From Rhodoferax ferrireducens (GTDB taxonomy: Bacteria; Pseudomonadota; Gammaproteobacteria; Burkholderiales; Burkholderiaceae_C), in contig NZ_QEII01000269.1 of assembly GCF_003347515.1 (NCBI RefSeq), positions 124,001 to 188,000 on the forward strand: a stretch of 64,000 nucleotides of DNA, written 5' to 3'. Below, piece by piece: positions 1 to 64,000 of the stretch (positions within the stretch are counted from its first letter, which is position 1; every line of letters starts with the position of its first letter). Below the pieces are notes generated by a model. The model was not told the DNA's origin, ran no database searches, and saw nothing but the letters and a program-made list of their open reading frames with translations. The position numbers were made by a program, and so were the translations under genes.

Positions 1-1842
1 CGGGCTCACAACCGGCATCTCCACGGCAACGGATTCGTCGACCGCAACGCTGTCAACACCCACCTCAGGCAGCGCCGTCTTCTCACGCCCCATCAGGGGT
101 TTGAATTCGCCTAGTTCTTCGTCATACACAAAGAGTTTTTTGGCCAGCTCACGCTGATAACTCAACATGTCAATCAAAAATCCAAGCGCTCCCAGGCTGT
201 TGCCCAACTTCTCGAAAATACCGGTCCGGGCGGATTCGACATCAATATCGTCAACCAGGAACTTTTCGACACTGCCCCGCATGCGCAAGGAGGCCAGCGC
301 GGCTTGGTCCAGACCCAGCACCGAAAAGACGCCCCGCATTTGGGCCAACTGGCTGGGCACCTCATGCAGGGGTACTTTGTCCTGTGGATTGCGAAAGAAA
401 GCATCCAAGGATTTTTCAACCTCACCCAGCGTCGTTCGCAACTCGTCCACCACACTGCCCATGATCTGACGATCACTGACCCGGCGGTACAGGTCCTCCA
501 TCCATCGCTCCAGTGGCTCGGTCTGGCCACCCGCATTGACGTGTTCCAGTCGCCTGGCAAGACTGGCACTGCGCTCCGTCATGTGCGAATCCGTGGGGTC
601 CATATCTTCGTAGGCGGCCTCAAGAAACAGCACGGCCGTGGCCACTTCCATGGCCAGCGCGGGCACTGGCGCCTCGCCTGAACGGGCGGTCGTCTCTATC
701 GCCTGTGTCAGGGCGCGCGCCAAATCACCACTCTCGGGATGCAACTTCAATACCGAATCGCTCACCAGGCTGAATTGATCCGTTGCCACCTTCAGGCGAT
801 TGGTATCACCGCCAGCGAGGGCAGACCAGGTCTCAGTCGCCGCGGCAATACGTTTGCGAGCCTGAACCAGCAGTGCCGGATCGAAGCGTCCGAACTGAGG
901 CGTCTCGTAATCAAATGACTGCGTCTGGGTCAAGCCATAAGCTGCGCGAACGGCAGCCAGCACCGGCGCATCGGCCGCACTCGCGGGAATGGCTTGCGCA
1001 CAGAAAAACAGCAAATCCTGAATCAGACGCTCGGAAACACCCTGTTCACCACGCGCCAGCGTTCTGTATTGAAGAAGAATGCGGGACGCAGCCCGCTTGC
1101 CGTAAACATCGGCGGGACAAAGGCCCAGGGACACGGCTTCAAAATACGCGCCACAAATTTTCCAGAAAATCCGAGGTTCCAGCGCGCTTTGCGCCGCTGC
1201 AAAACCCAGACTGATGTCGCGCATGGTTTTTGCCGCGACCTTCTCGCCCGACTTGACAACTCTCAGGACCAATCCGTCAAGACGGGCCCGAATCGACGAG
1301 TCGTACGCCAGCGGTACGGACTCTTCAGGCATCGCGACATCAATCCAACGCCATTCGAGAGGCCACAAATCCGCCGGATGCACGCGATCATCGCCCACCA
1401 GCTCCAGTACGTCGCGGTACTGGGGAAACAGGGCCACGGACGATGCACTTTTCCCCTTGAGAACACCTTCCAGGTATTCAGTCAACGCAAAGCTGGCCCG
1501 CTCCACCTTGTTGGCGGCTTCATCGCTGCAAAGCTCGGGACGCTGCACAAATTTCTGTGCCAGCGCCTCCATGGCGCGCAAAACCTTGGCTGGCTCGGCC
1601 ATGCCCACCATCTCCAGCGCACCGACGGCCTGATGCAGTTGCTGGCGGGCAATGCGCAACTGGCTGGCATCCAGCGCAGCCAGATCAGAGCCGCGGGCCA
1701 ACTCCGCATCACGGACAAAGCGGCGCAGTGCTTTGGTCGCACCATCCAGCGATTTCCTCAGCTCATCAAGCACCCAGGCCAGAGGCCCGAGGTCATTAGT
1801 CGTGAGTTCGTTGTCGCCAGTCGGGGCAGCGTTCGGTTGCAT
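1..1842 (-). CDS. chpA: ChpA/PilL-type hybrid chemosensory histidine kinase, N-terminal 614 residues (cut by window edge)
   Basis: An open frame runs from an ATG at 1842 to the first base of the window without a stop, giving 614 residues. It begins MQPNAAPTGD, and a helical N-terminal region follows. In P. aeruginosa ChpA this part is FimL-related and precedes the Hpt, kinase, CheW-like and receiver domains, which here would lie beyond the edge. It is the last gene of the pilGHIJ-chpA operon, 44 bases after pilJ. The family phosphorylates PilG and PilH to control twitching motility and surface sensing. The name rests mainly on position and N-terminal character, because no catalytic domain is inside the window. 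Confidence 0.82.
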   Translation of the reverse strand, partial: MQPNAAPTGDNELTTNDLGPLAWVLDELRKSLDGATKALRRFVRDAELARGSDLAALDASQLRIARQQLHQAVGALEMVGMAEPAKVLRAMEALAQKFVQRPELCSDEAANKVERASFALTEYLEGVLKGKSASSVALFPQYRDVLELVGDDRVHPADLWPLEWRWIDVAMPEESVPLAYDSSIRARLDGLVLRVVKSGEKVAAKTMRDISLGFAAAQSALEPRIFWKICGAYFEAVSLGLCPADVYGKRAASRILLQYRTLARGEQGVSERLIQDLLFFCAQAIPASAADAPVLAAVRAAYGLTQTQSFDYETPQFGRFDPALLVQARKRIAAATETWSALAGGDTNRLKVATDQFSLVSDSVLKLHPESGDLARALTQAIETTARSGEAPVPALAMEVATAVLFLEAAYEDMDPTDSHMTERSASLARRLEHVNAGGQTEPLERWMEDLYRRVSDRQIMGSVVDELRTTLGEVEKSLDAFFRNPQDKVPLHEVPSQLAQMRGVFSVLGLDQAALASLRMRGSVEKFLVDDIDVESARTGIFEKLGNSLGALGFLIDMLSYQRELAKKLFVYDEELGEFKPLMGREKTALPEVGVDSVAVDESVAVEMPVVSP

Positions 1843-1886
1843 GGGTTCGTGCACTCCTGGGGATAGCAAATTCACACCGGTGAGGC

Positions 1887-4136
1887 TCAGGCAATCTTGA
1901 ACCGGGCCACGGACTGACGCAGTTCTTCAGCCATTTTCGAGAGCTCGCGCACCTGGGTGGCGGTGGATCGTGTGCCCTCGCCGGTCTGCTCGGTCACGGC
2001 AAAAATATGTTGAATATTGTCAGCCACCACATTGGCCAGGTTCGCCTCGCGAGAGGTGGAGTTGGAAATCTGCTCGATCAGCTCGGCCAGGCGACGCGAC
2101 ACCTGGTCAATTTCGGTCAGGGCGGTGCCGGCGTTGTCTGACAGTTTGGCCCCTTCCACCACGCCCTGCGTAGAGCGCTCCATGGCGCCCACGGCATCCT
2201 GGGTATCGGTCTGAATGGCCTTGACCAGCGCGGAAATCTGACGCGTTGCATCGGCGGATCGTTCGGCCAGACGCTGCACCTCTTCGGCCACGACGGAGAA
2301 GCCGCGACCGGCCTCCCCTGCGGAAGCCGCCTGAATGGCGGCATTCAGCGCCAGCACGTTGGTCTGCTCGGTAATGTCAGAAATCAGTTCCGTGATTTCA
2401 CCAATTTCCTGGGACGATTCGCCCAGGCGCTTGATCCGCTTGGATGTTTCCTGGATCTGGTCGCGGATGGAGTTCATACCGCCGATGGCATTTTGCACGG
2501 CCTGCAGACCCACCTCGGCCGCTCGCAGCGATTGCCTGGCCACTGATGCCGACTCTTGCGCCTGGACCGACACATCATTGATTCGCGAAGCCATCTCAAC
2601 CACCGAACGGCCGGTTTCCCGAATTTCATGCAATTGCTCGTTGGACGCAGCCAAAAGCTCTGTTGAAGTGGTGTCCACATCCGCTGTGGTCTGCGCCACG
2701 CGGGCCGCAGTACTTTGCACGTTGCCCACCAGGGAGCGCAACTCTTCCACCGTGTAGTTCACGGAATCGGCAATGGCACCGGTAATGTCTTCCGTAACGG
2801 TCGCCTCCTGTGTCAAGTCCCCCTCCGCAACCGTCTGCAATTCATTCATCAACCGCAAAATGGCCGCCTGGTTGGCGTCGTTTACCCGCTTGGCCTCTTG
2901 CTCCTGGCGCTCGGCATCCACACGTTGTGTCTCGGCCGCGACCTGGCGCTTGCGACTGTCCAGCAACTGGACGTAGGACAGACCACCCGCGCACAGCATG
3001 GCAAACAAAGCAGCGCCCACCAATACCGAGAAGGCGGCGAGTCCAAGACCCGTGTTCGATGACAGTTTGCCCTGTAGTTCTTCAAGATTCCGACGCAGAG
3101 GTTCACTGTCCGAAATAATCGAAACCTGCGCCTCCCGTGCCGAAACAAGCCCCTGCAGATTGCCCAGAATGGCGCCGGCCTGCGTGCGGGTTTCCTCAAA
3201 TAGCTTGATCAAGGCTTCCAACTGTTCACGCGTTTGCGGATCTTTCGAGGCCATCAAACGCAATTCAGAGCTGCCCTCCAGCAGACCCAGTGAAATTTCC
3301 TTGAACGAGTTCAAATCCTTGCCCAGCAGAAAAACGGCCTCGGGGCTCACCCCCTCTGCCGTCAGAAATTCGTTGGACGATTTGCCAATCCGCTGCGTCA
3401 ACATGACCAGCTGACCGGCCGCCGAGATCTCTGTCGCCGGAGCATTTTGCTGCAGCTTGAGCGAAGACACGGTCTCGGCAATTTCCAGCAGGTCTGAAGA
3501 CTGCCGATTGATCAGACGAAGCGCCGCGCCCACCTGCGTCAGGATTTTCTGCTGTGTCATCACCGTGGCTGCATTCTTTTCGGCCCGCTCCATCAGGGGT
3601 GATATTTTCTCCAGCTCCGACTGGTAGTCGGAACCCAAGGCCGCCAGACTCATCTGGTCATCACCGGTCTTCAGACCGCGCACTGAGCTGGCGAGAACGC
3701 CGGAGCTCTCCACCACGTCCGGAAAGGCCTGCGCGCCCCCCACCAGCGCCTGCGAAACCGACTTCGCCAACCGTTGCGACTGCATCAGGGAGTTGCCCGT
3801 GGCCTCCACCTGGCGCGCCACGCGGTTTGCCTGACTGAGTGCCAAGAGCGTTACAGCCGCAAGCAGGACCAGTGCCAAGCCCAGCAGAATCGACAACAGC
3901 CGCTGATGCTGGACCACCGTCTTCTTGCCCAGAATGGGCAGGGCAATCAGGTCCTTGGCATCTTCACCCGGCGCGTCGCGCATGTCCAGACCTGCAGCAA
4001 GCTTCCCCTGCGCGGTCACTGCGGGCTCCACGGGCTCCATCATGGCGTCCGACATGCCCAGGCTCAAGCGGGAATCCTCCTCGGACTCCAACGACTTTTT
4101 TGCAAACAGATTTTTCAGTTGGTCGACGACGGACAT
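1887..4136 (-). CDS. pilJ: Type IV pilus methyl-accepting chemotaxis protein PilJ
   Basis: 749 residues. A cytoplasmic N-terminal extension of about 78 residues precedes a first membrane segment at about 80-101. A periplasmic region follows, then a second membrane segment at about 362-391 and a long cytoplasmic coiled coil. The hairpin tip that contacts CheW and the kinase is recognisable near residues 590-625 (motif ITEQTNVLALNAAI, then GRGFSVVAEEVQ). The protein senses pilus-related or surface signals and activates ChpA through PilI. It lies between pilI and chpA in the chemosensory operon, with an AAGG ribosome site just before the ATG. The cytoplasmic extension is longer than I expect for PilJ of pseudomonads. 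Confidence 0.95.
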   Translation of the reverse strand: MSVVDQLKNLFAKKSLESEEDSRLSLGMSDAMMEPVEPAVTAQGKLAAGLDMRDAPGEDAKDLIALPILGKKTVVQHQRLLSILLGLALVLLAAVTLLALSQANRVARQVEATGNSLMQSQRLAKSVSQALVGGAQAFPDVVESSGVLASSVRGLKTGDDQMSLAALGSDYQSELEKISPLMERAEKNAATVMTQQKILTQVGAALRLINRQSSDLLEIAETVSSLKLQQNAPATEISAAGQLVMLTQRIGKSSNEFLTAEGVSPEAVFLLGKDLNSFKEISLGLLEGSSELRLMASKDPQTREQLEALIKLFEETRTQAGAILGNLQGLVSAREAQVSIISDSEPLRRNLEELQGKLSSNTGLGLAAFSVLVGAALFAMLCAGGLSYVQLLDSRKRQVAAETQRVDAERQEQEAKRVNDANQAAILRLMNELQTVAEGDLTQEATVTEDITGAIADSVNYTVEELRSLVGNVQSTAARVAQTTADVDTTSTELLAASNEQLHEIRETGRSVVEMASRINDVSVQAQESASVARQSLRAAEVGLQAVQNAIGGMNSIRDQIQETSKRIKRLGESSQEIGEITELISDITEQTNVLALNAAIQAASAGEAGRGFSVVAEEVQRLAERSADATRQISALVKAIQTDTQDAVGAMERSTQGVVEGAKLSDNAGTALTEIDQVSRRLAELIEQISNSTSREANLANVVADNIQHIFAVTEQTGEGTRSTATQVRELSKMAEELRQSVARFKIA

Positions 4137-4157
4137 AAGGAAACCTTAGTAAAAGAC

Positions 4158-4688
4158 TTAAGCGCTAATGCTGAGAAATTCGGAAAGTTGGGACAAAGAC
4201 TGCAGGTTGATTTCCTGCCAGTGCACGCCATTGAGGTCAGTCAGCAGGCTGCCAAAATAAACCGGGGAGCCCGCAGGCGGTACCGCTGACGCGGAGAACG
4301 CATCGCGTTTGCGAAGCCCTGCCAGACCATCCACCATCAAAGCACAATTGAGTTCCAGTGCCGCATGAAAGGTGATGACACTGGATTCAGCCAGCGACTG
4401 TTCGCCTCGGACCCGAGTTGACCCGTCACCCATGAAGCTGGCCAGATCAACGACGCCGTACAGGGAACCGCGGAGATTGATGACCCCCATGAACCACGGG
4501 CGAGCGTAGGGAACCAGCTGGATGCTGGTCAGCGGGAATATCTCGCCAGACTGCGACAGGGGGAAGAGATAGTTGGCCTCACCCACCTTGACAGCCAGCC
4601 ACGACGCGGATATCCCCTCGGTGCGGGCCGCCTGCAATCGGCTGGCAAGGCGGGTCTGGAGTTCTCGGAGAGCTTCGCGATTAGCCAT
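4158..4688 (-). CDS. pilI: CheW-like adaptor PilI
   Basis: 176 residues with a single CheW domain (about residues 25-165; motif NLRGSLYGVVDL in the middle). CheW proteins are soluble scaffolds that link the receptor (PilJ) to the histidine kinase (ChpA). The ATG at 4688 is preceded by an AGGA site. The gene sits 15 bases after pilH and 21 bases before pilJ, the standard order of the twitching chemosensory operon. Confidence 0.93.
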   Translation of the reverse strand: MANREALRELQTRLASRLQAARTEGISASWLAVKVGEANYLFPLSQSGEIFPLTSIQLVPYARPWFMGVINLRGSLYGVVDLASFMGDGSTRVRGEQSLAESSVITFHAALELNCALMVDGLAGLRKRDAFSASAVPPAGSPVYFGSLLTDLNGVHWQEINLQSLSQLSEFLSISA

Positions 4689-4703
4689 GCCGTCCTGAGG
4701 ATT

Positions 4704-5069
4704 TCAACCCAAAGCCTTGATCTTGAGCATCAACTCGTCCGCATCGACCGGTTTGGTGATGTAATCCCGCGCCCCCTGACGCATACCCCACACCCGGTCA
4801 GTCTCCAGGCTCTTGCTGGTACATATGATGATCGGGATACCCGCGTACTCCGGGGTCCGGTTAATGGACCGCGTCAGCTGAAACCCGTTTTGACCGGGCA
4901 TCACCACGTCCATGAGGATCAGATCGGGCTTCTCCTCGGTCAAACGGCGAAAAACCTCATCGGCGCCCTCCGCTGTGCGCACTGACATGCCGTTTTTTTG
5001 CAACAAATTCGTCATGAACATCAATTCAGTCTTTGAATCGTCCACGACCAGAACTTTCTGGATAGCCAT
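4704..5069 (-). CDS. pilH: Single-domain response regulator PilH
   Basis: 121 residues forming one receiver domain with the acidic pair D10-D11, phospho-acceptor D54 and conserved K106 (ITKP). There is no output domain. In the Chp system PilH is the second CheY-like protein, acting against or buffering PilG. Its ATG overlaps the pilG stop by one base (TAATG), which implies translational coupling. It is assigned as PilH rather than PilG by order and by the MVVMPGQNGFQ-like stretch after D54. Confidence 0.92.
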   Translation of the reverse strand: MAIQKVLVVDDSKTELMFMTNLLQKNGMSVRTAEGADEVFRRLTEEKPDLILMDVVMPGQNGFQLTRSINRTPEYAGIPIIICTSKSLETDRVWGMRQGARDYITKPVDADELMLKIKALG

Positions 5070-5467
5070 TAATTTACTCCTTGCATTACGGTGCCAAACT
5101 GCTGAACAGCCTGCAACAACTGGTCTTTGGTGAATGGTTTTGTCAAATAATCCTGCGCCCCGACCATGCGCCCGCGCGCCTTGTCAAAAACGCCATCCTT
5201 GGAAGACAGCATGACAATCGGCACACCAGAAAACCGGGCATTGCGTTTGATGATCGCGCAGGTCTGGTAGCCATCCAGGCGCGGCATCAGGATGTCACAA
5301 AAAATAAGATGCGGCTGGTAGTCATTTACCTTGGCCAGCGCATCAAAGCCATCCTCAGCGAGCATAACTTCATGCCCACCCTGTTTGAGAAAAATTTCGG
5401 CGCTGCGGCGGATGGTGTTGCTGTCGTCAATCACCAGAACCTTAAAAATCGACCCAGTCATATTCAC
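5069..5467 (-). CDS. pilG: Single-domain response regulator PilG
   Basis: 132 residues: a CheY-like receiver with D14-D15, phospho-acceptor D58 and the LTKP lysine. PilG is the phosphoryl target of ChpA that promotes pilus extension and twitching. The start is ambiguous. A GTG at 5467 lies 9 bases after a good AGGAG, while an ATG two codons in (5461) is 15 bases away, so I favour the GTG. The gene follows the rubredoxin gene by 60 bases on the same strand. Confidence 0.92.
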   Translation of the reverse strand: MNMTGSIFKVLVIDDSNTIRRSAEIFLKQGGHEVMLAEDGFDALAKVNDYQPHLIFCDILMPRLDGYQTCAIIKRNARFSGVPIVMLSSKDGVFDKARGRMVGAQDYLTKPFTKDQLLQAVQQFGTVMQGVN

Positions 5468-5527
5468 AAGACATTGCTCCTGAACTGAGATTCAAAAAAA
5501 TTAACGGTGCACATCCTAATCACAGGG

Positions 5528-5701
5528 CTAAATTTGCACCATTTCGAAGTCTTCCTTGCGGGCACCACATTCCGGACACGTCCAGTTGAGGGGCACGGCG
5601 TTCCACGGCGTTCCCGGCGCCACACCATGATCGGGGTCACCCATTTCTTCATCATAGATCCAGCCACAAATCAGACACATCCACGTTTTGCTCTCGCTCA
5701 C
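5528..5701 (-). CDS. rubA: Rubredoxin
   Basis: A 57-residue protein with two iron-binding pairs, MCLICGWIYDEEMGDP and CPECGARKEDFEM, and the PGTPW linker. It is a canonical small one-domain rubredoxin, a one-electron carrier with an Fe(Cys)4 centre. The start is a GTG at 5701, with an in-frame stop two codons upstream and GGAAGG about 11 bases before it. It is transcribed towards pilG and divergently from the ThiD-like gene. I recall rubredoxin next to pilG as a recurring arrangement in Burkholderiales, but its electron partner is not evident here. Confidence 0.93.
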   Translation of the reverse strand: MSESKTWMCLICGWIYDEEMGDPDHGVAPGTPWNAVPLNWTCPECGARKEDFEMVQI

Positions 5702-5822
5702 AGCTCAAAAGGCCTTCCCATAGAATGCAGTCATTGATGAATGATAAAGACGACGTGCAAGATATCCGCACCGCACGCCATAACTTGCGATATTCTGCCT
5801 GAAGAAAAATACAGGCCTGCTT

Positions 5823-6746
5823 ATGCAACCACCCATGGTTTCCCCTATAGACGAAGAGCTGCCTGAGGCGACGCATCCGGCATGCGTGATGGTGTTCAAT
5901 GCCAGTGACCCCAGCGGCGCGGGCGGCCTGGCGGCGGATGTGACCGCCATTGCCTCGGTGGGCGCACACGCCCTGCCCATCGTGACCGGAGCTTACGCGC
6001 GTGACACGGCCGAGATCTTCGATCACTTTTCCTTCGACGACGAGGCCGTGACCGAGCAGGCCCGCGCAACCCTGGAGGATGTGGCGGTTCAAGTGATCAA
6101 GGTCGGCTTTGTCGGCTCGCCGGAAAATCTCAGCGCGGTCGCAGGGATCGCCGCCGACTACGCGGATGTTCCCCTGATCGCCTACATGCCTGACCTGTCC
6201 TGGTGGGATGAAGTCCAGATTGACCTCTACCTGGACGCGTTCAAGGAATTGATCTTGCCCCAGACGACCGTGCTGGTCGGCAACCACAGCACCTTGTGGC
6301 GCTGGTTGCTGCCCGACTGGAGCACGGAACGCCCGCCGGGCGCACGCGATATCGCGCGCGCCGCGCAGGAACTGGGTGTGCCCTACACGCTGGTGACCGG
6401 CATTCCCCTGCCCGACCAGTTCATTGACAACGTACTTGCCTCCGCACAGACCGTGCTGGCCAGTGAAAAATTTGAGCGCTTCGAAGCGGTTTTTTCGGGC
6501 GCCGGAGACACCCTGTCGGCTGCGCTGGCGGCCCTGCTGGCCAGTGGCGACGACCTGTCGGAAGCCTTCACCGAGGCGCTCAGTTACCTGGATCGTTGCC
6601 TGGAAGGCGGCTTTCGCCCGGGCATGGGCCATATCGTGCCAGACCGGTTATTTTGGGCCCAACCGGAAGAAGAGCCTGACGCAGCATCCGACGCCCTCTC
6701 TTCTTTCCCCACCCTGGAACTCACGCCGAATGACACAAAACATTGA
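5823..6746 (+). CDS. ThiD-like phosphomethylpyrimidine kinase family protein (divergent)
   Basis: 307 residues, ribokinase-fold family. The N-terminal substrate segment is clear ([16 protein letters not shown] near residue 26, compare the TIAGTDPSGGAGIQAD motif of ThiD). The C-terminal anion-hole motif is [18 protein letters not shown]. Classical ThiD has GTGCT here with a catalytic Cys; this protein has Asp, as sugar kinases do. The middle of the protein is poorly conserved, and a roughly 35-residue tail follows the domain. Phosphorylation of HMP-P for thiamine is the default family role, but the substrate is uncertain. The gene overlaps hemL by 17 bases. No TPP riboswitch is seen upstream. 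Confidence 0.7.
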
Positions 6747-8040
6747 CCACAACCACACGCTGTTTGAACGCGCCAAGCGGGTGATCCCCGGTGGCGTCAA
6801 TTCACCGGTCCGGGCCTTCAAGGCAGTCGGTGGCACGCCCCGCTTCATCCAGCGCGCCCAGGGCGCTTACATGTGGGACGCCAACGACCAGCGCTATATC
6901 GACTACATCGGCTCCTGGGGCCCGATGATCCTGGGCCACGGCCACCCGGCAGTGCTCAAGGCCGTGCAAGACGCCGCGCTGGAAGGCTTCTCGTTCGGTG
7001 CCCCGACCGAGCGCGAAGTCGAACTGGCGGAAGAAATCCTGAAACTGATGCCGTCCATGGACATGGTGCGCCTGGTCAGCTCCGGCACGGAGGCGGCGAT
7101 GAGCGCCATCCGTCTGGCGCGCGGCGCGACCGGCCGCAGCAAGCTGATCAAGTTTGAGGGCTGTTACCACGGCCATGCCGATGCGCTGCTGGTCAAGGCC
7201 GGCTCGGGCCTGGCCACCTTTGGCAACGCCACCAGCGCCGGCGTACCGCCCGAGGTGGTGCAGCACACGCTGGTGCTCGAATACAACCACATCGGCCAGC
7301 TGGAAGAAGCTTTTGCCCTGCACGGCGATTCCATCGCCTGCCTGATGATCGAGCCGATTGCCGGCAACATGAATTTCGTGCGCGCCTCCGTCCCCTTCGT
7401 GAAGCGCTGCCGCGAACTCTGCACCCAGTACGGTACCTTGCTGGTCTTTGACGAGGTCATGAACGGGTTTCGCGTGGCCTTGGGTGGCGCGCAAAGCGTC
7501 TACGCGCGCGACATCCCCGGCTTCGAGCCCGACATCACCGTCATGGGCAAGGTCATTGGCGGCGGCATGCCGCTGGCGGCCTTTGGCGCCAAGCGCGCGG
7601 TGATGGAACACCTGGCACCGCTGGGCGCGGTGTACCAGGCAGGCACCTTGTCCGGCAACCCGGTGGCCACCGCCTGCGGCTTGGCGACCCTGCGCGAAAT
7701 CCAGAAGCCCGGTTTCTTCGAAGACTTGTCGCGAAAGACTCGCTTGCTGGTGGACGGCTTGACCCGCGCGGCCCATAGCGAAGGTGTTTCTTTCTGTGGC
7801 GACAGCGAGGGCGGCATGTTTGGCTTCTTCCTCTTTGACGTGCTGCCGCAGAACTACCCCACGGTCATGAAGACGGACAGCGCCCGCTTCAACCAGCTCT
7901 TTCATGGCCTGCTTGACGGTGGCGTCTACATTGCACCCGCCCTGTATGAAGCCGGTTTTGTGAGCGCCGCCCACACCGACGACGACATCGCAGCGACCGT
8001 GGCCGTGGCGCACCAAGTATTCAAATCACTCTCAAAATAA
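6730..8040 (+). CDS. hemL: Glutamate-1-semialdehyde 2,1-aminomutase
   Basis: 436 residues, a PLP-dependent class III aminotransferase-fold enzyme. It converts glutamate-1-semialdehyde to 5-aminolevulinate in the C5 route to haem. The start [15 protein letters not shown] is followed by the typical [12 protein letters not shown]. The PLP lysine is K274 in [12 protein letters not shown], and the cofactor pocket shows [16 protein letters not shown]. The ATG at 6730 lies inside the end of the ThiD-like gene. The frame is open far upstream, but that extension is the overlapping gene. A bidirectional terminator follows. Confidence 0.96.
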
Positions 8041-8086
8041 TAGCTTCTTGCGCATATCACACGCGGGCTAGAGGCCGATTTGGCAT
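8034..8086 (+). repeat. Interspersed Comamonadaceae-type repeat, copy 1
   Basis: Reads AATAATAGCTTCTTGCGC, then CGCGGGCTAGAGGCCGATTT. It shares the two cores ATAGCT..TTGCGC and GGGCTAGAGGCC with the copies near 11.8, 19.2, 27.9, 46.5, 50.2, 57.3, 59.6 and 62.4 kb. Its first bases carry the hemL stop codon, so the copy ends the gene. Confidence 0.75.
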
Positions 8087-8117
8087 AAAAAAAGCGGCTT
8101 TTGGCCGCTTTTTTTTG
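8087..8117. terminator. Bidirectional intrinsic terminator between hemL and purH
   Basis: AAAGCGGC (8091-8098) and GCCGCTTT (8104-8111) form a perfect 8-bp stem with loop TTTTG. It is flanked by an A-run before and a T-run after, so it can serve both the rightward hemL and leftward purH transcripts. Confidence 0.9.
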
Positions 8118-8148
8118 ATTCAGCGCCGCAAGCTCGGCGCCCCCAGGC

Positions 8149-9741
8149 TCAATGACGGAAGTGGCGCACGCCGCTGAACACCATGGCAACACCGCGCTCG
8201 TTCGCCGCGTCAATCACCTCCTGGTCGCGCATGGAGCCGCCCGGCTGGATGACGCAGGTCGCACCGGCGTCCACCACCACGTCCAGACCATCGCGGAACG
8301 GGAAAAAAGCGTCGCTGGCGACGGCCGTGCCGTTGAGTGACAAGTTGGCATGCTGGGCCTTGATGCTGGCAATGCGGGCCGAGTCCAGGCGGCTCATCTG
8401 GCCGGCGCCGACACCCATGGTCATGCCGCCCTTGCAAAACACAATGGCATTGCTCTTGACGTACTTGGCCACGTTCCAGGCAAACAACAGATCCTGCAAC
8501 TGTTCTGCCGTGGGCTGAACCTGGGTCACGACCTTGAGGTCAGCCAGCGTGAGCTGGTGGTTGTCCGCCGTCTGCATCAACAGGCCGGAGCCGATGCGCT
8601 TGACGTCCACGGCGTTGCGCCCGTTGTCCCAATCGGTCGCGCCACCGGCGGGCAGGCTGATTTTCAGGATGCGCACGTTGACCTTGCTCTTGAACACCTC
8701 CAGCGCCTCGGGCGTGAAGTCGGGCGCCATCAGCACTTCCACAAACTGCTTCGAAACCTGTAGCGCGGCCCGCTCATCCAAGGTGCGATTGAAGGCAATA
8801 ATGCCGCCAAACGCCGAGGTCGGATCGGTCTGGAAGGCCTTGCTGTAAGCCTCCAGCGGATCGGCGCCGATGGCCACGCCGCAGGGGTTGGCGTGCTTGA
8901 CGATGACGCAGGCGGCCTCCTGGCTGGCGTCGAAGCTCTTGACGCACTCCCAGGCGGCGTCGGCGTCCGCGATGTTGTTGAAGCTCAGTTCCTTGCCGTG
9001 CAACTGTTGCGCCGTCACCAGCGAGCCGGGCGCGGGGTAGATGTCTCGGTAGAAGGCCGCCTGTTGATGCGGGTTTTCGCCGTAGCGCAGGTCTTGCAGC
9101 TTGATGAACTGGCTGTTGGACTGGGCCGGGAACAACTGACGCTGGGGTGTGTTGTTGCCTTCTTCAAAATGGATCGACGACAGGTAGTCGCTGATGGCGC
9201 CGTCGTACTGGCTGATGCGGTTGAAGGCAGTGACCGACAGGGCAAATTTGGTCTTGAGGGTGAGGCCGCCGGCCGTGAGTTCCGCCAGCACTGGCGCGTA
9301 CTGCGAGGCATCAGTCAGCACGGCCACGTCTTTCCAGTTCTTGGCGGCGCTGCGCACCATGGCCGGGCCACCGATGTCGATGTTCTCGATCGCGTCTTCC
9401 AAGGTGCAGCCGGGCTTGGCCACGGTCGACTCAAACGGGTACAGGTTGACCACCAGCAGGTCGATGGTGTCGATGCCGTGCGTTTTGAGTGCGGCCATGT
9501 GCTCCGGCAAATCGCGGCGGGCCAGCAGGCCGCCATGCACTTTGGGGTGCAGGGTTTTGACGCGACCATCCAGCATTTCGGGAAAACCGGTGAGTTCCGC
9601 CACTTCGGTCACCGGCAGGCCTTGGTCAGCCAGCAGTTTGGCGGTTCCGCCCGTGGAGATCAGCTTGATGCCGAGGGCGTGCAAGGCCTGGGCAAATTCA
9701 ACAATGCCGGTTTTATCGGAGACGGAGAGGAGTGCGTTCAT
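8149..9741 (-). CDS. purH: Bifunctional AICAR transformylase / IMP cyclohydrolase
   Basis: 530 residues, full length for PurH. It catalyses the last two steps of de novo IMP synthesis. The N-terminal MGS-like cyclohydrolase domain starts [20 protein letters not shown] and contains [14 protein letters not shown] and [14 protein letters not shown]. The C-terminal transformylase domain includes [23 protein letters not shown] and [11 protein letters not shown]. It lies downstream of dusB-fis on the same strand (56-base gap), an order seen in many betaproteobacteria. Confidence 0.97.
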
Positions 9742-9797
9742 GGATTCAATCTAAGAGTCAGTAAAGAGGTCGTGGCCGGGCGCGGGCCGAGGGCCGG

Positions 9798-10034
9798 CTA
9801 GCGGATCAGCTTGTGTTCCAGCAATTTCTTGCGCAAGGTGTTGCGGTTCAGGCCCAGCCATTGCGCCGCTTTGGACTGGTTGTGGTCGGCGTGGTGCATG
9901 ACGACTTCCAGCAGCGGTTTTTCCACCACATTGACCAGCATGGTGTACATGCCGTCAGGTTCGGTGCCGCCCAGGTCCCTGAGATAACTCTCCAGGCTGG
10001 CGCGCACGCATTCTTCTATATGCATATTGCTCAT
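9798..10034 (-). CDS. fis: Fis-family nucleoid-associated DNA-binding protein
   Basis: 78 residues. The C-terminal helix-turn-helix reads NQSKAAQWLGLNRNTLRKKL, typical of Fis. The N-terminal part is shorter than in E. coli Fis (98 residues), as is usual in betaproteobacteria. Fis bends DNA and modulates rRNA, recombination and growth-phase genes. It overlaps dusB by four bases (ATGA), matching the dusB-fis operon of E. coli. Confidence 0.95.
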   Translation of the reverse strand: MSNMHIEECVRASLESYLRDLGGTEPDGMYTMLVNVVEKPLLEVVMHHADHNQSKAAQWLGLNRNTLRKKLLEHKLIR

Positions 10035-11083
10035 GCTGTCGTCTCCGTGTGTTCTTCATTCTTGTTTGCAAAACCCATTGAAACATCCTGCGGCATCCGG
10101 TCCATGCGTTCGCTCAACCCATCAAAAAAATCTGCCACGGCGGCAGACTGCTGGCCACAGTTCTCAATCAAATTCATGCGGGCCCGAAAATCCTCGCCGC
10201 CGGGCAAGGATTTGACGTACCAGCCAATGTGTTTGCGCGCGGTTCTCACCCCCGAAAACTCGCCATACAGCGCGTAGTGATCCTGCAGATGGTCGAGCAA
10301 CAGGTGCTTGACTTCGTGCACCAGCGGCGGCGCCAGCTGGGTGCCGGTGGCCATGAAATGCAACATCTCGCGAAAAATCCAGGGCCGTCCCTGCGCCGCC
10401 CGGCCAATCATCACCGCATCGGCTTGGGTGACAGCCAGCACCTGGCGGGCTTTCTCGGGCGTATCGATATCGCCATTGGCCACCACCGGCACCCCCACCG
10501 CCGCCTTGACCGCCGCAATGGTGTCGTACTCCGCCTGCCCTTTGTAACCCTGCTCGCGGGTGCGGCCGTGCACCGTGATCATCTGCACGCCGGCGCGCTC
10601 GGCGGCGCGGGCCAGTGCCACCGCATTTTTTTCCGCCTGGCACCAACCGGTGCGCATCTTGAGCGTGACCGGCACGCCCCGCGGGGCGCACACGGCGACC
10701 ACCGCTTCGACGATGCTCAAAGCCAGCGCCTCATCCTGCATCAGCGCCGAGCCGGCCCATTTGTTGCAGACCTTCTTGGCCGGGCAACCCATGTTGATGT
10801 CGATGATCTGCGCACCGCGGTCAATGTTGTAAGCGGCCGCCTCGCCCATCATCGGCGCGTCGGTGCCGGCGATCTGTACCGCGATCGGCCCGGGCTCGCC
10901 CTCATGGTTGGCCCGGCGCGAGGTTTTGAGCGTGCTCCACAAATCCGGCCGGCTGGTGACCATCTCACTGACGGCATAGCCCGCCCCCAGCTTTTTGCAC
11001 AGCTGGCGGAAAGGCCGATCCGTCACCCCCGCCATGGGGGCAACCAAAAAAGGATTGGCAAGGACATAGGGGCCAATGTTCAT
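10031..11083 (-). CDS. dusB: tRNA-dihydrouridine synthase B
   Basis: 350 residues, an FMN-dependent enzyme that reduces specific uridines in the tRNA D-loop. The start MNIGPYVLANPFLVAPMAGVTDRPFRQ is the family N-terminus. The catalytic Cys lies in INMGCPAKKVCNKWAGSALM, and FMN/tRNA motifs include VTLKMRTGW and VVANGDI. An upstream open extension to 11227 is not supported. It is translationally coupled to fis. Confidence 0.96.
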   Translation of the reverse strand: MNIGPYVLANPFLVAPMAGVTDRPFRQLCKKLGAGYAVSEMVTSRPDLWSTLKTSRRANHEGEPGPIAVQIAGTDAPMMGEAAAYNIDRGAQIIDINMGCPAKKVCNKWAGSALMQDEALALSIVEAVVAVCAPRGVPVTLKMRTGWCQAEKNAVALARAAERAGVQMITVHGRTREQGYKGQAEYDTIAAVKAAVGVPVVANGDIDTPEKARQVLAVTQADAVMIGRAAQGRPWIFREMLHFMATGTQLAPPLVHEVKHLLLDHLQDHYALYGEFSGVRTARKHIGWYVKSLPGGEDFRARMNLIENCGQQSAAVADFFDGLSERMDRMPQDVSMGFANKNEEHTETTA

Positions 11084-11205
11084 GCGAACAAATCGAAAGT
11101 ACGGTGTGGAAAAGCGGTGTTGGAATCGGGGGGCAGAACGCCAGAGCGTGATTCTAACTGCCCAAAATTTCAGCAATTGAAACGCAAACCTATACTCACC
11201 CACCC

Positions 11206-11676
11206 ATGGAAGTCTGGCTCGAATCACTGCTCATACTGCTCTCACTGCCCAAATTCGGCCTCAGCACGGTGTTTGTGGTGTCCTTCATTTCAGCCACGCT
11301 TTTGCCCTTGGGTTCCGAGCCCGTGGTGTTCGGGCTGGTCAAGCTCAGTCCGGAACTGCTGTGGCCCAGCATCGGGGTTGCCACCGTCGGCAACACCTTG
11401 GGCGGCGCCTTGACCTGGGCCATGGGCTTGGCCTCGCACAAGGTGGCGGATCGCTACCAGCACTCCAAACACCATCTGCGGGCGCTGGACTGGCTGGAGC
11501 GCATCGGTCCCAAAGCCTGCTTGCTGGCCTGGCTCCCCATCATCGGTGACCCGTTATGTGGCGTCGCTGGCTGGCTCAAGCTGCCGTTCTGGCCCTGCCT
11601 GGCCTACATGGCCATAGGCAAACTGATCCGCTACACCGTGATGACGACGGCCCTGATGGGCCTGTTTGGAACCTAA
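11206..11676 (+). CDS. YqaA-type small inner-membrane protein (DedA/SNARE-associated superfamily)
   Basis: 156 residues, hydrophobic, with about four membrane segments. It contains LGGALTWAMG and the loop CLLAWLPIIGDPLCGVAGWL, characteristic of the YqaA branch of VTT-domain proteins. The DedA superfamily includes lipid scramblases and transport-related proteins; the exact role of YqaA is not known. The gene is divergent from dusB and followed by a long hairpin. Confidence 0.85.
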   Translation: MEVWLESLLILLSLPKFGLSTVFVVSFISATLLPLGSEPVVFGLVKLSPELLWPSIGVATVGNTLGGALTWAMGLASHKVADRYQHSKHHLRALDWLERIGPKACLLAWLPIIGDPLCGVAGWLKLPFWPCLAYMAIGKLIRYTVMTTALMGLFGT

Positions 11677-11710
11677 AGGTTCGACAGCGAGAATTCCGCA
11701 AAGAGCGCGA

Positions 11711-11789
11711 GGCGGGGGCGGGGCGGATGTTGGGAGCGACATCAAGGACCGAAGGTACAGTCGCACCCGGCATCCGCCCCGCCCCCGCC
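11711..11789. repeat. Long imperfect inverted repeat (30-bp arms, 19-nt loop)
   Basis: Arms 11711-11740 and 11760-11789 pair over 30 positions. The outer 19 bp (GGCGGGGGCGGGGCGGATG and its complement) are perfect. The inner part has two positions that become G-U pairs in RNA and one A-A mismatch. There is no T-run, so it is not a classical terminator. It lies between convergent yqaA and ychF and could act as a transcript-end stabiliser or REP-like element. Confidence 0.85.
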
Positions 11790-11823
11790 GCCCCGAAGCC
11801 ACCAAAGTCCTTTGTCCACGCAG

Positions 11824-11890
11824 AAACAGCTACCAATTTAGTAGCTGTTTACGATTATCCCACAAGGGCTACAGCCCTATTTCCTATAAA
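11824..11890 (+). repeat. Interspersed repeat, copy 2, with terminal hairpin
   Basis: A perfect 10-bp hairpin AAACAGCTAC / GTAGCTGTTT (11824-11833, 11841-11850, loop CAATTTA) is followed by CACAAGGGCTACAGCCCTAT. This is the same two-part layout (AGCTA hairpin, then GGGCTA.AG.CC) as the other family copies. It abuts the ychF stop codon. Confidence 0.75.
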
Positions 11891-12976
11891 TTACGAGCTG
11901 AACAGAAAGTTCATCACATCGCCATCCTTGACGACATATTCCTTGCCCTCACTGCGCATCTTGCCAGCGTCCTTGGCGCCCTGCTCGCCCTTGTAGGTGA
12001 TGAAGTCGTCAAACGCGATGGTCTGGGCGCGGATGTAGCCCTTCTCGAAATCGGTGTGAATCACGCCAGCCGCTTGCGGACCGGTGTCACCCACATGGAT
12101 CGTCCAGGCGCGGACTTCCTTGACCCCGGCGGTGAAATAGGTTTGCAGACCCAGCAGCTTGTAGGCCGCCACGATCAGACGGTTCAGACCCGGCTCCTCC
12201 TGGCCGATTTCAGCCAGGAACATCTTCTTGTCCTCTTCCTCCATGTCGGCCATTTCGGCTTCCATCTCGGCGCAGATCGCCACCACCGGCGCGTTTTGTG
12301 AACTGGCGTAAGCCGTCAGACGCTCCAGGAAGGGATTGTTCTCAAAACCATCCTCAGCCACATTGGCCACAAACATGGCGGGCTTGGCCGTGATCAGGAA
12401 AAACTGCGTCAGCAGCGGCAACTCTTCCTTGCTGAAGTCCAGCGTGCGCACCGGTTTGGCTTCGTTCAGCGCCGCCTGGCATTTCTCCAGCAGCGCCACC
12501 AGCTTGATGGATTCCTTGTCGCCCGAGCGCGCCGTCTTGGTGACGCGGTGCAGGGCTTTTTCCACCGCCGTCAAGTCGGCCAGGCACAGCTCGGTCTGGA
12601 TCACTTCGATGTCCGAGATCGGATCCACCTTGCCGGCGACGTGAATCACGTTGTCGTCTTCAAAGCAGCGCACCACATTGATGATGGCGTCGGTTTCGCG
12701 GATGTGGGCCAGAAACTTGTTGCCCAGGCCCTCGCCCGTGCTGGCACCGGCGACCAGGCCGGCAATATCCACAAACTCGACAATCGCGCGCTGCACTTTT
12801 TGCGGCTTGACAATGCTTGATAGCGCATCGAGGCGCGCGTCCGGCACTTCGACGATGCCCACATTGGGCTCGATGGTGCAAAAAGGATAGTTTTCAGCCG
12901 CGATGCCGGCCTTGGTCAGGGCGTTAAACAGAGTCGATTTACCGACGTTGGGCAAGCCAACAATGCCACACTTCAT
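11891..12976 (-). CDS. ychF: Redox-regulated ATPase YchF (Obg-family)
   Basis: 361 residues. The P-loop [15 protein letters not shown] is at the N-terminus, the switch and G3 region reads [14 protein letters not shown], and a C-terminal TGS-like domain ([13 protein letters not shown], ending [13 protein letters not shown]) is present. YchF/OLA1 proteins bind ATP rather than GTP, associate with ribosomes and affect oxidative stress responses. Length and motifs are standard. Confidence 0.96.
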
Positions 12977-13119
12977 GAAAAATACCTCAAAAAATCTAGC
13001 TTTTGAGTGTATTCGATGCGCCTTGGCGACGTCGGGCTACCGTAGCGCCTCCCCCACCGTGCGGCATTCAGAAAGGACCAGAAGCCCCGGATTTGGCCTC
13101 GCCTTCTACAATCCCGGCC

Positions 13120-14229
13120 ATGACTCAACCCTTTGATATTTGCATTCGCGGTGACGGCATTGTGGGTCGCACGCTGGCGCTGTTGCTGGCCCAGGAGCGC
13201 CTACGCGTGGGCCTGGTGTCGCCTATTCGCCCGACAAACACGGCCGACGTGCGGGCCTATGCCTTGAATGCCAAATCCCGCGCCCTGCTGGAATCGCTGC
13301 GCTGCTGGCCCGATGCGCTGCATGCGACCGAAGTGTTGAACATGCAAGTCAAAGGCGACGATGGTGGCGAGGTGAACTTTTCTGCCACGGAGCTCAAAGT
13401 ACCGGGCCTGACCTGGATTGTGGACGTGCCGGTGCTCGAAGCCCAACTGGCCGAGGCGGTGCGGTTTCAGCCACAGATCGAGTTGCTGGATGCGCCGCAG
13501 CCCGCCGGCCTGACCGTGATCTGCGAAGGCAAGGCCAGCAGCACGCGCGCCGAGTTCGGCATTGAATTCGATGTCACGCCTTATCCCCAGAGTGCCATCG
13601 CGGCGCGCGTTACCTGCGACAAGCCGCATGGCCAGACCGCGCGCCAATGGTTTTCACAAGACGATATCCTGGCTTTTTTGCCCTTGGGCGGTCCGCAGGG
13701 GAACTCTGTCGCCCTAGTCTGGTCTGTAGAACATGCCAGGGCACAGGTTCTGTTGGAGAGCGGCCCTGCGGAATTTTGTCAGCAGCTCGAAGCGGCCAGC
13801 GAAGCCAGTTTGGGTCAACTCACCTTGACCAGTGAGCGACATGCCTGGCCACTGCAAAAGGCCCAGGCCAAGCGCTGGGCCGGTGTCCATGGGGGCAAAG
13901 CGTGGGCATTGGCCGGCGACGCCGCCCACAACGTGCACCCGCTGGCCGGACAAGGCCTGAATCTGGGGCTGGGCGATGTGGCCGCACTGGCTGCGACCTT
14001 GCGCGAGCGTGAGTATTGGCGTGCCGTCGGCGATGAGAAGCTGTTGCGACGCTATGAGCGTGCCCGCAAGGCAGAGATTTTGACCATGGGTGCCACGATG
14101 GATGGTTTGCAACAGTTGTTTTCGCGGAAAAGCCTGGCGTGGCAGACCGCGCGTAACTGGGGCATGAACGGGTTTGAACGCAGTGGACTGGTCAAGCAAT
14201 GGGTCGCGCGTCAGGCCATGGGTTTTTAA
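13120..14229 (+). CDS. UbiH/UbiF-family FAD-dependent hydroxylase
   Basis: 369 residues. The FAD-binding GxGxxG motif appears as GDGIVG at about residue 10. The second FAD motif is GDAAHNVHPLAGQGLNLGLGD near residue 268. Family members hydroxylate the ubiquinone ring. The paralogues UbiH, UbiI and UbiF cannot be told apart from this sequence alone. The start MTQPFDICIRG was chosen at the ATG at 13120; the open frame upstream lacks family character. It is followed closely by dsbC. Confidence 0.85.
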   Translation: MTQPFDICIRGDGIVGRTLALLLAQERLRVGLVSPIRPTNTADVRAYALNAKSRALLESLRCWPDALHATEVLNMQVKGDDGGEVNFSATELKVPGLTWIVDVPVLEAQLAEAVRFQPQIELLDAPQPAGLTVICEGKASSTRAEFGIEFDVTPYPQSAIAARVTCDKPHGQTARQWFSQDDILAFLPLGGPQGNSVALVWSVEHARAQVLLESGPAEFCQQLEAASEASLGQLTLTSERHAWPLQKAQAKRWAGVHGGKAWALAGDAAHNVHPLAGQGLNLGLGDVAALAATLREREYWRAVGDEKLLRRYERARKAEILTMGATMDGLQQLFSRKSLAWQTARNWGMNGFERSGLVKQWVARQAMGF

Positions 14230-14240
14230 TATTTGAATGG

Positions 14241-14960
14241 ATGAAGATGAAATTATTTAAGGCCACGTTGATCGTTGCAACCCTGGCGGCCGCTTTGAGC
14301 GCCACGGCCCAGGAAGCCACCATTCGCAAGAATCTGGGCGAGCGGATCACGCAACTGCAGAACATCGACGAAGTCACCAAAAGCCCGATGCCAGGACTGT
14401 ATGAAATTCGCGTCAACGGCACCGAGATTTTCTACACCGACGCCACCGGCAATTTCCTGATCCAGGGCAATCTGATTGACACCAAACAGCGCCGCAACCT
14501 GACCGAGGAACGCGTGGACAAGTTGACGGCCATCAATTTTGATTCGCTGCCGCTCAAGGATGCGTTCACCATCGTGCGTGGCAACGGCAAGCGCAAGCTG
14601 GCCGTTTTTGAAGACCCCAACTGCGGCTACTGCAAGCGTTTCGAGCAGGACCTGCAGAAGGTGGACAACGTGACCATTCACATGTTCCTCTACCCCATTC
14701 TCAGTGCCGACTCCACCGACAAATCGAAGAACATCTGGTGCGCCAAAGACAAGGCCAAGGCCTGGCAGGACTGGATGGTGCGTGACCAGCAGCCCGCAGC
14801 GGCCAGCTGCGATAGCGCCGCCGTCGGGCGCAATGTCGAACTCGGTCGCAAGTACAAGATCACCGGCACCCCGACGCTGGTCTTCGTCGACGGGTCCCGA
14901 GTACCCGGGGCGATTGGCGCTGCCGAGGTGGAGAAACACCTGACTGCCGCCAAAAACTGA
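14241..14960 (+). CDS. dsbC: Periplasmic disulfide isomerase DsbC
   Basis: About 239 residues, with a signal peptide (MKMKLFKATLIVATLAAALSA), an N-terminal dimerisation domain and a thioredoxin domain. The active site CGYC sits in FEDPNCGYCKRFEQDL, and the cis-Pro loop is TGTPTLVF. A second Cys pair (C in NIWCAKDK and SCDS) matches the structural disulfide of DsbC. It reshuffles wrong disulfides in the periplasm. Starts at 14241 or 14247 are both possible. Its TGA overlaps the next ATG (TGATG). Confidence 0.93.
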   Translation: MKMKLFKATLIVATLAAALSATAQEATIRKNLGERITQLQNIDEVTKSPMPGLYEIRVNGTEIFYTDATGNFLIQGNLIDTKQRRNLTEERVDKLTAINFDSLPLKDAFTIVRGNGKRKLAVFEDPNCGYCKRFEQDLQKVDNVTIHMFLYPILSADSTDKSKNIWCAKDKAKAWQDWMVRDQQPAAASCDSAAVGRNVELGRKYKITGTPTLVFVDGSRVPGAIGAAEVEKHLTAAKN

Positions 14961-16774
14961 TGGCCGCCGCCATCCACTACAGCGTCCAGGTGCTGGACCT
15001 GCACGCGCATCTGTTTCAGGTCACGTTAAGCATCGCGCAACCCGCCGCGTTACAGCGCGTCAGTCTGCCGGTGTGGATTCCGGGCAGTTATCTGGTGCGC
15101 GAGTTTTCCAAAAGTCTGCAGCGGCTGCAGGCGCGCCAGGGTGGCAAATCGCTTGAGCTGACCCAGCGCGACAAATGCAGCTGGCAAGTCCCCTGCACAG
15201 TGGGCAAGCCCCTGGAGTTGACCTACGAGGTTTACGCCCTGGACAACTCGGTGCGCACGGCCTGGCTCGATGCAGATCGTGGTTTCTTCAATGGCACCAG
15301 CCTGTTTTTGCGCGTGGAGGGCCAGGAAGATTCGCCGCATGCGCTGACTTTGATCGCAGACAAGACACCGGCCGGCTGGCAGGTGGCGACTGGACTGGCA
15401 CCGAAAAAAATCACTAAGAGCGGCTTCGGCAGCTACCTCGCCCCCAGCTACGCCGAACTGGTGGACTGCCCCGTGGAAATGGGCCGGTTCTGGAGTGGCT
15501 CGTTTATGGCCGGCGGCATCCCGCACCGTTTTGTGGTGGCGGGCGCGCCGCCCAGTTTTGACGGCACGCGGCTGCTGGCCGATACCCAGGCCATTTGCGA
15601 GGCTGAAATCAGTTTCTGGCATGGCGCCAGGACCAGCACCCGCGCCGGCCACCGGCCGCCGCACAAGAATTACCTGTTCATGCTCAATGCCGTGGACGAG
15701 GGCTACGGCGGGCTGGAACACGGCAACTCCACTGCGCTGATTTGCACCCGCAAAGACCTGCCGCGCCTGGATAACCCGGCGCTCAAGCCCCGCACCGGTC
15801 CGGCGACGGAGACCAAGCCCAAGCAATCCGAGGGCTATACCACCCTGCTGGGCCTCATCAGCCATGAATATTTTCATACCTGGAACGTCAAGCGCCTGCG
15901 ACCGGCCGAATTCGCCCGCTACGACTACGCCCAGGAAAATTACACGCAGCTGCTCTGGTTTTTTGAAGGCTTTACCAGCTACTACGACGACTTGTTGCTG
16001 CGCCGGGCCGGCCTGATTGACGACCCCACCTACCTGAGGCTGCTGACCAAGACCATCAATCAAGTGCTACAGACACCGGGGCGCGAAGTGCAATCCGTGG
16101 CGCAAGCCAGCTTCGATGCCTGGGTGAAGTACTACCGGCAGGACGAAAACACGCCCAACGCCACCGTGAGCTACTACACCAAGGGTTCGCTGGTGGCCCT
16201 GTGTCTGGACCTGACGCTGCGCCAGCAAGGCAAGACCACACTCGATGCCGTGATGCGCGCCCTGTGGCTTCGCTGCCAGGGCGGGCCGATGACGGAGGGG
16301 GATTTATCCGCGGTGCTGGCCGAACTCTCGGGGCGCTCTTTTACCCGGGAAATTGCGCGCTGGGTGCACGGCACGGCGGACCTGCCGCTCAAGCCCCTGC
16401 TGGAGGGACAAGGCATTGCGGTGCTGGAAGAACCCGCCCAGATCGCGCAGCGATTGGGTGTGCGCGTGAGCGAGAGCGCCGGGATTCAGATCAAAATCGT
16501 TTTGCGCGGCGGTGCCGCTGAGCGCGCCGGTTTCGCAGCCGGCGATGAGTGGCTGGGGGTGGAGACCGGCTCCGGCAAGGCGGCCACCCGCTGGCGCCTG
16601 AGCAAGCTGGATGACCTGCTGCTTTACGCCGGATCAGCCACCAAAATCGAGGCCCTGGTGGCACGCGACAAACGCCTGTTGAACCTGTCGCTGACACTGC
16701 CCAAGGCCGTCACTACCTGGCGGCTGGTGGCGCGTGACAGCAAGCTCGTGGTTCAGTGGCTTAGCAACCCTTGA
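14960..16774 (+). CDS. M61 glycyl aminopeptidase-family metalloprotease with PDZ domain
   Basis: 604 residues, soluble-looking and lacking a clear signal peptide. The zinc motif is H302-E-Y-F-H306 in LISHEYFHTWNVKRLRP, typical of M61, followed by the third-ligand region NYTQLLWFFEGFTSYYDDLLL. A C-terminal PDZ-like domain (about 490-560) contains the IVLRGGAAERAGFAAGDEWL stretch. M61 enzymes cleave N-terminal Gly or Ala; the physiological substrate is unknown. It is coupled to dsbC, perhaps in envelope protein quality control (inference). Confidence 0.9.
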   Translation: MAAAIHYSVQVLDLHAHLFQVTLSIAQPAALQRVSLPVWIPGSYLVREFSKSLQRLQARQGGKSLELTQRDKCSWQVPCTVGKPLELTYEVYALDNSVRTAWLDADRGFFNGTSLFLRVEGQEDSPHALTLIADKTPAGWQVATGLAPKKITKSGFGSYLAPSYAELVDCPVEMGRFWSGSFMAGGIPHRFVVAGAPPSFDGTRLLADTQAICEAEISFWHGARTSTRAGHRPPHKNYLFMLNAVDEGYGGLEHGNSTALICTRKDLPRLDNPALKPRTGPATETKPKQSEGYTTLLGLISHEYFHTWNVKRLRPAEFARYDYAQENYTQLLWFFEGFTSYYDDLLLRRAGLIDDPTYLRLLTKTINQVLQTPGREVQSVAQASFDAWVKYYRQDENTPNATVSYYTKGSLVALCLDLTLRQQGKTTLDAVMRALWLRCQGGPMTEGDLSAVLAELSGRSFTREIARWVHGTADLPLKPLLEGQGIAVLEEPAQIAQRLGVRVSESAGIQIKIVLRGGAAERAGFAAGDEWLGVETGSGKAATRWRLSKLDDLLLYAGSATKIEALVARDKRLLNLSLTLPKAVTTWRLVARDSKLVVQWLSNP

Positions 16775-17567
16775 ACCGGGGCACGCGCTTCTCGCGAAAC
16801 GCCATCACGCCTTCCATATAGTCCGCGGTTTTGCCCAGGGCCGACTGCGTATCGCGCTCCACATCCAGTTGCTGGTCGAGGCTGCGCGTGCTGGCCTCAC
16901 GCAGGAGGTGACGCGTGGCGACCAGGGCCAGGGTCGGCATGGCGGCGAGGCGTTCGGCCAGCGTTGTTGCCGCAGCCACGCAGTCATCGGCCACGTCCCA
17001 GATCAAGCCCCACTCTTTGGCCTGAGCTCCACTCAATTTATCGCCCGTCATGGCCAGCGCCATGGCCCGCGCCAAGCCCAGCCGCTGCGCCAAAAACCAG
17101 CTGCCGCCAGCATCGGGAATCAAGCCAATCTTGCTGAAGGCCTGGATGAAACTGGCCGTGGGCGCCGCAATCGCGATGTCGCAAGTCATGGCCAGCGAGG
17201 CACCGGCGCCGGCAGCCACGCCGTTGACGGCGGCGATGGTGGGCATGCGCAAGTTTTGCAGGCGACGCGCAGTCGGGTTGAATGTCTGCTCAATCAGGGG
17301 GCCGGGGTCGGCGCGGGCCACCAGATCGGGGCCCGGCTCAAAATCGAAATCGGCCAGATCGGCACCGGCACAAAAGCCGCGTCCGGCCCCGGTGATCACC
17401 AGCGCGCGAATGGCCGGGTTGGTCTCGGCCCGGTCCAGCGCCGCCCATAAGTCTTGGTGCATCTGGCGGGTGAAGCTGTTCAGGGCTGGCGGCCGGTTCA
17501 GGGTGGCGATCGCCACAGCACCGTGCTCGGCGTACAAAACAGTGGGTTCAACTAGAGGCTCAGACAT
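16761..17567 (-). CDS. PaaG-like crotonase (enoyl-CoA hydratase/isomerase family)
   Basis: 268 residues from ATG 17567 (a possible ATG two codons earlier is 17573). Crotonase oxyanion-hole segments GAGRGFCAGADLAD and NGVAAGAGASLAMTCD are present. The sequence IGLIPDAGGSWFLAQRLG, without the hydratase Glu and with Asp before AGG, resembles PaaG (epoxyphenylacetyl-CoA isomerase). So does the C-terminal LGKTADYMEGVMAFREKR. No other paa genes are nearby, so the substrate is open. It overlaps the end of the convergent M61 gene by 14 bases. Confidence 0.85.
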   Translation of the reverse strand: MSEPLVEPTVLYAEHGAVAIATLNRPPALNSFTRQMHQDLWAALDRAETNPAIRALVITGAGRGFCAGADLADFDFEPGPDLVARADPGPLIEQTFNPTARRLQNLRMPTIAAVNGVAAGAGASLAMTCDIAIAAPTASFIQAFSKIGLIPDAGGSWFLAQRLGLARAMALAMTGDKLSGAQAKEWGLIWDVADDCVAAATTLAERLAAMPTLALVATRHLLREASTRSLDQQLDVERDTQSALGKTADYMEGVMAFREKRVPRFKGC

Positions 17568-17675
17568 ACACATACTCCTCGGTTAGCGCTGAATTTAGCA
17601 TTGCCCGGGGCCGGATTTGATCCCTACTTTCCCTTGGGCATATAGTCACTGTTTCGCAAAAATCCGGAGAGCCCC

Positions 17676-18455
17676 ATGAATTTCGAACTGATCACGATCC
17701 GCACCGAAGCCGACAAAGTCGGCATCATCACCCTGAACCGTCCCAAGCAACTCAATGCGCTGAACGACCAGCTGATGACGGAGCTGGGCGCCGCCCTGAA
17801 GGCCTTTGATGCCGACCCGGCCATTGGCTGCATGATCATTACCGGCAGTGAAAAAGCGTTTGCCGCCGGCGCCGACATTGGCGCCATGGCCAGCTACACC
17901 TTTGCCGATGTGTACAAGGGCGACTACATCACGCGCAACTGGGAAGAGATTCGCTCCATCCGCAAGCCGGTGATTGCCGCCGTCAGCGGCTTTGCCCTGG
18001 GGGGTGGTTGTGAGCTGGCGATGATGTGCGACTTCATCATCGCCGCGGACAACGCCCGTTTTGGCCAACCCGAAATCAAGCTCGGCATCATCCCCGGCGC
18101 CGGTGGCACGCAACGTCTGCCGCGCGCCGTGGGCAAGGCCAAGGCCATGGACATGGCACTGACCGGGCGCATGATGGACGCGGTGGAGGCCGAGCGCGCC
18201 GGACTGGTCAGCCGCGTGGTGCCGCTGGACAAGCTGATGGAAGAAGCGTTGGGGGCCGCCCTGATGATCAGCGACTTCTCGCAAATCGCCACCATGGCGG
18301 CCAAGGAATCGGTGAATCGGGCGTTTGAGGGCAGCCTGAACGACGGCATCATTTTTGAGCGCCGACTGTTCCACGCCTTGTTCGCCACCGCCGACCAAAA
18401 GGAAGGCATGGACGCATTTGTGAACAAACGCAAAGCAAATTTCCAGAACCTGTGA
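17676..18455 (+). CDS. Enoyl-CoA hydratase
   Basis: 259 residues, a canonical short-chain crotonase. Both catalytic glutamates appear to be present: one in [14 protein letters not shown] and one in [20 protein letters not shown]. It hydrates trans-2-enoyl-CoA in beta-oxidation or related CoA pathways. It is transcribed divergently from the PaaG-like gene, a 108-base gap that presumably carries both promoters. An AATCCGGAGAG ribosome site precedes the ATG. Confidence 0.93.
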
Positions 18456-18482
18456 CGAACAGGCCTCGCAACTGGCTATAAT
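18452..18482 (+). promoter_or_regulatory. Probable sigma-70 promoter of the tRNA gene
   Basis: A consensus -10 TATAAT lies at 18477-18482, ending 11 bases before the mature tRNA. A weak -35 (GTGACG, 18452-18457) is 19 bases upstream. The -10 is convincing, the -35 is not. Confidence 0.5.
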
Positions 18483-18493
18483 TCCGGCCTGTT

Positions 18494-18570
18494 GGTGATA
18501 TAGCTCAGTTGGTTAGAGCGCAGCATTCATAATGCTGATGTCGGTGGTTCAAATCCACCTATCACCACCA
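18494..18570 (+). tRNA. tRNA-Met (anticodon CAU)
   Basis: A 77-nt cloverleaf. Acceptor arms GGTGATA / TATCACC, D-arm with AGCTCAGTTGGTTAGAGC, anticodon stem CAGCA/TGCTG with loop TTCATAA (anticodon 18528-18530), T-arm GGTGG TTCAAAT CCACC, and an encoded CCA end. A CAU anticodon can also belong to the lysidine-modified tRNA-Ile2. The first acceptor pair G-C excludes the initiator type. The elongator Met assignment is the more likely one. Confidence 0.93.
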
Positions 18571-18580
18571 AGTTTTCCAG

Positions 18581-18614
18581 AACCCGCATCGGCTACCGTT
18601 GATGCGGGTTTTTT
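18581..18614 (+). terminator. Intrinsic terminator after the tRNA gene
   Basis: AACCCGCATC (18581-18590) and GATGCGGGTT (18601-18610) form a perfect 10-bp stem with a 10-nt loop, followed by TTTT. It is placed 11 bases after the CCA end. Confidence 0.95.
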
Positions 18615-18708
18615 GTTGCTGCAAGCTATTGATTTACAATGAATTTCGCTCGGGTTGTGATTTTTCAACCTGAATTCGCCTCTCCCCCTCAGCCTCTGGA
18701 TGTACACC

Positions 18709-19158
18709 ATGAACCGCTGCCTGCCTCTGCCGATCGTTCGCTGGCTGACCGTGCTGGTCATGCTCTGGGCCTCAAGCCTCAGCCCCGCCTCCGCCCAATC
18801 CATGCTGCGCCAGTTTCCGCCGGCCGCCAAGCGCGGCACGCTGCTGGTAACCGCCCCGCCCGAAATACTGATCAACGGCGCCTCCGCGCGACTCTCGCCC
18901 GGCGCCCGCATCAAGGGCGTCAACAATGGTCTGGTGATGTCAGGCGCCTTGGTCGGACAAAGTGTGCTGGTCAACTATGTGCGGGATGGCCAGGGCCAGA
19001 TTTCCGAAGTGTGGATTCTGAGTCCTGAAGAAGCCCGTGCCGAGCGTTCCGGCATGGAAGTCGTGACGAATTTCATCTTTGGCTCGGACGCCGACAAGGT
19101 CAAAACCGATGACGGGAAAACCCCGTTCGACCAGCTGCCCAAGTACCCGAAGCAGTGA
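18709..19158 (+). CDS. Small exported protein of unknown function
   Basis: 149 residues from ATG 18709 (an in-frame ATG three codons earlier exists). A signal peptide (CLPLPIVRWLTVLVMLWASSLSPASA) precedes a mature domain with RGTLLVTAPPEILINGASARLSPGARIKG and LVGQSVLVNYVRDGQGQISEVWIL, which looks like a small beta-rich fold. The C-terminus is charged and ends in LPKYPKQ. I do not recognise a named family. It lies between the tRNA terminator and miaB. Confidence 0.75.
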   Translation: MNRCLPLPIVRWLTVLVMLWASSLSPASAQSMLRQFPPAAKRGTLLVTAPPEILINGASARLSPGARIKGVNNGLVMSGALVGQSVLVNYVRDGQGQISEVWILSPEEARAERSGMEVVTNFIFGSDADKVKTDDGKTPFDQLPKYPKQ

Positions 19159-19185
19159 TGGCCTCGGTGCCACGCCTGATTTATA

Positions 19186-19255
19186 AGAAATCGGTCTCTA
19201 GCCCTCGTTCCACCTGCGCAGACAGCTATATAAACAATAGCAATTAAATTGAAGT
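19186..19255 (-). repeat. Interspersed repeat, copy 3 (upstream of miaB)
   Basis: On the minus strand it reads GCTATTGTTTATATAGCTGTCTG, then CGCAGGTGGAACGAGGGCTAGAGACC, that is an AGCTAT hairpin, a GCGCAGGT segment and the GGGCTAGAG core. It occupies nearly all of the gap before miaB, so the miaB leader would contain it. Confidence 0.7.
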
Positions 19256-19260
19256 TTCCC

Positions 19261-20619
19261 ATGAGCAAAAAAGTCTTTATCAAAACCTTTGGCTGTCAGA
19301 TGAACGAGTACGACTCGGGCAAGATGGCCGACGTGCTGAACGCCGCGCAAGGCTACGAGCCCACCGACAACGTGGACGAGGCCGACCTGATTTTGTTCAA
19401 CACCTGCTCGGTGCGCGAAAAAGCGCAGGAAAAAGTGTTTTCCGATCTGGGCCGGGTCAAACACCTGAAGAAAAAAGGCGTGCTGATCGGCGTCGGCGGT
19501 TGTGTCGCCAGCCAGGAAGGTGCGGCCATCATTGAACGCGCACCGTATGTGGATCTGGTGTTTGGCCCGCAAACCCTGCACCGCTTGCCGCAAATGCTCG
19601 CAGCGCGGGATCTGCACAACCGCTCGCAAGTTGACATCAGCTTTCCCGAAATCGAGAAGTTCGACCACCTGCCGCCGGCGCGGGTGGACGGCGCCACCGC
19701 GTTTGTGAGCATCATGGAGGGCTGCTCCAAATACTGCAGCTACTGCGTCGTGCCTTACACCCGGGGCGAAGAAGTCTCGCGGCCGTTCGAGGACGTGTTG
19801 GTGGAAGTGGCCGGGCTGGCCGACCAGGGCGTGAAAGAAGTCACGCTCTTGGGGCAAAACGTCAACGCCTACCGCGCCCGCATGATCAGCGACGCGCAAT
19901 CACCCTCCAGCGAGATGGCCGATTTCGCTACCCTGCTGGAATACGTGGCCGACATTCCCGGCATCGAGCGCATCCGCTACATGACCAGCCACCCGAACGA
20001 GTTCACGCCGGCCCTGATTGCAGCTTACGCCAAGATCCCGAAGCTGGTGAACCACCTGCATCTGCCGGTGCAACATGGCTCGGACCGCATTTTGATGGCG
20101 ATGAAACGCGGCTACACCGCGATGGAATACAAATCGACCGTGCGCAAACTGCGCGCCATCCGGCCCGACCTGGCCATGAGCAGCGATTTCATCGTCGGCT
20201 TTCCGGGTGAGACCGAAGACGACTTCGACAAGATGATGAAACTGATTGACGACGTCGGTTACGACACCTCCTTCAGCTTCATCTTCAGCCCGCGCCCCGG
20301 CACGCCGGCGGCCACGCTGCATGACGACACGCCGCACGAGGTCAAGCTACAGCGCCTGCAGCGGCTGCAGGCCAGCCTGGATGACAGCGTGCGCGCCATC
20401 AGCGCGAGCCGGCTGGGCACGGTGCAGCGCATTCTGGTCGAAGGCGCCTCGCGCAAGGACCCGACCGAGTTGATGGGGCGCACCGAGTGCAACCGCGTGG
20501 TGAACTTCAAGGGCCAGCCGCGCCTGATCGGCCAGATGCTGGATATCAGCATCACCGAGGCGACGCAACGCTCGCTGCGCGGCGAGGTGCTCACGCGGGA
20601 CGTCGGCGCGGCGGTCTGA
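19261..20619 (+). CDS. miaB: tRNA-2-methylthio-N6-dimethylallyladenosine synthase
   Basis: 452 residues, a radical-SAM methylthiotransferase modifying A37 of tRNAs that read U-starting codons. The N-terminal UPF0004 domain cysteines are visible (C12 in FGCQMNEYD, then NTCSVREKA and GGCVASQEG). The SAM cluster is [18 protein letters not shown]-terminal TRAM domain covers about 375-445. The ATG at 19261 gives [12 protein letters not shown]; an upstream TTG at 19249 is less likely. Confidence 0.97.
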
Positions 20620-20657
20620 GCGGCTCACCCGGCACGCCAACCCGTGACTCCTTGAGA

Positions 20658-22079
20658 ATGCTGCAGCGGTTTTCGTTTCGTCAACTCCTGGTCATCGCTT
20701 TTTTGCTGATTGCCGCGCTCCTGGGTGCGGCCTCGCTGCGTGCGCTGTTCACGCTGGAAGAGCTGACGCTGCAAAGCCGGGACGGCGCGTCCCGCTCGCT
20801 GGAGCTCAGCCGATGGGCCCAGTCGCTGAGCGAGCGCAGCGTCTCCCTGGAGCGCACCTCGCGCCAGTCGGTGGTGCTGGACGATCGCGTCCTGCGCGCG
20901 CGCTTTGCCGACGAGGCCCGCGAGGCCATCACCCTCCTGGCCAGTCTGACAGCCGAAGGCATGCCCCGACGCAGCGAGCAGCAGTGGCGCACGCATCTTC
21001 AAACGGTTGACGGCCTGCTAACCGGCCCGCCCAATACCGCGCTGGACCGGGAACGCCAGCTGGCGCAGGTGTTTCGCGAACTGGAAATCGTCAATTCAGC
21101 GATTGCGGTGCAGGTGCAGCAGACCATCCAGCAACGCAACAAATCACTGGAAACCAGGCTCGAAGACAGCCGCCGGCACCTGGCGCAGCAAGTCACCTGG
21201 GCCATCGCGCTGGCGGTCGCCATGGCGCTGGCCTTCGGCATCTGGTTCACGGTGCCGCTGCGGCGGCTGGAACATGCCATCGTGGGCCTGGGCGAAAACC
21301 GGCTCGATCAGGTGATTGCCATTCGGGGGCCGGCGGATCTGGCCCTGGTGGGACAGCGGCTGAACTGGCTGCGCCTGCGCCTGGTCGAGCTCGATGCCGA
21401 CAAATCGCGTTTCTTGCGCCACATTTCGCATGAACTCAAGACCCCGCTGGCATCGCTGCGCGAAGGCGTCTCCCTTCTGGAGGACGGCGTCGCCGGCGAA
21501 CTGAACCAGGACCAGCGCGAAATCGCCCAAATCCTGCGCCACAACACTGGCGTCCTGCAAGCCCAGATTGAAGACCTGCTGCGCTTCAACACAGCGGCGT
21601 TCGAGGCCCGCCAGTTGCACCGCAAGACGACCGACCTGCTGGAGCTGGTGGAGTCGCAGGTGGACGCGCAGCGTCTGCAATGGCGTGCGCGCGACCTGTC
21701 CGTGACCATCGTCGGCAAGCGACTGCTAGTGGAGGTCGATCCCGAAAAAATCGGCACGGTGGTGGCCAATCTGTTGTCCAACGCCATCCGCTATTCCCCC
21801 CTCAAAGGCCTGATCCGGCTGGAGCTGAGCAGCCTGCCGGGCCTGGTGCGCATCGACATTCACGACCAGGGTATTGGCGTGGCCGCGGCGGATCGCGAAC
21901 GAATTTTCGAGCCGTTTTACCGTGGTGAGCGCCAACCGGCTGACTTGGTCCGGGGCAGCGGCATTGGTTTGTCCATCGTGCACGAATACATGGCCGCGCA
22001 CGGCGGCCACATCGAGCTGCTGCCCGATCAACCCGGCGCACATTTCAGAATCGAGTTTCCCCATGTTTTCAAATCCTGA
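20658..22079 (+). CDS. glrK: GlrK/QseE-type sensor histidine kinase
   Basis: 473 residues. Membrane segments at about 9-30 and 177-200 flank a helical periplasmic domain, followed by HAMP, HisKA and HATPase domains. The phospho-acceptor is H258 in FLRHISHELKTPLASLREG. ATP-lid motifs include VVANLLSNAIRYSP and GSGIGLSIVHEY. The identity rests on architecture and on the gene order kinase - lipoprotein - sigma-54 regulator, matching glrK-qseG-glrR of E. coli. It overlaps the lipoprotein gene by 17 bases. Confidence 0.88.
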   Translation: MLQRFSFRQLLVIAFLLIAALLGAASLRALFTLEELTLQSRDGASRSLELSRWAQSLSERSVSLERTSRQSVVLDDRVLRARFADEAREAITLLASLTAEGMPRRSEQQWRTHLQTVDGLLTGPPNTALDRERQLAQVFRELEIVNSAIAVQVQQTIQQRNKSLETRLEDSRRHLAQQVTWAIALAVAMALAFGIWFTVPLRRLEHAIVGLGENRLDQVIAIRGPADLALVGQRLNWLRLRLVELDADKSRFLRHISHELKTPLASLREGVSLLEDGVAGELNQDQREIAQILRHNTGVLQAQIEDLLRFNTAAFEARQLHRKTTDLLELVESQVDAQRLQWRARDLSVTIVGKRLLVEVDPEKIGTVVANLLSNAIRYSPLKGLIRLELSSLPGLVRIDIHDQGIGVAAADRERIFEPFYRGERQPADLVRGSGIGLSIVHEYMAAHGGHIELLPDQPGAHFRIEFPHVFKS

Positions 22080-22728
22080 TATTCCTGCCGGAGGCACCCT
22101 TCGCCTGGCGCGTACCGCCGTGCTGGGGACCCTCGCTGCAACCGTGCTGCTGGCCGGTTGCGCCGGTCCATCCCGCCAGCGCGGTGACAAGGCAAGGGAC
22201 ACAACAGCGCTGCCGCCTGCCAGCGTCAGCCCCCTGTCATGCCCGCCGGTCGCGCCGGCCTGCCCGGCCGTACTGCCAGCCACCGACGCCGTCACCCGCA
22301 TGCTGGCCTACGCGCAACGGGTGCGCCTGATGCCGCCCGCAGAATTGAACCAGGAAGCGGCCCGGCTGGGCAACGGGTCCAGCCCGACCGAGCAACTGCA
22401 ACTGTCCCTGGTCCTGGGCCAGTTGCTGCAGCTGCCGGAACTCCTCCGCGCGCAGGAACTGCTGGCGCGCGTGCTGGCCGACGCCGGCACCGAGGCGCAG
22501 ACGCTGCATACGCTGGCGCGCCTGCTGGCCTCGCGCTATGTCGACCTGCGGCGCCTGGAAGAGCAGCTGGAAAAACAAACACAACAAACACGTGACGTGC
22601 AGCGCCGGCTGGACCAGACCAATGAGCGGCTGGAGGCCCTCAAGGCGATAGAACGCAGCCTGCCGAGCCGACCGCCCGCGGCCAATTCCTCGGCACCGGC
22701 CGGTCGCAGCAGCGCCCCCACGCCATGA
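22063..22728 (+). CDS. QseG-like lipoprotein of the GlrK/GlrR operon
   Basis: 221 residues with a lipobox (LLAGC, lipidation at C33). The mature protein is helical and ends in a charged coiled coil (about 165-205, with RLEEQLEKQTQQ) and a proline-rich tail. In enterobacteria QseG is an outer-membrane lipoprotein that binds the periplasmic domain of the kinase and stimulates it. Here the position between glrK and glrR supports the same role; sequence identity is probably low. Its stop overlaps the glrR start (ATGA). Confidence 0.8.
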   Translation: MFSNPDIPAGGTLRLARTAVLGTLAATVLLAGCAGPSRQRGDKARDTTALPPASVSPLSCPPVAPACPAVLPATDAVTRMLAYAQRVRLMPPAELNQEAARLGNGSSPTEQLQLSLVLGQLLQLPELLRAQELLARVLADAGTEAQTLHTLARLLASRYVDLRRLEEQLEKQTQQTRDVQRRLDQTNERLEALKAIERSLPSRPPAANSSAPAGRSSAPTP

Positions 22729-24152
22729 GCGACTCCACCCCTTCCACTCCGACCACAGGCGCGGCGCTCGCAGCGGGCCCCCATCTGCTGGTGGTTGACG
22801 ACGACGCCGACATGCTGCGCCTGCTGACCATCCGGCTCACGGCGGCGGGTTACCGCGTGACGGCCGTCACCTCGGCCGAGGCCGCCATGACGCAGCTGCA
22901 CATCGAGCGCCCTCAACTGGTGCTCAGCGACGTGCGCCTGCCGGGCAGGGACGGCCTGGCGCTGTTTGACGACATTCGCGCGCAACATCCCTCACTGCCG
23001 GTGATTTTGCTGACCGCCCACGGCACGATTCCCGATGCGGTGCAGGCCACCGAGCGCGGCGTGTTCTCGTACCTGACCAAACCCTTTGATGGCAAGAGTC
23101 TGCTCGACAAGATTGCGCAGGCCCTGTCGCTGAGCGCCCCGGCCCATTCCGTCAGGGCCGGCAGCCCGCAAGCCTGGCAAAACCAAATCATCAGCCGCTC
23201 CAGCCGCATGGCGGAAGTGCTGGCCGAGGCGCGCATGGTGGCGCAATCGGACGCCAGCGTGCTGCTGCGCGGAGAAAGCGGCACCGGCAAGGAGCTGCTG
23301 GCCCAGGCCATTCACCAGGCCGGGGCGCGCGCCAACAAACCCTTTATCGCGGTGAATTGCGGCGCCATTCCCGAGGCCTTGCTGGAGTCGGAACTGTTTG
23401 GCCACGTCAAGGGCGCCTTCACCGACGCCGTGGCCAATCACGCCGGGCTGTTTCAGGCGGCGGATGGGGGCACCCTGCTGCTGGACGAGATCGGCGACAT
23501 GCCGTCGGCGCTGCAGGTCAAGCTGCTGCGTGTGCTGCAAGAGCGCATGGTGCGGCCCCTGGGCTCAAGCCAGTCGCTCCCCGTGGACGTGCGCATCATC
23601 TCTGCGACCCACCGCGACCTGGACCAGGCCATGGCCGAGGGCCAGTTCCGGGCCGACCTGTATTACCGGCTCAATGTCGTCACCCTGACCCTGCCGCCGC
23701 TGTCGGAGCGGCGCGAGGACATCCCGCTGCTGGCCAACCATTTTCTGGTCAAGCTGGCGGGCAAGTACAAAAAACGACTGAGCGGCTTCGCGCCCGAGGC
23801 CCTGATCGCCTTAACCACCACCGCCTGGCCGGGCAATGTGCGCCAGCTCTACAACGTGGTGGAACAAGTCTGCGCGCTGTCGACCACGCCGCTGGTGCCG
23901 CTGGCCCTGGTGCAACGCGCCCTGCGTTCACCCAGCGTGGAGGTGTTGACCCTGGCCGAGGCCAGGCAGCGGTTTGAGCGCGACTATCTGGTGGGTCTGC
24001 TCAAACTCACCGACGGCAATGTGGCCGATGCCGCCCGTCTGGCCGACCGTAACCGGACCGAGTTTTACCGCCTGATGCAAAAGCACGGCTTGACGCCGGG
24101 CCTGTTCAAGGCCGACAGCAACGGGGCGGCCTCGCCCCCAGCTTCAAACTGA
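22725..24152 (+). CDS. glrR: GlrR/QseF-type sigma-54 response regulator
   Basis: 475 residues: receiver (phospho-acceptor D69 in LSDVRLPGRDG), AAA+ sigma-54 domain (Walker A GESGTGKELLAQAIH, Walker B GGTLLLDEIGD) and a C-terminal Fis-type HTH (NVADAARLADRNRTEFYRLM). The sigma-54 contact loop reads GAFTDA instead of GAFTGA. Phosphorylated GlrR binds enhancers of type TGTC-N10-GACA. Such a site overlaps its own stop codon and another lies about 70 bases further on. Confidence 0.92.
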   Translation: MSDSTPSTPTTGAALAAGPHLLVVDDDADMLRLLTIRLTAAGYRVTAVTSAEAAMTQLHIERPQLVLSDVRLPGRDGLALFDDIRAQHPSLPVILLTAHGTIPDAVQATERGVFSYLTKPFDGKSLLDKIAQALSLSAPAHSVRAGSPQAWQNQIISRSSRMAEVLAEARMVAQSDASVLLRGESGTGKELLAQAIHQAGARANKPFIAVNCGAIPEALLESELFGHVKGAFTDAVANHAGLFQAADGGTLLLDEIGDMPSALQVKLLRVLQERMVRPLGSSQSLPVDVRIISATHRDLDQAMAEGQFRADLYYRLNVVTLTLPPLSERREDIPLLANHFLVKLAGKYKKRLSGFAPEALIALTTTAWPGNVRQLYNVVEQVCALSTTPLVPLALVQRALRSPSVEVLTLAEARQRFERDYLVGLLKLTDGNVADAARLADRNRTEFYRLMQKHGLTPGLFKADSNGAASPPASN

Positions 24153-24169
24153 GTCGCTCACAGGCGACA
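24152..24169. promoter_or_regulatory. Putative GlrR enhancer site 1
   Basis: AGTCGCTCACAGGCGACA: AGTC-N10-GACA, one mismatch from the known GlrR motif TGTC-N10-GACA. It is centred about 195 bases upstream of the predicted opgG transcription start and overlaps the glrR TGA. Confidence 0.65.
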
Positions 24170-24218
24170 GCCCTAAGGGCTTGATTTCAAAGGGATTTCC
24201 ATTTTCCAGGCCGGATGT

Positions 24219-24236
24219 TGTCGCTCTGCGGCGACA
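24219..24236. promoter_or_regulatory. Putative GlrR enhancer site 2
   Basis: TGTCGCTCTGCGGCGACA fits TGTC-N10-GACA exactly, with the inner GCTC.....GC shared with site 1. It is centred about 128 bases upstream of the predicted start, an ordinary distance for sigma-54 enhancers. Confidence 0.75.
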
Positions 24237-24329
24237 AAAACACCGGTTTGCGCTGGTTTTTTAGCTGTTTTTCGGGCCACAGAACTAAAGATGATGCCAA
24301 GCTGTTGATTTCAAAAGGTTTTCTCAACC

Positions 24330-24345
24330 TGGCATAGGGTTTGCA
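24330..24345 (+). promoter_or_regulatory. Sigma-54 (-24/-12) promoter of opgGH
   Basis: TGGCATAGGGTTTGCA carries the invariant GG (24331-24332) and GC (24343-24344) at the required spacing, and matches TGGCACG-N4-TTGCA at all but two positions. The predicted +1 is about 24356, one base before the opgG ATG. Confidence 0.82.
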
Positions 24346-24356
24346 CTAGTGTTGGC

Positions 24357-25925
24357 ATGCAAACTTTTTGTTCCCCTTATTTCCGCGTTCGCCGACCTCT
24401 CCATCTAGCCCGCCTGGCGGCCTTGGCATGCGCTGTTCTGCTGGCCCTGGCGGCCGGCCAAGCCCATGCCTGGAATCTCGACGATGTCGCCGGACTCGCC
24501 GTCAAGCAGGCCAAGGCCCCGTTCAAGCCGGCCAGCCACGCGATTCCGGCGGAGCTCGCCAATCTTGATTACGACGGTTACCGCGACATCCGCTTCAACG
24601 CGGACCGCACCTTGTGGCGGGCCGACAAACTGCCGTATGAGGCCAATTTTTTCCACGTCGGAAGAAACGGCGACTCCGTTCGGGTCCATGAAATCACCGC
24701 GCAGGGTATCAAGCCGATTCCCTATAACCCGGCCGACTTCAACTTTGGGAAAAACAAGGTGTCGCCGCAGAAATGGGGCAACCTCGGCTACGGCGGCCTG
24801 CGCGCCTTCAACAACCTGAACTCGCCGACCTACAAGGACGAGCTGGTCGTTTTTTCCGGCGCCAGCTACTTCCGGGCGCTGGGCACCGGCCAACGCTACG
24901 GCCTGTCGGCACGCGGGCTGGCGGTCGACACGGCGGGCAGCACCAAGGAAGAGTTTCCGCGCTTTACCGAGTTCTGGCTTGAAAAGCCGACCGGCGATTC
25001 AAAAAAGCTCACCGTCTATGCGCTGATGGACTCGCCGCGCATGACCGGCGCCTACCGTTTTGATGTCACGCCCGGCGAGCAGACCGTGACGGAGGTCCAT
25101 GCCCGCGTCTTCATGCGCCAGACCGACACCCCGGTCGCCACCTTGGGCATGGCGCCGCTGACCAGCATGTTTTTCTTTGGCGAGAACCAGCCACGACCCA
25201 ACGACTTCCGCCCGGAAGTGCATGACTCCGACGGCTTGATGGTCGCCACCGGCGAAGGCGAATGGCTGTGGCGTCCGCTGCAAAACACCACGTCACCACT
25301 CGCCACCTCGTTCAGCATGAAAAGCCTGAAGGGCTTTGGCCTGATGCAGCGTGACCGCGCCTTCAATAGCTACGAAGACACCGAAGCCCGCTATGAACTC
25401 CGGCCCAGCGCCTGGGTCACGCCACTGGGGGACTGGGGCGCCGGCCGGGTCGAGCTGCTGCAATTTGCCACGCCGGACGAAACCCACGACAACGTGGCGG
25501 CCTATTGGGTCCCGGCCAAAATGCCGCAACCCGGTCAATCGCTGGATTTCGCTTACACCATTCACTGGCAGGGCAAAAACCAGCAGTTGCCGCCCAACGG
25601 CTGGGTGACGCAATCGCGCCGCGGCAGCGGCTTCGTCAAGCCCGGAACCGAGCCCGTGGGCCAGCAAACCCAGTTCACGATCGATTTTGCCGGCCCGGCC
25701 CTGGACGCCCTGAGCGAAAGCGCGCCGGTGCAGGCCATCGCCACCGCCAGCGCCAACGGCCGCGTGACGGAAAGCCTGGTCTACAAGAACCCGGTCACCG
25801 GCGCCTGGCGCATGACTCTGCGCGTGCAGCGACTCAATCCGGAACAACCCATTGAGCTGCGCGCCTTCCTCCAACACAACAACCAAACACTGAGCGAAAC
25901 ATGGACCAACCTGATCACACCTTGA
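24357..25925 (+). CDS. opgG: Periplasmic glucan biosynthesis protein OpgG/MdoG
   Basis: 522 residues. The N-terminus ends in a signal peptide (LAALACAVLLALAAGQAHA). The mature OpgG domain has PYEANFFHVGRNG and FSGASYFRALGTGQRYGLSARGLAVD, then the family FFFGENQ and a C-terminal immunoglobulin-like part. It is needed to process or branch osmoregulated periplasmic glucans. No Shine-Dalgarno is seen before the ATG, which almost coincides with the sigma-54 start site. Its 3' end overlaps opgH by 25 bases. Confidence 0.95.
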   Translation: MQTFCSPYFRVRRPLHLARLAALACAVLLALAAGQAHAWNLDDVAGLAVKQAKAPFKPASHAIPAELANLDYDGYRDIRFNADRTLWRADKLPYEANFFHVGRNGDSVRVHEITAQGIKPIPYNPADFNFGKNKVSPQKWGNLGYGGLRAFNNLNSPTYKDELVVFSGASYFRALGTGQRYGLSARGLAVDTAGSTKEEFPRFTEFWLEKPTGDSKKLTVYALMDSPRMTGAYRFDVTPGEQTVTEVHARVFMRQTDTPVATLGMAPLTSMFFFGENQPRPNDFRPEVHDSDGLMVATGEGEWLWRPLQNTTSPLATSFSMKSLKGFGLMQRDRAFNSYEDTEARYELRPSAWVTPLGDWGAGRVELLQFATPDETHDNVAAYWVPAKMPQPGQSLDFAYTIHWQGKNQQLPPNGWVTQSRRGSGFVKPGTEPVGQQTQFTIDFAGPALDALSESAPVQAIATASANGRVTESLVYKNPVTGAWRMTLRVQRLNPEQPIELRAFLQHNNQTLSETWTNLITP

Positions 25926-27904
25926 GCCCCATCAACGTGCGCAGCGCCCTGCGCGAAGTACGGCACCCCAACGCGGTCACGGCACCGCCGATCAATCGCG
26001 GCTCCATGGTGCCGCGGCCGTGGCGAGGTTTCTGGAACAGTCTGGCCAGCGCCGCACTGCAGCCAGCCCTCAAGTTGATGGGACGGGCGCCCGCCGAGAC
26101 AGTTCCGGTCCAACGGGTCGCGGACAAGCCGCAGCCATGGCAGCAAGCAGCCCAACGCCGGCGTACCGTCTTCATTCTGCTGACGCTGATCAGCACGGCC
26201 CTGGCGACCACCTTGTTTGCCGATTTGCAGCCTGACTACGACAACGCCTATCTGCAGTACGGCCAGGCCACGCTGTTTGCCCTGCTGTCGGCTTGGGTGG
26301 TGACCGGCTTCATGACGGCAATGATGGGTTTTTACGTGCTGGTGCGGGGCGACAAACACAGCCTCTCGGCCAAAAAAGTCCAGCACCACACGCTGGATCC
26401 CGCCACGCGCACGGCCATCATCATGCCCATCTGCAATGAAGATGTACGCACGGTCTTTGCCGGCCTGCGGGCCACCTGCGAATCAGTGGCGCTGACAGCG
26501 CATATTCGCGCTTTTGACGTGTTTGTGCTGTCTGACAGCAACGACCTGGCCATCCAGAAAGCCGAACGCGCGGCCTGGGAAGACTTGCGCGCCCAGCTCG
26601 CCAGCCAGCCCGACCAGCCCCAGATCGAGGTCTACTACCGCCTGCGCAAACGCCGCACCGACCGCAAGGCCGGCAACGTGGCCGATTTCTGCCGCCGCTG
26701 GGGCAAGGACTACCGTTACATGGTGGTGCTCGACGCCGACAGCGTGATGAGCGGTGACTGCCTGGTCTCCATGGTCAAGCTGATGGAAGCCAACCCCAGC
26801 GCCGGCATCATCCAGACCGCCACCCAGGCCATCGGCCACGTCACCTTGCACGCCCGGGCCCAGCAATTTGCCTCCCGCGTGACGGGTCGCCTGTTCACGC
26901 TGGGCATGCAGTTCTGGCAAATGGGCGAGTCGCACTACTGGGGCCACAACGCCATCATCCGCGTCGCGCCCTTCATGGAACATTGCGCGCTGGCGCGCAT
27001 TGCCGGTACTGGCGGCATGTCGGGCAGCATCATGTCGCATGACTTTGTGGAAGCCGCATTGATGCGCCGCGCCGGCTACCACGTCTGGCTGGTGGCCGAT
27101 CTGGTGGGCAGCTACGAGCAGCAACCGCCTGACCTGTTGGCCGAACTGCAGCGCGATCGCCGCTGGTGTCAGGGCAACCTGCAAAACTCGCGCCTGATCG
27201 CCGAGCCCGGCATTCATCCGGTGCACCGCTCCATGTTTGCCACCGGCGCCATGGCTTATCTGTCGGCGCCGCTGTGGTTGAGCTTTCTGACGCTGGGCAC
27301 GGCCCTGTGGCTGTCGGGCTCGCCGATGATTGCCAACTGGATGCTGCTGCCCGGCGAACTGGTGTCGCTGTGGGCCTGGACGTTGTGCATGCTGTTCTTG
27401 CCGCGCCTCATGGGCCTGGCCGCGGTGTTGATCAACCGCCAGCAACAAGCTTTTGGCGGCACCATCAGCCTGCTGCGCAGCGCCTTGCTGGAAACCTTTA
27501 TTGCCCTGTTACAGGCACCCATCCGCATGGCGGCGCACTCACTGTTTGTGGTGGTGGCGCTGACCGGACTGAAGCTGGAATGGAAATCGCCCCCGCGCGA
27601 AGCAGCGGCCGTGCCGTGGCGTCATGCGCTGAGGCAGCTCGCCCCCATGAGCCTGGTGATCGCGGCGCTGGCCGCTGGCATCGCCATGATCGACGCCCGC
27701 GCCCTGATCTGGTTGCTGCCGGTTGGGCTGCCGCTGCTGCTGTCCATCCCGATGACCGTGATCACCAGCCGGGTTGGCCTGGGTACGGCGATGCGCGCGC
27801 AGAACTACCTGCTGATTCCGGAAGAGACCCAGTCACCGGCCGTGCTGCGCCGCGCCTGGCTGCACGCCAGTGCCCGGGTCAAGCCACGGCTGCGCCTGGT
27901 CTGA
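25901..27904 (+). CDS. opgH: Glucan glucosyltransferase OpgH/MdoH
   Basis: 667 residues, an inner-membrane family 2 glycosyltransferase that polymerises glucose from UDP-glucose. Membrane helices occur at about 87-108 and 125-150, and several lie after residue 450. Catalytic motifs are MVVLDADSVMSGD and the QRDRRWCQGN signature. It is shorter than E. coli OpgH (847 residues), mainly at the N-terminus, which in E. coli also interacts with FtsZ. It is co-transcribed with opgG. Confidence 0.95.
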   Translation: MDQPDHTLSPINVRSALREVRHPNAVTAPPINRGSMVPRPWRGFWNSLASAALQPALKLMGRAPAETVPVQRVADKPQPWQQAAQRRRTVFILLTLISTALATTLFADLQPDYDNAYLQYGQATLFALLSAWVVTGFMTAMMGFYVLVRGDKHSLSAKKVQHHTLDPATRTAIIMPICNEDVRTVFAGLRATCESVALTAHIRAFDVFVLSDSNDLAIQKAERAAWEDLRAQLASQPDQPQIEVYYRLRKRRTDRKAGNVADFCRRWGKDYRYMVVLDADSVMSGDCLVSMVKLMEANPSAGIIQTATQAIGHVTLHARAQQFASRVTGRLFTLGMQFWQMGESHYWGHNAIIRVAPFMEHCALARIAGTGGMSGSIMSHDFVEAALMRRAGYHVWLVADLVGSYEQQPPDLLAELQRDRRWCQGNLQNSRLIAEPGIHPVHRSMFATGAMAYLSAPLWLSFLTLGTALWLSGSPMIANWMLLPGELVSLWAWTLCMLFLPRLMGLAAVLINRQQQAFGGTISLLRSALLETFIALLQAPIRMAAHSLFVVVALTGLKLEWKSPPREAAAVPWRHALRQLAPMSLVIAALAAGIAMIDARALIWLLPVGLPLLLSIPMTVITSRVGLGTAMRAQNYLLIPEETQSPAVLRRAWLHASARVKPRLRLV

Positions 27905-27926
27905 GCTGTCGGTGAACGAACAGCCC

Positions 27927-27995
27927 AGCGCAGGCAGCTATAACATTAATAGCTGCCTGCGCTTATTCTATAAGGCCTAGAGGCCTGAAAGGCAT
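27927..27995 (+). repeat. Interspersed repeat, copy 4, with 15-bp perfect hairpin
   Basis: Arms AGCGCAGGCAGCTAT (27927-27941) and ATAGCTGCCTGCGCT (27949-27963) are perfectly complementary around loop AACATTA. AAGGCCTAGAGGCCTGAAAGG follows. This is the clearest copy of the family. It lies between convergent opgH and ffh and may end both transcripts, although no T-run follows the stem. Confidence 0.85.
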
Positions 27996-28004
27996 ATAAA
28001 TGAA

Positions 28005-28054
28005 TTGCGGGACAAGAGCTGACTCGCTGCGCGTAGCGGCGGCCTGTCCCGCAA
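28005..28054. repeat. Second repeat type (TTGCGGGACA hairpin), copy 1
   Basis: TTGCGGGACA (28005-28014) and TGTCCCGCAA (28045-28054) are perfect 10-bp arms around an inner CGCT/AGCG hairpin. A similar sequence follows accC at 41889-41940. Both copies sit just past the stop of a minus-strand gene. Confidence 0.65.
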
Positions 28055-28058
28055 GATC

Positions 28059-29423
28059 TCAGAAGGGCATCTTGGGCATGCCTTTCATGCCGCCCATGCG
28101 CTTCATCATTTTCATCATGCCGCCGCCCTTCATCTTTTTCATCATGTCCTGCATCTGCTCAAACTCCTTGAGCATGCGGTTCACTTCCTGAACCTGCACC
28201 CCGGCACCGGCCGCAATGCGGCGCTTGCGGGTGGCCTTGATGAGTTCGGGTTTGCGCCGCTCCAGTGGCGTCATGCTGTGGATGATGCCTTGCTTGCGCT
28301 GGATGTCTTTCTCGGCGCGGTTCATGTCGACTTGGCCAGCCTTGGCCGCCATCGCCGCCGGCAGTTTGTCCATCAAGCTGGCCAGGCCGCCCATTTGTTT
28401 CATCTGCTGAATCTGGGCCAGAAAGTCATTCAAATCAAAACCGGCGCCACTCTTGATCTTGGCCGCCAGCTTTTGCGCCGCGGCAATGTCGACGCCCGAG
28501 GTGACCTGCTCCACCAGCGCCAGAATGTCGCCCATGCCCAGGATGCGCCCGGCGTGGCGCTCGGCATCAAACACTTCCAGACCGTCCAGCTTTTCGCTGG
28601 TGCCGGCAAACTTGATTGGCGCGCCGGTGACCTGGCGCACCGACAGGGCCGCGCCGCCGCGTGAATCACCGTCGGTCTTGGTCAGGATGATGCCGGTCAG
28701 CGGCAGCGCTTCCTTGAAGGCCAGGGCGGTGTTGATGGCGTCCTGGCCCTGCATGGCATCGACCACAAACAGGGTTTCGACCGGGTTCAGCACGGCGTGC
28801 AAGTCCTTGATTTCGCGCATCAGCGCTTCGTCAATCGCCAGCCGGCCGGCGGTGTCGACCAGCAGCACATCGAAATAATGCTTGCGGGCATAGTCCAGCG
28901 CCGCCAACCCGATGTCGACCGGCTTCTGGTCCGGTGTGCTGGGGAACCATTCGGCACCAGCCTGGGCCGTGACGGTTTTCAACTGCTCAATCGCCGCCGG
29001 GCGGTACACGTCGCCCGACACGGTCAATACTTTCTTGTTGCGCTTTTCGATCAGGTGTTTGGCCAGCTTGGCGGTGGTGGTGGTTTTACCGGCCCCCTGC
29101 AGACCGGCCATCAGGATCACGGCCGGCGGTTGCGCCGCCAAGTTGATGTCACTGATACCCTCGCCCATGGTGAGCGCCAGCTCTTTGTTGACGATGCCGA
29201 CCAGCGCCTGGCCGGGTGACAGGGAACCCAGCACGTCCTGGCCCAGCGCCTTTTCCTTGACCCGGGCGATGAAGTCGCGCACCACGGGCAGGGCCACGTC
29301 GGCCTCCAGCAGGGCCATGCGTACTTCACGCAGCATGTCGGCCACATTGGCCTCGGTGATACGGGCCTGGCCACGGATTTCCTTGACGAGGCGGGAGAGT
29401 TTGTCGGTAAGGGCGGAGGCCAT
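28059..29423 (-). CDS. ffh: Signal recognition particle protein Ffh
   Basis: 454 residues. N-domain, GTPase G-domain (GLQGAGKTTTTAKLAKHL, DTAGRL, TKTDGDSRGGAAL) and a methionine-rich M-domain ending MMKKMKGGGMMKMMKRMGGM. With 4.5S RNA it targets nascent inner-membrane proteins to FtsY and the translocon. The start MASALTDKLSRLVKEIRG at 29423 matches the family; the open frame extends upstream without conservation. Confidence 0.97.
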   Translation of the reverse strand: MASALTDKLSRLVKEIRGQARITEANVADMLREVRMALLEADVALPVVRDFIARVKEKALGQDVLGSLSPGQALVGIVNKELALTMGEGISDINLAAQPPAVILMAGLQGAGKTTTTAKLAKHLIEKRNKKVLTVSGDVYRPAAIEQLKTVTAQAGAEWFPSTPDQKPVDIGLAALDYARKHYFDVLLVDTAGRLAIDEALMREIKDLHAVLNPVETLFVVDAMQGQDAINTALAFKEALPLTGIILTKTDGDSRGGAALSVRQVTGAPIKFAGTSEKLDGLEVFDAERHAGRILGMGDILALVEQVTSGVDIAAAQKLAAKIKSGAGFDLNDFLAQIQQMKQMGGLASLMDKLPAAMAAKAGQVDMNRAEKDIQRKQGIIHSMTPLERRKPELIKATRKRRIAAGAGVQVQEVNRMLKEFEQMQDMMKKMKGGGMMKMMKRMGGMKGMPKMPF

Positions 29424-29500
29424 AAAGGGTATTCCGGTGAACGGAACCAAGGTTGGGTGCCAACAGGCACTGGCAATGTGCAAAACGCTAAACTGTACCC

Positions 29501-30304
29501 ATGATTTTAGCCAGTGCGTCTCCTCTCAGTTTGACTTTGACCACCGGTGCCGCCTTGGCCTACGCGGTGTCGGCCGTTGGCGCCTCGCGTCTGGGGGCAC
29601 GGACCGTGCGGGTGGCGGTACGGCTGGCCTGGCTGTTGCACGGCGTCGTGCTGGCGTGGAACTTGTTTGGTGCCGAGCCCCGTTTTGGTTTCGCGCCCGC
29701 TTTGTCCGTCACCACCTGGCTGGTCGCCGCCGTGTATGCCATTGAAAGCCATGTGTACCCGCTCCTGCAGACCCGCTGGACGCTGTCTGCACTGGGCGCC
29801 GTCGCCGTACTCCTGGCGGCGTTGTTTCCGGGCGCGCCCCTGCACGCGAACGCCTCACCCTGGCTGCCGCTGCATTGGGCGTTGGGGATTGCGTCCTACG
29901 GCCTGTTCGGCGTCGCCGTGGTGCACGCCTGGTTCATGACGCGGACCGAAGCGCGCATCCGCCATGCCGCCGATCCGCACAGTGGCATGCCGCTGCTGAC
30001 CATGGAGCGTCTGACCTTCCGGTTTGTGGGCGCCGGCTTCATTCTCCTGTCTGCCACCCTGCTGGTGGGCATCTTGTTTGAAAAGCAGCTCTATGGCTCG
30101 GCCGCCCCCCTGAAATGGGACCACAAGACGGCATTTTCTATCCTGTCATGGCTGGCGTTTGCCATCCTGCTGGTCGGTCGCGCCCGTTTTGGATGGCGCG
30201 GCAAACGCGCGGTACGGGTCTTGTACATCGGCTCGGGGCTGCTGCTGCTGGCTTATGTCGGCTCGCGCTTCGTGATGGAGATTATTTTGGGGCGCTCGGT
30301 ATGA
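29501..30304 (+). CDS. CcsA/YpjD-type cytochrome c assembly family membrane protein
   Basis: 267 residues with about eight membrane segments. It carries the family pattern LPLHWALGIASYGLFGVAVVHAW and LKWDHKTAFSILSWLAFAILLVGR, with His residues at the positions typical of CcsA-like haem-handling proteins. No other cytochrome maturation gene is nearby, and this YpjD subgroup has no firmly assigned role. It is divergent from ffh, as in several other proteobacteria. Its stop overlaps the next start (ATGA). Confidence 0.85.
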   Translation: MILASASPLSLTLTTGAALAYAVSAVGASRLGARTVRVAVRLAWLLHGVVLAWNLFGAEPRFGFAPALSVTTWLVAAVYAIESHVYPLLQTRWTLSALGAVAVLLAALFPGAPLHANASPWLPLHWALGIASYGLFGVAVVHAWFMTRTEARIRHAADPHSGMPLLTMERLTFRFVGAGFILLSATLLVGILFEKQLYGSAAPLKWDHKTAFSILSWLAFAILLVGRARFGWRGKRAVRVLYIGSGLLLLAYVGSRFVMEIILGRSV

Positions 30305-30528
30305 AGTTCCTTCTCATCCTGGTGGTGGTGCTGGTGGGCGTCTGGCTTTGGCGTACCAGCCGACCGTCAAGCCCGAAACCGGACCGGCAGCAACCCCAGG
30401 CCGCCCCGCAGCCGCTGGAGATGGTCAGTTGCGCGTTCTGCTCAGTCCATATTCCCTCTGTGGACGCCATTCAGGGCAAACAAGGCGTGTACTGCAGCGC
30501 AGAGCATCTTCATCGCGCGGAGCGTTGA
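30301..30528 (+). CDS. PP0621-family small membrane-anchored protein
   Basis: 75 residues: an N-terminal membrane anchor (FLLILVVVLVGVWLW), a proline/glutamine linker and a CxxC...YC..H cluster (VSCAFCSVHIPSVDAI, YCSAEH) that could bind zinc. Such proteins commonly precede pilS in betaproteobacteria; function unknown. The stop directly abuts the pilS ATG (TGAATG). Confidence 0.85.
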   Translation: MKFLLILVVVLVGVWLWRTSRPSSPKPDRQQPQAAPQPLEMVSCAFCSVHIPSVDAIQGKQGVYCSAEHLHRAER

Positions 30529-32283
30529 ATGCGCCTGCAGTCAGACGCGCAATCCTGGTTTGGTCCTTCCTTGCTTGACCCCGGCCTTGAGCTGGTAGAC
30601 AACCCCCAGGAGTTTGAGCGTTTGTGGCGCGGCTTCATGACCGCGCGCGCCACGCTCGGGCTGGTGCTGCTCTTGCTACAGGTCACCATCTACGCCCTGG
30701 GTGCGTCCAAAGACACAACCTTGATCCTGATCTGTACGGTCTACTTTTCTGCCGCACTGGCTGTGCGCCTGATGGCCAGTCCGCGCCCACTGGGCAAGAC
30801 CTTTGATGCCCAATGGACCGCCACCCTCGGTGTGGACATCCTGGTCTTCGCGGCCCTGCAAGTGGCCCAGGGCAGCAGCATCAACTACGCGCCTTTGTTC
30901 GCCCTGCCCATTTTGATGGTGTCTGTGCTGGGCTCCCTGCTGCTGGCCCTGGGGGCTGCGGCCGTCGTGACTCTCTTGATGTTTGTCTACGCCACCTGGA
31001 CCTCCCTTCAGGTTCCAGGGGACGCGGCTTCCCATTTTTTTCAGGCCGCCCTGACCGGTGCCGGCTGTTTCGTCATTTCATTTCTGGCCAACCAGATCGC
31101 AAGCCGCCTGGCCAATGTAGAGCTGCGGGCGCAGCGCAGCCAGCTGGCCGCGCGGGTACAACGACAGGTCAACGAACTCGTCATTGAGTCCTTGCCTGAC
31201 GGGATTCTGGTGGTCGACCAAAGCGGCACCGTGCGCGCGGCCAATCCGGCGGCGCGCCAGCTGCTGGGCGCCGAACGCGCTCTGCGAGCCAGCCCATTTG
31301 AGCTCGCTTCCCTGACCGGATGGCAAGGTCTGGTTGATCTGATGAACCGCAGTTTTTCCGAGCACGGCGCCCAACAGGCGGATATCACCATTCACCATGC
31401 CGGGCGGGGCCCCAGCCGCGTTCGGGTGCGCACCCAACTGACGGCCACGCAAGGCGGCCATGGCGAGAGCCTGTGTGTCATGTTTATCCAGGATCAGCGC
31501 GAAATGGAGGCGCGGATGCGGACCGAGAAACTGGCCAGCATGGGCCGCATGTCCGCCGCCGTCGCCCACGAAATTCGCAACCCCCTGGCGGCCATCGCGC
31601 AGGCCAATGCCCTGCTCGACGAGGACCTCTCCGAGCCGCGCCACAAGCAACTCACCCAGATGGTGCAGCAAAATGCCAAACGCCTGGAGAAAATCGTGGA
31701 AGAAGTTCTCGATATCTCCCGCGTGCAGCATCGCGACGACGGCCTTGCAGCCCCGGCGCTGGTCTTGAATGGGGCCGTGACCAGAATTTGCCACGACTGG
31801 CAAGTCCAGACTGCAAGCGAACACCGGCTGCGCGTCAACCTGGCGCCCGGCCCGATCGAGGTGAGATTTGAGTCGGAGCATCTTCGCCGGATCCTGGTCA
31901 ACCTGCTCGACAATGCCCGTCGCTACGCCAGTCAGCAACTGGACGCTATCCAGGTGTCGGCTGGCAAGTCGACGATGGGGCATGTTTTTTTGAGCGTCTG
32001 GAGTGACGGCCAACCCATGGATCAATCGGTTGAGCGCCATTTGTTCGAACCCTTTTTTTCTTCCGAGAGCCGCTCCAGCGGCTTGGGCCTCTATATCTGC
32101 CGGGAGCTCTGCGAGGGACACGGCGCGTCCATTGCCTACTTCCGGACAATGAAAAACGTCAAAGGAAAAGCCGTCGAAGGCAACGAATTCATCGTGACTT
32201 TCCGGCCGACTCCATCACAGAACGGCGTTAGCATGGCCAGCAATAACACATCGGTAACACCATGGCTTCAAACACACCGCTGA
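30529..32283 (+). CDS. pilS: Type IV pilus sensor histidine kinase PilS
   Basis: 584 residues. About six membrane segments lie in the first 200 residues, followed by a PAS domain (about 215-330), HisKA with H347 in SAAVAHEIRNPLAAIAQ, and HATPase (NLLDNARRY, GLGLYICRELCEGHG). PilS controls phosphorylation of PilR and thereby pilin gene transcription; pilin itself acts as a signal in P. aeruginosa. It overlaps pilR by 22 bases. Confidence 0.95.
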   Translation: MRLQSDAQSWFGPSLLDPGLELVDNPQEFERLWRGFMTARATLGLVLLLLQVTIYALGASKDTTLILICTVYFSAALAVRLMASPRPLGKTFDAQWTATLGVDILVFAALQVAQGSSINYAPLFALPILMVSVLGSLLLALGAAAVVTLLMFVYATWTSLQVPGDAASHFFQAALTGAGCFVISFLANQIASRLANVELRAQRSQLAARVQRQVNELVIESLPDGILVVDQSGTVRAANPAARQLLGAERALRASPFELASLTGWQGLVDLMNRSFSEHGAQQADITIHHAGRGPSRVRVRTQLTATQGGHGESLCVMFIQDQREMEARMRTEKLASMGRMSAAVAHEIRNPLAAIAQANALLDEDLSEPRHKQLTQMVQQNAKRLEKIVEEVLDISRVQHRDDGLAAPALVLNGAVTRICHDWQVQTASEHRLRVNLAPGPIEVRFESEHLRRILVNLLDNARRYASQQLDAIQVSAGKSTMGHVFLSVWSDGQPMDQSVERHLFEPFFSSESRSSGLGLYICRELCEGHGASIAYFRTMKNVKGKAVEGNEFIVTFRPTPSQNGVSMASNNTSVTPWLQTHR

Positions 32284-33746
32284 GCAGTGCCCAGATCCTG
32301 GTGGTCGACGACGAGCCCGATCTGAGGACGCTGTACGAGTTGACACTGCTGCGCGCGGGCTACCGGGTGGAAACCGCCGAAAGCCTGGCAGAGGCGTTCC
32401 AGCATTTGAGCGAAGGCCAGTTTGATGTGGTCATCACCGACATGCGTCTGCCCGATGGCTTGGGCATGGCGCTGATCCGGCACATCAAGGCGCAACAACG
32501 CAGGGAACGCTGCGTGGTCATCACGGCCCATGGTTCGGCAGAAAATGCGGTGGAGTCACTCAAGGCCGGCGCCTTCGACTATCTGACCAAACCGGTTGAT
32601 CTCAAGCAGTTTCGTGCCGTGATTGCCTCAGCCGTGCAAGACTCCCCTCCTCCCGCTGTTGCCAGGTCAGAGCCCGCCGTTTCGCGGCGAAGCGGTACGG
32701 GCGATACCGTCGTCACCGTGCCCACCCATGGCGACGCAGCGCTGCGGCGGCTGGTGGGCGAGTCGAGCAGCATGCGCGGGGTCAAGGAACGCATCGTCAA
32801 AGTGGCCCGCAGCATGGCCCCGGTTCTGGTGACGGGGGAGTCCGGCACCGGCAAGGAGCTGGTAGCCAGCGCCATTCACGCCAACAGTCACCGCACGGGC
32901 GGTGCCTGGGTGGCCGTCAACTGCAGTGCCATTCCCGAGAACCTTCTGGAAGCCGAATTCTTTGGGGCCAAAAAAGGGTCTTATACGGGCTCTACCCACG
33001 ACCGCGAGGGCTTCTTTCAGGCCGCCAGCGGCGGCACCTTGTTTCTGGATGAGATCGGTGACTTGCCCCTCGCCATGCAATCCAAGCTGCTGCGCGCCAT
33101 TCAGGAGCGCTGTATCCGCCCGATCGGCTCGACGCAGGAAGAGTCGGTCGACGTCCGGATCATCAGTGCGACGCACAAGGATCTCGCGGCCGAAGTACAG
33201 GCGGGACGCTTTCGGCAAGACTTGTATTACCGTTTGAATGTGATTGAAGTTGTGATTCCGCCCCTGCGAGAGCGCCGGGAAGATCTGGCCCCGCTGTGCA
33301 AGGCCCTGTTGCGCCGCATCGCCAATGAAGCGGGGGTCCCGACGCCAACACTGTCGTCCGCCATGCTGGATCAACTCTTCTGTGACCCGCTGCTGGGCAA
33401 CGTGCGCGAATTGGAGAATCTGCTGCATCGTGCGGTGACATTGAGCGATGAAGACAACCTGCAGATTGAACCCTCGGTGCGTCAACCACTCAGCCCGGAA
33501 CCGGCTGCCCTCAGCTTGAGCCCGACGCCGACAGAGGCGGATCAGTCCCCCATACCCAGTGATCTGCAGAGTCATCTCGACAGCCAGGAGCGCGACATAC
33601 TGATCCAAGCCTTGCGTGAAACCGGATTCAATCGCACCGCCGCCGCCGCCCGACTCGGTTTGAGCCTGCGTCAAATACGTTATCGCATCGCACGGCTCAA
33701 TATTGACACCCCGCATAACAGTGAATCTGCCGATGAAGCCATCTGA
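32262..33746 (+). CDS. pilR: Sigma-54 response regulator PilR
   Basis: 494 residues: receiver with phospho-acceptor D60 (VVITDMRLPDG), AAA+ domain (GESGTGKELVASAIH, GGTLFLDEIGDLP) and Fis-type HTH (FNRTAAAARLGLSLRQIRYRI). The sigma-54 contact loop is GSYTGS, with the canonical final Ala replaced by Ser. It activates pilA from a sigma-54 promoter; pilA is not in this window. A proline-rich linker of about 40 residues precedes the HTH. Confidence 0.95.
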   Translation: MASNTPLSSAQILVVDDEPDLRTLYELTLLRAGYRVETAESLAEAFQHLSEGQFDVVITDMRLPDGLGMALIRHIKAQQRRERCVVITAHGSAENAVESLKAGAFDYLTKPVDLKQFRAVIASAVQDSPPPAVARSEPAVSRRSGTGDTVVTVPTHGDAALRRLVGESSSMRGVKERIVKVARSMAPVLVTGESGTGKELVASAIHANSHRTGGAWVAVNCSAIPENLLEAEFFGAKKGSYTGSTHDREGFFQAASGGTLFLDEIGDLPLAMQSKLLRAIQERCIRPIGSTQEESVDVRIISATHKDLAAEVQAGRFRQDLYYRLNVIEVVIPPLRERREDLAPLCKALLRRIANEAGVPTPTLSSAMLDQLFCDPLLGNVRELENLLHRAVTLSDEDNLQIEPSVRQPLSPEPAALSLSPTPTEADQSPIPSDLQSHLDSQERDILIQALRETGFNRTAAAARLGLSLRQIRYRIARLNIDTPHNSESADEAI

Positions 33747-34329
33747 GCCAACCAATCCAACAGCGCTTTGGGTCGACGGTTGGTACCAGTTCTCCGGGCG
33801 GCTTGCGTCACCCAATTGCGGTCCTCGCCCGGCAGGAACCAAAGTAGATCTGATCGTGCTGCATTCCATCAGTCTCCCGCCGGGTCAATACGGTGGTGAT
33901 GAGGTGCAGCGTCTGTTTACCAATCAGCTCGACTGGAACCAGCACCCCTACTTCAAAAGCATCCAGGGGATGGAAGTGTCGTCCCACTTTTACATCCGGC
34001 GCCAAGGCGAACTCCAGCAGTTCGTCAGCGCCAATGACCGTGCCTGGCACGCCGGCGTCTCCAGTTACCTCGGGCGCAGCAACTGCAACGACCACTCCAT
34101 CGGCATCGAACTCGAAGGGCTGGAAGGCGATCTCTTTGAAGACCGTCAGTATGAAACGCTGGCGGGCCTGTGCGCAGCCATCCTGCAGGACTATCCCATC
34201 GCGCACATTGCCGGCCATGAACACATCGCCGCGGGACGAAAAGCCGACCCCGGAAAGGGGTTCAACTGGCGACTTTTGCAGCACTCCCTAGGATTGGCGC
34301 CTCAGTATTTTCCCGCTGGTCTTTTGTAA
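33733..34329 (+). CDS. ampD: 1,6-anhydro-N-acetylmuramyl-L-alanine amidase AmpD
   Basis: 198 residues, a cytoplasmic zinc amidase recycling muropeptides. Zinc ligands fit H44 (LIVLHSIS), H162 (HIAGHEHIA) and D172 (KADPGKGFNW), with the same 10-residue H-to-D spacing as E. coli AmpD. No signal peptide is present. The ATG at 33733 overlaps pilR by 14 bases; a TTG ten codons earlier is less likely. Confidence 0.95.
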   Translation: MKPSEPTNPTALWVDGWYQFSGRLASPNCGPRPAGTKVDLIVLHSISLPPGQYGGDEVQRLFTNQLDWNQHPYFKSIQGMEVSSHFYIRRQGELQQFVSANDRAWHAGVSSYLGRSNCNDHSIGIELEGLEGDLFEDRQYETLAGLCAAILQDYPIAHIAGHEHIAAGRKADPGKGFNWRLLQHSLGLAPQYFPAGLL

Positions 34330-34608
34330 AAAAATGTTTGCCAAAATTATTTGGCCGTAAAAAACCCGACCGCGTAGAGGAAGGTTTTCGACGGCACAAA
34401 AAGGCAAACCGCAAGCTGCATGCGGCACTGAAGGCGATAAGCCTTGGCAAGGCTCTAATTTGCTTGACGCGGCAAAAAAATCGCTGGTTTTGCAACGTGT
34501 TCCAAGAGATCCGCCGGCACGCCCATCAGAGGCGTGACTGTCGAAAGAATACAAAGCACATCGTTCTAAATTTACAAGATTCGACAAAATAGCCTCGCCT
34601 GCCAAAGT
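34330..34608. other. Intergenic region before the nrdA promoter
   Basis: About 280 AT-richer bases between ampD and the NrdR boxes. It holds only a TTG-started ORF (34338-34592, 84 residues, very basic at the start, MPKLFGRKKPDR) with no recognisable ribosome site. I see no convincing terminator for ampD. A small protein cannot be excluded but I do not call one. Confidence 0.4.
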
Positions 34609-34624
34609 ACACTACCGGTAGTGC
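34609..34624. promoter_or_regulatory. NrdR box 1
   Basis: ACACTACCGGTAGTGC, a near-perfect palindrome that fits the NrdR consensus ACACTATATATAGTGT at its outer halves. It lies 31 bp (start to start) from box 2, the three-helical-turn spacing typical of NrdR targets. Confidence 0.8.
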
Positions 34625-34653
34625 TTGAAATCAATCAAGACCCCATATATAGT
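34625..34653 (+). promoter_or_regulatory. Sigma-70 promoter of nrdA
   Basis: -35 TTGAAA (34625-34630), a 17-bp spacer and -10 TATAGT (34648-34653). The -10 lies inside NrdR box 2, so repressor binding would block it. The predicted leader is about 88 nt. Confidence 0.72.
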
Positions 34654-34655
34654 GT
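34640..34655. promoter_or_regulatory. NrdR box 2
   Basis: ACCCCATATATAGTGT agrees with ACACTATATATAGTGT except near the left end. It covers the -10 element of the nrdA promoter. Confidence 0.85.
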
Positions 34656-34748
34656 GTCCTACTGAAAAGACAGACCCTCCGTTCGCGGACGCGGTGCTGC
34701 TCACAGAGACCTCCAATCAAATAAAACCAGCTACTGACGAGGAAATAT

Positions 34749-37694
34749 ATGCTGCCTGCTTTGAATACCCCCCCCGACATCCAGACCGGTACTCTTACCC
34801 AACACGGTGCCGATGGCGCCAACACGGCAACAAGCGGTGCTTTGAGCCACTACCAGATTCTTCGCCGCAACGGCGCCGTGGTTCCTTTTGAACCCAACAA
34901 GATCGCCGTCGCCATGATGAAGGCCTTTTTGGCGGTGCATGGTACGCAAGGCGCCGCGTCGGCCAGCGTTCGCGAAACCGTCGACGGACTCACGCAAGCC
35001 GTGATTCGCGCCCTGATGCGCTCCCGTCCCGGTGGCGGCACCTTTCACATTGAAGACGTGCAGGACCAGGTTGAACTCGGACTGATGCGCAGCGGCTATC
35101 ACGAAGTGGCACGCGCCTATGTGCTCTACCGGGAAAAGCGCACTCAGGAACGCGCCCAAAAATTGACCCAAGAAACGCCCGCCACGCCTGTGCTGCATGC
35201 GCTGGACCACGGCCAGCGCATCGTCCTGGATCTGGAACGCCTGAAGAACCTGATCCGCTCAGCCTGTGCCGGACTAGGGGCAGACGTCCAGCCAGAGCCC
35301 ATCATGGCCGAGACCATGCGCAACTTGTACGATGGCGTGCCCATGGACGAGGTGTACAAGGCTTCCGTACTGGCAGCGCGCACGCTGATCGAAAAAGATC
35401 CCGATTACACCTACGCCACGGCACGCCTTCTGTTTCACACCATTGCCAAGGAGGCCCTGGGCCGGGACGTGGTGCAGGCCGACATGGCACAGGCCTACGT
35501 CGACTATTTCCCTCAATTCATCCAGAAAGGGGTCGACAACGAGTTGCTTGACGCCAGACTGCTGACGTTTGACTTGCCGCGCCTGGGCGCCGCGCTCAAG
35601 GCCGACCGGGATTTGAAGTTCGATTATCTGGGTCTGCAAACCCTGTATGACCGCTACTTTCTCCACGTTGGCAAAACACGCATAGAGTTGCCGCAGGCCT
35701 TCTTCATGCGTGTGGCCATGGGCCTGTCGCTCAATGAGTCAGACCGCGAGACGCGCGCCATCGAGTTTTACGAGGTCCTCTCTTCGTTCGACTTCATGTC
35801 CAGTACCCCCACATTGTTCAACAGCGGAACCCTGCGCTCACAACTCTCCAGCTGTTATCTGACCACCGTGCCAGACCATCTGGAAGGCATTTACGATTCC
35901 ATCAAAGAGAATGCCCTGCTGTCCAAGTTTGCCGGCGGCCTGGGCAACGACTGGACGCGTGTACGCGCCTTGGGCGCCCACATCAAGGGCACCAACGGCG
36001 AATCGCAAGGCGTTGTTCCGTTCCTGAAAGTCGTGAATGACACGGCCGTGGCGGTCAATCAGGGCGGCAAGCGCAAGGGCGCCGTGTGCACCTATCTGGA
36101 AACCTGGCATCTCGACATTGAAGAGTTTCTGGAGTTGCGCAAGAACACCGGTGACGATCGCCGCCGTACCCATGACATGAACACGGCCAACTGGATCCCC
36201 GACCTGTTCATGCGTCGCGTGATGGAAAAGGGCCAGTGGACCCTGTTCTCGCCCAACAATGTGCCGGACCTGCACGACAAGTTCGGTGCTGACTTCGAAA
36301 AAGCCTATGTCGCTTACGAAGCAAAAGCAGCGTCTGGTGAACTCAAGCCCGCCCGCACCTTGCAGGCCGCCGACCTGTGGCGAAAAATGCTCACCATGCT
36401 ATTTGAAACCGGCCATCCCTGGATCACGTTCAAGGACGCGTGCAACATCCGCTCGCCGCAGCAGCATGTCGGCGTGGTTCACTCCAGCAACCTATGCACG
36501 GAAATCACGCTCAACACCAGCGACACTGAAACAGCGGTGTGCAACCTCGGCTCGGTCAACCTGCTGCAGCACCTGAAAGATGGCCCCGCAGGATCAGCCG
36601 GCGGCGCCAAAGTGCTTGATCACGCCAAGCTGCAAAAGACCATCACGACCGCGATGCGCATGCTCGACAACGTCATCGACATCAACTATTACGCCGTGGA
36701 GAAGGCGCGCGACTCCAATATGCGTCACCGTCCGGTGGGTCTGGGGATGATGGCATTCCAGGACAGCTTGTATGAGCTGCGCATCCCCTACGCCAGCCAT
36801 GCCGCCGTCGAGTTCGCCGACAAGTCGATGGAAGCCATTTGCTACTACGCCTATTGGGCCTCCACCGAGCTGGCACGCGAACGTGGTCAGTACTCCAGTT
36901 ACAAGGGTTCGCTCTGGGACCAAGGCATTCTGCCTATCGATACCCTGGACATGCTGGCGCGCGAGCGCGGCGGGTATGTGGAAGTGGATCGCTCAGCCAC
37001 GCTGGATTGGGATGCCCTGCGCAAGAAGATTGGCCGGGACGGCATGCGCAATTCCAATTGCACCGCTATCGCACCAACCGCCACCATCTCTAACATCATT
37101 GGTGTGGACGCCTCCATTGAGCCTTGCTTTGGTAATCTGTCGGTCAAGTCCAACCTCTCGGGCGAATTCACCATCATCAATGGCTACCTGGTGCAGGATC
37201 TCAAGCGACTGGGGCTTTGGGATGATGTCATGGTGATGGACCTCAAACATTTTGATGGTTCCTTGAGTCCGATCGACCGGGTGCCGGCTGACATCAAGGC
37301 CTTGTACGCCACGGCATTCGAGGTCGAAACGCAATGGTTGGTGGAAGCCGCGGCACGTCGCCAGAAGTGGATTGATCAGGCCCAATCCCTCAATATTTAC
37401 ATGGCAGGCGCCTCCGGCAAGAAGCTGGATGAAACCTACAAGCTCGCCTGGATTCGCGGCTTGAAAACGACCTACTATTTACGGACCATGTCAGCCACGC
37501 ATGCCGAGAAATCAACCGTGACTGCGGGTCGAATGAATGCGGTGTCCTCCGGCGGTGAATCGCACGGCAACTCTGTCGGCATGAGCGCGCTGGACGCCGC
37601 TGCCGCCGCGGCCAAAATGCAGATGGCATCGGGACCGGCAACAGACATCAAGTTTTGCGGTGTCGATGACCCCACCTGTGAGTCTTGCCAATAA
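34749..37694 (+). CDS. nrdA: Ribonucleoside-diphosphate reductase, alpha subunit (class Ia)
   Basis: 981 residues, longer than E. coli NrdA (761). An ATP-cone allosteric domain (about 35-125, YQILRRNGAVVPFEPNKI) is followed by the catalytic barrel. Active-site residues are C369 (SSCYLTT), C583 in NLCTEI and C598 (VCNLGSVNL), then the tyrosine pair KTTYYLRTMSATHAEK and C-terminal redox pair CESC. It reduces NDPs to dNDPs with NrdB. GAGGAAA precedes the ATG. Confidence 0.97.
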   Translation: MLPALNTPPDIQTGTLTQHGADGANTATSGALSHYQILRRNGAVVPFEPNKIAVAMMKAFLAVHGTQGAASASVRETVDGLTQAVIRALMRSRPGGGTFHIEDVQDQVELGLMRSGYHEVARAYVLYREKRTQERAQKLTQETPATPVLHALDHGQRIVLDLERLKNLIRSACAGLGADVQPEPIMAETMRNLYDGVPMDEVYKASVLAARTLIEKDPDYTYATARLLFHTIAKEALGRDVVQADMAQAYVDYFPQFIQKGVDNELLDARLLTFDLPRLGAALKADRDLKFDYLGLQTLYDRYFLHVGKTRIELPQAFFMRVAMGLSLNESDRETRAIEFYEVLSSFDFMSSTPTLFNSGTLRSQLSSCYLTTVPDHLEGIYDSIKENALLSKFAGGLGNDWTRVRALGAHIKGTNGESQGVVPFLKVVNDTAVAVNQGGKRKGAVCTYLETWHLDIEEFLELRKNTGDDRRRTHDMNTANWIPDLFMRRVMEKGQWTLFSPNNVPDLHDKFGADFEKAYVAYEAKAASGELKPARTLQAADLWRKMLTMLFETGHPWITFKDACNIRSPQQHVGVVHSSNLCTEITLNTSDTETAVCNLGSVNLLQHLKDGPAGSAGGAKVLDHAKLQKTITTAMRMLDNVIDINYYAVEKARDSNMRHRPVGLGMMAFQDSLYELRIPYASHAAVEFADKSMEAICYYAYWASTELARERGQYSSYKGSLWDQGILPIDTLDMLARERGGYVEVDRSATLDWDALRKKIGRDGMRNSNCTAIAPTATISNIIGVDASIEPCFGNLSVKSNLSGEFTIINGYLVQDLKRLGLWDDVMVMDLKHFDGSLSPIDRVPADIKALYATAFEVETQWLVEAAARRQKWIDQAQSLNIYMAGASGKKLDETYKLAWIRGLKTTYYLRTMSATHAEKSTVTAGRMNAVSSGGESHGNSVGMSALDAAAAAAKMQMASGPATDIKFCGVDDPTCESCQ

Positions 37695-37706
37695 GGTCTG
37701 AACCTC

Positions 37707-37798
37707 TGTTGTGTGCCTTGCCTACGATGTTGCAACACAACACACATTGAAACTATATGACAGCGATATGAATGAACACTTTTCATTTCATATCGCTG
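37707..37798. other. Two stem-loops in the nrdA-nrdB gap
   Basis: First, TGTTGTGT (37707-37714) pairs with ACACAACA (37735-37742). Second, CAGCGATATGAA (37761-37772) pairs perfectly with TTCATATCGCTG (37787-37798), followed by only a short C/T stretch. They lie in the 133-base gap and may set the ratio of nrdA and nrdB messages by processing or partial termination (inference). Confidence 0.6.
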
Positions 37799-37827
37799 CT
37801 CTCATAATCTGCTGATTGGAAATATTT

Positions 37828-39030
37828 ATGTTGACCTGGGACGAAGAAGTTAAGCCCACTCCGCCATTGCCTCAAGCACGCGGCTCATCGAGCAGCCGCT
37901 CGATAGAGCCGTCTGTGTCATCTGTCGCAGGCCATACGCTTCATGACGGCGCCCCTGTTCCCGCTTCGTCCGCGACAACGCACGACATTGGCGCAGAAGT
38001 GACTGCCAGCCCGCGTCGCGTCAATGCCGCTGACAAACGAATCATCAATGGCAAGACCGACGTCAATCAGCTGGTCCCCTTCAAGTACAAGTGGGCCTGG
38101 GAAAAGTATCTCTCCAGCTGCGCCAACCACTGGATGCCACAAGAAGTCAACATGACGCGCGACATTGCTTTGTGGAAAGACCCGAATGGGCTGACCGAAG
38201 ACGAGCGCCGCATCATCAAACGCAATCTGGGCTTTTTCGTCACCGCAGATTCGCTGGCGGCCAACAACATTGTCCTGGGCACCTACCGCCACATCACAGC
38301 GCCGGAATGCCGCCAGTTTTTGTTGCGTCAAGCCTTTGAAGAAGCCATCCATACCCATGCCTACCAGTACATCGTGGAGTCATTGGGCCTGGATGAGAGC
38401 GAGATCTTCAATGCCTACAACGAAATCAAATCCATTCGCGACAAAGACGAGTTCCTGATTCCCTACATTCAGGCGATCATGAATCCGGAATTCAAAACCG
38501 GAACACCGGAGACCGACCAGACCCTGCTGAAGTCGCTGATCGTGTTTGCCTGCCTGATGGAAGGCCTGTTTTTCTACGTCGGCTTTACCCAAATCCTGGC
38601 CCTCGGTCGTCAAAACAAGATGACCGGCGCCGCCGAGCAATACCAGTACATCCTGCGCGATGAATCGATGCACTGCAACTTTGGCATTGACCTGATCAAC
38701 CAACTCAAACTCGAAAATCCGCATCTGTGGACAGCCGAGTTCAAGGCCGAGATCAAGGCCCTGTTCGAGGAAGCGGTGGAGCTCGAATACAAGTACGCCG
38801 AGGACACCATGCCACGCGGTGTGCTGGGCATGAATGCGTCCATGTTCAAAGGTTATTTGCGCTATATCGCCAACCGGCGTGCGACCCAGATCGGGCTTGA
38901 GGCCCTTTACCCCAATGAAGAAAACCCGTTCCCGTGGATGAGCGAAATGATTGACCTGAAGAAAGAGCGCAACTTCTTCGAGACCCGCGTCATTGAATAC
39001 CAATCCGGCGGGGCGCTGTCCTGGGATTGA
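37828..39030 (+). CDS. nrdB: Ribonucleoside-diphosphate reductase, beta subunit (class Ia)
   Basis: 400 residues. The di-iron and radical segment aligns as [13 protein letters not shown], with Glu and His ligands and the radical tyrosine at Y179 in the place of E. coli Y122, so class Ia rather than a Tyr-less class Ic. A further ligand region is [12 protein letters not shown]. The N-terminal 75 residues are variable. The ATG at 37828 has GGAAA ahead of it; the TTG at 37816 is less likely. Confidence 0.96.
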
Positions 39031-39106
39031 CTTTAATAAATGAAAACAAGAATTTCACACGCAGTTGATCGCCCCAAAGAGGGCCAAAGCTGTTTGTGCA
39101 CCCGAG

Positions 39107-39169
39107 TTCATGGTGCTGGGAACAAACCCAACACCATGAATCGCTTCATGCACTCCAACTCGCATGAAG
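39107..39169. other. Tandem stem-loops between nrdB and the histone-like gene
   Basis: TTCATGGTGCTGGG (39107-39120) pairs with CCCAACACCATGAA (39127-39140), one mismatch, loop AACAAA. Next, CTTCATGC (39144-39151) pairs with GCATGAAG (39162-39169). There is no T-run. They lie in the probable leader of the downstream gene. Confidence 0.65.
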
Positions 39170-39200
39170 TGCTCTTTGTAAATTGATCAAGGAGAAAATA

Positions 39201-39758
39201 ATGGCAACTGCAAAAAAACCGGTCGCAAAAAAGGCCGTTCCCGCAAAGAAGGCTGCGCCAGCGAAAAAAGCTGCGCCAGCAACGAAAGTAGCAGCCAAGA
39301 AGGCTGCACCAGCGAAAAAAGCTGTGCCGGCAAAGAAAGTAGCAGCCAAGAAAGCTGCACCAGCGAAAAAGGCTGCACCGGCAAAGAAAGTGGCCGCCAA
39401 GAAGGCTGCACCAGCGAAAAAAGCTGTGCCGGCAAAGAAAGTAGCAGCCAAGAAAGCTGCACCAGCGAAAAAGGCTGCACCGGCAAAGAAAGTGGCCGCC
39501 AAGAAAGCTGCGCCAGCGAAAAAAGCTGCACCGGCAAAGAAAGTAGCCGCCAAGAAAGCCGTACCGGCTAAAAAGGTTGCCATCAAAAAGGCTCCTGCCC
39601 AAAAAGCTGCCGTGGCAAAGAAACCAGCAGCCAAGAAGCCCGCTGCCAAGAAAGCCGCGAAAGCACCCGCCGTCAAGGCGACCCTGACTACATCTGCTGC
39701 TCAGACTACGCTGAACCCGCAGGCAGCCTGGCCGTTCCCGACGGCCAGCAAGCCCTGA
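39201..39758 (+). CDS. Histone H1-like lysine/alanine-rich DNA-binding protein
   Basis: 185 residues composed almost wholly of K, A, P and V in a repeating KKAAPAKK pattern. About five copies of a 17-residue unit (VAAKKAAPAKKAxPAKK) lie at residues 30-114. The C-terminus changes to an Ala/Thr-rich tail. Such proteins resemble the C-terminal tail of eukaryotic H1 and the AlgP/HctB/BpH1 group, which condense DNA. AAGGAG precedes the ATG at 39201. Repeat number is likely to vary between strains. Confidence 0.88.
   Translation: MATAKKPVAKKAVPAKKAAPAKKAAPATKVAAKKAAPAKKAVPAKKVAAKKAAPAKKAAPAKKVAAKKAAPAKKAVPAKKVAAKKAAPAKKAAPAKKVAAKKAAPAKKAAPAKKVAAKKAVPAKKVAIKKAPAQKAAVAKKPAAKKPAAKKAAKAPAVKATLTTSAAQTTLNPQAAWPFPTASKP
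39288..39542 (+). repeat. 51-bp in-frame tandem repeat, five copies
   Basis: Units start at 39288, 39339, 39390, 39441 and 39492, each opening with GTAGCAGCCAAGAA or GTGGCCGCCAAGAA, followed by a partial sixth. Copies 1 and 3 (with GTGCCGGC) and copies 2 and 4 (with GCACCGGC) are nearly identical in alternation, which points to expansion as a two-unit block. Confidence 0.92.
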
Positions 39759-39780
39759 ACCATCGCTACGGCTTTGCGTC

Positions 39781-39811
39781 AAGCCCGATGTCGAAAGACA
39801 TCGGGCTTTTT
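39781..39811 (+). terminator. Intrinsic terminator after the histone-like gene
   Basis: AAGCCCGATGTC (39781-39792) pairs perfectly with GACATCGGGCTT (39797-39808) around a GAAA tetraloop, followed by TTTT. Confidence 0.97.
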
Positions 39812-39874
39812 CTTGCCCTGTCTAAATGCCGGCAGCCTTGGGGTCAACCGCGCAGTAGTTCCGGGTTTTATCGC

Positions 39875-40933
39875 TCAAGGATAAAAAGCCAACAATCGGT
39901 AGCCGGCAATCCGCTCGGCCGCACCTGGGGCCTTGGCAGCCATGGCCAGTGAAGCCGGCCACTCGGAGCCAGCAGCCAGTGTGTTCCGGTTGCCACCCAT
40001 TTCAGCAGGAAAAAATACACGCCGCACAACCGGCTGATCAAGTGAGTCCGTCAAAGTCAACTCGATGGCGGGCATGGCCAATGCGGTGTCAGTTGTATTC
40101 TTCATCGTGAAGTTCAGCCGGTAGGAACCCCCTCGAATTTTGGTAAACGAGGAGCTGTCAATGACGATGGAGTCAATGCGTCGAAGCGGTGACAGCGTGC
40201 AGTTCAGGGCGGCACAAAATGTCAGCATCCAGGGCTTGAGGCCGGGTTTCGACGCCACTATCCTGTCACGCTCATGAAACATGATTTGCCCAGACAGCCC
40301 AAGCAGCAGCGCAAAACTCAGCAAAATCAAAGCCGACCGGATGAGCGGCTTGCGCCAAAAAGAACTGTTTCTCTGGCCACGCAGGAAAGACACATCGCTG
40401 AATTCGGCACTGTGGGTGGGCTCAAGGGCATCGAGATCATCCGGGTCATCGACGTCAACTTGAGCTACATGGCCCGGCAACACGGTGTCCAACTGGGCAG
40501 AATGCGAATCGTCGGCTTGCGCATCCAGCACATCCGGTGGTGTGGAGGCGACTTCGCCAAGCTGCGAGAACTCATCCGGGATCGGCTCCGGCGACGCCTG
40601 CTCTGCTTCCTCATCTGACACCTCAGGCAGAAGCACCTCGGGCTCCGGCTCCAGTGGCAACTCATCGGGACTGGCCTCCAAGCCTGAATCCAGGACTATG
40701 ACAAGGGGCTGAGGGGGATCATCAGCCCCGTCTGCTGCCTCGAACTTGGCGGCCACGTCCTCCTGCAGGACTACCGGCCGCTCATCCAGGGACGCGGCCT
40801 GCAATAGATGAAGTGAGGCATCAAAAATCTCTTCACATTGTCCGCATCGAACCCACCCGTCGGAAATCCGAAGCTGATCAGGTACCACCTTGAACAGGGT
40901 CTCGCAGGCCGGGCAACGTGTGATCAGGCTCAT
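39875..40933 (-). CDS. Zinc-ribbon, DUF3426-type membrane protein
   Basis: 352 residues. An N-terminal MJ0042-type zinc ribbon (TRCPACETLFKV...VRCGQCEEIFDA) is followed by an acidic low-complexity region of about 150 residues. A single membrane segment (about 205-227, LILLSFALLLGLSGQIMF) then precedes a C-terminal DUF3426 domain. Function unknown. It commonly follows prmA in betaproteobacteria, as here (34-base gap). The ATG at 40933 was preferred to an upstream TTG. Confidence 0.88.
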   Translation of the reverse strand: MSLITRCPACETLFKVVPDQLRISDGWVRCGQCEEIFDASLHLLQAASLDERPVVLQEDVAAKFEAADGADDPPQPLVIVLDSGLEASPDELPLEPEPEVLLPEVSDEEAEQASPEPIPDEFSQLGEVASTPPDVLDAQADDSHSAQLDTVLPGHVAQVDVDDPDDLDALEPTHSAEFSDVSFLRGQRNSSFWRKPLIRSALILLSFALLLGLSGQIMFHERDRIVASKPGLKPWMLTFCAALNCTLSPLRRIDSIVIDSSSFTKIRGGSYRLNFTMKNTTDTALAMPAIELTLTDSLDQPVVRRVFFPAEMGGNRNTLAAGSEWPASLAMAAKAPGAAERIAGYRLLAFYP

Positions 40934-40967
40934 TGACAGCAAATAGTAGGGCCGTACCCGGGAAGAC

Positions 40968-41873
40968 TCAGCGTGTCGCGGTCATCAGTATCCAGCCATC
41001 TTCCTGGTCAGAAACCTTCAGCTGGCAATAGGGCGCGTAGGCCGCTTTGAGCTCATCCGCCTGGCGCTCCAGAATGCCAGCCAACACCAGCGCTCCGCCT
41101 GGCGCGACACGAGACCACAACAGAGGCGCCAGCACCTTCAGGGGCGTTGCCAGAATGTTGGCCAGCACGGTTTGATAGGCCCCTGTCACGACGTCGGGCA
41201 GACCTGCGTTGAGTTTGACCTCATTGGCTTGCGCATTCAGCAAAGTCGATTCAACCGCGGCATTGTCGATGTCAACCGCATCAATGTCGGTTGCACCATG
41301 CTTGGCCGCACCAATGGCTAGAATTCCGGAGCCGCAGCCGTAATCCAGTACCCGGCCCAGCTCGTTTTTCGCCCGAGATTCGTCCGGTCGACCCTGTTGC
41401 GCAATCCAGCGCAAACACATTCGGGTGGTGGGGTGGGTCCCGGTACCAAACGCCAAGCCCGGGTCGAGCCGAATAATGATGCGGGCTTGAGCCGGCGGCT
41501 CGTGCCAGGTCGGCACAATCCAAAACTCAGGCGTAATGTCCACCGGCGCAAATTGGGACTGGGTTAATCGCACCCAGTCCTGCTCAGGTACATCCTGCAG
41601 GCCCAACAATTGGCAATCGGCGAAAAAATCCTGTGCCTGCAACAGCGATAGGGCATCTTTTGCCAAGACCTCAGTCGCATAGAGTGCCGTAACCCGCGAG
41701 CGCTGCCAGCCGCCTTTGGGAGGAGGCATGCCGGGCTCGCCAAACAAGGCCTGTTCGGCATCGGTCTGGGCATCGGCGTCCTCAACGCTGACGCTCAGGG
41801 CATCCAGGGCATCGAGTGCATCACTCAAGGTCTCGACCCGGCTTTCCGGGCACATCAGGCTCAATTCAAACAT
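40968..41873 (-). CDS. prmA: Ribosomal protein L11 methyltransferase
   Basis: 301 residues. An N-terminal substrate-recognition domain is followed by a Rossmann methyltransferase: DPGLAFGTGTHPTTRMCLRW, VLDYGCGSGILAIGAAKHGA, and the post-I motif DIDAVDIDNAAVE. NILATPL replaces the common NILAGPL. It trimethylates several amino groups of L11. It is third in the accB-accC-prmA run. Confidence 0.96.
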   Translation of the reverse strand: MFELSLMCPESRVETLSDALDALDALSVSVEDADAQTDAEQALFGEPGMPPPKGGWQRSRVTALYATEVLAKDALSLLQAQDFFADCQLLGLQDVPEQDWVRLTQSQFAPVDITPEFWIVPTWHEPPAQARIIIRLDPGLAFGTGTHPTTRMCLRWIAQQGRPDESRAKNELGRVLDYGCGSGILAIGAAKHGATDIDAVDIDNAAVESTLLNAQANEVKLNAGLPDVVTGAYQTVLANILATPLKVLAPLLWSRVAPGGALVLAGILERQADELKAAYAPYCQLKVSDQEDGWILMTATR

Positions 41874-41888
41874 GCGATCCTAAAAAGT

Positions 41889-41940
41889 TGAGGACAGAGC
41901 TGGTTCGGTTCGCATAACTGCGATCTGTCCCGCAAGGTTT
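41889..41940. repeat. Second repeat type, copy 2
   Basis: GGACAGA (41892-41898) pairs with TCTGTCC (41924-41930), followed by CGCAAGGTTTCGG. It aligns with 28010-28062 through GGACA.GAGCTG, TTCG and CTGTCCCGCAAG. It fills most of the prmA-accC gap. Confidence 0.6.
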
Positions 41941-41944
41941 CGGT

Positions 41945-43294
41945 TTAGCGCTTGTGCTGGCCAAGCCACTCTTCAAGATAATGGATATTGGTGCCACCCG
42001 ACATGAACTTCGCATCTACCATCAACTCCCGATGCAAGGCGATATTGGTGTTAATGCCTTCCACGACGGTTTCACCCAGCGCCGTGCGCATGCGGGCCAG
42101 GGCCTGCTCGCGCGTGTCGCCATGCACAATGATCTTGCCAATCATGGAATCGTAATTCGGCGGGACGAAGTAATTGGTATAGACGTGAGAGTCCACCCTT
42201 ACGCCAGGTCCGCCCGGAGCATGCCACATGGTGATGCGACCCGGTGAAGGAATGAATTTGTAGGGGTCTTCGGCGTTCACCCGGCACTCGATGGCGTGAC
42301 CACGAATTTCAATCTGGCGTTGCGTGAAGGGCAGCTTTTCGCCCGCCGCCACCATGATCTGGGTCTTCACAATGTCAACCCCAGTGACCATCTCCGTCAC
42401 GGGATGCTCCACCTGCACGCGTGTATTCATCTCGATGAAGTAAAACTCGCCGTCCTCGAACAAGAACTCAAAGGTTCCGGCACCGCGGTAGCCAATCTTC
42501 TTGCACGCCGCCACGCATCGCTCACCCACGCGCTCAATCAGCTTGCGTGGAATACCCGGCGCAGGGGCTTCTTCAAGGATTTTCTGATGACGTCGCTGCA
42601 TGGAGCAATCGCGTTCACCCAAATAGACCGCGTTCTTGTACTTGTCGGCCAGGATCTGAATCTCGATATGCCGTGGATTCTGGAGAAATTTCTCCATATA
42701 CACCGCCGGGTTGCCGAACGCGGCGCCAGCTTCGGCTTTGGTCATGGCCACGGCATTGATCAGTGCGGCCTCGGTGTGCACCACGCGCATACCGCGTCCG
42801 CCACCACCGCCCGCGGCCTTGATGATGACCGGGTAGCCCACCACTTTGGCAATGCGGCGAATTTGCACGGGGTCATCAGGCAGCTCACCTTCAGAACCGG
42901 GCACGCAGGGGACACCCGCCTTGATCATCGCCTGCTTGGCGGACACCTTGTCGCCCATGATGCGAATCGACTCGGGTGTGGGGCCAATGAACTGGAAGCC
43001 GCTCTTCTCTACCCGCTCGGCAAAGTCGGCGTTCTCACTCAAGAAACCGTAGCCGGGATGTATCGCCTCGGCATCCGTCACTTCCGCAGCCGAAATGATG
43101 GCGGGCATATTCAGATAGCTCAGGCCCGACTGAGCCGGGCCAATACACACGGCCTCCTCGGCCAGCTTGACATATTTGGCCTCGCGATCAGCCTCGGAAT
43201 AGACCATGACGGCCTTGATACCGAGTTCGCGACAAGCTCGTTGAATTCTGAGGGCGATTTCGCCCCGATTGGCAACCAGGATTTTCTTGAACAT
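41945..43294 (-). CDS. accC: Acetyl-CoA carboxylase, biotin carboxylase subunit
   Basis: 449 residues, ATP-grasp fold. [17 protein letters not shown] starts the BC N-domain. The glycine-rich ATP loop is [14 protein letters not shown], and catalytic segments include [26 protein letters not shown] and [15 protein letters not shown]. It carboxylates biotin on AccB in the first step of fatty acid synthesis. It is 11 bases from accB. Confidence 0.97.
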
Positions 43295-43305
43295 GGGAAT
43301 TTACA

Positions 43306-43755
43306 TTACTCGATCACGAACAGAGGCTGCCCGTATTCAACGGCTTGACCGTTCTCACAGAGAATCTGTGTCACGGTTCCCGATTGATCGGCTTCGATTT
43401 CATTGAGAATCTTCATGGCCTCAATGATGCACACCGTCTCGCCCGCCTTGATGGAATCCCCGACTTCCACAAATACCTTCGCCCCGGGAGAGGCCGAGCG
43501 ATAGAAAGTGCCGACCATCGGCGACTTGACCGTATGGCCCGTGGTGGCAACTGGCACTGGCGCAGCAACGGCTGCCGCACCTTGAAGCGGCGCTGCAGCC
43601 GGTGCGGCCATGGCAGTCGGCGCGGCGTATTGCTGAACCATCGCAACGCCACCTTTGACAATGCGAACCTTGCCCTCTGCTTCTGTGATTTCCAGCTCCG
43701 AGACATTTGATTCCGACACGAGGTCAATCAGCGTCTTCAGTTTTCTAAGGTCCAT
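43306..43755 (-). CDS. accB: Biotin carboxyl carrier protein of acetyl-CoA carboxylase
   Basis: 149 residues: an N-terminal helical segment ([13 protein letters not shown]), an Ala/Pro-rich linker and a C-terminal biotinyl domain with K115 in [14 protein letters not shown], the lysine biotinylated by BirA. GGAG precedes the ATG at 43755. The frame stays open 22 codons further upstream through a palindrome; I regard that part as leader. Confidence 0.96.
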
Positions 43756-43784
43756 GAGGTCTCCAACGAATTTCAAGTAATGAC

Positions 43785-43810
43785 TGGTGAATTTACCGTA
43801 AATTCCACCA
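43785..43810. promoter_or_regulatory. Near-perfect palindrome in the accBC leader
   Basis: TGGTGAATTTAC and GTAAATTCCACCA are complementary over 12 pairs with one bulged base, centred on 43797, about 42 bases upstream of the accB start. It is a candidate operator or leader structure; no known regulator is assigned. Confidence 0.5.
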
Positions 43811-43923
43811 AATACAGTCATCTTCTTTTATTTTACAGAATATCTGCATCCACTCCAAGGAATGCCGTGGCACGCAAGCCTGCTGCAGATACCTTTTCGG
43901 CACGCACCTGCAACAGATTGAGC

Positions 43924-44490
43924 CTATTTGAGGGCTATCCAAGCGTGTAAGTCAGCAGGTGTAACTTTGCCTATTTTACGATGCGCGACTTGCCCCTCTG
44001 ATCCCAGCACAACGGTGAATGGCAAGCCGCCACTCAGATTCCCAAGGGACTTGCTGATTTCTATTCCGGGCATGCCCGCCAGAGCGACCGGAAAACTCAC
44101 CGGGGCCTTCGAAAGAAAGCGCTTGACGGGTTCCAGCTGATCAACGGCCAAGCCCAGAACTTGCCACCCGTTGACTGAATTTTCGCTATGAAACCCACTT
44201 AATAAGGGGAGTTCTTCCACGCAAGGCGGGCACCAGCTCGCCCAGAAGTTCAACAGAACAGGTTTGCCACGCAGCGAGGCCATGCGAAGTGCGCCACCGT
44301 CGGGCGTTGCAAACTCCAGTTGCCAGAGCGCGGCCTCGGCGGTCGATGTCATGGTTTGCGGTCGGTATCTTTGCCAGGCCAAACCGGCGCCCCCCAGAGC
44401 GGCGGCACCCGCCACGGCAGCCATCAGCCAGCGCCGGCGGTCTCGCGCGATAGTTTCCGGAAGTTCAGGTGAAGGAGTCAGATCAGTCAT
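43924..44490 (-). CDS. TlpA/ResA-type membrane-anchored thiol-disulfide oxidoreductase
   Basis: 188 residues. An N-terminal membrane anchor (about 21-38) is followed by a thioredoxin-like domain with the redox pair C87-P-P-C90 in NFWASWCPPCVEELPLL and cis-Pro loop GGLPFTVVLG. It probably reduces periplasmic disulfides, for example in cytochrome c maturation (family knowledge). It is coupled to the upstream hypothetical gene (ATGA). A 168-base gap separates it from accB where many relatives carry aroQ. Confidence 0.92.
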   Translation of the reverse strand: MTDLTPSPELPETIARDRRRWLMAAVAGAAALGGAGLAWQRYRPQTMTSTAEAALWQLEFATPDGGALRMASLRGKPVLLNFWASWCPPCVEELPLLSGFHSENSVNGWQVLGLAVDQLEPVKRFLSKAPVSFPVALAGMPGIEISKSLGNLSGGLPFTVVLGSEGQVAHRKIGKVTPADLHAWIALK

Positions 44491-45080
44491 GTTGGGCGAT
44501 CATGCAACAAACGTCGAACCGCCGCCAAATCTCCGCGCGGCGTGCGCCCTTTGGCGTCAGGCCGCAGCGCACCGCGCACGTCATCATGGTCGTAGATTAA
44601 CAAATGCACTCCCACCTCTTCATTCAATTCCGGGCAAAACGCGTGCACGCTCAGGGCCTCAACCGATTCGCCATTGAACCCCGTGACCGTGCGCGGCACG
44701 TAATCCACTTGATGATCAATCAGCGCTATCTCAGCCGATTTGCAGTCATCACAAAACAACTGAATATAGATGTCCGACAAGCGCGTCGCCGTACCGTGCC
44801 ACACGGCCCCGCCCAAGTAAGGTCGGAACCCCGCCATGCGCTCCATCCAGACCAAGGCCAGGTGGCGTAAAGCCAGCAATTCACCCGGTTGCGACTCGGT
44901 ACAGAAAACTGAGATGTACGCCATCACCGCGTCTTCTACCTCATCATTGCCAGGCAAGGCGGTGCGCCCCGGCAAACCCAATTGCTTGAGCGCGCGGCGC
45001 TTGGCCGGGCCGTATTCAAGTCCATCCTCCACGACCATGCGCGCGGCGACGGTAGAAATTTCTGATCTCAGGGTATCCAT
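44487..45080 (-). CDS. Conserved-looking hypothetical protein
   Basis: 197 residues from ATG 45080, soluble and mixed alpha/beta. It begins MDTLRSEISTVAARMVVEDGLEYGPAKRRALKQLG. Later stretches include FCDDCKSAEIALIDHQVDYVPRTVTGF and HAFCPELNEEVGVHLLIYDHDDVRG. Two cysteine-containing segments (CDDC, FCPE) are notable, but I recognise no domain. It is divergent from mpl and translationally coupled to tlpA. Confidence 0.8.
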   Translation of the reverse strand: MDTLRSEISTVAARMVVEDGLEYGPAKRRALKQLGLPGRTALPGNDEVEDAVMAYISVFCTESQPGELLALRHLALVWMERMAGFRPYLGGAVWHGTATRLSDIYIQLFCDDCKSAEIALIDHQVDYVPRTVTGFNGESVEALSVHAFCPELNEEVGVHLLIYDHDDVRGALRPDAKGRTPRGDLAAVRRLLHDRPT

Positions 45081-45136
45081 AAGCCTGCCATTTTGCCCGC
45101 GTTTCTGTCTCAAATGCCGCCGCCTAAAATCCAGCC

Positions 45137-46537
45137 ATGCATATTCATATTCTTGGTATTTGTGGCACCTTCATGGGCGGCTTGGCCGCACTGGCACGCG
45201 AAGCCGGCCACAAGGTCACCGGTTGCGATGCCGGCGTCTATCCCCCCATGAGCGACCAGTTACGCGCCCTCGGCATTGAGCTGATGGAGGGCTTTGGCGC
45301 TGACCAGTTGACACTCCAGCCCGACATGTTCGTCGTGGGCAACGTGGTCAGCAGGGCCCACCTGGCCGATGGCACGCCGAAATTTCCCTTGATGGAAGCC
45401 ATTCTGGACGCCGGCTTGCCTTACACCAGCGGCCCGCAATGGCTGGCAGAACATGTGTTGCAAGGCCGCCATGTCATCGCCATCGCGGGCACCCACGGCA
45501 AGACGACGACCACCGCCATGACCGCGTGGATACTGGACTACGCCGGGCTACAACCCGGTTTTCTGGTGGGTGGCGTGCCCATGAATTTTGAGGTGTCGGC
45601 GCGATTGGGAAAAGGAAAAACCTTCGTCATCGAAGCCGACGAATATGACACGGCTTTTTTCGACAAACGCAGCAAGTTTGTGCACTACCGCCCGCGCACC
45701 GCCGTGCTCAACAACCTCGAATTCGACCACGCCGACATCTTTGATGATCTGGCGGCCATCGAGCGCCAGTTTCATCATCTGGTGCGCACCGTGCCGGGCA
45801 CAGGGCCGCATGGCACGGGCCGGGTGGTGGTGAACGGCCTGGAAGAAAGTCTCGCCCGCGTCCTGCATGCGGGCTGCTGGAGCGAGGTGCGCAGCTTTGG
45901 CGCGGCCGTGAGCGACTTCATGGCCGCGGGCGAGCCGCACGAATTTGACGTGCTGTACCAGGGCAAAACGGTGGGCCATGTGAAGTGGGCACTGACCGGG
46001 GTGCACAACCAGCTCAACGCATTGGCGGCCATCGCCGCCGCTGAACACGTTGGCGTGGCACCCGAGCTCGCCGCCACTGCCTTGGCCAGCTTTGAGAACG
46101 TGAAACGGCGCATGGAAGTGCGCGGCACCGTGACACGGCCGGGCGGCAGCATCACGGTGTACGACGACTTTGCCCATCACCCCACGGCCATCCGCACCAC
46201 CGTGGATGGGCTCAAGCGCCGCCTCAAACCGGCTGAGCGCATCCTGGCGGTGTTCGAGCCGCGCTCCAACACCATGAAACTCGGCGCCATGAAAGCGCAA
46301 CTGCCCTGGAGCCTGGAGCAAACCGACCTGGCCTTTTGCCACAGCGGCGGTCTGGGCTGGGACGCGCGCGAGGCGCTGGCCCCGATGGGCGAGCGGGCGC
46401 GGGTGGCCGATAGCATTGACGACTTGGTGACACTGGTGGTCGCCAGCGCCCGCCCCGGCGACCACATTGTCTGCATGAGCAATGGCGGCTTTGGCGGCAT
46501 CCACCTGAAGTTGCTACAGGCGCTACAAAATAAATAG
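45137..46537 (+). CDS. mpl: UDP-N-acetylmuramate:L-alanyl-gamma-D-glutamyl-meso-diaminopimelate ligase
   Basis: 466 residues, Mur-ligase family. It begins MHIHILGICGTFMGGLAALAREAGHKVTGCD. The ATP loop is IAGTHGKTTTTAMTAW near residue 117; FVIEADEYDTAFFDKRSKF and the C-terminal DDFAHHPTAI follow. It reattaches recycled tripeptide to UDP-MurNAc, which fits functionally with ampD in the same window. The stop codon lies in an interspersed repeat copy. Confidence 0.96.
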   Translation: MHIHILGICGTFMGGLAALAREAGHKVTGCDAGVYPPMSDQLRALGIELMEGFGADQLTLQPDMFVVGNVVSRAHLADGTPKFPLMEAILDAGLPYTSGPQWLAEHVLQGRHVIAIAGTHGKTTTTAMTAWILDYAGLQPGFLVGGVPMNFEVSARLGKGKTFVIEADEYDTAFFDKRSKFVHYRPRTAVLNNLEFDHADIFDDLAAIERQFHHLVRTVPGTGPHGTGRVVVNGLEESLARVLHAGCWSEVRSFGAAVSDFMAAGEPHEFDVLYQGKTVGHVKWALTGVHNQLNALAAIAAAEHVGVAPELAATALASFENVKRRMEVRGTVTRPGGSITVYDDFAHHPTAIRTTVDGLKRRLKPAERILAVFEPRSNTMKLGAMKAQLPWSLEQTDLAFCHSGGLGWDAREALAPMGERARVADSIDDLVTLVVASARPGDHIVCMSNGGFGGIHLKLLQALQNK

Positions 46538-46575
46538 CTACTCACGCAGACAGTGCGAGAGCTAGAGGCCTAAAA
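46522..46575 (+). repeat. Interspersed repeat, copy 5 (end of mpl)
   Basis: CTACAAAATAAATAGCTACT, then GCAGACAGTGCGAGAGCTAGAGGCC: the ATAGCTAC core and GCTAGAGGCC core in the family order. It supplies the last codons and the TAG stop of mpl and fills the gap to convergent aroG. Confidence 0.75.
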
Positions 46576-46595
46576 GACCCCTAACCCTCGGCAAA

Positions 46596-47735
46596 TCACG
46601 CTGCCCGCCGTGCCTTGACAGCCGCCGACAGCACCTCCAGCGACTCGCACGAATCATCCCAACCCAGGCAGGCGTCGGTGATGCTCTTGCCGTATTCCAG
46701 CTTCGTCGAGTCGTCCTTGCCCGGAGTGAACTTCTGGGCTCCAGCATGCAGATGGCTTTCCACCATCACGCCGAACACGCTTTTGGAACCACTGGCAATT
46801 TGGGCTGCAATGTCACGCGCCACGTCCAGCTGCTTCTCATACTGCTTGCTGCTGTTGGCGTGGCTGCAGTCCACCATCAGCGTGGCCGGCAGCTTGGCTT
46901 TTTCCAGGTCTTTGCAGGCGGCCGCCACGCTGGCGGCGTCGTAGTTGGGCGCCTTGCCTCCGCGCAGGATGACGTGGCAGTCCGGGTTGCCATTGGTTTG
47001 CACGATCGCCACCTGGCCATTTTTGTGCACCGACAAGAAGTGGTGTCCACCCGCGGCGGCCTGAATCGCGTCGGTGGCGATCTTGATGTTGCCGTCCGTG
47101 CCATTCTTGAAGCCGATTGGCGCCGACAGGCCGGACGCCAGTTCACGGTGCACCTGGCTCTCGGTGGTGCGCGCGCCAATCGCGCCCCAGGAGATCAAAT
47201 CGCCCAGGTACTGGGGAGAAATTACGTCCAGAAATTCGCTGCCGGCGGGCAGGCCCAGGCGGTTGATTTCGATCAGCAACTGGCGCGCGATGCGCAGGCC
47301 TTCGTCAATGCGGAAGCTTTCATCCAGGTAGGGGTCGTTGATCAGGCCTTTCCAGCCGACCGTGGTGCGTGGCTTCTCGAAATACACGCGCATCACGATC
47401 TCCAGCGTATCGGCGTATTTCTCGCGCTGCACCTTGAGCTGGCGGGCATAGTCCAGCGCGGCAGCCGGGTCGTGGATGGAGCACGGGCCAATCACGACCA
47501 GCAGGCGATCGTCCTTGCCCGCCATGATGTCGTGCACACGGTGGCGGGTGGCACTGATCAGCGACTCCACGGCCGTGCCGCGAATCGGAAAGAAACGGAT
47601 TAAGTGCTCGGGAGGGGGTAACACGGTGATGTCCTTGATGCGTTCGTCGTCGGTCTGGCTGGTGCGGTCGGTGGGGAGGGCGACGGGGTTCGCATACCAG
47701 GCATCGGGACTGGCGACAGTGGCTTTCGCATTCAT
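46596..47735 (-). CDS. aroG: 3-deoxy-7-phosphoheptulonate (DAHP) synthase, class I
   Basis: 379 residues, AroG/AroF/AroH type. Motifs are VVIGPCSIHDPAAALDYA, MRVYFEKPRTTVGWKG, LDVISPQYLGDLISWGAIGARTTESQVHRELASGLS and the metal and substrate segment VDCSHANS. It condenses PEP and erythrose-4-phosphate at the entry of the shikimate pathway. TAGGAGCC precedes the ATG. The leader contains an aromatic-rich ORF and a terminator, suggesting attenuation. Which aromatic amino acid inhibits the enzyme cannot be read from the sequence. Confidence 0.96.
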   Translation of the reverse strand: MNAKATVASPDAWYANPVALPTDRTSQTDDERIKDITVLPPPEHLIRFFPIRGTAVESLISATRHRVHDIMAGKDDRLLVVIGPCSIHDPAAALDYARQLKVQREKYADTLEIVMRVYFEKPRTTVGWKGLINDPYLDESFRIDEGLRIARQLLIEINRLGLPAGSEFLDVISPQYLGDLISWGAIGARTTESQVHRELASGLSAPIGFKNGTDGNIKIATDAIQAAAGGHHFLSVHKNGQVAIVQTNGNPDCHVILRGGKAPNYDAASVAAACKDLEKAKLPATLMVDCSHANSSKQYEKQLDVARDIAAQIASGSKSVFGVMVESHLHAGAQKFTPGKDDSTKLEYGKSITDACLGWDDSCESLEVLSAAVKARRAA

Positions 47736-47776
47736 GGTGAGGCTCCTAAGTCAAAGTAATAAAGTCAAAAGGACAT

Positions 47777-47808
47777 AAAAAAAACCGCCGGGGGTGCCGG
47801 CGGTTTTT
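47777..47808 (-). terminator. Intrinsic terminator/attenuator in the aroG leader
   Basis: CCGCCGG (47785-47791) and CCGGCGG (47797-47803) form a 7-bp GC stem, extended by A-T pairs. On the minus strand it is followed by eight U. It lies 42 bases before the aroG ATG. A leader segment near 47851-47857 (minus strand CGGCGGT) is complementary to ACCGCCG at its 5' arm and could form an antiterminator. Confidence 0.85.
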
Positions 47809-47838
47809 GGAAGATCAGGACGTTTTTTTCAGGTACGT

Positions 47839-47907
47839 TCAGAACTCTCTACCGCCGCAGGCGCTTGAGAACCAAAAATAGCTAAAGAAAAAACGGGCCG
47901 AATTCAT
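47839..47907 (-). CDS. Putative aromatic leader peptide of aroG (22 residues)
   Basis: ATG at 47907, stop TGA at 47839-47841. The peptide starts MNSAR and contains FFFSYFWF at residues 6-13, that is five Phe, one Tyr and one Trp in eight codons. This composition and the position just upstream of a terminator are the classical marks of amino-acid attenuation. No convincing Shine-Dalgarno precedes the ATG, which is the main weakness of the call. Confidence 0.72.
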   Translation of the reverse strand: MNSARFFFSYFWFSSACGGREF

Positions 47908-47943
47908 GGTTCGAAATGTAGCACAGTCACACTTGGCGCACGC

Positions 47944-49404
47944 TTACGCCGTACCGCCGACGGTCAGGCCATCGATGCGCAGGGTGGGTTGACCCACGCC
48001 CACCGGCACGCTCTGGCCTTCCTTGCCGCAGGTGCCGACGCCGCTGTCGAGCTTCATGTCCGTGCCGATCATGCTCACATGCTTGAGACACTCCGGGCCG
48101 CTGCCGACAAGGGTGGCGCCCTTGACGGGGTACAGAATCTTGCCGTTCTCCACCCAATACGCCTGGCTGGCCGAGAACACAAACTTGCCCGAGGTGATGT
48201 CCACCTGACCCCCGCCGAAGTTGGTGGCGTACAGGCCCTTCTTGATGCTGGCCACGATCTCCTCCGGCGACTTGTCGCCCGCCAGCATGTAGGTGTTGGT
48301 CATGCGCGGCATCGGCACATGGGCATAGCTCTCACGGCGTCCATTGCCCGTGGGCGGTACACCCATCAGGCGGGCATTCATGGCGTCCTGGATATAGCCT
48401 TTGAGAATGCCGTCCTCGATCAGCACATTGCGCTGGCTGGTATTGCCTTCGTCATCCACATTGAGCGAGCCACGGCGGTCAGCCAGGGTGCCATCGTCCA
48501 GCACCGTGACGCCTTTGGCGGCCACGCGTTGTCCGATGCGTCCGCTGAAGGCGCTGGAGCCCTTGCGGTTGAAATCGCCTTCCAGCCCGTGACCGATGGC
48601 CTCGTGCAACAAAATGCCGGGCCAGCCGGGGCCGAGCACCACGGTCATGACGCCGGCGGGCGCCGGACGCGCGTCCAGGTTGGTGAGCGCCGCCTTGACG
48701 GCCTCATCGACGTATTGCTCGATCACGGCGTCGTCAAAATAAGCCAGCCCGAAACGCCCGCCGCCACCGGCCGATCCGACTTCACGGCGGCCTTTTTGTT
48801 CGGCGATGACGGTCACGCTCAGGCGCACCAGCGGCCGAACATCGGCGGCCAGCGTGCCATCGGCGCGCGCCACCATCACCACATCGTATTCACTGGCCAG
48901 TCCGGCCATGACCTGCGCCACGCGCGGATCTTTGGCCCGCGCCAACTGCTCGACCTTTTCCAGCAGCTTGACCTTGGTCGTGCTGTCCAATGTCGCAATC
49001 GGGTCCACCCCCTGGTACAGCGAGCGCGCAGACGCTATCTTTTTAGAAGCTGCCTTCGTCCGTCCTGCCTGCGCCACGGACGAGATGGACCGAACCGTGC
49101 GGGCCGCGTCCAGCAGCGAGGCCTCGGAGATGTCGTCCGAGTAGGCAAACGCCGTTTTCTCGCCGCTGACCGCGCGCACGCCGACGCCCTGGTCGATGCT
49201 GAAGGAGCCGGTTTTGACAATGCCCTCTTCCAGGCTCCAGCCCTCAGAGCGCGTGTACTGGAAGTACAGGTCCGCCTCGTCGACCCGGTGCGCCTTGATT
49301 TCATTCAGGGCGCGGCTCAGGTGGGATTCATCCAGCCCAAACGGGGTGAGCAACAGGGACTTGGCAATGGCCAAGCGTTCAAGTGTGGGTTCGCGAGAGA
49401 TCAT
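47944..49404 (-). CDS. tldD: Metalloprotease TldD
   Basis: 486 residues. The zinc motif region is GWPGILLHEAIGHGLEGDFNRKGSSAFSGRIGQRV (HExxxH as HEAIGH), followed by LADRRGSLNVDDEGNTSQRN and a C-terminal beta-rich domain. TldD works with TldE/PmbA in peptide processing (microcin maturation, CcdA degradation in E. coli). A linker AASKKIASA near residue 120 is encoded by DNA resembling the interspersed repeat. It lies upstream of aroG on the same strand. Confidence 0.95.
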   Translation of the reverse strand: MISREPTLERLAIAKSLLLTPFGLDESHLSRALNEIKAHRVDEADLYFQYTRSEGWSLEEGIVKTGSFSIDQGVGVRAVSGEKTAFAYSDDISEASLLDAARTVRSISSVAQAGRTKAASKKIASARSLYQGVDPIATLDSTTKVKLLEKVEQLARAKDPRVAQVMAGLASEYDVVMVARADGTLAADVRPLVRLSVTVIAEQKGRREVGSAGGGGRFGLAYFDDAVIEQYVDEAVKAALTNLDARPAPAGVMTVVLGPGWPGILLHEAIGHGLEGDFNRKGSSAFSGRIGQRVAAKGVTVLDDGTLADRRGSLNVDDEGNTSQRNVLIEDGILKGYIQDAMNARLMGVPPTGNGRRESYAHVPMPRMTNTYMLAGDKSPEEIVASIKKGLYATNFGGGQVDITSGKFVFSASQAYWVENGKILYPVKGATLVGSGPECLKHVSMIGTDMKLDSGVGTCGKEGQSVPVGVGQPTLRIDGLTVGGTA

Positions 49405-49454
49405 GAAGGCATTTTAGGCGTGTCCTAATGTCCCCCGTGCCCACAAGCCCACCG

Positions 49455-50396
49455 TCAGGCCGAGCGGCCCAGCCAGTCGAACAGGGCGGCGTCATCAAGC
49501 CCGTCCAGGCCAGCGGCACTGGCGCTGGCAAACACGTCGCGCGCCGCCGCACCCAGAGGCCCGGCAAATCCCGCGTCGCGGGCCGCCGCCACGGCGAGCC
49601 GCGTGTCTTTTTCCAGCAAGGTCATGTGGGCTCGCGGCGCATAGTCCTGGGCAATGGCCCGGCGCATGCGGTCGGACCCGATCCAGCTTTGCCCGCTGGA
49701 CTGCTCGATCACGTCCAGCGTGCGCCCCAGGTCCAGCCCCATGCGTTGGGCCATCACCATGACTTCGGCGGCACCGACCAGGTTGATGCCGGCCAGCAGG
49801 TTGTTGACCAGCTTGGTACGCGCCGCGTCGCCGGCGCGTTCGCTGATGCGAAATACCTTGTTTGAGAGCGCCGCGACGAGCGCCCCAAAGCGCTCAAACA
49901 CCGCATCGGGGCAGGCCAGCATCAGACTCATGGAGCCGTCACGCGCGCGCGCCGGTCCGCCGGACATCGGTGCATCAATGGTGTGGATGCCCCGCTCGCC
50001 CAGGCGCCGGGCGAAATCTTCGGTGTTCTCCGGCGCGATAGTCGGGCATAGCATCACCACCTGTCCCGGTTGCACCGTCTGGGCCACGCCCTGCTCGCCA
50101 AACAAGACTGTCTCCGTCTGCGGCGCATCCACCACGCACACGATAATCGCTACTGAATCAATAGCAGCTTGCGCAGGTGTTTCGAGGGCTAGAGCCCCAA
50201 AAGCTTCAAAACTTCGGGCTTTGGCCCGGTCCAGATCGCACACCCGCACCGGCCAGCCCTGCGCCAGCAGATGCGCGGTCATGGCGCCGCCCATATTGCC
50301 CACGCCGATGAAGGCGACCTGGAATGGGGCCCCCACGCTTGCCACTTCCCCGCGATCGGCCTTGGCCGATAACGCATGTACTGTGCGGCCCACCAT
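49455..50396 (-). CDS. 3-hydroxyisobutyrate dehydrogenase-family NAD(P) oxidoreductase
   Basis: 313 residues. The N-terminal Rossmann motif is VAFIGVGNMGGAMTAHLL (GxGxxG). The substrate signature is DAPMSGGPARARDGSM, and the catalytic Lys region is KLVNNLLAGINLVGAAEVMVMAQ. Family members oxidise beta-hydroxyacids; the exact substrate is unknown. Codons for about residues 64-82 coincide with an interspersed repeat copy without an obvious insertion. It overlaps the rodA stop by one base. Confidence 0.87.
   Translation of the reverse strand: MVGRTVHALSAKADRGEVASVGAPFQVAFIGVGNMGGAMTAHLLAQGWPVRVCDLDRAKARSFEAFGALALETPAQAAIDSVAIIVCVVDAPQTETVLFGEQGVAQTVQPGQVVMLCPTIAPENTEDFARRLGERGIHTIDAPMSGGPARARDGSMSLMLACPDAVFERFGALVAALSNKVFRISERAGDAARTKLVNNLLAGINLVGAAEVMVMAQRMGLDLGRTLDVIEQSSGQSWIGSDRMRRAIAQDYAPRAHMTLLEKDTRLAVAAARDAGFAGPLGAAARDVFASASAAGLDGLDDAALFDWLGRSA
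50148..50205 (+). repeat. Interspersed repeat, copy 6, inside a coding region
   Basis: TCGCTACTGAATCAATAGCA, GCTTGCGCAGGTG and GAGGGCTAGAGCCCC follow the family order. It is read in the opposite sense by the dehydrogenase-like gene, where it encodes a stretch including ALALETPAQAAIDSVA. Confidence 0.75.
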
Positions 50397-51550
50397 CACG
50401 ACTGCACCAGCCGTTTCGACTTGGCGATCGACATCAATATTCCCAGCCCCATGCCCAGCGTCACCATGGCGGTGCCGCCATAGCTGATGAAGGGCAGCGG
50501 CACGCCCACCACCGGCAAAATGCCGCTGACCATGCCCATGTTGACGAAGGCGTACGAGAAGAAAATCATGGCCACCGCGCCGGCCAGCAGGCGCGAGAAC
50601 ACGGTGGGCGCCTCCAGCGCAATGGTGATCGCACGCAGCACCAGAAAGATGAAGCCGGCGATCAGCAGCAGATTGCCAAACAGGCCAAATTCCTCGGAAA
50701 ATGCGGCAAAAATAAAGTCGGTGGTGCGCTCGGGAATGAACTCCAGATGCGTCTGGGTTCCCTGCATGAAGCCCTTGCCCCAGAACCCTCCCGAACCAAT
50801 GGCAATCATGCCCTGGATGATGTGAAAGCCCTTGCCCAGCGGGTCGCGCGACGGGTCGAGCAAGGTGCAGATACGCTGCTGCTGATAGTCGTGCAAGACC
50901 GGCCAGCGCACGCCGTCCGCACACAGCTGCGGCTCGAAAACAACCACCAGGACCACCGCCACCACACCGATCAGCACCGGCGGCAGAATCAGCTTCCATG
51001 ACAGGCCGGCGAAAAAAATGACGGACATCCCGGCCGTCAGCACCAAGATGGCGGTCCCCAGGTCCGGCTGTTTCACGATCAGGCCAATCGGCATTGCCAG
51101 CAACAGACCCGCCACCGCGAAGTCCAGGGGACGCAGCTGTCCCTCGCGCTTCTGGAACCACCAGGCCAGCATCAGCGGCATGGCGATCTTGAGGGTTTCG
51201 CTGGGCTGGATGGTGATACCCACATTGAGCCAGCGCTGGGCGCCTTTCTTGGTGACGCCAAAAACCGCCACCGCAATCAGCAGGCCGACGCCCAGCACGT
51301 ACAGCGGTACCGCCAGCGCCATCAGCCGCTGCGGCGGAATCTGGGCCACGACGAACATGATGGCACCGGCCAGCAACATGTTGCGGCCGTGGTCCTCAAA
51401 GCGCGTGCCATGGTCAAAGCCCGAGGAATACATGGTCAGCAAGCCCGCGCAGGCGAGCAGGAAGACGGCAAATGCCAGCGGGCCGTCAAAGCCGCGAAAC
51501 CAGGGAATGATGCGGCGCCAGGGCGGTGGATTTTCAAATACGACGGACAT
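50396..51550 (-). CDS. rodA: Rod-shape SEDS glycosyltransferase RodA
   Basis: 384 residues with about ten membrane helices. SEDS-family signatures are YSSGFDHGTRFEDHGRNM, GAQRWLNVGITIQPSETLKIAMP and KQPDLGTAILVL, then the C-terminal LPVVGVPLPFISYGGTAMVTLGMGLG. It polymerises glycan for cell elongation with a class B PBP. It would normally follow mrdA, which is not adjacent here. Confidence 0.96.
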   Translation of the reverse strand: MSVVFENPPPWRRIIPWFRGFDGPLAFAVFLLACAGLLTMYSSGFDHGTRFEDHGRNMLLAGAIMFVVAQIPPQRLMALAVPLYVLGVGLLIAVAVFGVTKKGAQRWLNVGITIQPSETLKIAMPLMLAWWFQKREGQLRPLDFAVAGLLLAMPIGLIVKQPDLGTAILVLTAGMSVIFFAGLSWKLILPPVLIGVVAVVLVVVFEPQLCADGVRWPVLHDYQQQRICTLLDPSRDPLGKGFHIIQGMIAIGSGGFWGKGFMQGTQTHLEFIPERTTDFIFAAFSEEFGLFGNLLLIAGFIFLVLRAITIALEAPTVFSRLLAGAVAMIFFSYAFVNMGMVSGILPVVGVPLPFISYGGTAMVTLGMGLGILMSIAKSKRLVQS

Positions 51551-51559
51551 GGGGCAAGA

Positions 51560-52783
51560 TTATCCCGCGACTGATCCATCCAGCACGATTTCCACCGCTG
51601 TATTGCCAGGGACGCTCGCAATCACAAGGCTCGCATCGATGGCTGCAGCCCGCTCGCGCAGTGAACTCAAGCCCCTGCGCCTCGCGCGCTCCGGCTCAAA
51701 CCCGCAACCGTTGTCGATTAACAGCAGTCGCGCGCCACCTCTGGGCGTGGCGCGCAACTCGATGCGCAGCACACTGGCGCGCGCGTGCTGCAACACATTG
51801 GACAGCGCCTCAAACACCATGAATTGCAGGTGCCGCATGGCTTTGTCATCGAGCCGGGCCAGCGTTGGGAGCAGGTCAACATCCCACTGCAACTCAATGT
51901 CTGACGTCTTAAAGCGCGGCTCCAGCCGGTAGCGCAGATTGGCCAACAAGGCTGTGATGTCGCCCGGCAGCAGGTTCATGGCATCGATCGAGAGCTTGAG
52001 CTGGTCCAGCGAATCGCGCAGGGTCAGCAGCACTTCGCCGTGGCTTGCCCGTCCGGACTCCAGCTGCCGGATGGCCGTGCTGATGTGCGAGCCCACGCCG
52101 TCGTGCATGTCACGCAGGATGCGGGTGCGGGCCTGTGCTGCCTCGCTTTCGCGAATGCGGACCTGCGCACGCGCGAGCTCTTGCGACTGCAAAAAAAGCT
52201 GCCGCCGTTGGCGCTCGGCCAGATAGCCAGCGGTGCCACCGATCAGATTGGCTGAGATGAGGAAGAAATCGTGCCCCAGGAGTTCCCGTGCCGGGTAGGG
52301 AAACAGGAAGCCGAAAACCACGTTGTACACCGCCAGTAGCGCCAGGTCGACACCGAGTGCGTAGATGAAGCGCGCCCCGACAAAGTTGTAGGTGTAAAAC
52401 GCCACTTCCACGATCAGCGGGTAAAACGCCACTGCATGCTGCTCCGCCACCTGGGTTTGCATGACAATGAGGCCCCAGCCGGCTGCAAACCCGACCGACG
52501 ACAGCCCCAGGTGGCAGTACGGGGCGAACCACCGCGTGCGACACGCCACCAACACCAGCGCGGGAACCAACATGGCAGTCCATCGCATGCCCCACAAACC
52601 ACCGAACGGTTGTGCGGACGCCAGCGCGGGCGACTGCCAGTCCAACAAGAGGCCATGCGTCACATAGACCAGCATGCCCATCCACACCGCGATCTGGCCC
52701 TGACGCAGTACCCGCGGCAAGAGCGACTCTGCAAACACGCGTTCCAGGCCGGAATCCAAAAATCGCAGGGTCAGCCAATGCAT
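51560..52783 (-). CDS. NarL-type membrane sensor histidine kinase (HisKA_3)
   Basis: 407 residues. About five or six membrane segments lie in the first 175 residues, then a short coiled coil. A HisKA_3 dimerisation motif (TRILRDMHDGVGSHISTAI, phospho-His in DMHDGVG) and a HATPase domain (FEALSNVLQHARAS, DNGCGFE) follow. The ligand is unknown. It lies downstream of a LuxR-type regulator and 9 bases before rodA, so it may be co-transcribed with cell-wall genes. Confidence 0.88.
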   Translation of the reverse strand: MHWLTLRFLDSGLERVFAESLLPRVLRQGQIAVWMGMLVYVTHGLLLDWQSPALASAQPFGGLWGMRWTAMLVPALVLVACRTRWFAPYCHLGLSSVGFAAGWGLIVMQTQVAEQHAVAFYPLIVEVAFYTYNFVGARFIYALGVDLALLAVYNVVFGFLFPYPARELLGHDFFLISANLIGGTAGYLAERQRRQLFLQSQELARAQVRIRESEAAQARTRILRDMHDGVGSHISTAIRQLESGRASHGEVLLTLRDSLDQLKLSIDAMNLLPGDITALLANLRYRLEPRFKTSDIELQWDVDLLPTLARLDDKAMRHLQFMVFEALSNVLQHARASVLRIELRATPRGGARLLLIDNGCGFEPERARRRGLSSLRERAAAIDASLVIASVPGNTAVEIVLDGSVAG

Positions 52784-52911
52784 GGGGTGAGGATACCTAT
52801 TTGCCAGATTTCATAAGCATTGCCCAGCCGCGCAATTTAGAGGGAAAACTTCATCATGGCGCGCATCTTAGCGATCCGGTCGGGCACTCAGCGCGGGCTC
52901 ATCCCTTCGAT

Positions 52912-53673
52912 TCAGTCATGCCGGGACAACAGACCCATGCGTGTGGCTTCAAATACCGCCTCGCTTTTGGAATGCACGGACAGCTTTCCATAGAGATTCT
53001 TGATGTGCGTCTGCACGGTGTGCACGCTTATTTCCTGCAAGCGCGCAATCTCCCCGTAGGAAAAGCCGCGTGCGATCAAGCCCAGCACATCGAGTTCGCG
53101 CGGTGACAGCAGGCCATGCTGCGCACCGTCTCCAGCGCCATCAAGCGCTATTTTTTTAATAGCTTGTTCCGCTTTCTTCACGGGGGCCACGGCCATATTT
53201 TGCTTATTAAACTGATCGGACCGGTATTTGGACAGCACCCGCCGCGCGATCATGGGCGAAATAGGCGACTCCCCGGCCCGCATGGCCAGGATCGTCTGGG
53301 CGATGTCGTCGGGCGTCGAATCTTTATGGATATAACCTAGCGCACCGGCTTCGATACTGGCGAGCACATTGTCTTCGTCGCCGAACATCGAGATGACCAG
53401 TGGTTCACACCGAGGATGCAGGCGAATGGCATGGCGGATGACGTCCAGCCCGCTGCCATCGGGCAAACCCAGATCGGTCAGTAGCACGTCAACCTTGTTC
53501 GCATCGTCATCCAACCAGGCTTTTGCATCCGCCACGGTGCCCAAGCTGGCAGCCAGCAGCAACCCGGGGCAACGCGCAACGCTGCCCGAAAAAAAATCCC
53601 GCATCTGCGGGTCGTCTTCAACCACCAGTACTCGCCACACTCGCCCTCCCCGCTTTTTTATCCGGTTTGGCAC
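52912..53673 (-). CDS. NarL/FixJ-type response regulator
   Basis: 253 residues. Receiver near residues 13-130 (VVEDDPQMRDF, DVLLTDLGLPDGSGLDV, conserved Lys in YIHKDS). The LuxR-type HTH is near the C-terminus (LSPRELDVLGLIARGFSYGEIARLQEISVHTVQTHIKNLYGKL). The linker includes KKAEQAIKKIALDGAGD, encoded by a repeat-like AT-rich segment. It is probably paired with the downstream kinase. The target is unknown; a palindrome lies in its divergent promoter region. Confidence 0.9.
   Translation of the reverse strand: MPNRIKKRGGRVWRVLVVEDDPQMRDFFSGSVARCPGLLLAASLGTVADAKAWLDDDANKVDVLLTDLGLPDGSGLDVIRHAIRLHPRCEPLVISMFGDEDNVLASIEAGALGYIHKDSTPDDIAQTILAMRAGESPISPMIARRVLSKYRSDQFNKQNMAVAPVKKAEQAIKKIALDGAGDGAQHGLLSPRELDVLGLIARGFSYGEIARLQEISVHTVQTHIKNLYGKLSVHSKSEAVFEATRMGLLSRHD
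53142..53170 (-). repeat. Partial interspersed repeat inside the response regulator linker
   Basis: The minus strand reads AAGCTATTAAAAAAATAGCG followed by CTTGATGG. This is the hairpin half (AGCTATT...AATAGC) of the family without the GGGCTAGAG half. It is read in frame and falls in the flexible linker between receiver and HTH. Confidence 0.5.
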
Positions 53674-53711
53674 TAGCTTAGCCCGTGAGGCCTGGCTTGG
53701 CTATCCCGATT

Positions 53712-53731
53712 CATCCCATATTCATGGGATG
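53712..53731. promoter_or_regulatory. Palindrome in divergent promoter region
   Basis: CATCCCAT (53712-53719) and ATGGGATG (53724-53731) are perfect 8-bp arms around ATTC. A related half-site TATCCCG lies about 10 bases upstream. It is located 39 bases before the response regulator and 101 before the exported-protein gene. It is a plausible operator of the neighbouring LuxR-type regulator; no direct proof. Confidence 0.5.
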
Positions 53732-53831
53732 GCGCCAACACATCCGCCCGATAACACTCCTGACGCAGGAAAAAAGCACGGCGCAATATCTGTGAAGCAC
53801 CTGTTTCATCAACCACTTTCTCAGGGGTCTC

Positions 53832-55331
53832 ATGCAAAGCACGCTAAAAACACTCTCATTTGCCATCGCCAGCGCGGGCATGCTCACCATTTACGGCTGC
53901 GGAGGCAGCGATGGGGGGACCGCAGCGCAACCCACAACGCCTGCGCCCGCCGTCGTGGTCGCACCCACGCCGCTGGCGCAAGCGACAGAGTTCCTGGCAC
54001 TTGTTGACGCCAGCATGGCAACCACCGCGCCCGCGTCCGGCAGCGCAAACGCGGCTTTCCTGGATGCTTGTTACCTGGGAGACGGCGCGACCAAGCCCGG
54101 GCTCATCGCCAGCTTCGATGCGGATGCGGCACAGGCCGTTGAGTCGCGAAAATCCAATATCGGTTCGACCCGAACCAATGTGCAGGTTTTGGCGGAGCGC
54201 ACCACGACGAACACAGATGGCTCCAGCCGACGGGAGCTCGATATTCAATACCAGGTCAACTATGCGGATGGCACGGTCGACAAGGCGACCACGGAAACCT
54301 TGATTTCAGGCAGCTCATCCGGCTCGGCCATGGGACCCGGGGCGACTTGCACCACACCGGAGACCGCCAGCAATTTGCGCATTTACGGCAATCGCGCGGT
54401 TGTGAGCGCATCGCTACGAGCAGTGAATCAACGCAGCGAACGTTACAGCCTGGCCACGGGCGCGCCGCTGGCCAGCGCGGTGGATTACAACAAAGTCATT
54501 CAATTTCGCATCTCCGATCCCGGCAATTTCGCGAAATATGCGGTGGTAACGGGTCCAGGCTTGCCGAGCTCAGGGGTCAAGATGGTGTCGCCGCGCCTTC
54601 AACGCGACGACCCCTTGTTTGCGGGCAAGCGCGGCAACAATGTGGACTGGCAAGACACGGACAACTTCGCCTTCTGTCGCGTGGACGCCACCACGGGCAA
54701 CTTGGCCGCGAACGCGGCGGACTGTGCGACGCAAGGCGCTGCTGGAAGCAACGTCGGCTCATCCAACAAGACCGCGGCAGTGGCGGACACCGGCTTTGAC
54801 GCCTTGGGTTTTGTGGCGGGGGGAAGCTACAGCGTGGCCGTGTATAACGACGACGGCTGGAAAACGGTCAATGGTCAAGCCACTCAAACACCTATCGCGA
54901 CCTACACCCGGACTTTAAACAAGTTGCCGTACGGTGCCGTGGCGCTGGCGGGGTCGGGCGTGACGAGCGATGTATTTCCTCGCGTGACCACCTCCTTGTC
55001 GGCAGTTCAGTTAGCGACCAACATCAGGAACAAGGTCTCAACCACCATGGACATGAGTTGGACGGCACTCGGGACCATGCCTGATGCCGCCAAGTTTGGC
55101 TGGGGTAACGTCAGTGCATTTGTGTCAGGCAGAGCCACCGCAACGGCCGCGACCTGGCCCGGCAGCCGCCAGAGCGCTACCAGCTACCCTGCGGCCGGTG
55201 CGACCAGCATCACCAACTACACGGTGCCAGCGCCATCCAGCCAGTTGGTGACACCGACCTACGGCGAACACAGTGTTTATTTGGTTAATCGCAATGGCGC
55301 GGCCATTTCAAGCGTGGTGACATTCGAATAA
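53832..55331 (+). CDS. Exported (possibly lipoprotein) protein of unknown function
   Basis: 499 residues. A signal peptide ends in TIYGCGGSDGG, a lipobox-like site with C23 but an unusual Tyr. A Pro/Ala-rich linker and a large Ser/Thr/Ala-rich, probably beta-stranded domain follow, with few Cys and many small residues. I recognise no family. An AGGGG site precedes the ATG, and a strong terminator follows, so it is a single-gene unit. Divergence from the LuxR-type pair suggests it may be a target. Confidence 0.82.
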   Translation: MQSTLKTLSFAIASAGMLTIYGCGGSDGGTAAQPTTPAPAVVVAPTPLAQATEFLALVDASMATTAPASGSANAAFLDACYLGDGATKPGLIASFDADAAQAVESRKSNIGSTRTNVQVLAERTTTNTDGSSRRELDIQYQVNYADGTVDKATTETLISGSSSGSAMGPGATCTTPETASNLRIYGNRAVVSASLRAVNQRSERYSLATGAPLASAVDYNKVIQFRISDPGNFAKYAVVTGPGLPSSGVKMVSPRLQRDDPLFAGKRGNNVDWQDTDNFAFCRVDATTGNLAANAADCATQGAAGSNVGSSNKTAAVADTGFDALGFVAGGSYSVAVYNDDGWKTVNGQATQTPIATYTRTLNKLPYGAVALAGSGVTSDVFPRVTTSLSAVQLATNIRNKVSTTMDMSWTALGTMPDAAKFGWGNVSAFVSGRATATAATWPGSRQSATSYPAAGATSITNYTVPAPSSQLVTPTYGEHSVYLVNRNGAAISSVVTFE

Positions 55332-55357
55332 ATTTCAACGGATAAATCAGGTCTTTT

Positions 55358-55402
55358 ACGGCCTCTAGGCCAGACTGCGCGTCTGGTTCAGAGGCCGTTT
55401 TT
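55358..55402 (+). terminator. Intrinsic terminator after the exported-protein gene
   Basis: Outer stem ACGGCCTCT (55358-55366) with AGAGGCCGT (55390-55398), inner stem CCAGAC/GTCTGG (55370-55375, 55381-55386), then TTTTT. Confidence 0.93.
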
Positions 55403-55472
55403 CCATGGCTCACTTGGGCATTCTCCAGTCAATTGCCTTCGGCTGTGGATACGTCGTTCTATCATCTTGCCC

Positions 55473-56069
55473 ATGAGCAACCCGCCTCCCCTCACCCATC
55501 TCCTCTACCTACACGGCTTTCGCTCATCACCCCAGTCGTTGAAAGCCCGCACCATGGCGCAGCACATGACGACACAGCACCCGGAGCTGCACTGGTGGTG
55601 TCCGCAACTGCCGCCGTCGCCCAGCGAGGCCATGGCCTTGCTGCTACACGGCATCGCCGACTGGCCGCGCGACACCATGGCCGTGGTCGGCTCCTCCTTG
55701 GGCGGTTTTTATGCCACGTATGTCGCCGAACACACCGGCTGCAAGGCCGTGCTGCTCAACCCGGCGGTCGATCCGGCCCGCGATTTGACAGCCTACATCG
55801 GCGAGCAAACCAGCTGGCACGACCCGCAAGAGCACTTTTTCTTCAAACCGGAATTTGTTGACGAATTGCGGGCGCTGCAATGTCAGGGTCTGACACGGCC
55901 CGACAACTACCTGGCCATCATCGCCAAGGGTGACGAAGTACTGGACTGGCGTGAAATGCAGGCCCGCTACGCTGGCGCCCACATCCGCCTGCTGGAAGGC
56001 GGCGACCATGCCCTCAGCGACTTTGAGGTCCACTTGCCAGCGGTGTTGGCGTTTTTGGGCCTGAACTGA
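55473..56069 (+). CDS. YqiA/YcfP-type alpha/beta-hydrolase (esterase)
   Basis: 198 residues. Starts MSNPPPLTHLLYLHGFRSSPQSLKA. The nucleophile elbow is VVGSSLGGFYATYVAE, the probable acid lies in AKGDEVLD and the His in LLEGGDHALSDFE, so the triad appears complete. The family includes E. coli YqiA, a short-chain esterase; the physiological substrate is unknown. The ATG at 55473 was taken over the TTG at 55467. Confidence 0.88.
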   Translation: MSNPPPLTHLLYLHGFRSSPQSLKARTMAQHMTTQHPELHWWCPQLPPSPSEAMALLLHGIADWPRDTMAVVGSSLGGFYATYVAEHTGCKAVLLNPAVDPARDLTAYIGEQTSWHDPQEHFFFKPEFVDELRALQCQGLTRPDNYLAIIAKGDEVLDWREMQARYAGAHIRLLEGGDHALSDFEVHLPAVLAFLGLN

Positions 56070-56073
56070 AGCA

Positions 56074-56107
56074 CAAAACCGGGCGGCCGGAGCCCGGCCC
56101 GGTTTTG
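56074..56107. terminator. Stem-loop between the esterase and RNase genes
   Basis: CAAAACCGGGC (56074-56084) pairs with GCCCGGTTTTG (56097-56107), loop 12 nt. The T-rich 3' arm gives a terminator-like structure, but the tract after it is short, so read-through to the RNase gene is possible. Confidence 0.7.
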
Positions 56108-56124
56108 CTGGGACAATCGCCCCC

Positions 56125-58197
56125 ATGTTTTTATTGTTTGAAGAAGCCGGAAAATTCATGGCCGGTCGGGTGCTGTCGGAGGCGGAGTCCTCTGCGCAGG
56201 TGGAGTTGGACAGCGGCAAGCGGGTCAAGGTCAAGGCGGCCAACTACCTGCTGAAGTTCGAAAAACCGGCACCGGCAGCTTTGCTGGCGTCGGCACAGGC
56301 GGTCAGCCAGAGCATCGAGCTGGAGCTGGCCTGGGAGTTTTCGCCGGAGGAAGAATTCGGTTTTGCCGACCTGGCGCGCGAATATTTCAGCGCCAACGCC
56401 ACGCTGGAGCAGCAAGCCGGCACGCTGGTGCGCCTGTTCGAGTCGCCGCATTACTTTCGCCGCGCCGGCAAGGGGCGCTTTCGCAAGGCCCCGGCCGACA
56501 TCATCGCGCTGGCCCTGGCCGCCATTGAGAAGAAAAAACAGATCGCGTTGCAAACCGAGCAGTGGGTGAAGGACCTGAGCCAGGGTGAATGCCCGCAGCC
56601 GATTCGCGACCAGCTGTACAAAATCCTGTTCAAGCCCGACAAAAATGCGCCTGAATACAAGGCGGTGGTCGAAGCCTCGCGCGCCACGCACCTGGGGCCG
56701 CTGGAGCTGCTGATCAAGGCCGGTGCCATTGATTCGCCCTACCAGTTCCACTGGCGCCGCTTCCTGCTGGAAAACTTCCCCAAGGGCACGGCCTTCCCCA
56801 AGCTCGAGGCCCCGGCCATCAAGGACGAGCTGCCCTTGTCCACGGCGCGCGCCTTCTCCATCGACGACTCGGCCACCACCGAGATCGACGACGCGCTCTC
56901 GGTGCAAGGCCTGGGCAGCGGTACCGTGCTGCTGGGCATTCACATTGCCGCGCCGGGCCTGGCCGTCTTGCCGGGCAGCCCGATTGACCAGCTCGGCCGC
57001 AACCGCCTGTCCACGGTCTACATGCCGGGCTACAAGATCACCATGCTGCCCGACGACGTGGTGCAGGCCTACACGCTGATGGAGGGCCGCGACTGCCCGG
57101 CCCTGTCCTTGTACGTCACGCTGGACGAAGCCACGCTGGAAATCAAGAGCAGCGAAACCAAGCTGGAGCGCGTGCACATTGGCGCCAATCTGCGCCACGA
57201 CCAGCTCGACGCCGTCGTCACCACCGACTGGCTGGAAAATCCGGCTTTCAACCATGAAAATGACCCCCAGCGCTTATCGCACAAGCGTGAGCAGCTATCA
57301 TTTTTGCATCGACTGGCAAAAGACCTGAAGGCCAAGCGCGAAATCGTGCGCGGCAAGCCCGAGAACTTCAACCGGCCGGATTACAACTTCAGACTAGTCG
57401 GCAACGAAGGCCGCGAGCCGCAAGGCGATGAGCAGGTGCTGATCAGCGTGCGCCAGCGCGGCGCGCCGCTGGACCTGATCGTGTCGGAGGCCATGATTCT
57501 GGCCAACAGCACCTGGGGCAGCTGGATGGCCGAGCTCGGCGTACCCGGCATCTACCGCAGCCAGGCCTCGATGTTGCCGGGCGTCAAGGTGCGCATGGGC
57601 ACCAAGGCGCTGCCGCATGCCGGCATCGGCGTGAAAAGCTATGCCTGGAGCAGCTCGCCGCTGCGCCGCTACACCGACCTAGTGAATCAGTGGCAAATCA
57701 TTGCCTGTGCCCGCCACGGCAAAACGGCGGCGCTGGTAGCACCGTTCAAGCCCAAGGACGCGGACCTGTTTTCAATCATCTCCAGCTTCGATTCGGCCTA
57801 TTTCGCCTACAACAGCTACCAGAATGCGATCGAACGCTTCTGGACGCTCAAGTACGTGCAGCAAAACGGCGTGACCGAGATCGAGGCCACGGTGTTCAAG
57901 GAGAACATGGTGCGCGCCGACGACCTGCCGCTGGTGCTGCCGGTGATGGGCGCCAGCGGTTTGCCGCGGGGTGCGCGGGTGCGGGTCAAGCTCGGTGACA
58001 TTGACGAGGTGACGCTGGACATCCACGGCACGGTGGTGGAGCGACTCGACACCGTCACCGAGACCGCTGACGCGGCGCAGGACGACGCCGAAGACGACGA
58101 CGAAGATGCCGGCGCCGGCCCGATCGCGATCGCCGTGGACATGAGCGAGAGTGAGGCCGAAACCACGGCCGCCGCCAGCGATAATCCTGCCCCGTGA
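56125..58197 (+). CDS. RNase II/R-family exoribonuclease (RNB domain)
   Basis: 690 residues. An N-terminal region without classical cold-shock repeats is followed by the RNB catalytic domain with FSIDDSATTEIDDALSVQ (acidic metal ligands), GIHIAAPG, RNRLSTVYMPG and SSPLRRYTDLVNQWQ, and a C-terminal S1-like part. It ends in an acidic tail. It degrades single-stranded RNA 3' to 5'. It fits neither rnb nor rnr of E. coli closely. Part of the coding DNA near 57.28 kb is repeat-like. Its stop overlaps the next start (GTGA). Confidence 0.92.
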   Translation: MFLLFEEAGKFMAGRVLSEAESSAQVELDSGKRVKVKAANYLLKFEKPAPAALLASAQAVSQSIELELAWEFSPEEEFGFADLAREYFSANATLEQQAGTLVRLFESPHYFRRAGKGRFRKAPADIIALALAAIEKKKQIALQTEQWVKDLSQGECPQPIRDQLYKILFKPDKNAPEYKAVVEASRATHLGPLELLIKAGAIDSPYQFHWRRFLLENFPKGTAFPKLEAPAIKDELPLSTARAFSIDDSATTEIDDALSVQGLGSGTVLLGIHIAAPGLAVLPGSPIDQLGRNRLSTVYMPGYKITMLPDDVVQAYTLMEGRDCPALSLYVTLDEATLEIKSSETKLERVHIGANLRHDQLDAVVTTDWLENPAFNHENDPQRLSHKREQLSFLHRLAKDLKAKREIVRGKPENFNRPDYNFRLVGNEGREPQGDEQVLISVRQRGAPLDLIVSEAMILANSTWGSWMAELGVPGIYRSQASMLPGVKVRMGTKALPHAGIGVKSYAWSSSPLRRYTDLVNQWQIIACARHGKTAALVAPFKPKDADLFSIISSFDSAYFAYNSYQNAIERFWTLKYVQQNGVTEIEATVFKENMVRADDLPLVLPVMGASGLPRGARVRVKLGDIDEVTLDIHGTVVERLDTVTETADAAQDDAEDDDEDAGAGPIAIAVDMSESEAETTAAASDNPAP
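57269..57309 (-). repeat. Interspersed repeat, copy 7, inside the RNase gene
   Basis: The minus strand reads AAAAATGATAGCTGCTCACG, then CTTGTGCGATAAGCGCTGGG, matching the ATAGCTGCT.GCGCTTG part of the family. It is read in frame by the plus-strand gene (peptide near RLSHKREQLSFLH), in a region between RNB motifs. Confidence 0.65.
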
Positions 58198-59051
58198 ACC
58201 TGAAGTCCTTCAGCATTCTCCAGCTGGCGCTGGGTGCCTCGATCGCCGTGCACGCCGTCTTGTTGACGGTGCGCTTTGTCGATCCTGAGGCCTTCAACCG
58301 CGTGTTTGAAGACACGCCGCTGGAGGTCATTCTGGTCAATGCGCGCACCACCGAGCGGCCCGACAAGGCGCGGGCCATTGCGCAAGCGTCCATGGCCGGC
58401 GGTGGCGATGCCGACAAAGGCCGCGCCACCAGCCCCTTGCCGCCGGCCCTGGTGTCTGAAATCGGTGACAGCGCCGAGGAGGCGGCCCTGCGCCAGCTGC
58501 AAAACCTGCAGGAACAGCAAAGCCTGATGCTGACCCAGGTCAAAAACATGCTGGCCGCCCTGCCGCCACCCGACCCCAAGCAGCCCCATGCTTCACCGGA
58601 TCAGCTGGAGCGTGAAGAAAAACGCCGCCGCCTGATCAAGCTGCTGGCCGAGATCGAGCGGCGTATCAACCAAGAAAATGCGCGGCCCAAGAAGCGTTAC
58701 ATCAGCCCGGCTACCCGGGAAGAGGTGTACGCCGTGTACTACGACCATTTGCGCCGCGCCATCGAAGACAAGGGCACGGAGAACTTTCCCGAAGCCGCCG
58801 GCAAAAAACTGTATGGCGAACTGACCATCATCGTGAGCGTCAATTTTGATGGCCGGGTGCTCAACATCGAGATCGTGGAAAGCTCCGGCAACCGCACGCT
58901 GGACCGCCGCGCCGAGGCCATTGCCCGAAGTGCCGGACCTTTTGGCCACTTCAACGCCGCCATGCGCCGCCAGGCCGACCAGATTGCCGTGGTGTCACGC
59001 TTCAAGTTCACCCGCGACGAAACGCTGGAAACCAAGCTCACGTCCAAGTGA
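58194..59051 (+). CDS. TonB-like (energy transducer family) protein
   Basis: 285 residues starting at GTG 58194. One N-terminal membrane helix (about 8-27, LQLALGASIAVHAVLLTV) is followed by a helical charged linker (about 95-160). A C-terminal TonB-type domain (about 190-275) has KLYGELTIIVSVNFDGRVLNIEIVESSGNRTLDRRAEAIARSAGPF. TonB couples proton motive force to outer-membrane transport. No exbB or exbD is nearby, and the gene stands in a housekeeping cluster, so a transport role is not shown. Confidence 0.87.
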   Translation: MNLKSFSILQLALGASIAVHAVLLTVRFVDPEAFNRVFEDTPLEVILVNARTTERPDKARAIAQASMAGGGDADKGRATSPLPPALVSEIGDSAEEAALRQLQNLQEQQSLMLTQVKNMLAALPPPDPKQPHASPDQLEREEKRRRLIKLLAEIERRINQENARPKKRYISPATREEVYAVYYDHLRRAIEDKGTENFPEAAGKKLYGELTIIVSVNFDGRVLNIEIVESSGNRTLDRRAEAIARSAGPFGHFNAAMRRQADQIAVVSRFKFTRDETLETKLTSK

Positions 59052-59080
59052 CGGACCTCCCAACAACTCACAAGTCAACT

Positions 59081-59914
59081 ATGTCTCTGGATCTCTATTG
59101 CGTCATGGGCAACCCGGTGGAACACAGCAAGTCGCCGTGGATTCACGCCCGATTTGCTGAACTTACCGGCCAGACCCTGCACTACGGCAAACGCCAGATT
59201 GCGCTGGACGGTTTTGCCGGCGCCGTGCACGCCTTCATTGCCGAAGGCGGCCGCGGCTGCAACATCACCGTGCCCTTCAAGTTTGAAGCTGCCGCGCTGG
59301 CCACCCAGACCAGCGCGCGCGCCACGCTGGCCCAGGCCTCCAACATCCTGAGCTTCAAGGACGGCGCCATCCTCGCCGACAACACCGATGGCGCCGGCCT
59401 GGTCAACGACATCCAGCGCAACGCCGGTCTGGATCTGAGCGGCCGCCAGGTGCTGCTGATCGGAGCCGGCGGGGCCGCCGCCGGCGTGTTAGGCCCGCTG
59501 CTGCAGGCGCGTCCGGCCCGCATCACCGTGGCCAACCGCACCGTGAGCAAGGCGGCGACCTTGGTGACGCGCCATGCGGCGCTTGCCTTGCTACAAAATA
59601 CAGAGCTGTCTGCGCAGGACCTGCAAGGGCTTCAGGGCAATTTCGATGTTGTCATCAACGCCAGCGCCAGCAGCCTGAGCGGCGCCGGCGTGCCGGTCGC
59701 GGCCAGCACCCTCAAGCCCGGCGCCCTGGCCTACGACATGATGTACGGCCCCACCGCGCAAGGCTTCATGACCTGGGCGCACGAGCACGGCGCCAGCCCG
59801 CGTGACGGACTGGGCATGCTGGTGGAGCAGGCGGCCGAGGCGTTTTTGATCTGGCGCGGCGTGCTGCCACCCTCGCAACAGGTGTTGACCGAGTTGCGGG
59901 CCCTCATGGTCTAG
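59081..59914 (+). CDS. aroE: Shikimate dehydrogenase
   Basis: 277 residues, NADP-dependent; reduces 3-dehydroshikimate. It begins MSLDLYCVMGNPVEHSKSPWIHARF, with the catalytic Lys-Asp pair in NITVPFKFEA and ADNTDGAGLVND, and Rossmann motif GAGGAAAGVLGPLL. A GTG at 59048 would add 11 residues; the ATG gives the usual length. DNA at about 59590-59643 matches the interspersed repeat and encodes residues near LQNTELSAQDLQGLQG. Confidence 0.96.
   Translation: MSLDLYCVMGNPVEHSKSPWIHARFAELTGQTLHYGKRQIALDGFAGAVHAFIAEGGRGCNITVPFKFEAAALATQTSARATLAQASNILSFKDGAILADNTDGAGLVNDIQRNAGLDLSGRQVLLIGAGGAAAGVLGPLLQARPARITVANRTVSKAATLVTRHAALALLQNTELSAQDLQGLQGNFDVVINASASSLSGAGVPVAASTLKPGALAYDMMYGPTAQGFMTWAHEHGASPRDGLGMLVEQAAEAFLIWRGVLPPSQQVLTELRALMV
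59590..59643 (+). repeat. Interspersed repeat, copy 8, inside aroE
   Basis: CTACAAAATACAGAGCTGTC, TGCGCAGGACCTG and CAAGGGCTTCAGGGCAATTT keep the family order (compare 46522-46575 and 19186-19255). It is in frame with aroE, in the segment after the NADP-binding core. Confidence 0.7.
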
Positions 59915-59929
59915 GCGGACGCGCATCCC

Positions 59930-60697
59930 ATGAAGGCCTTCCTGCGCTGGGTCGGTTTGGTGCTCGCCGCCGTGCTGGCGCTGCAGCTCTTCTTTGTGGC
60001 GCGCATTGCCGCCACGGCGGTGCTGGACCCGCAATCCACCGCGTTCGAGCGCTCCGAGGCGTGGCGCGTCTTGAGCGAAAAAGGCACGTTGCGCTGGCGC
60101 CAGCAATGGGTGGCCTACCCGGAGATTTCCGACTATCTCAAGCGCGCCGTGATCGCCAGCGAAGACGACGGCTTCGCCTACCACGATGGCGTGGACTGGG
60201 ACGCGCTGGAAAAAGCCTGGCAAAAGAATGCCAAGGCCGAAGCCCAAGTCGCCAAATTCCAGGCCACCCAAACACAGAACAGCAAAAAAACCGTGGCGGC
60301 CAGGAACAAACCCGGGGTCCGCCAGCCCAAGATCGTGGGCGGCTCCACCATCACCCAGCAATTGGCGAAAAACCTGCTTCTGTCGGGCGAGCGCACCCTG
60401 CTGCGCAAGGGCCAGGAATTTGTGCTGACGCTGTTGCTGGAAGGCTTGCTCAGCAAGCAGCGCATCCTGGAGATCTACCTCAACAATGTGGAATGGGGCG
60501 AAGGCGTGTTTGGCGCCGAGGCCGCCGCCCAGCACTACTTTCGCAAGCCGGCCAGCCGGCTGAGCGCCTATGAAGCCGCCCGGTTGGCGGTGATGTTGCC
60601 GCGCCCCAAGTACTTCGAAAAAATACCCAACTCCAGCTACATCGCGGGACGCGCCAGCGTGATTGCCAGCCGCCTGTCCAACGCCGAATTACCCTGA
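59930..60697 (+). CDS. mtgA: Monofunctional biosynthetic peptidoglycan transglycosylase
   Basis: 255 residues. One N-terminal membrane helix (about 5-27) precedes a GT51 domain: YLKRAVIASEDDGFAYHDGVDW (catalytic Glu in SEDD), GGSTITQQLAKNLLLSGERT, and ILEIYLNNVEWGEGVFGAEAAAQHYF. It polymerises lipid II without a transpeptidase domain. A Lys/Gln-rich insertion of about 35 residues lies before the GGSTITQQ motif. The gene is 15 bases after aroE. Confidence 0.96.
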   Translation: MKAFLRWVGLVLAAVLALQLFFVARIAATAVLDPQSTAFERSEAWRVLSEKGTLRWRQQWVAYPEISDYLKRAVIASEDDGFAYHDGVDWDALEKAWQKNAKAEAQVAKFQATQTQNSKKTVAARNKPGVRQPKIVGGSTITQQLAKNLLLSGERTLLRKGQEFVLTLLLEGLLSKQRILEIYLNNVEWGEGVFGAEAAAQHYFRKPASRLSAYEAARLAVMLPRPKYFEKIPNSSYIAGRASVIASRLSNAELP

Positions 60698-60710
60698 GCA
60701 TTGCGTCGCT

Positions 60711-60747
60711 GCGTCGTTGCGAGGAGCGTAGCGACGCGGCAATCCAG
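60711..60747. repeat. REP-like palindromic element
   Basis: GCGTCGTTGCGAGGAGCGTA, then GCGACGCGGCAATCCAG. Arms GCGTCG (60711-60716) and CGACGC (60732-60737) pair, and TTGC pairs with GGCAA. It closely resembles a palindrome seen in many proteobacterial genomes (TTGCGAGGAGCG..GCGACG.GGCAATCCAG). It lies in the mtgA-acyltransferase gap. Confidence 0.75.
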
Positions 60748-60774
60748 TCACCTGCGCTCTGTATCATCGCCTGC

Positions 60775-61386
60775 ATGCTTGCAAAGCTCATGAGTTACTT
60801 CCTACTGGGCCTGATCCGCGTCCTGACCGGGGCGCAGGCACGCTGGTACGGCTGCCCGCCCAAGGCGGAACAGCGCATTTACTTCGCCAACCACCAAAGC
60901 CACGCCGACCTGATGATGATCTGGGCGGCGCTGCCCAAGGAGCTACGCGTGCGCACCCGCGCCATCGCGGCCAAGGATTACTGGACCAAAACCCCGTTCC
61001 GGCAATGGCTCACCACGGCCGTGTTCAACGTCATCTACGTGGCCCGCGACCGCAGCGCCGAGGAAGATCCGCTGGAGCCCCTGTTTGAAGCACTGGACCA
61101 CGGCGACTCCATCATTTTGTTTCCCGAAGGCACGCGCGGCAACGCAGAGGAGCCGCAGCCCTTCAAGGCCGGGCTGTACAACCTGGCGCTCAAGTTTCCC
61201 AACGTCGAGCTGGTGCCGGCGTGGATCAACAATGTGCAGCGCGTCATGCCCAAGGGCGAAGTCGTGCCGGTGCCGGTGCTGTGTTCGGTGACTTTCGGGG
61301 CGCCCCTGCATCTGCAGGCCGATGAGGAGCGCCGCGCCTTTCTGGACCGGGCACGCCAGGCCGTCATCGCCCTGCGCGACGTCTGA
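60775..61386 (+). CDS. 1-acyl-sn-glycerol-3-phosphate acyltransferase (PlsC-like)
   Basis: 203 residues with an N-terminal hydrophobic segment. Acyltransferase motif I is NHQSHAD (HX4D), and the phosphate-binding motif is LFPEGTRGN. It would form phosphatidic acid from lysophosphatidic acid. The directly downstream CdsA-like gene would use that product, so the two form a short phospholipid module, probably secondary to the housekeeping plsC/cdsA. Confidence 0.9.
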   Translation: MLAKLMSYFLLGLIRVLTGAQARWYGCPPKAEQRIYFANHQSHADLMMIWAALPKELRVRTRAIAAKDYWTKTPFRQWLTTAVFNVIYVARDRSAEEDPLEPLFEALDHGDSIILFPEGTRGNAEEPQPFKAGLYNLALKFPNVELVPAWINNVQRVMPKGEVVPVPVLCSVTFGAPLHLQADEERRAFLDRARQAVIALRDV

Positions 61387-61403
61387 GCCAGACATCCAAG
61401 ACC

Positions 61404-62393
61404 ATGTACTACTACCTGAAAAACCTCAACGCCACCGAGCAAGTCGGCGCGCTGTTCATCATCGTGTTTGGCATCCTGATGTTGGCCAGCATCGTCGCCG
61501 TGTTGCTGTCGCTGCGCGAATTCGGCGACGACGCGAACGCGGTGCAACGCCGCAATGATTTGCACAATTTTGAAGGCGTGCTCAGAACCAGCTGGTTCAT
61601 GGTGTTCGTGTTCTGGATCGGCTGGCTGGCCGGCGACTGGGTGGCGCTGGGGCTGTTCGGGCTGGTGTCTTTTTTTGCGTTGCGCGAGTTCATGACCCTG
61701 TCGCCGACCCGCCGCGGCGACCACCGCAGCCTGGTGCTGGCATTCTTTGTGGTGCTGCCCCTGCAATACTGGCTGGTCGGCAGCGAGCACTTCGACCTGT
61801 TCACCGTCTTCATTCCGGTCTATGTGTTTCTGGCCCTGCCCGTGGCCAGCGCGCTGGCCAATGACCCGCAGCGCTTTCTGGAGCGCAACGCCAAGCTGCA
61901 ATGGGGCATCATGGTCTGCATCTACGGCATGAGCCATGTGCCGGCCCTGCTGCTGCTGGATTTTCCCCACTACAACAGCAAGAGCGCCTTCCTGGTGTTC
62001 TTTCTGGTGCTGGTGGTACAGAGCTGCATGCTGGCCCAGCACCTGGCCTCGCGCAGACTGCAAAAAGCCCCCGCCGCTCCCAACATCAGCCAGAGCTTCA
62101 ACTGGCCCAGCTGGTGGATCGGCATTGCCGTCGGCAGCGCCCTGGGCACCCTGCTGGCGGGCATCACGCCCTTCGTGCCGGGCCAGGCCTTCGCCATGGC
62201 CCTGGTCGCCTGCGTTGCCGGCTCCTTGGGCCATCTGGTGATGAAAGCACTCAAACGCGACCGCGGCATTCCGATCTGGCGCGGCCAGGGCTCGGCCGTG
62301 ACCGGCGCCGGCGGCCTGCTGGACCGGGTCGACGCCCTGTGTTTTGCCGCCCCCGTCTTCTTTCATTCAGTTAGATGGTATTTTGGCCTCTAG
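61404..62393 (+). CDS. Phosphatidate cytidylyltransferase-family protein (CdsA/YnbB-like)
   Basis: 329 residues with about eight membrane helices. The C-terminal CDP-alcohol signature reads GHLVMKALKRDRGIPIWRGQGSAVTGAGGLLDRVDAL. GGLLDRVD matches the catalytic end, but the middle (KRxxxxKD, HGG in CdsA) is altered to KRDRGIPIWRGQG and GAGG. It would make CDP-diacylglycerol from phosphatidate. A YnbB-type second copy is likely. The stop lies in a repeat copy. Confidence 0.87.
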   Translation: MYYYLKNLNATEQVGALFIIVFGILMLASIVAVLLSLREFGDDANAVQRRNDLHNFEGVLRTSWFMVFVFWIGWLAGDWVALGLFGLVSFFALREFMTLSPTRRGDHRSLVLAFFVVLPLQYWLVGSEHFDLFTVFIPVYVFLALPVASALANDPQRFLERNAKLQWGIMVCIYGMSHVPALLLLDFPHYNSKSAFLVFFLVLVVQSCMLAQHLASRRLQKAPAAPNISQSFNWPSWWIGIAVGSALGTLLAGITPFVPGQAFAMALVACVAGSLGHLVMKALKRDRGIPIWRGQGSAVTGAGGLLDRVDALCFAAPVFFHSVRWYFGL

Positions 62394-62434
62394 CTCCCGT
62401 ATTCATTGCGCAATACGCTACTAATTTAATAGCA
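62383..62434 (-). repeat. Interspersed repeat, copy 9 (cdsA-like / ruvC junction)
   Basis: The minus strand reads GCTATTAAATTAGTAGCGTATTG, then CGCAATGAATACGGGAGCTAGAGGCC. It covers the end of the cdsA-like gene and the whole 42-base gap up to the ruvC ATG, so ruvC has only repeat sequence as leader and no evident Shine-Dalgarno. Confidence 0.75.
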
Positions 62435-62435
62435 T

Positions 62436-62984
62436 ATGCGAATTCTTGGCATTGACCCCGGCCTGCGCACCACCGGATTTGGCGTGATCGACGTGGACGG
62501 CGCCGAGCTCACCTACGTGGCCAGCGGCACCATCAGCACTTTGCACCTGGACAAAGCGCACTTGCCGGCGCGGCTGAAGGTCTTGTTTGACGGCATCCGC
62601 GAAGTGGTCGGCCGCTACGAGCCCGACGCGGCCTCGGTCGAAATCGTGTTCGTCAACGTCAACCCGCAATCCACCTTGTTGCTCGGTCAGGCCCGCGGCG
62701 CCTGCGTCACAGCGCTGGTGTTCTCCGATTTGCCGGTGGCCGAATACACCGCGCTGCAGATGAAGCAGGCCGTGGTCGGCTACGGCCGGGCCGAGAAAAC
62801 CCAAGTTCAGGAAATGGTGCGCCGCCTGCTGACCCTGCCCGGCCTGCCCGGGCCGGATGCCGCCGATGCGCTCGGCCTGGCCATCACGCATGCCCATGCG
62901 GCCAAAGCCATGGCGCGGTTGGCGCAAGCGGATGGCGTGCTGGGCGCGGGGAGTGGGAAATACAAGGCGGGGCGGAGTCGGTGA
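62436..62984 (+). CDS. ruvC: Crossover junction endodeoxyribonuclease RuvC
   Basis: 182 residues. RNase H-like fold with the first acidic residue in [16 protein letters not shown] (D7), Glu in [23 protein letters not shown], and C-terminal acidic/His segment [17 protein letters not shown]. It resolves Holliday junctions with RuvAB; ruvA and ruvB are not adjacent. The usual VEQVF.. motif is VEIVFVN. Confidence 0.96.
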
Positions 62985-63099
62985 TTGTTTTTGCCGGCGG
63001 ATTGTTGTCAAAGGGTGCCGGCGTTCGTCGGCTGGGTGCCTATTGCTGGCAGTCGAAGTGCTCCTCCAATTTCAAAATTGGCTTGTGTAAAGCCTAGAA

Positions 63100-63540
63100 T
63101 TGAAAAAGAACAATCTGCCGGGTTTGTCGGAATTTTTATATCTGCAAAAAATCCGAAAAAACCACGGAAACCAAGGCTACAAGCCACGCTCAGGGGGAAT
63201 TCATGATCAGTATGTGGAGCAAGGTCCAGTATATAGAGCAGGTTTTGCTCTGGACATTGCGCTAGGCGTCGTGGAAGAATTTCTCACGCTTATTGCATGG
63301 TTCGTCGTTGAAGTCGTGCTCATTCAAACGGGGAGGGCCGCGGTATGGTCCGCCTCACTAGGCCGTTGGCGCGGTGAAAAAATTTCCGAGAAAGAGGGGC
63401 GCATATACGGACCGGCCGGTGCGCTTTCGTTTCTGCGGGAAGGCCGTAGAGTAGTTACTGCTAACGGTATGCTCTTTGCTGGAATCCTTGTCTATGTCGC
63501 ACTTGCGTTTTCCCTGCTCGCTTGTGCCGGCTCAGCCTAA
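63100..63540 (+). CDS. Hypothetical small membrane protein
   Basis: Open frame of 146 codons from a TTG at 63100. There is no ATG in frame, so the start is uncertain (a GTG near 63213 or later is possible). Two hydrophobic segments appear, ALGVVEEFLTLIAWFVVEVVLI and GMLFAGILVYVALAFSLLACAG, separated by a basic stretch WRGEKISEKEGRIYGPAG. I recognise no family. The surrounding DNA is less GC-rich than the rest. Confidence 0.45.
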   Translation: MKKNNLPGLSEFLYLQKIRKNHGNQGYKPRSGGIHDQYVEQGPVYRAGFALDIALGVVEEFLTLIAWFVVEVVLIQTGRAAVWSASLGRWRGEKISEKEGRIYGPAGALSFLREGRRVVTANGMLFAGILVYVALAFSLLACAGSA

Positions 63541-63568
63541 CTGGTTGGCCCCAGTAAGCCAGCGAACA

Positions 63569-63880
63569 ATGCAATCCGCTCAACTTATTCATCGAGGCGA
63601 AGAGTTTCAGTTCGTAGACCGCGGCAGCCGCTACGAGGGAACTTGTCTGTGGTCCTGGGAAGAGGTCCCCGGCGGAACTCCCAGACGAACCGGTCCCATC
63701 TACATTTACGCGCACTCAATTCGTAGGACAGGCTTCGCCGGGCTAATCCCACTTGGTATCGCCAAGAAAATTGCCATCGCCCGTCAGACCCAGGTTCTAC
63801 TGAAGACAAGGGACTCGGGTCTGGATTTCGTGGTCGTCGAAGACATGCCAAAAGCTGCCGCCCAGAGGCGAGGGGCTTAG
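63569..63880 (+). CDS. Hypothetical protein
   Basis: 103 residues from ATG 63569 (the frame is open from 63476, with another ATG at 63494). It starts MQSAQLIHRGEEFQFVDRGSRYEGTCLWSWEEVPGG, then TGPIYIYAHSIRR and a basic, probably soluble C-terminus. There is no recognisable domain and only a weak ribosome site. It may belong with the preceding membrane protein ORF. Confidence 0.4.
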   Translation: MQSAQLIHRGEEFQFVDRGSRYEGTCLWSWEEVPGGTPRRTGPIYIYAHSIRRTGFAGLIPLGIAKKIAIARQTQVLLKTRDSGLDFVVVEDMPKAAAQRRGA

Positions 63881-64000
63881 GGCCGACCGTGGAACTCTCG
63901 CTTCACCATGCAGCCGCCTAATCAGTAGGATGGACACCCCTACCTCTAGGCCTTCTCCCAAGCGGATGTGTAAAGTCGCCTTGCGCCAGCTCATTCGTAA
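63881..64000. other. Right edge, no gene called
   Basis: The last 120 bases contain no supported ORF on either strand. A minus-strand frame (63797-63994) crosses the end of the previous ORF but has no recognisable features. Confidence 0.3.

Follow-up and report, generated by a model that had tools for sequence, protein, structure and literature searches.

A conserved, probably leaderless candidate attenuator rich in aromatic codons ahead of a DAHP synthase gene in Rhodoferax ferrireducens and its relatives

The flux into every branch of aromatic synthesis is fixed at DAHP synthase. In the pheA and pheST leaders of enteric bacteria, a Phe-rich leader peptide and a terminator precede the gene, and expression follows a stalled-ribosome logic. 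The multivalent branched-chain leader of ilvGMEDA contains codons for several end products. Attenuation of pheA is described for gammaproteobacteria in a regulon study; in the sections drawn on here, trp and pheA are the only cases given for attenuation, and TyrR regulons of gammaproteobacteria are reconstructed (PMC5343134). In the passages cited, the leader RNA of S. meliloti trpL (rnTrpL/peTrpL), which is subject to attenuation, starts with the ATG of the leader ORF (PMC7298713), and the C. glutamicum ilvBNC leader is discussed as a leaderless mRNA (PMC11857589). Predicted regulatory RNAs are listed before DAHP synthase genes in Shewanella, as "Attenuator sensing tyr-tRNA" for aroF and "Possible transcription termination" for aroH (PMC2659441, Table 3), and in Vibrio, as a putative attenuator for aroAI-alpha-Y > tyrA (PMC1173090, Table 7). 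The sections of PMC2965389 drawn on here contain no aroG element. A search of the open-access literature, judged by titles, abstract openings, and term counts, found no paper that deals with a leader or attenuator of aroG in this group, and no description of the transcriptional control of DAHP synthase in Burkholderiales.

The window, the whole 64-kb stretch of DNA analyzed here, contains a short ORF with a run of aromatic codons, followed by an intrinsic terminator, between tldD and a DAHP synthase gene (Table 1). The original prediction described a 22-codon minus-strand ORF with FFFSYFWF at residues 6–13, a terminator about 30 bases after its stop codon, and a CGGCGGT element complementary to ACCGCCG in the terminator 5′ arm, and all of these were confirmed; the distance from the stop codon is 30 bases if the A-tract is counted into the stem and 35 bases to CCGCC. 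The predicted short gap before aroG also stands, although the ATG lies 41 rather than 42 bases past the U-tract. CGGCGGT lies 14 bases past the first base of the last aromatic codon, and in the predicted antiterminator the GAGAG block partly pairs with the CTTCC region at 47813–47809. The terminator and antiterminator complementarities are mutually exclusive. tldD is not thought to be part of the system. The downstream gene encodes a type I DAHP synthase (TIGR00034, 536 bits); its score against the AroG equivalog NF006723 (550.4 bits) is below the cut-off of 568, so the AroG isozyme label is a loose one.

Table 1. Features of the leader region and its neighbours, in window coordinates
Feature	Position	Strand	Basis or remark
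Leader peptide ORF MNSARFFFSYFWFSSACGGREF, 22 codons	47839..47907	minus	
Stall codons 6–13, F F F S Y F W F (TTT TTC TTT AGC TAT TTT TGG TTC)	47869..47892	minus	
Antiterminator 5′ arm CGGCGGT, within leader ORF	47851..47857	minus	Complement of terminator 5′ arm
Purine block GAGAG, 3′ of antiterminator arm	47845..47849	minus	Predicted folds
Intrinsic terminator AAAAACCGCCGGCACCCCCGGCGGTTTTTTTT; 5′ arm common to antiterminator	47777..47808	minus	
aroG-type DAHP synthase, 379 aa, proposed controlled gene	46596..47735	minus	
aroG Shine-Dalgarno AGGAG	47747-47743	minus	
Extended -10 promoter element TGC-TACATT (predicted)	47915..47923	minus	7 bases before leader ATG
tldD, metallopeptidase, upstream neighbour	47944..49404	minus	Pfam PF01523/PF19289/PF19290

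Like the pheA and pheST leaders, the aroG leader has Phe codons, a terminator and a proposed stalled-ribosome logic; unlike them, it precedes an enzyme of the common pathway, has mixed Phe/Tyr/Trp codons, and contains the antiterminator arm inside the ORF. It resembles ilvGMEDA and C. glutamicum ilvBNC in that one leader stands before an enzyme common to several end products, but it is aromatic instead of branched-chain and occurs in different bacteria. If the leader RNA starts at the leader ATG, as predicted, it would share this with S. meliloti trpL, which differs in being a Trp leader that controls trpE(G). The Shewanella and Vibrio elements likewise place a DAHP synthase gene behind a predicted cis-regulatory RNA, but they belong to other isozymes, are described for Tyr or for possible termination, and carry no leader peptide of the aroG kind in the descriptions cited (PMC2659441, PMC1173090). 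Rfam searches of the whole window at the gathering threshold return only a tRNA (18494–18567) and no T-box, riboswitch, or cis-regulatory family; below threshold, the best match upstream of aroG is sroD on the other strand (24.6 vs. 50 bits), and the Phe_leader family RF01859 reaches 20.9 bits against a threshold of 55 (E 0.24). The mechanism is known, and its proposed place here, before DAHP synthase, is one for which the open-access literature searched gave no description.

Very probably, the leader controls the DAHP synthase gene by ribosome-mediated transcription attenuation, a reading of the sequences that is strongly supported by comparison (142 leaders, linkage to aroG, and the antiterminator core). 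The following course of events is inferred from these parts, including where the promoter lies, that ribosomes stall, when transcription ends or reads through, and which tRNAs are involved. RNA polymerase would start at or beside the leader AUG, and a ribosome would translate the aromatic run. When charged tRNA-Phe, tRNA-Tyr, or tRNA-Trp is scarce, the ribosome would stall in codons 6–13 with its front edge just before CGGCGGT; the freed CGGCGGT would pair with the emerging ACCGCCG to form the antiterminator, the terminator would not form, and aroG would be transcribed. When these tRNAs are charged, the ribosome would reach the stop codon and cover CGGCGGT and the GAGAG block; with CGGCGGT masked, ACCGCCGG would pair with CCGGCGGT, and transcription would end at the U-tract near 47777.

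The run itself is unusual within the window: among 933 distinct mini-ORFs of 12–40 codons on both strands, only the leader, with seven, has at least five aromatic residues in any eight, and its conservation in relatives excludes a chance origin. Of the best 80 of 589 loci with AroG relatives, 79 have upstream sequence, and a script found an aromatic mini-ORF and terminator upstream of aroG in 65 of these; inspection by eye shows both in one more (L046), where the U-tract is broken. In all, 142 distinct leaders have an aromatic mini-ORF followed by a CCGCC/GGCGG terminator. They include leaders from Burkholderia and Caballeronia (MSAKFYFYFFWHLKPLADREG; L057, L076, L077), Rugamonas (MTCFFFTGYFYFSNSNPKAVE; L078), and Xanthomonas (MNANRSFYFWYYGFPMPLAEEGVRSP; L081). 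Excluded from this count are the locus without upstream sequence (L003), the 14 of these 79 loci in which the script parsed no leader (L046 among them), the window itself (L083), weak matches (L124–L130, L178–L181), duplicates (L071, L118), and two loci with either a terminator and no aromatic run (L176) or an aromatic run and an interrupted U-tract (L177). aroG lies directly downstream on the same strand in all 142 (135 if alignments starting inside the terminator are rejected; 142 with this rule relaxed), and tldD lies directly upstream in 62; the linkage to aroG holds whether or not tldD is the upstream gene. Alignment of the tldD–aroG gap bears out the expectation that the leader ORF, aromatic run, terminator, and complementary element are kept across several families.

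Genome searches used two covariance models, the first built from 64 leaders and the second from 90 more diverse leaders taken in part from the first model's matches, and a strong copy was defined as a full-length match with E below 1e-5. Among 300 genomes drawn evenly from the order Burkholderiales, 77 in 14 families have a strong copy, and the two models give the same 77; with the second model, the weakest of these has an E of 1.3e-7, and the next match is partial (3.7e-6). A sample of 369 genomes drawn from the class adds four strong copies outside Burkholderiales (G311, G463, G571, G572) and also contains three in the window's own family. All 81 strong matches (the 77 and these four) adjoin aroG, which is independent evidence because AroG is not in the covariance model; their aromatic codons are part of the model and are not independent evidence in this sense. 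One of the 81 (L176) keeps the terminator and has no aromatic run. At looser cut-offs, matches occur in 138 of 300 genomes (first model, E 0.01), 110 of 300 (second model, E 0.001), and 37 of 369; the extra matches are mostly partial, ending on the terminator, and are left out of the counts. The window's own genome has a single strong match, the window leader (5.2e-22; the next is 0.036). A second DAHP synthase gene of this genome (L002; G000:C262:33744-34733), 58% identical, has no match to the leader model.

The leader is absent from certain aroG loci, and the weak matches excluded above have no AroG beside them. It is missing in Polynucleobacter and a relative (L034, L036, L037, L074), from two Cupriavidus aroG copies (L035, on chromosome 2, and L040), from Thauera, Rhodocyclus, Azoarcus, and a Rhodocyclaceae bin in Rhodocyclales (L054, L056, L062, L079), and from three further loci (L049, L051, L052). 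The Polynucleobacter group has a short tldD–aroG gap and a -10-like TTAAAAT near the aroG start. Those three loci and L080 come from MAGs titled Planctomycetota, Verrucomicrobiia, Gemmataceae, and Devosia, encode AroG proteins 64–70% identical to that of the window, and are likely mis-binned. Fifteen genomes without a strong match were checked; AroG is present in 11 (four families), and upstream of these 11 aroG genes there is no comparable leader but only chance mini-ORFs with 4–5 aromatic residues, some of which continue across the T-run of a different terminator.

Among the weaker matches L196–L203, three loci of family f28, namely L197 (G253), L200 (G283), and L201 (G117), carry an aromatic leader of another kind (MITFSAVFNAYFYWYRSS.../MVTFSVVYNVYFYWYRSS...), also with a terminator. 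It lies about 50–60 bases before an ORF of about 206 aa, which at L197 has no significant Pfam or NCBIfam match; a gene for a YlqF-like GTPase is located further downstream.

In 131 of 142 leaders, a complement of the terminator 5′ arm core lies within 26 bases past the last aromatic codon (5.6% in shuffles); the other 11 have no exact complement. Measured from the first base of that codon, the core is 8–23 bases away (mode 14), a spacing that would fit a stalled ribosome leaving the core just free, given an assumed footprint size. The core lies within the ORF in all 131 leaders, in phase 2 (85), phase 0 (39), or phase 1 (7); being read in all three frames, it is selected as RNA, not as peptide. 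GAG, GGG, or GGA follows within 8 bases of the core in 123 of 131, a raw count with no shuffle comparison. In 20 of 131, the stop codon is more than 25 bases beyond the core, and masking by a terminating ribosome is less obvious there.

Static folds, which use the same assumed footprint size, are consistent with the switch. When the ribosome occupies the last aromatic codon, the antiterminator forms in 123 of 142 nascent leaders and fails to form in 19; when it occupies the stop codon, the terminator forms in all 142. The median fold energies are -18.9 kcal/mol for the antiterminator and -18.5 kcal/mol for the terminator. Once the RNA is complete, the terminator has the lowest energy in 134 of 142 even when a ribosome is stalled, the window included; given this preference, the switch must be kinetic, decided as the RNA emerges.

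In alignment A2, which like model R2 comprises 90 of the 142 leaders, hand-picked to reduce near-duplicates, the six core terminator pairs are formed in 98.9% of cells (96.7% in alignment A1) and the antiterminator helix in 92.2% (88.1% in A1). RNAalifold, applied to an automatic alignment of the loop region, gives just four consensus pairs. The variable base beside the core (leader/5′ arm/3′ arm) is C/G/C in 44, T/A/T in 43, and A/T/A in 2 of 131 leaders; at this position, 31 of 131 have no standard antiterminator pair and seven more have a G–U pair. None of 500 column shuffles reaches the covariation score of either helix, but one or two variable pairs account for this score, and pairs altered on both sides occur in unremarkable numbers. 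On the AroG tree, the leader variable base changes 16 times and the terminator 5′ arm five times. Five independent pairs of loci bear on the 5′ arm and leader base (on average, 3.4 agree, 0.0 oppose, and 1.5 are unchanged), with a median p of 0.125, and fewer than six independent pairs cannot reach 0.05; among independent pairs differing in the leader base, the 3′ arm also differs in 0.5 of 11. The compensatory changes anticipated in stem and antiterminator do exist, but the independent events are few and many leader changes are uncompensated. Because covariation is weak given the phylogeny, the case for the antiterminator rests on its invariant core and position.

In the window and in many other leaders, the promoter appears to lie immediately before the leader ORF. 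In 63 of 142, TGnTAnnnT ends 6–9 bases upstream of the leader start (0.59 in shuffles), and -10-like hexamers are concentrated at gaps of 6, 7, and 8 bases (20, 32, and 21, against 1.5, 1.8, and 1.6 expected). SD-like motifs before the leader are depleted (7 of 142 vs. 20.4 expected); by a laxer count, 123 of 142 aroG genes have such a motif before at least one in-frame start. Leaders of the Burkholderia and Massilia types have instead, by eye, a TATAA- or TATAG-like sequence about 35 bases upstream, and 40 of 142 leaders match neither promoter position under the criteria used. The placement of the -10 element and the scarcity of SD motifs suggest that the leader mRNA is leaderless and probably begins with its AUG, both in the window's clade and elsewhere; in the window, the transcript would start at the AUG or one base before.

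It was proposed that the leader senses Phe, Tyr, and Trp together, which is plausible for the window but not general, as Trp codons are missing from 53 of 142 leaders and Phe dominates. The same attenuator could instead be mainly a sensor of Phe (and Tyr), with Trp minor or lineage-restricted, a serious alternative that we nonetheless consider somewhat doubtful. The aromatic runs of the 142 leaders contain 599 F, 254 Y, and 92 W, with Phe in 142, Tyr in 135, and Trp in 89 of them, and Phe accounts for five of the seven aromatic codons in the window run (the others being one Tyr and one Trp). Yet all three residues occur together in 87 of 142 leaders, and the Trp codon of the window stands second to last in the run, in a good position to expose the antiterminator. 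In trp leaders, moreover, a few Trp codons suffice for ribosome stalling. Codon choice in the leaders is also distinctive: Phe is encoded by TTT in 403 of 629 cases (64%), against 175 of 1012 (17%) in the corresponding aroG genes, and Tyr by TAT in 46% against 25% (aroG counts are from the 135 loci passing the stricter rule). Slower codons could sharpen the response; alternatively, the stretch rich in U may hold the leader free of structure.

Once terminated, the leader RNA, or else its peptide, might act in trans, as is reported for the S. meliloti trp leader, attenuation being just one of its functions. A leaderless small mRNA with a strong terminator is predicted here, like rnTrpL as described in the passages cited (PMC7298713). 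Beyond the aromatic run, however, the peptide differs between clades, and the reading frame across the RNA core varies; as a peptide it is therefore not conserved. We regard a trans function as improbable.

Control by a DNA-binding protein of the TyrR/PhhR type requires separate consideration. The window's genome encodes a TyrR/PhhR-like protein of 511 aa (L182:118-1653; HTH_50, E 5.7e-16), which scores 455 bits against NF008085, under the equivalog cut-off of 576; its genome is among the 15 of 100 Burkholderiales genomes with the TyrR helix-turn-helix domain PF18024. With the TyrR box consensus TGTAAA-N6-TTTACA and up to three mismatches, no site was found between 44326 and 52311. aroG of this genome has a probable attenuator and no visible TyrR box, yet a TyrR/PhhR-like regulator is encoded. 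The idea that the leader substitutes for an absent TyrR is weakened by this protein. The contrast with TyrR control drawn in the original prediction needs qualifying, since a TyrR/PhhR-like protein is encoded here, though no TyrR-box-like site lies near the promoter. That aroG is controlled mainly through such a protein, the leader being secondary or vestigial, seems quite improbable: the protein is present, and in the sections of PMC5343134 drawn on here the predicted regulator of aroG is TyrR in Vibrionales and TrpR in Pasteurellales, but the box is missing near aroG and the domain is found in a minority of the Burkholderiales sampled. Both controls could act jointly.

It is very unlikely indeed that the hairpin is only the tldD terminator or a constitutive attenuator with an incidental ORF, even though tldD ends at 47944, about 135 bases before it, since the leader tracks aroG and not tldD and this reading gives no role to the aromatic run and the antiterminator core.

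The comparison points to a real, conserved, multi-aromatic, and probably leaderless attenuator of DAHP synthase. A wider proposal, which we offer tentatively and hold to be possible rather than probable, is an old attenuator family spanning the order, in which the mRNA would start from its own AUG and SD-free initiation would be part of the switch. The output of aroG would then reflect two things, how far the aromatic tRNAs are charged and how well the cell initiates on leaderless mRNA; Phe and Tyr codons ending in U would tune the sensor, and in several lineages (the Burkholderia and Massilia types) the promoter would have shifted about 35 bases upstream, leaving the rest in place. If this is true, every nascent leader needs to capture a ribosome at its first codon.

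The attenuator reading would give aroG a concrete control logic, small enough for a 130-base reporter, and a parallel to the branched-chain leaders, with codons for multiple products ahead of a common enzyme. The leaders would also form a natural set of probably leaderless ORFs in which the initiation of leaderless mRNAs can be studied, and the attenuator may be of use in engineering these bacteria to produce aromatics.
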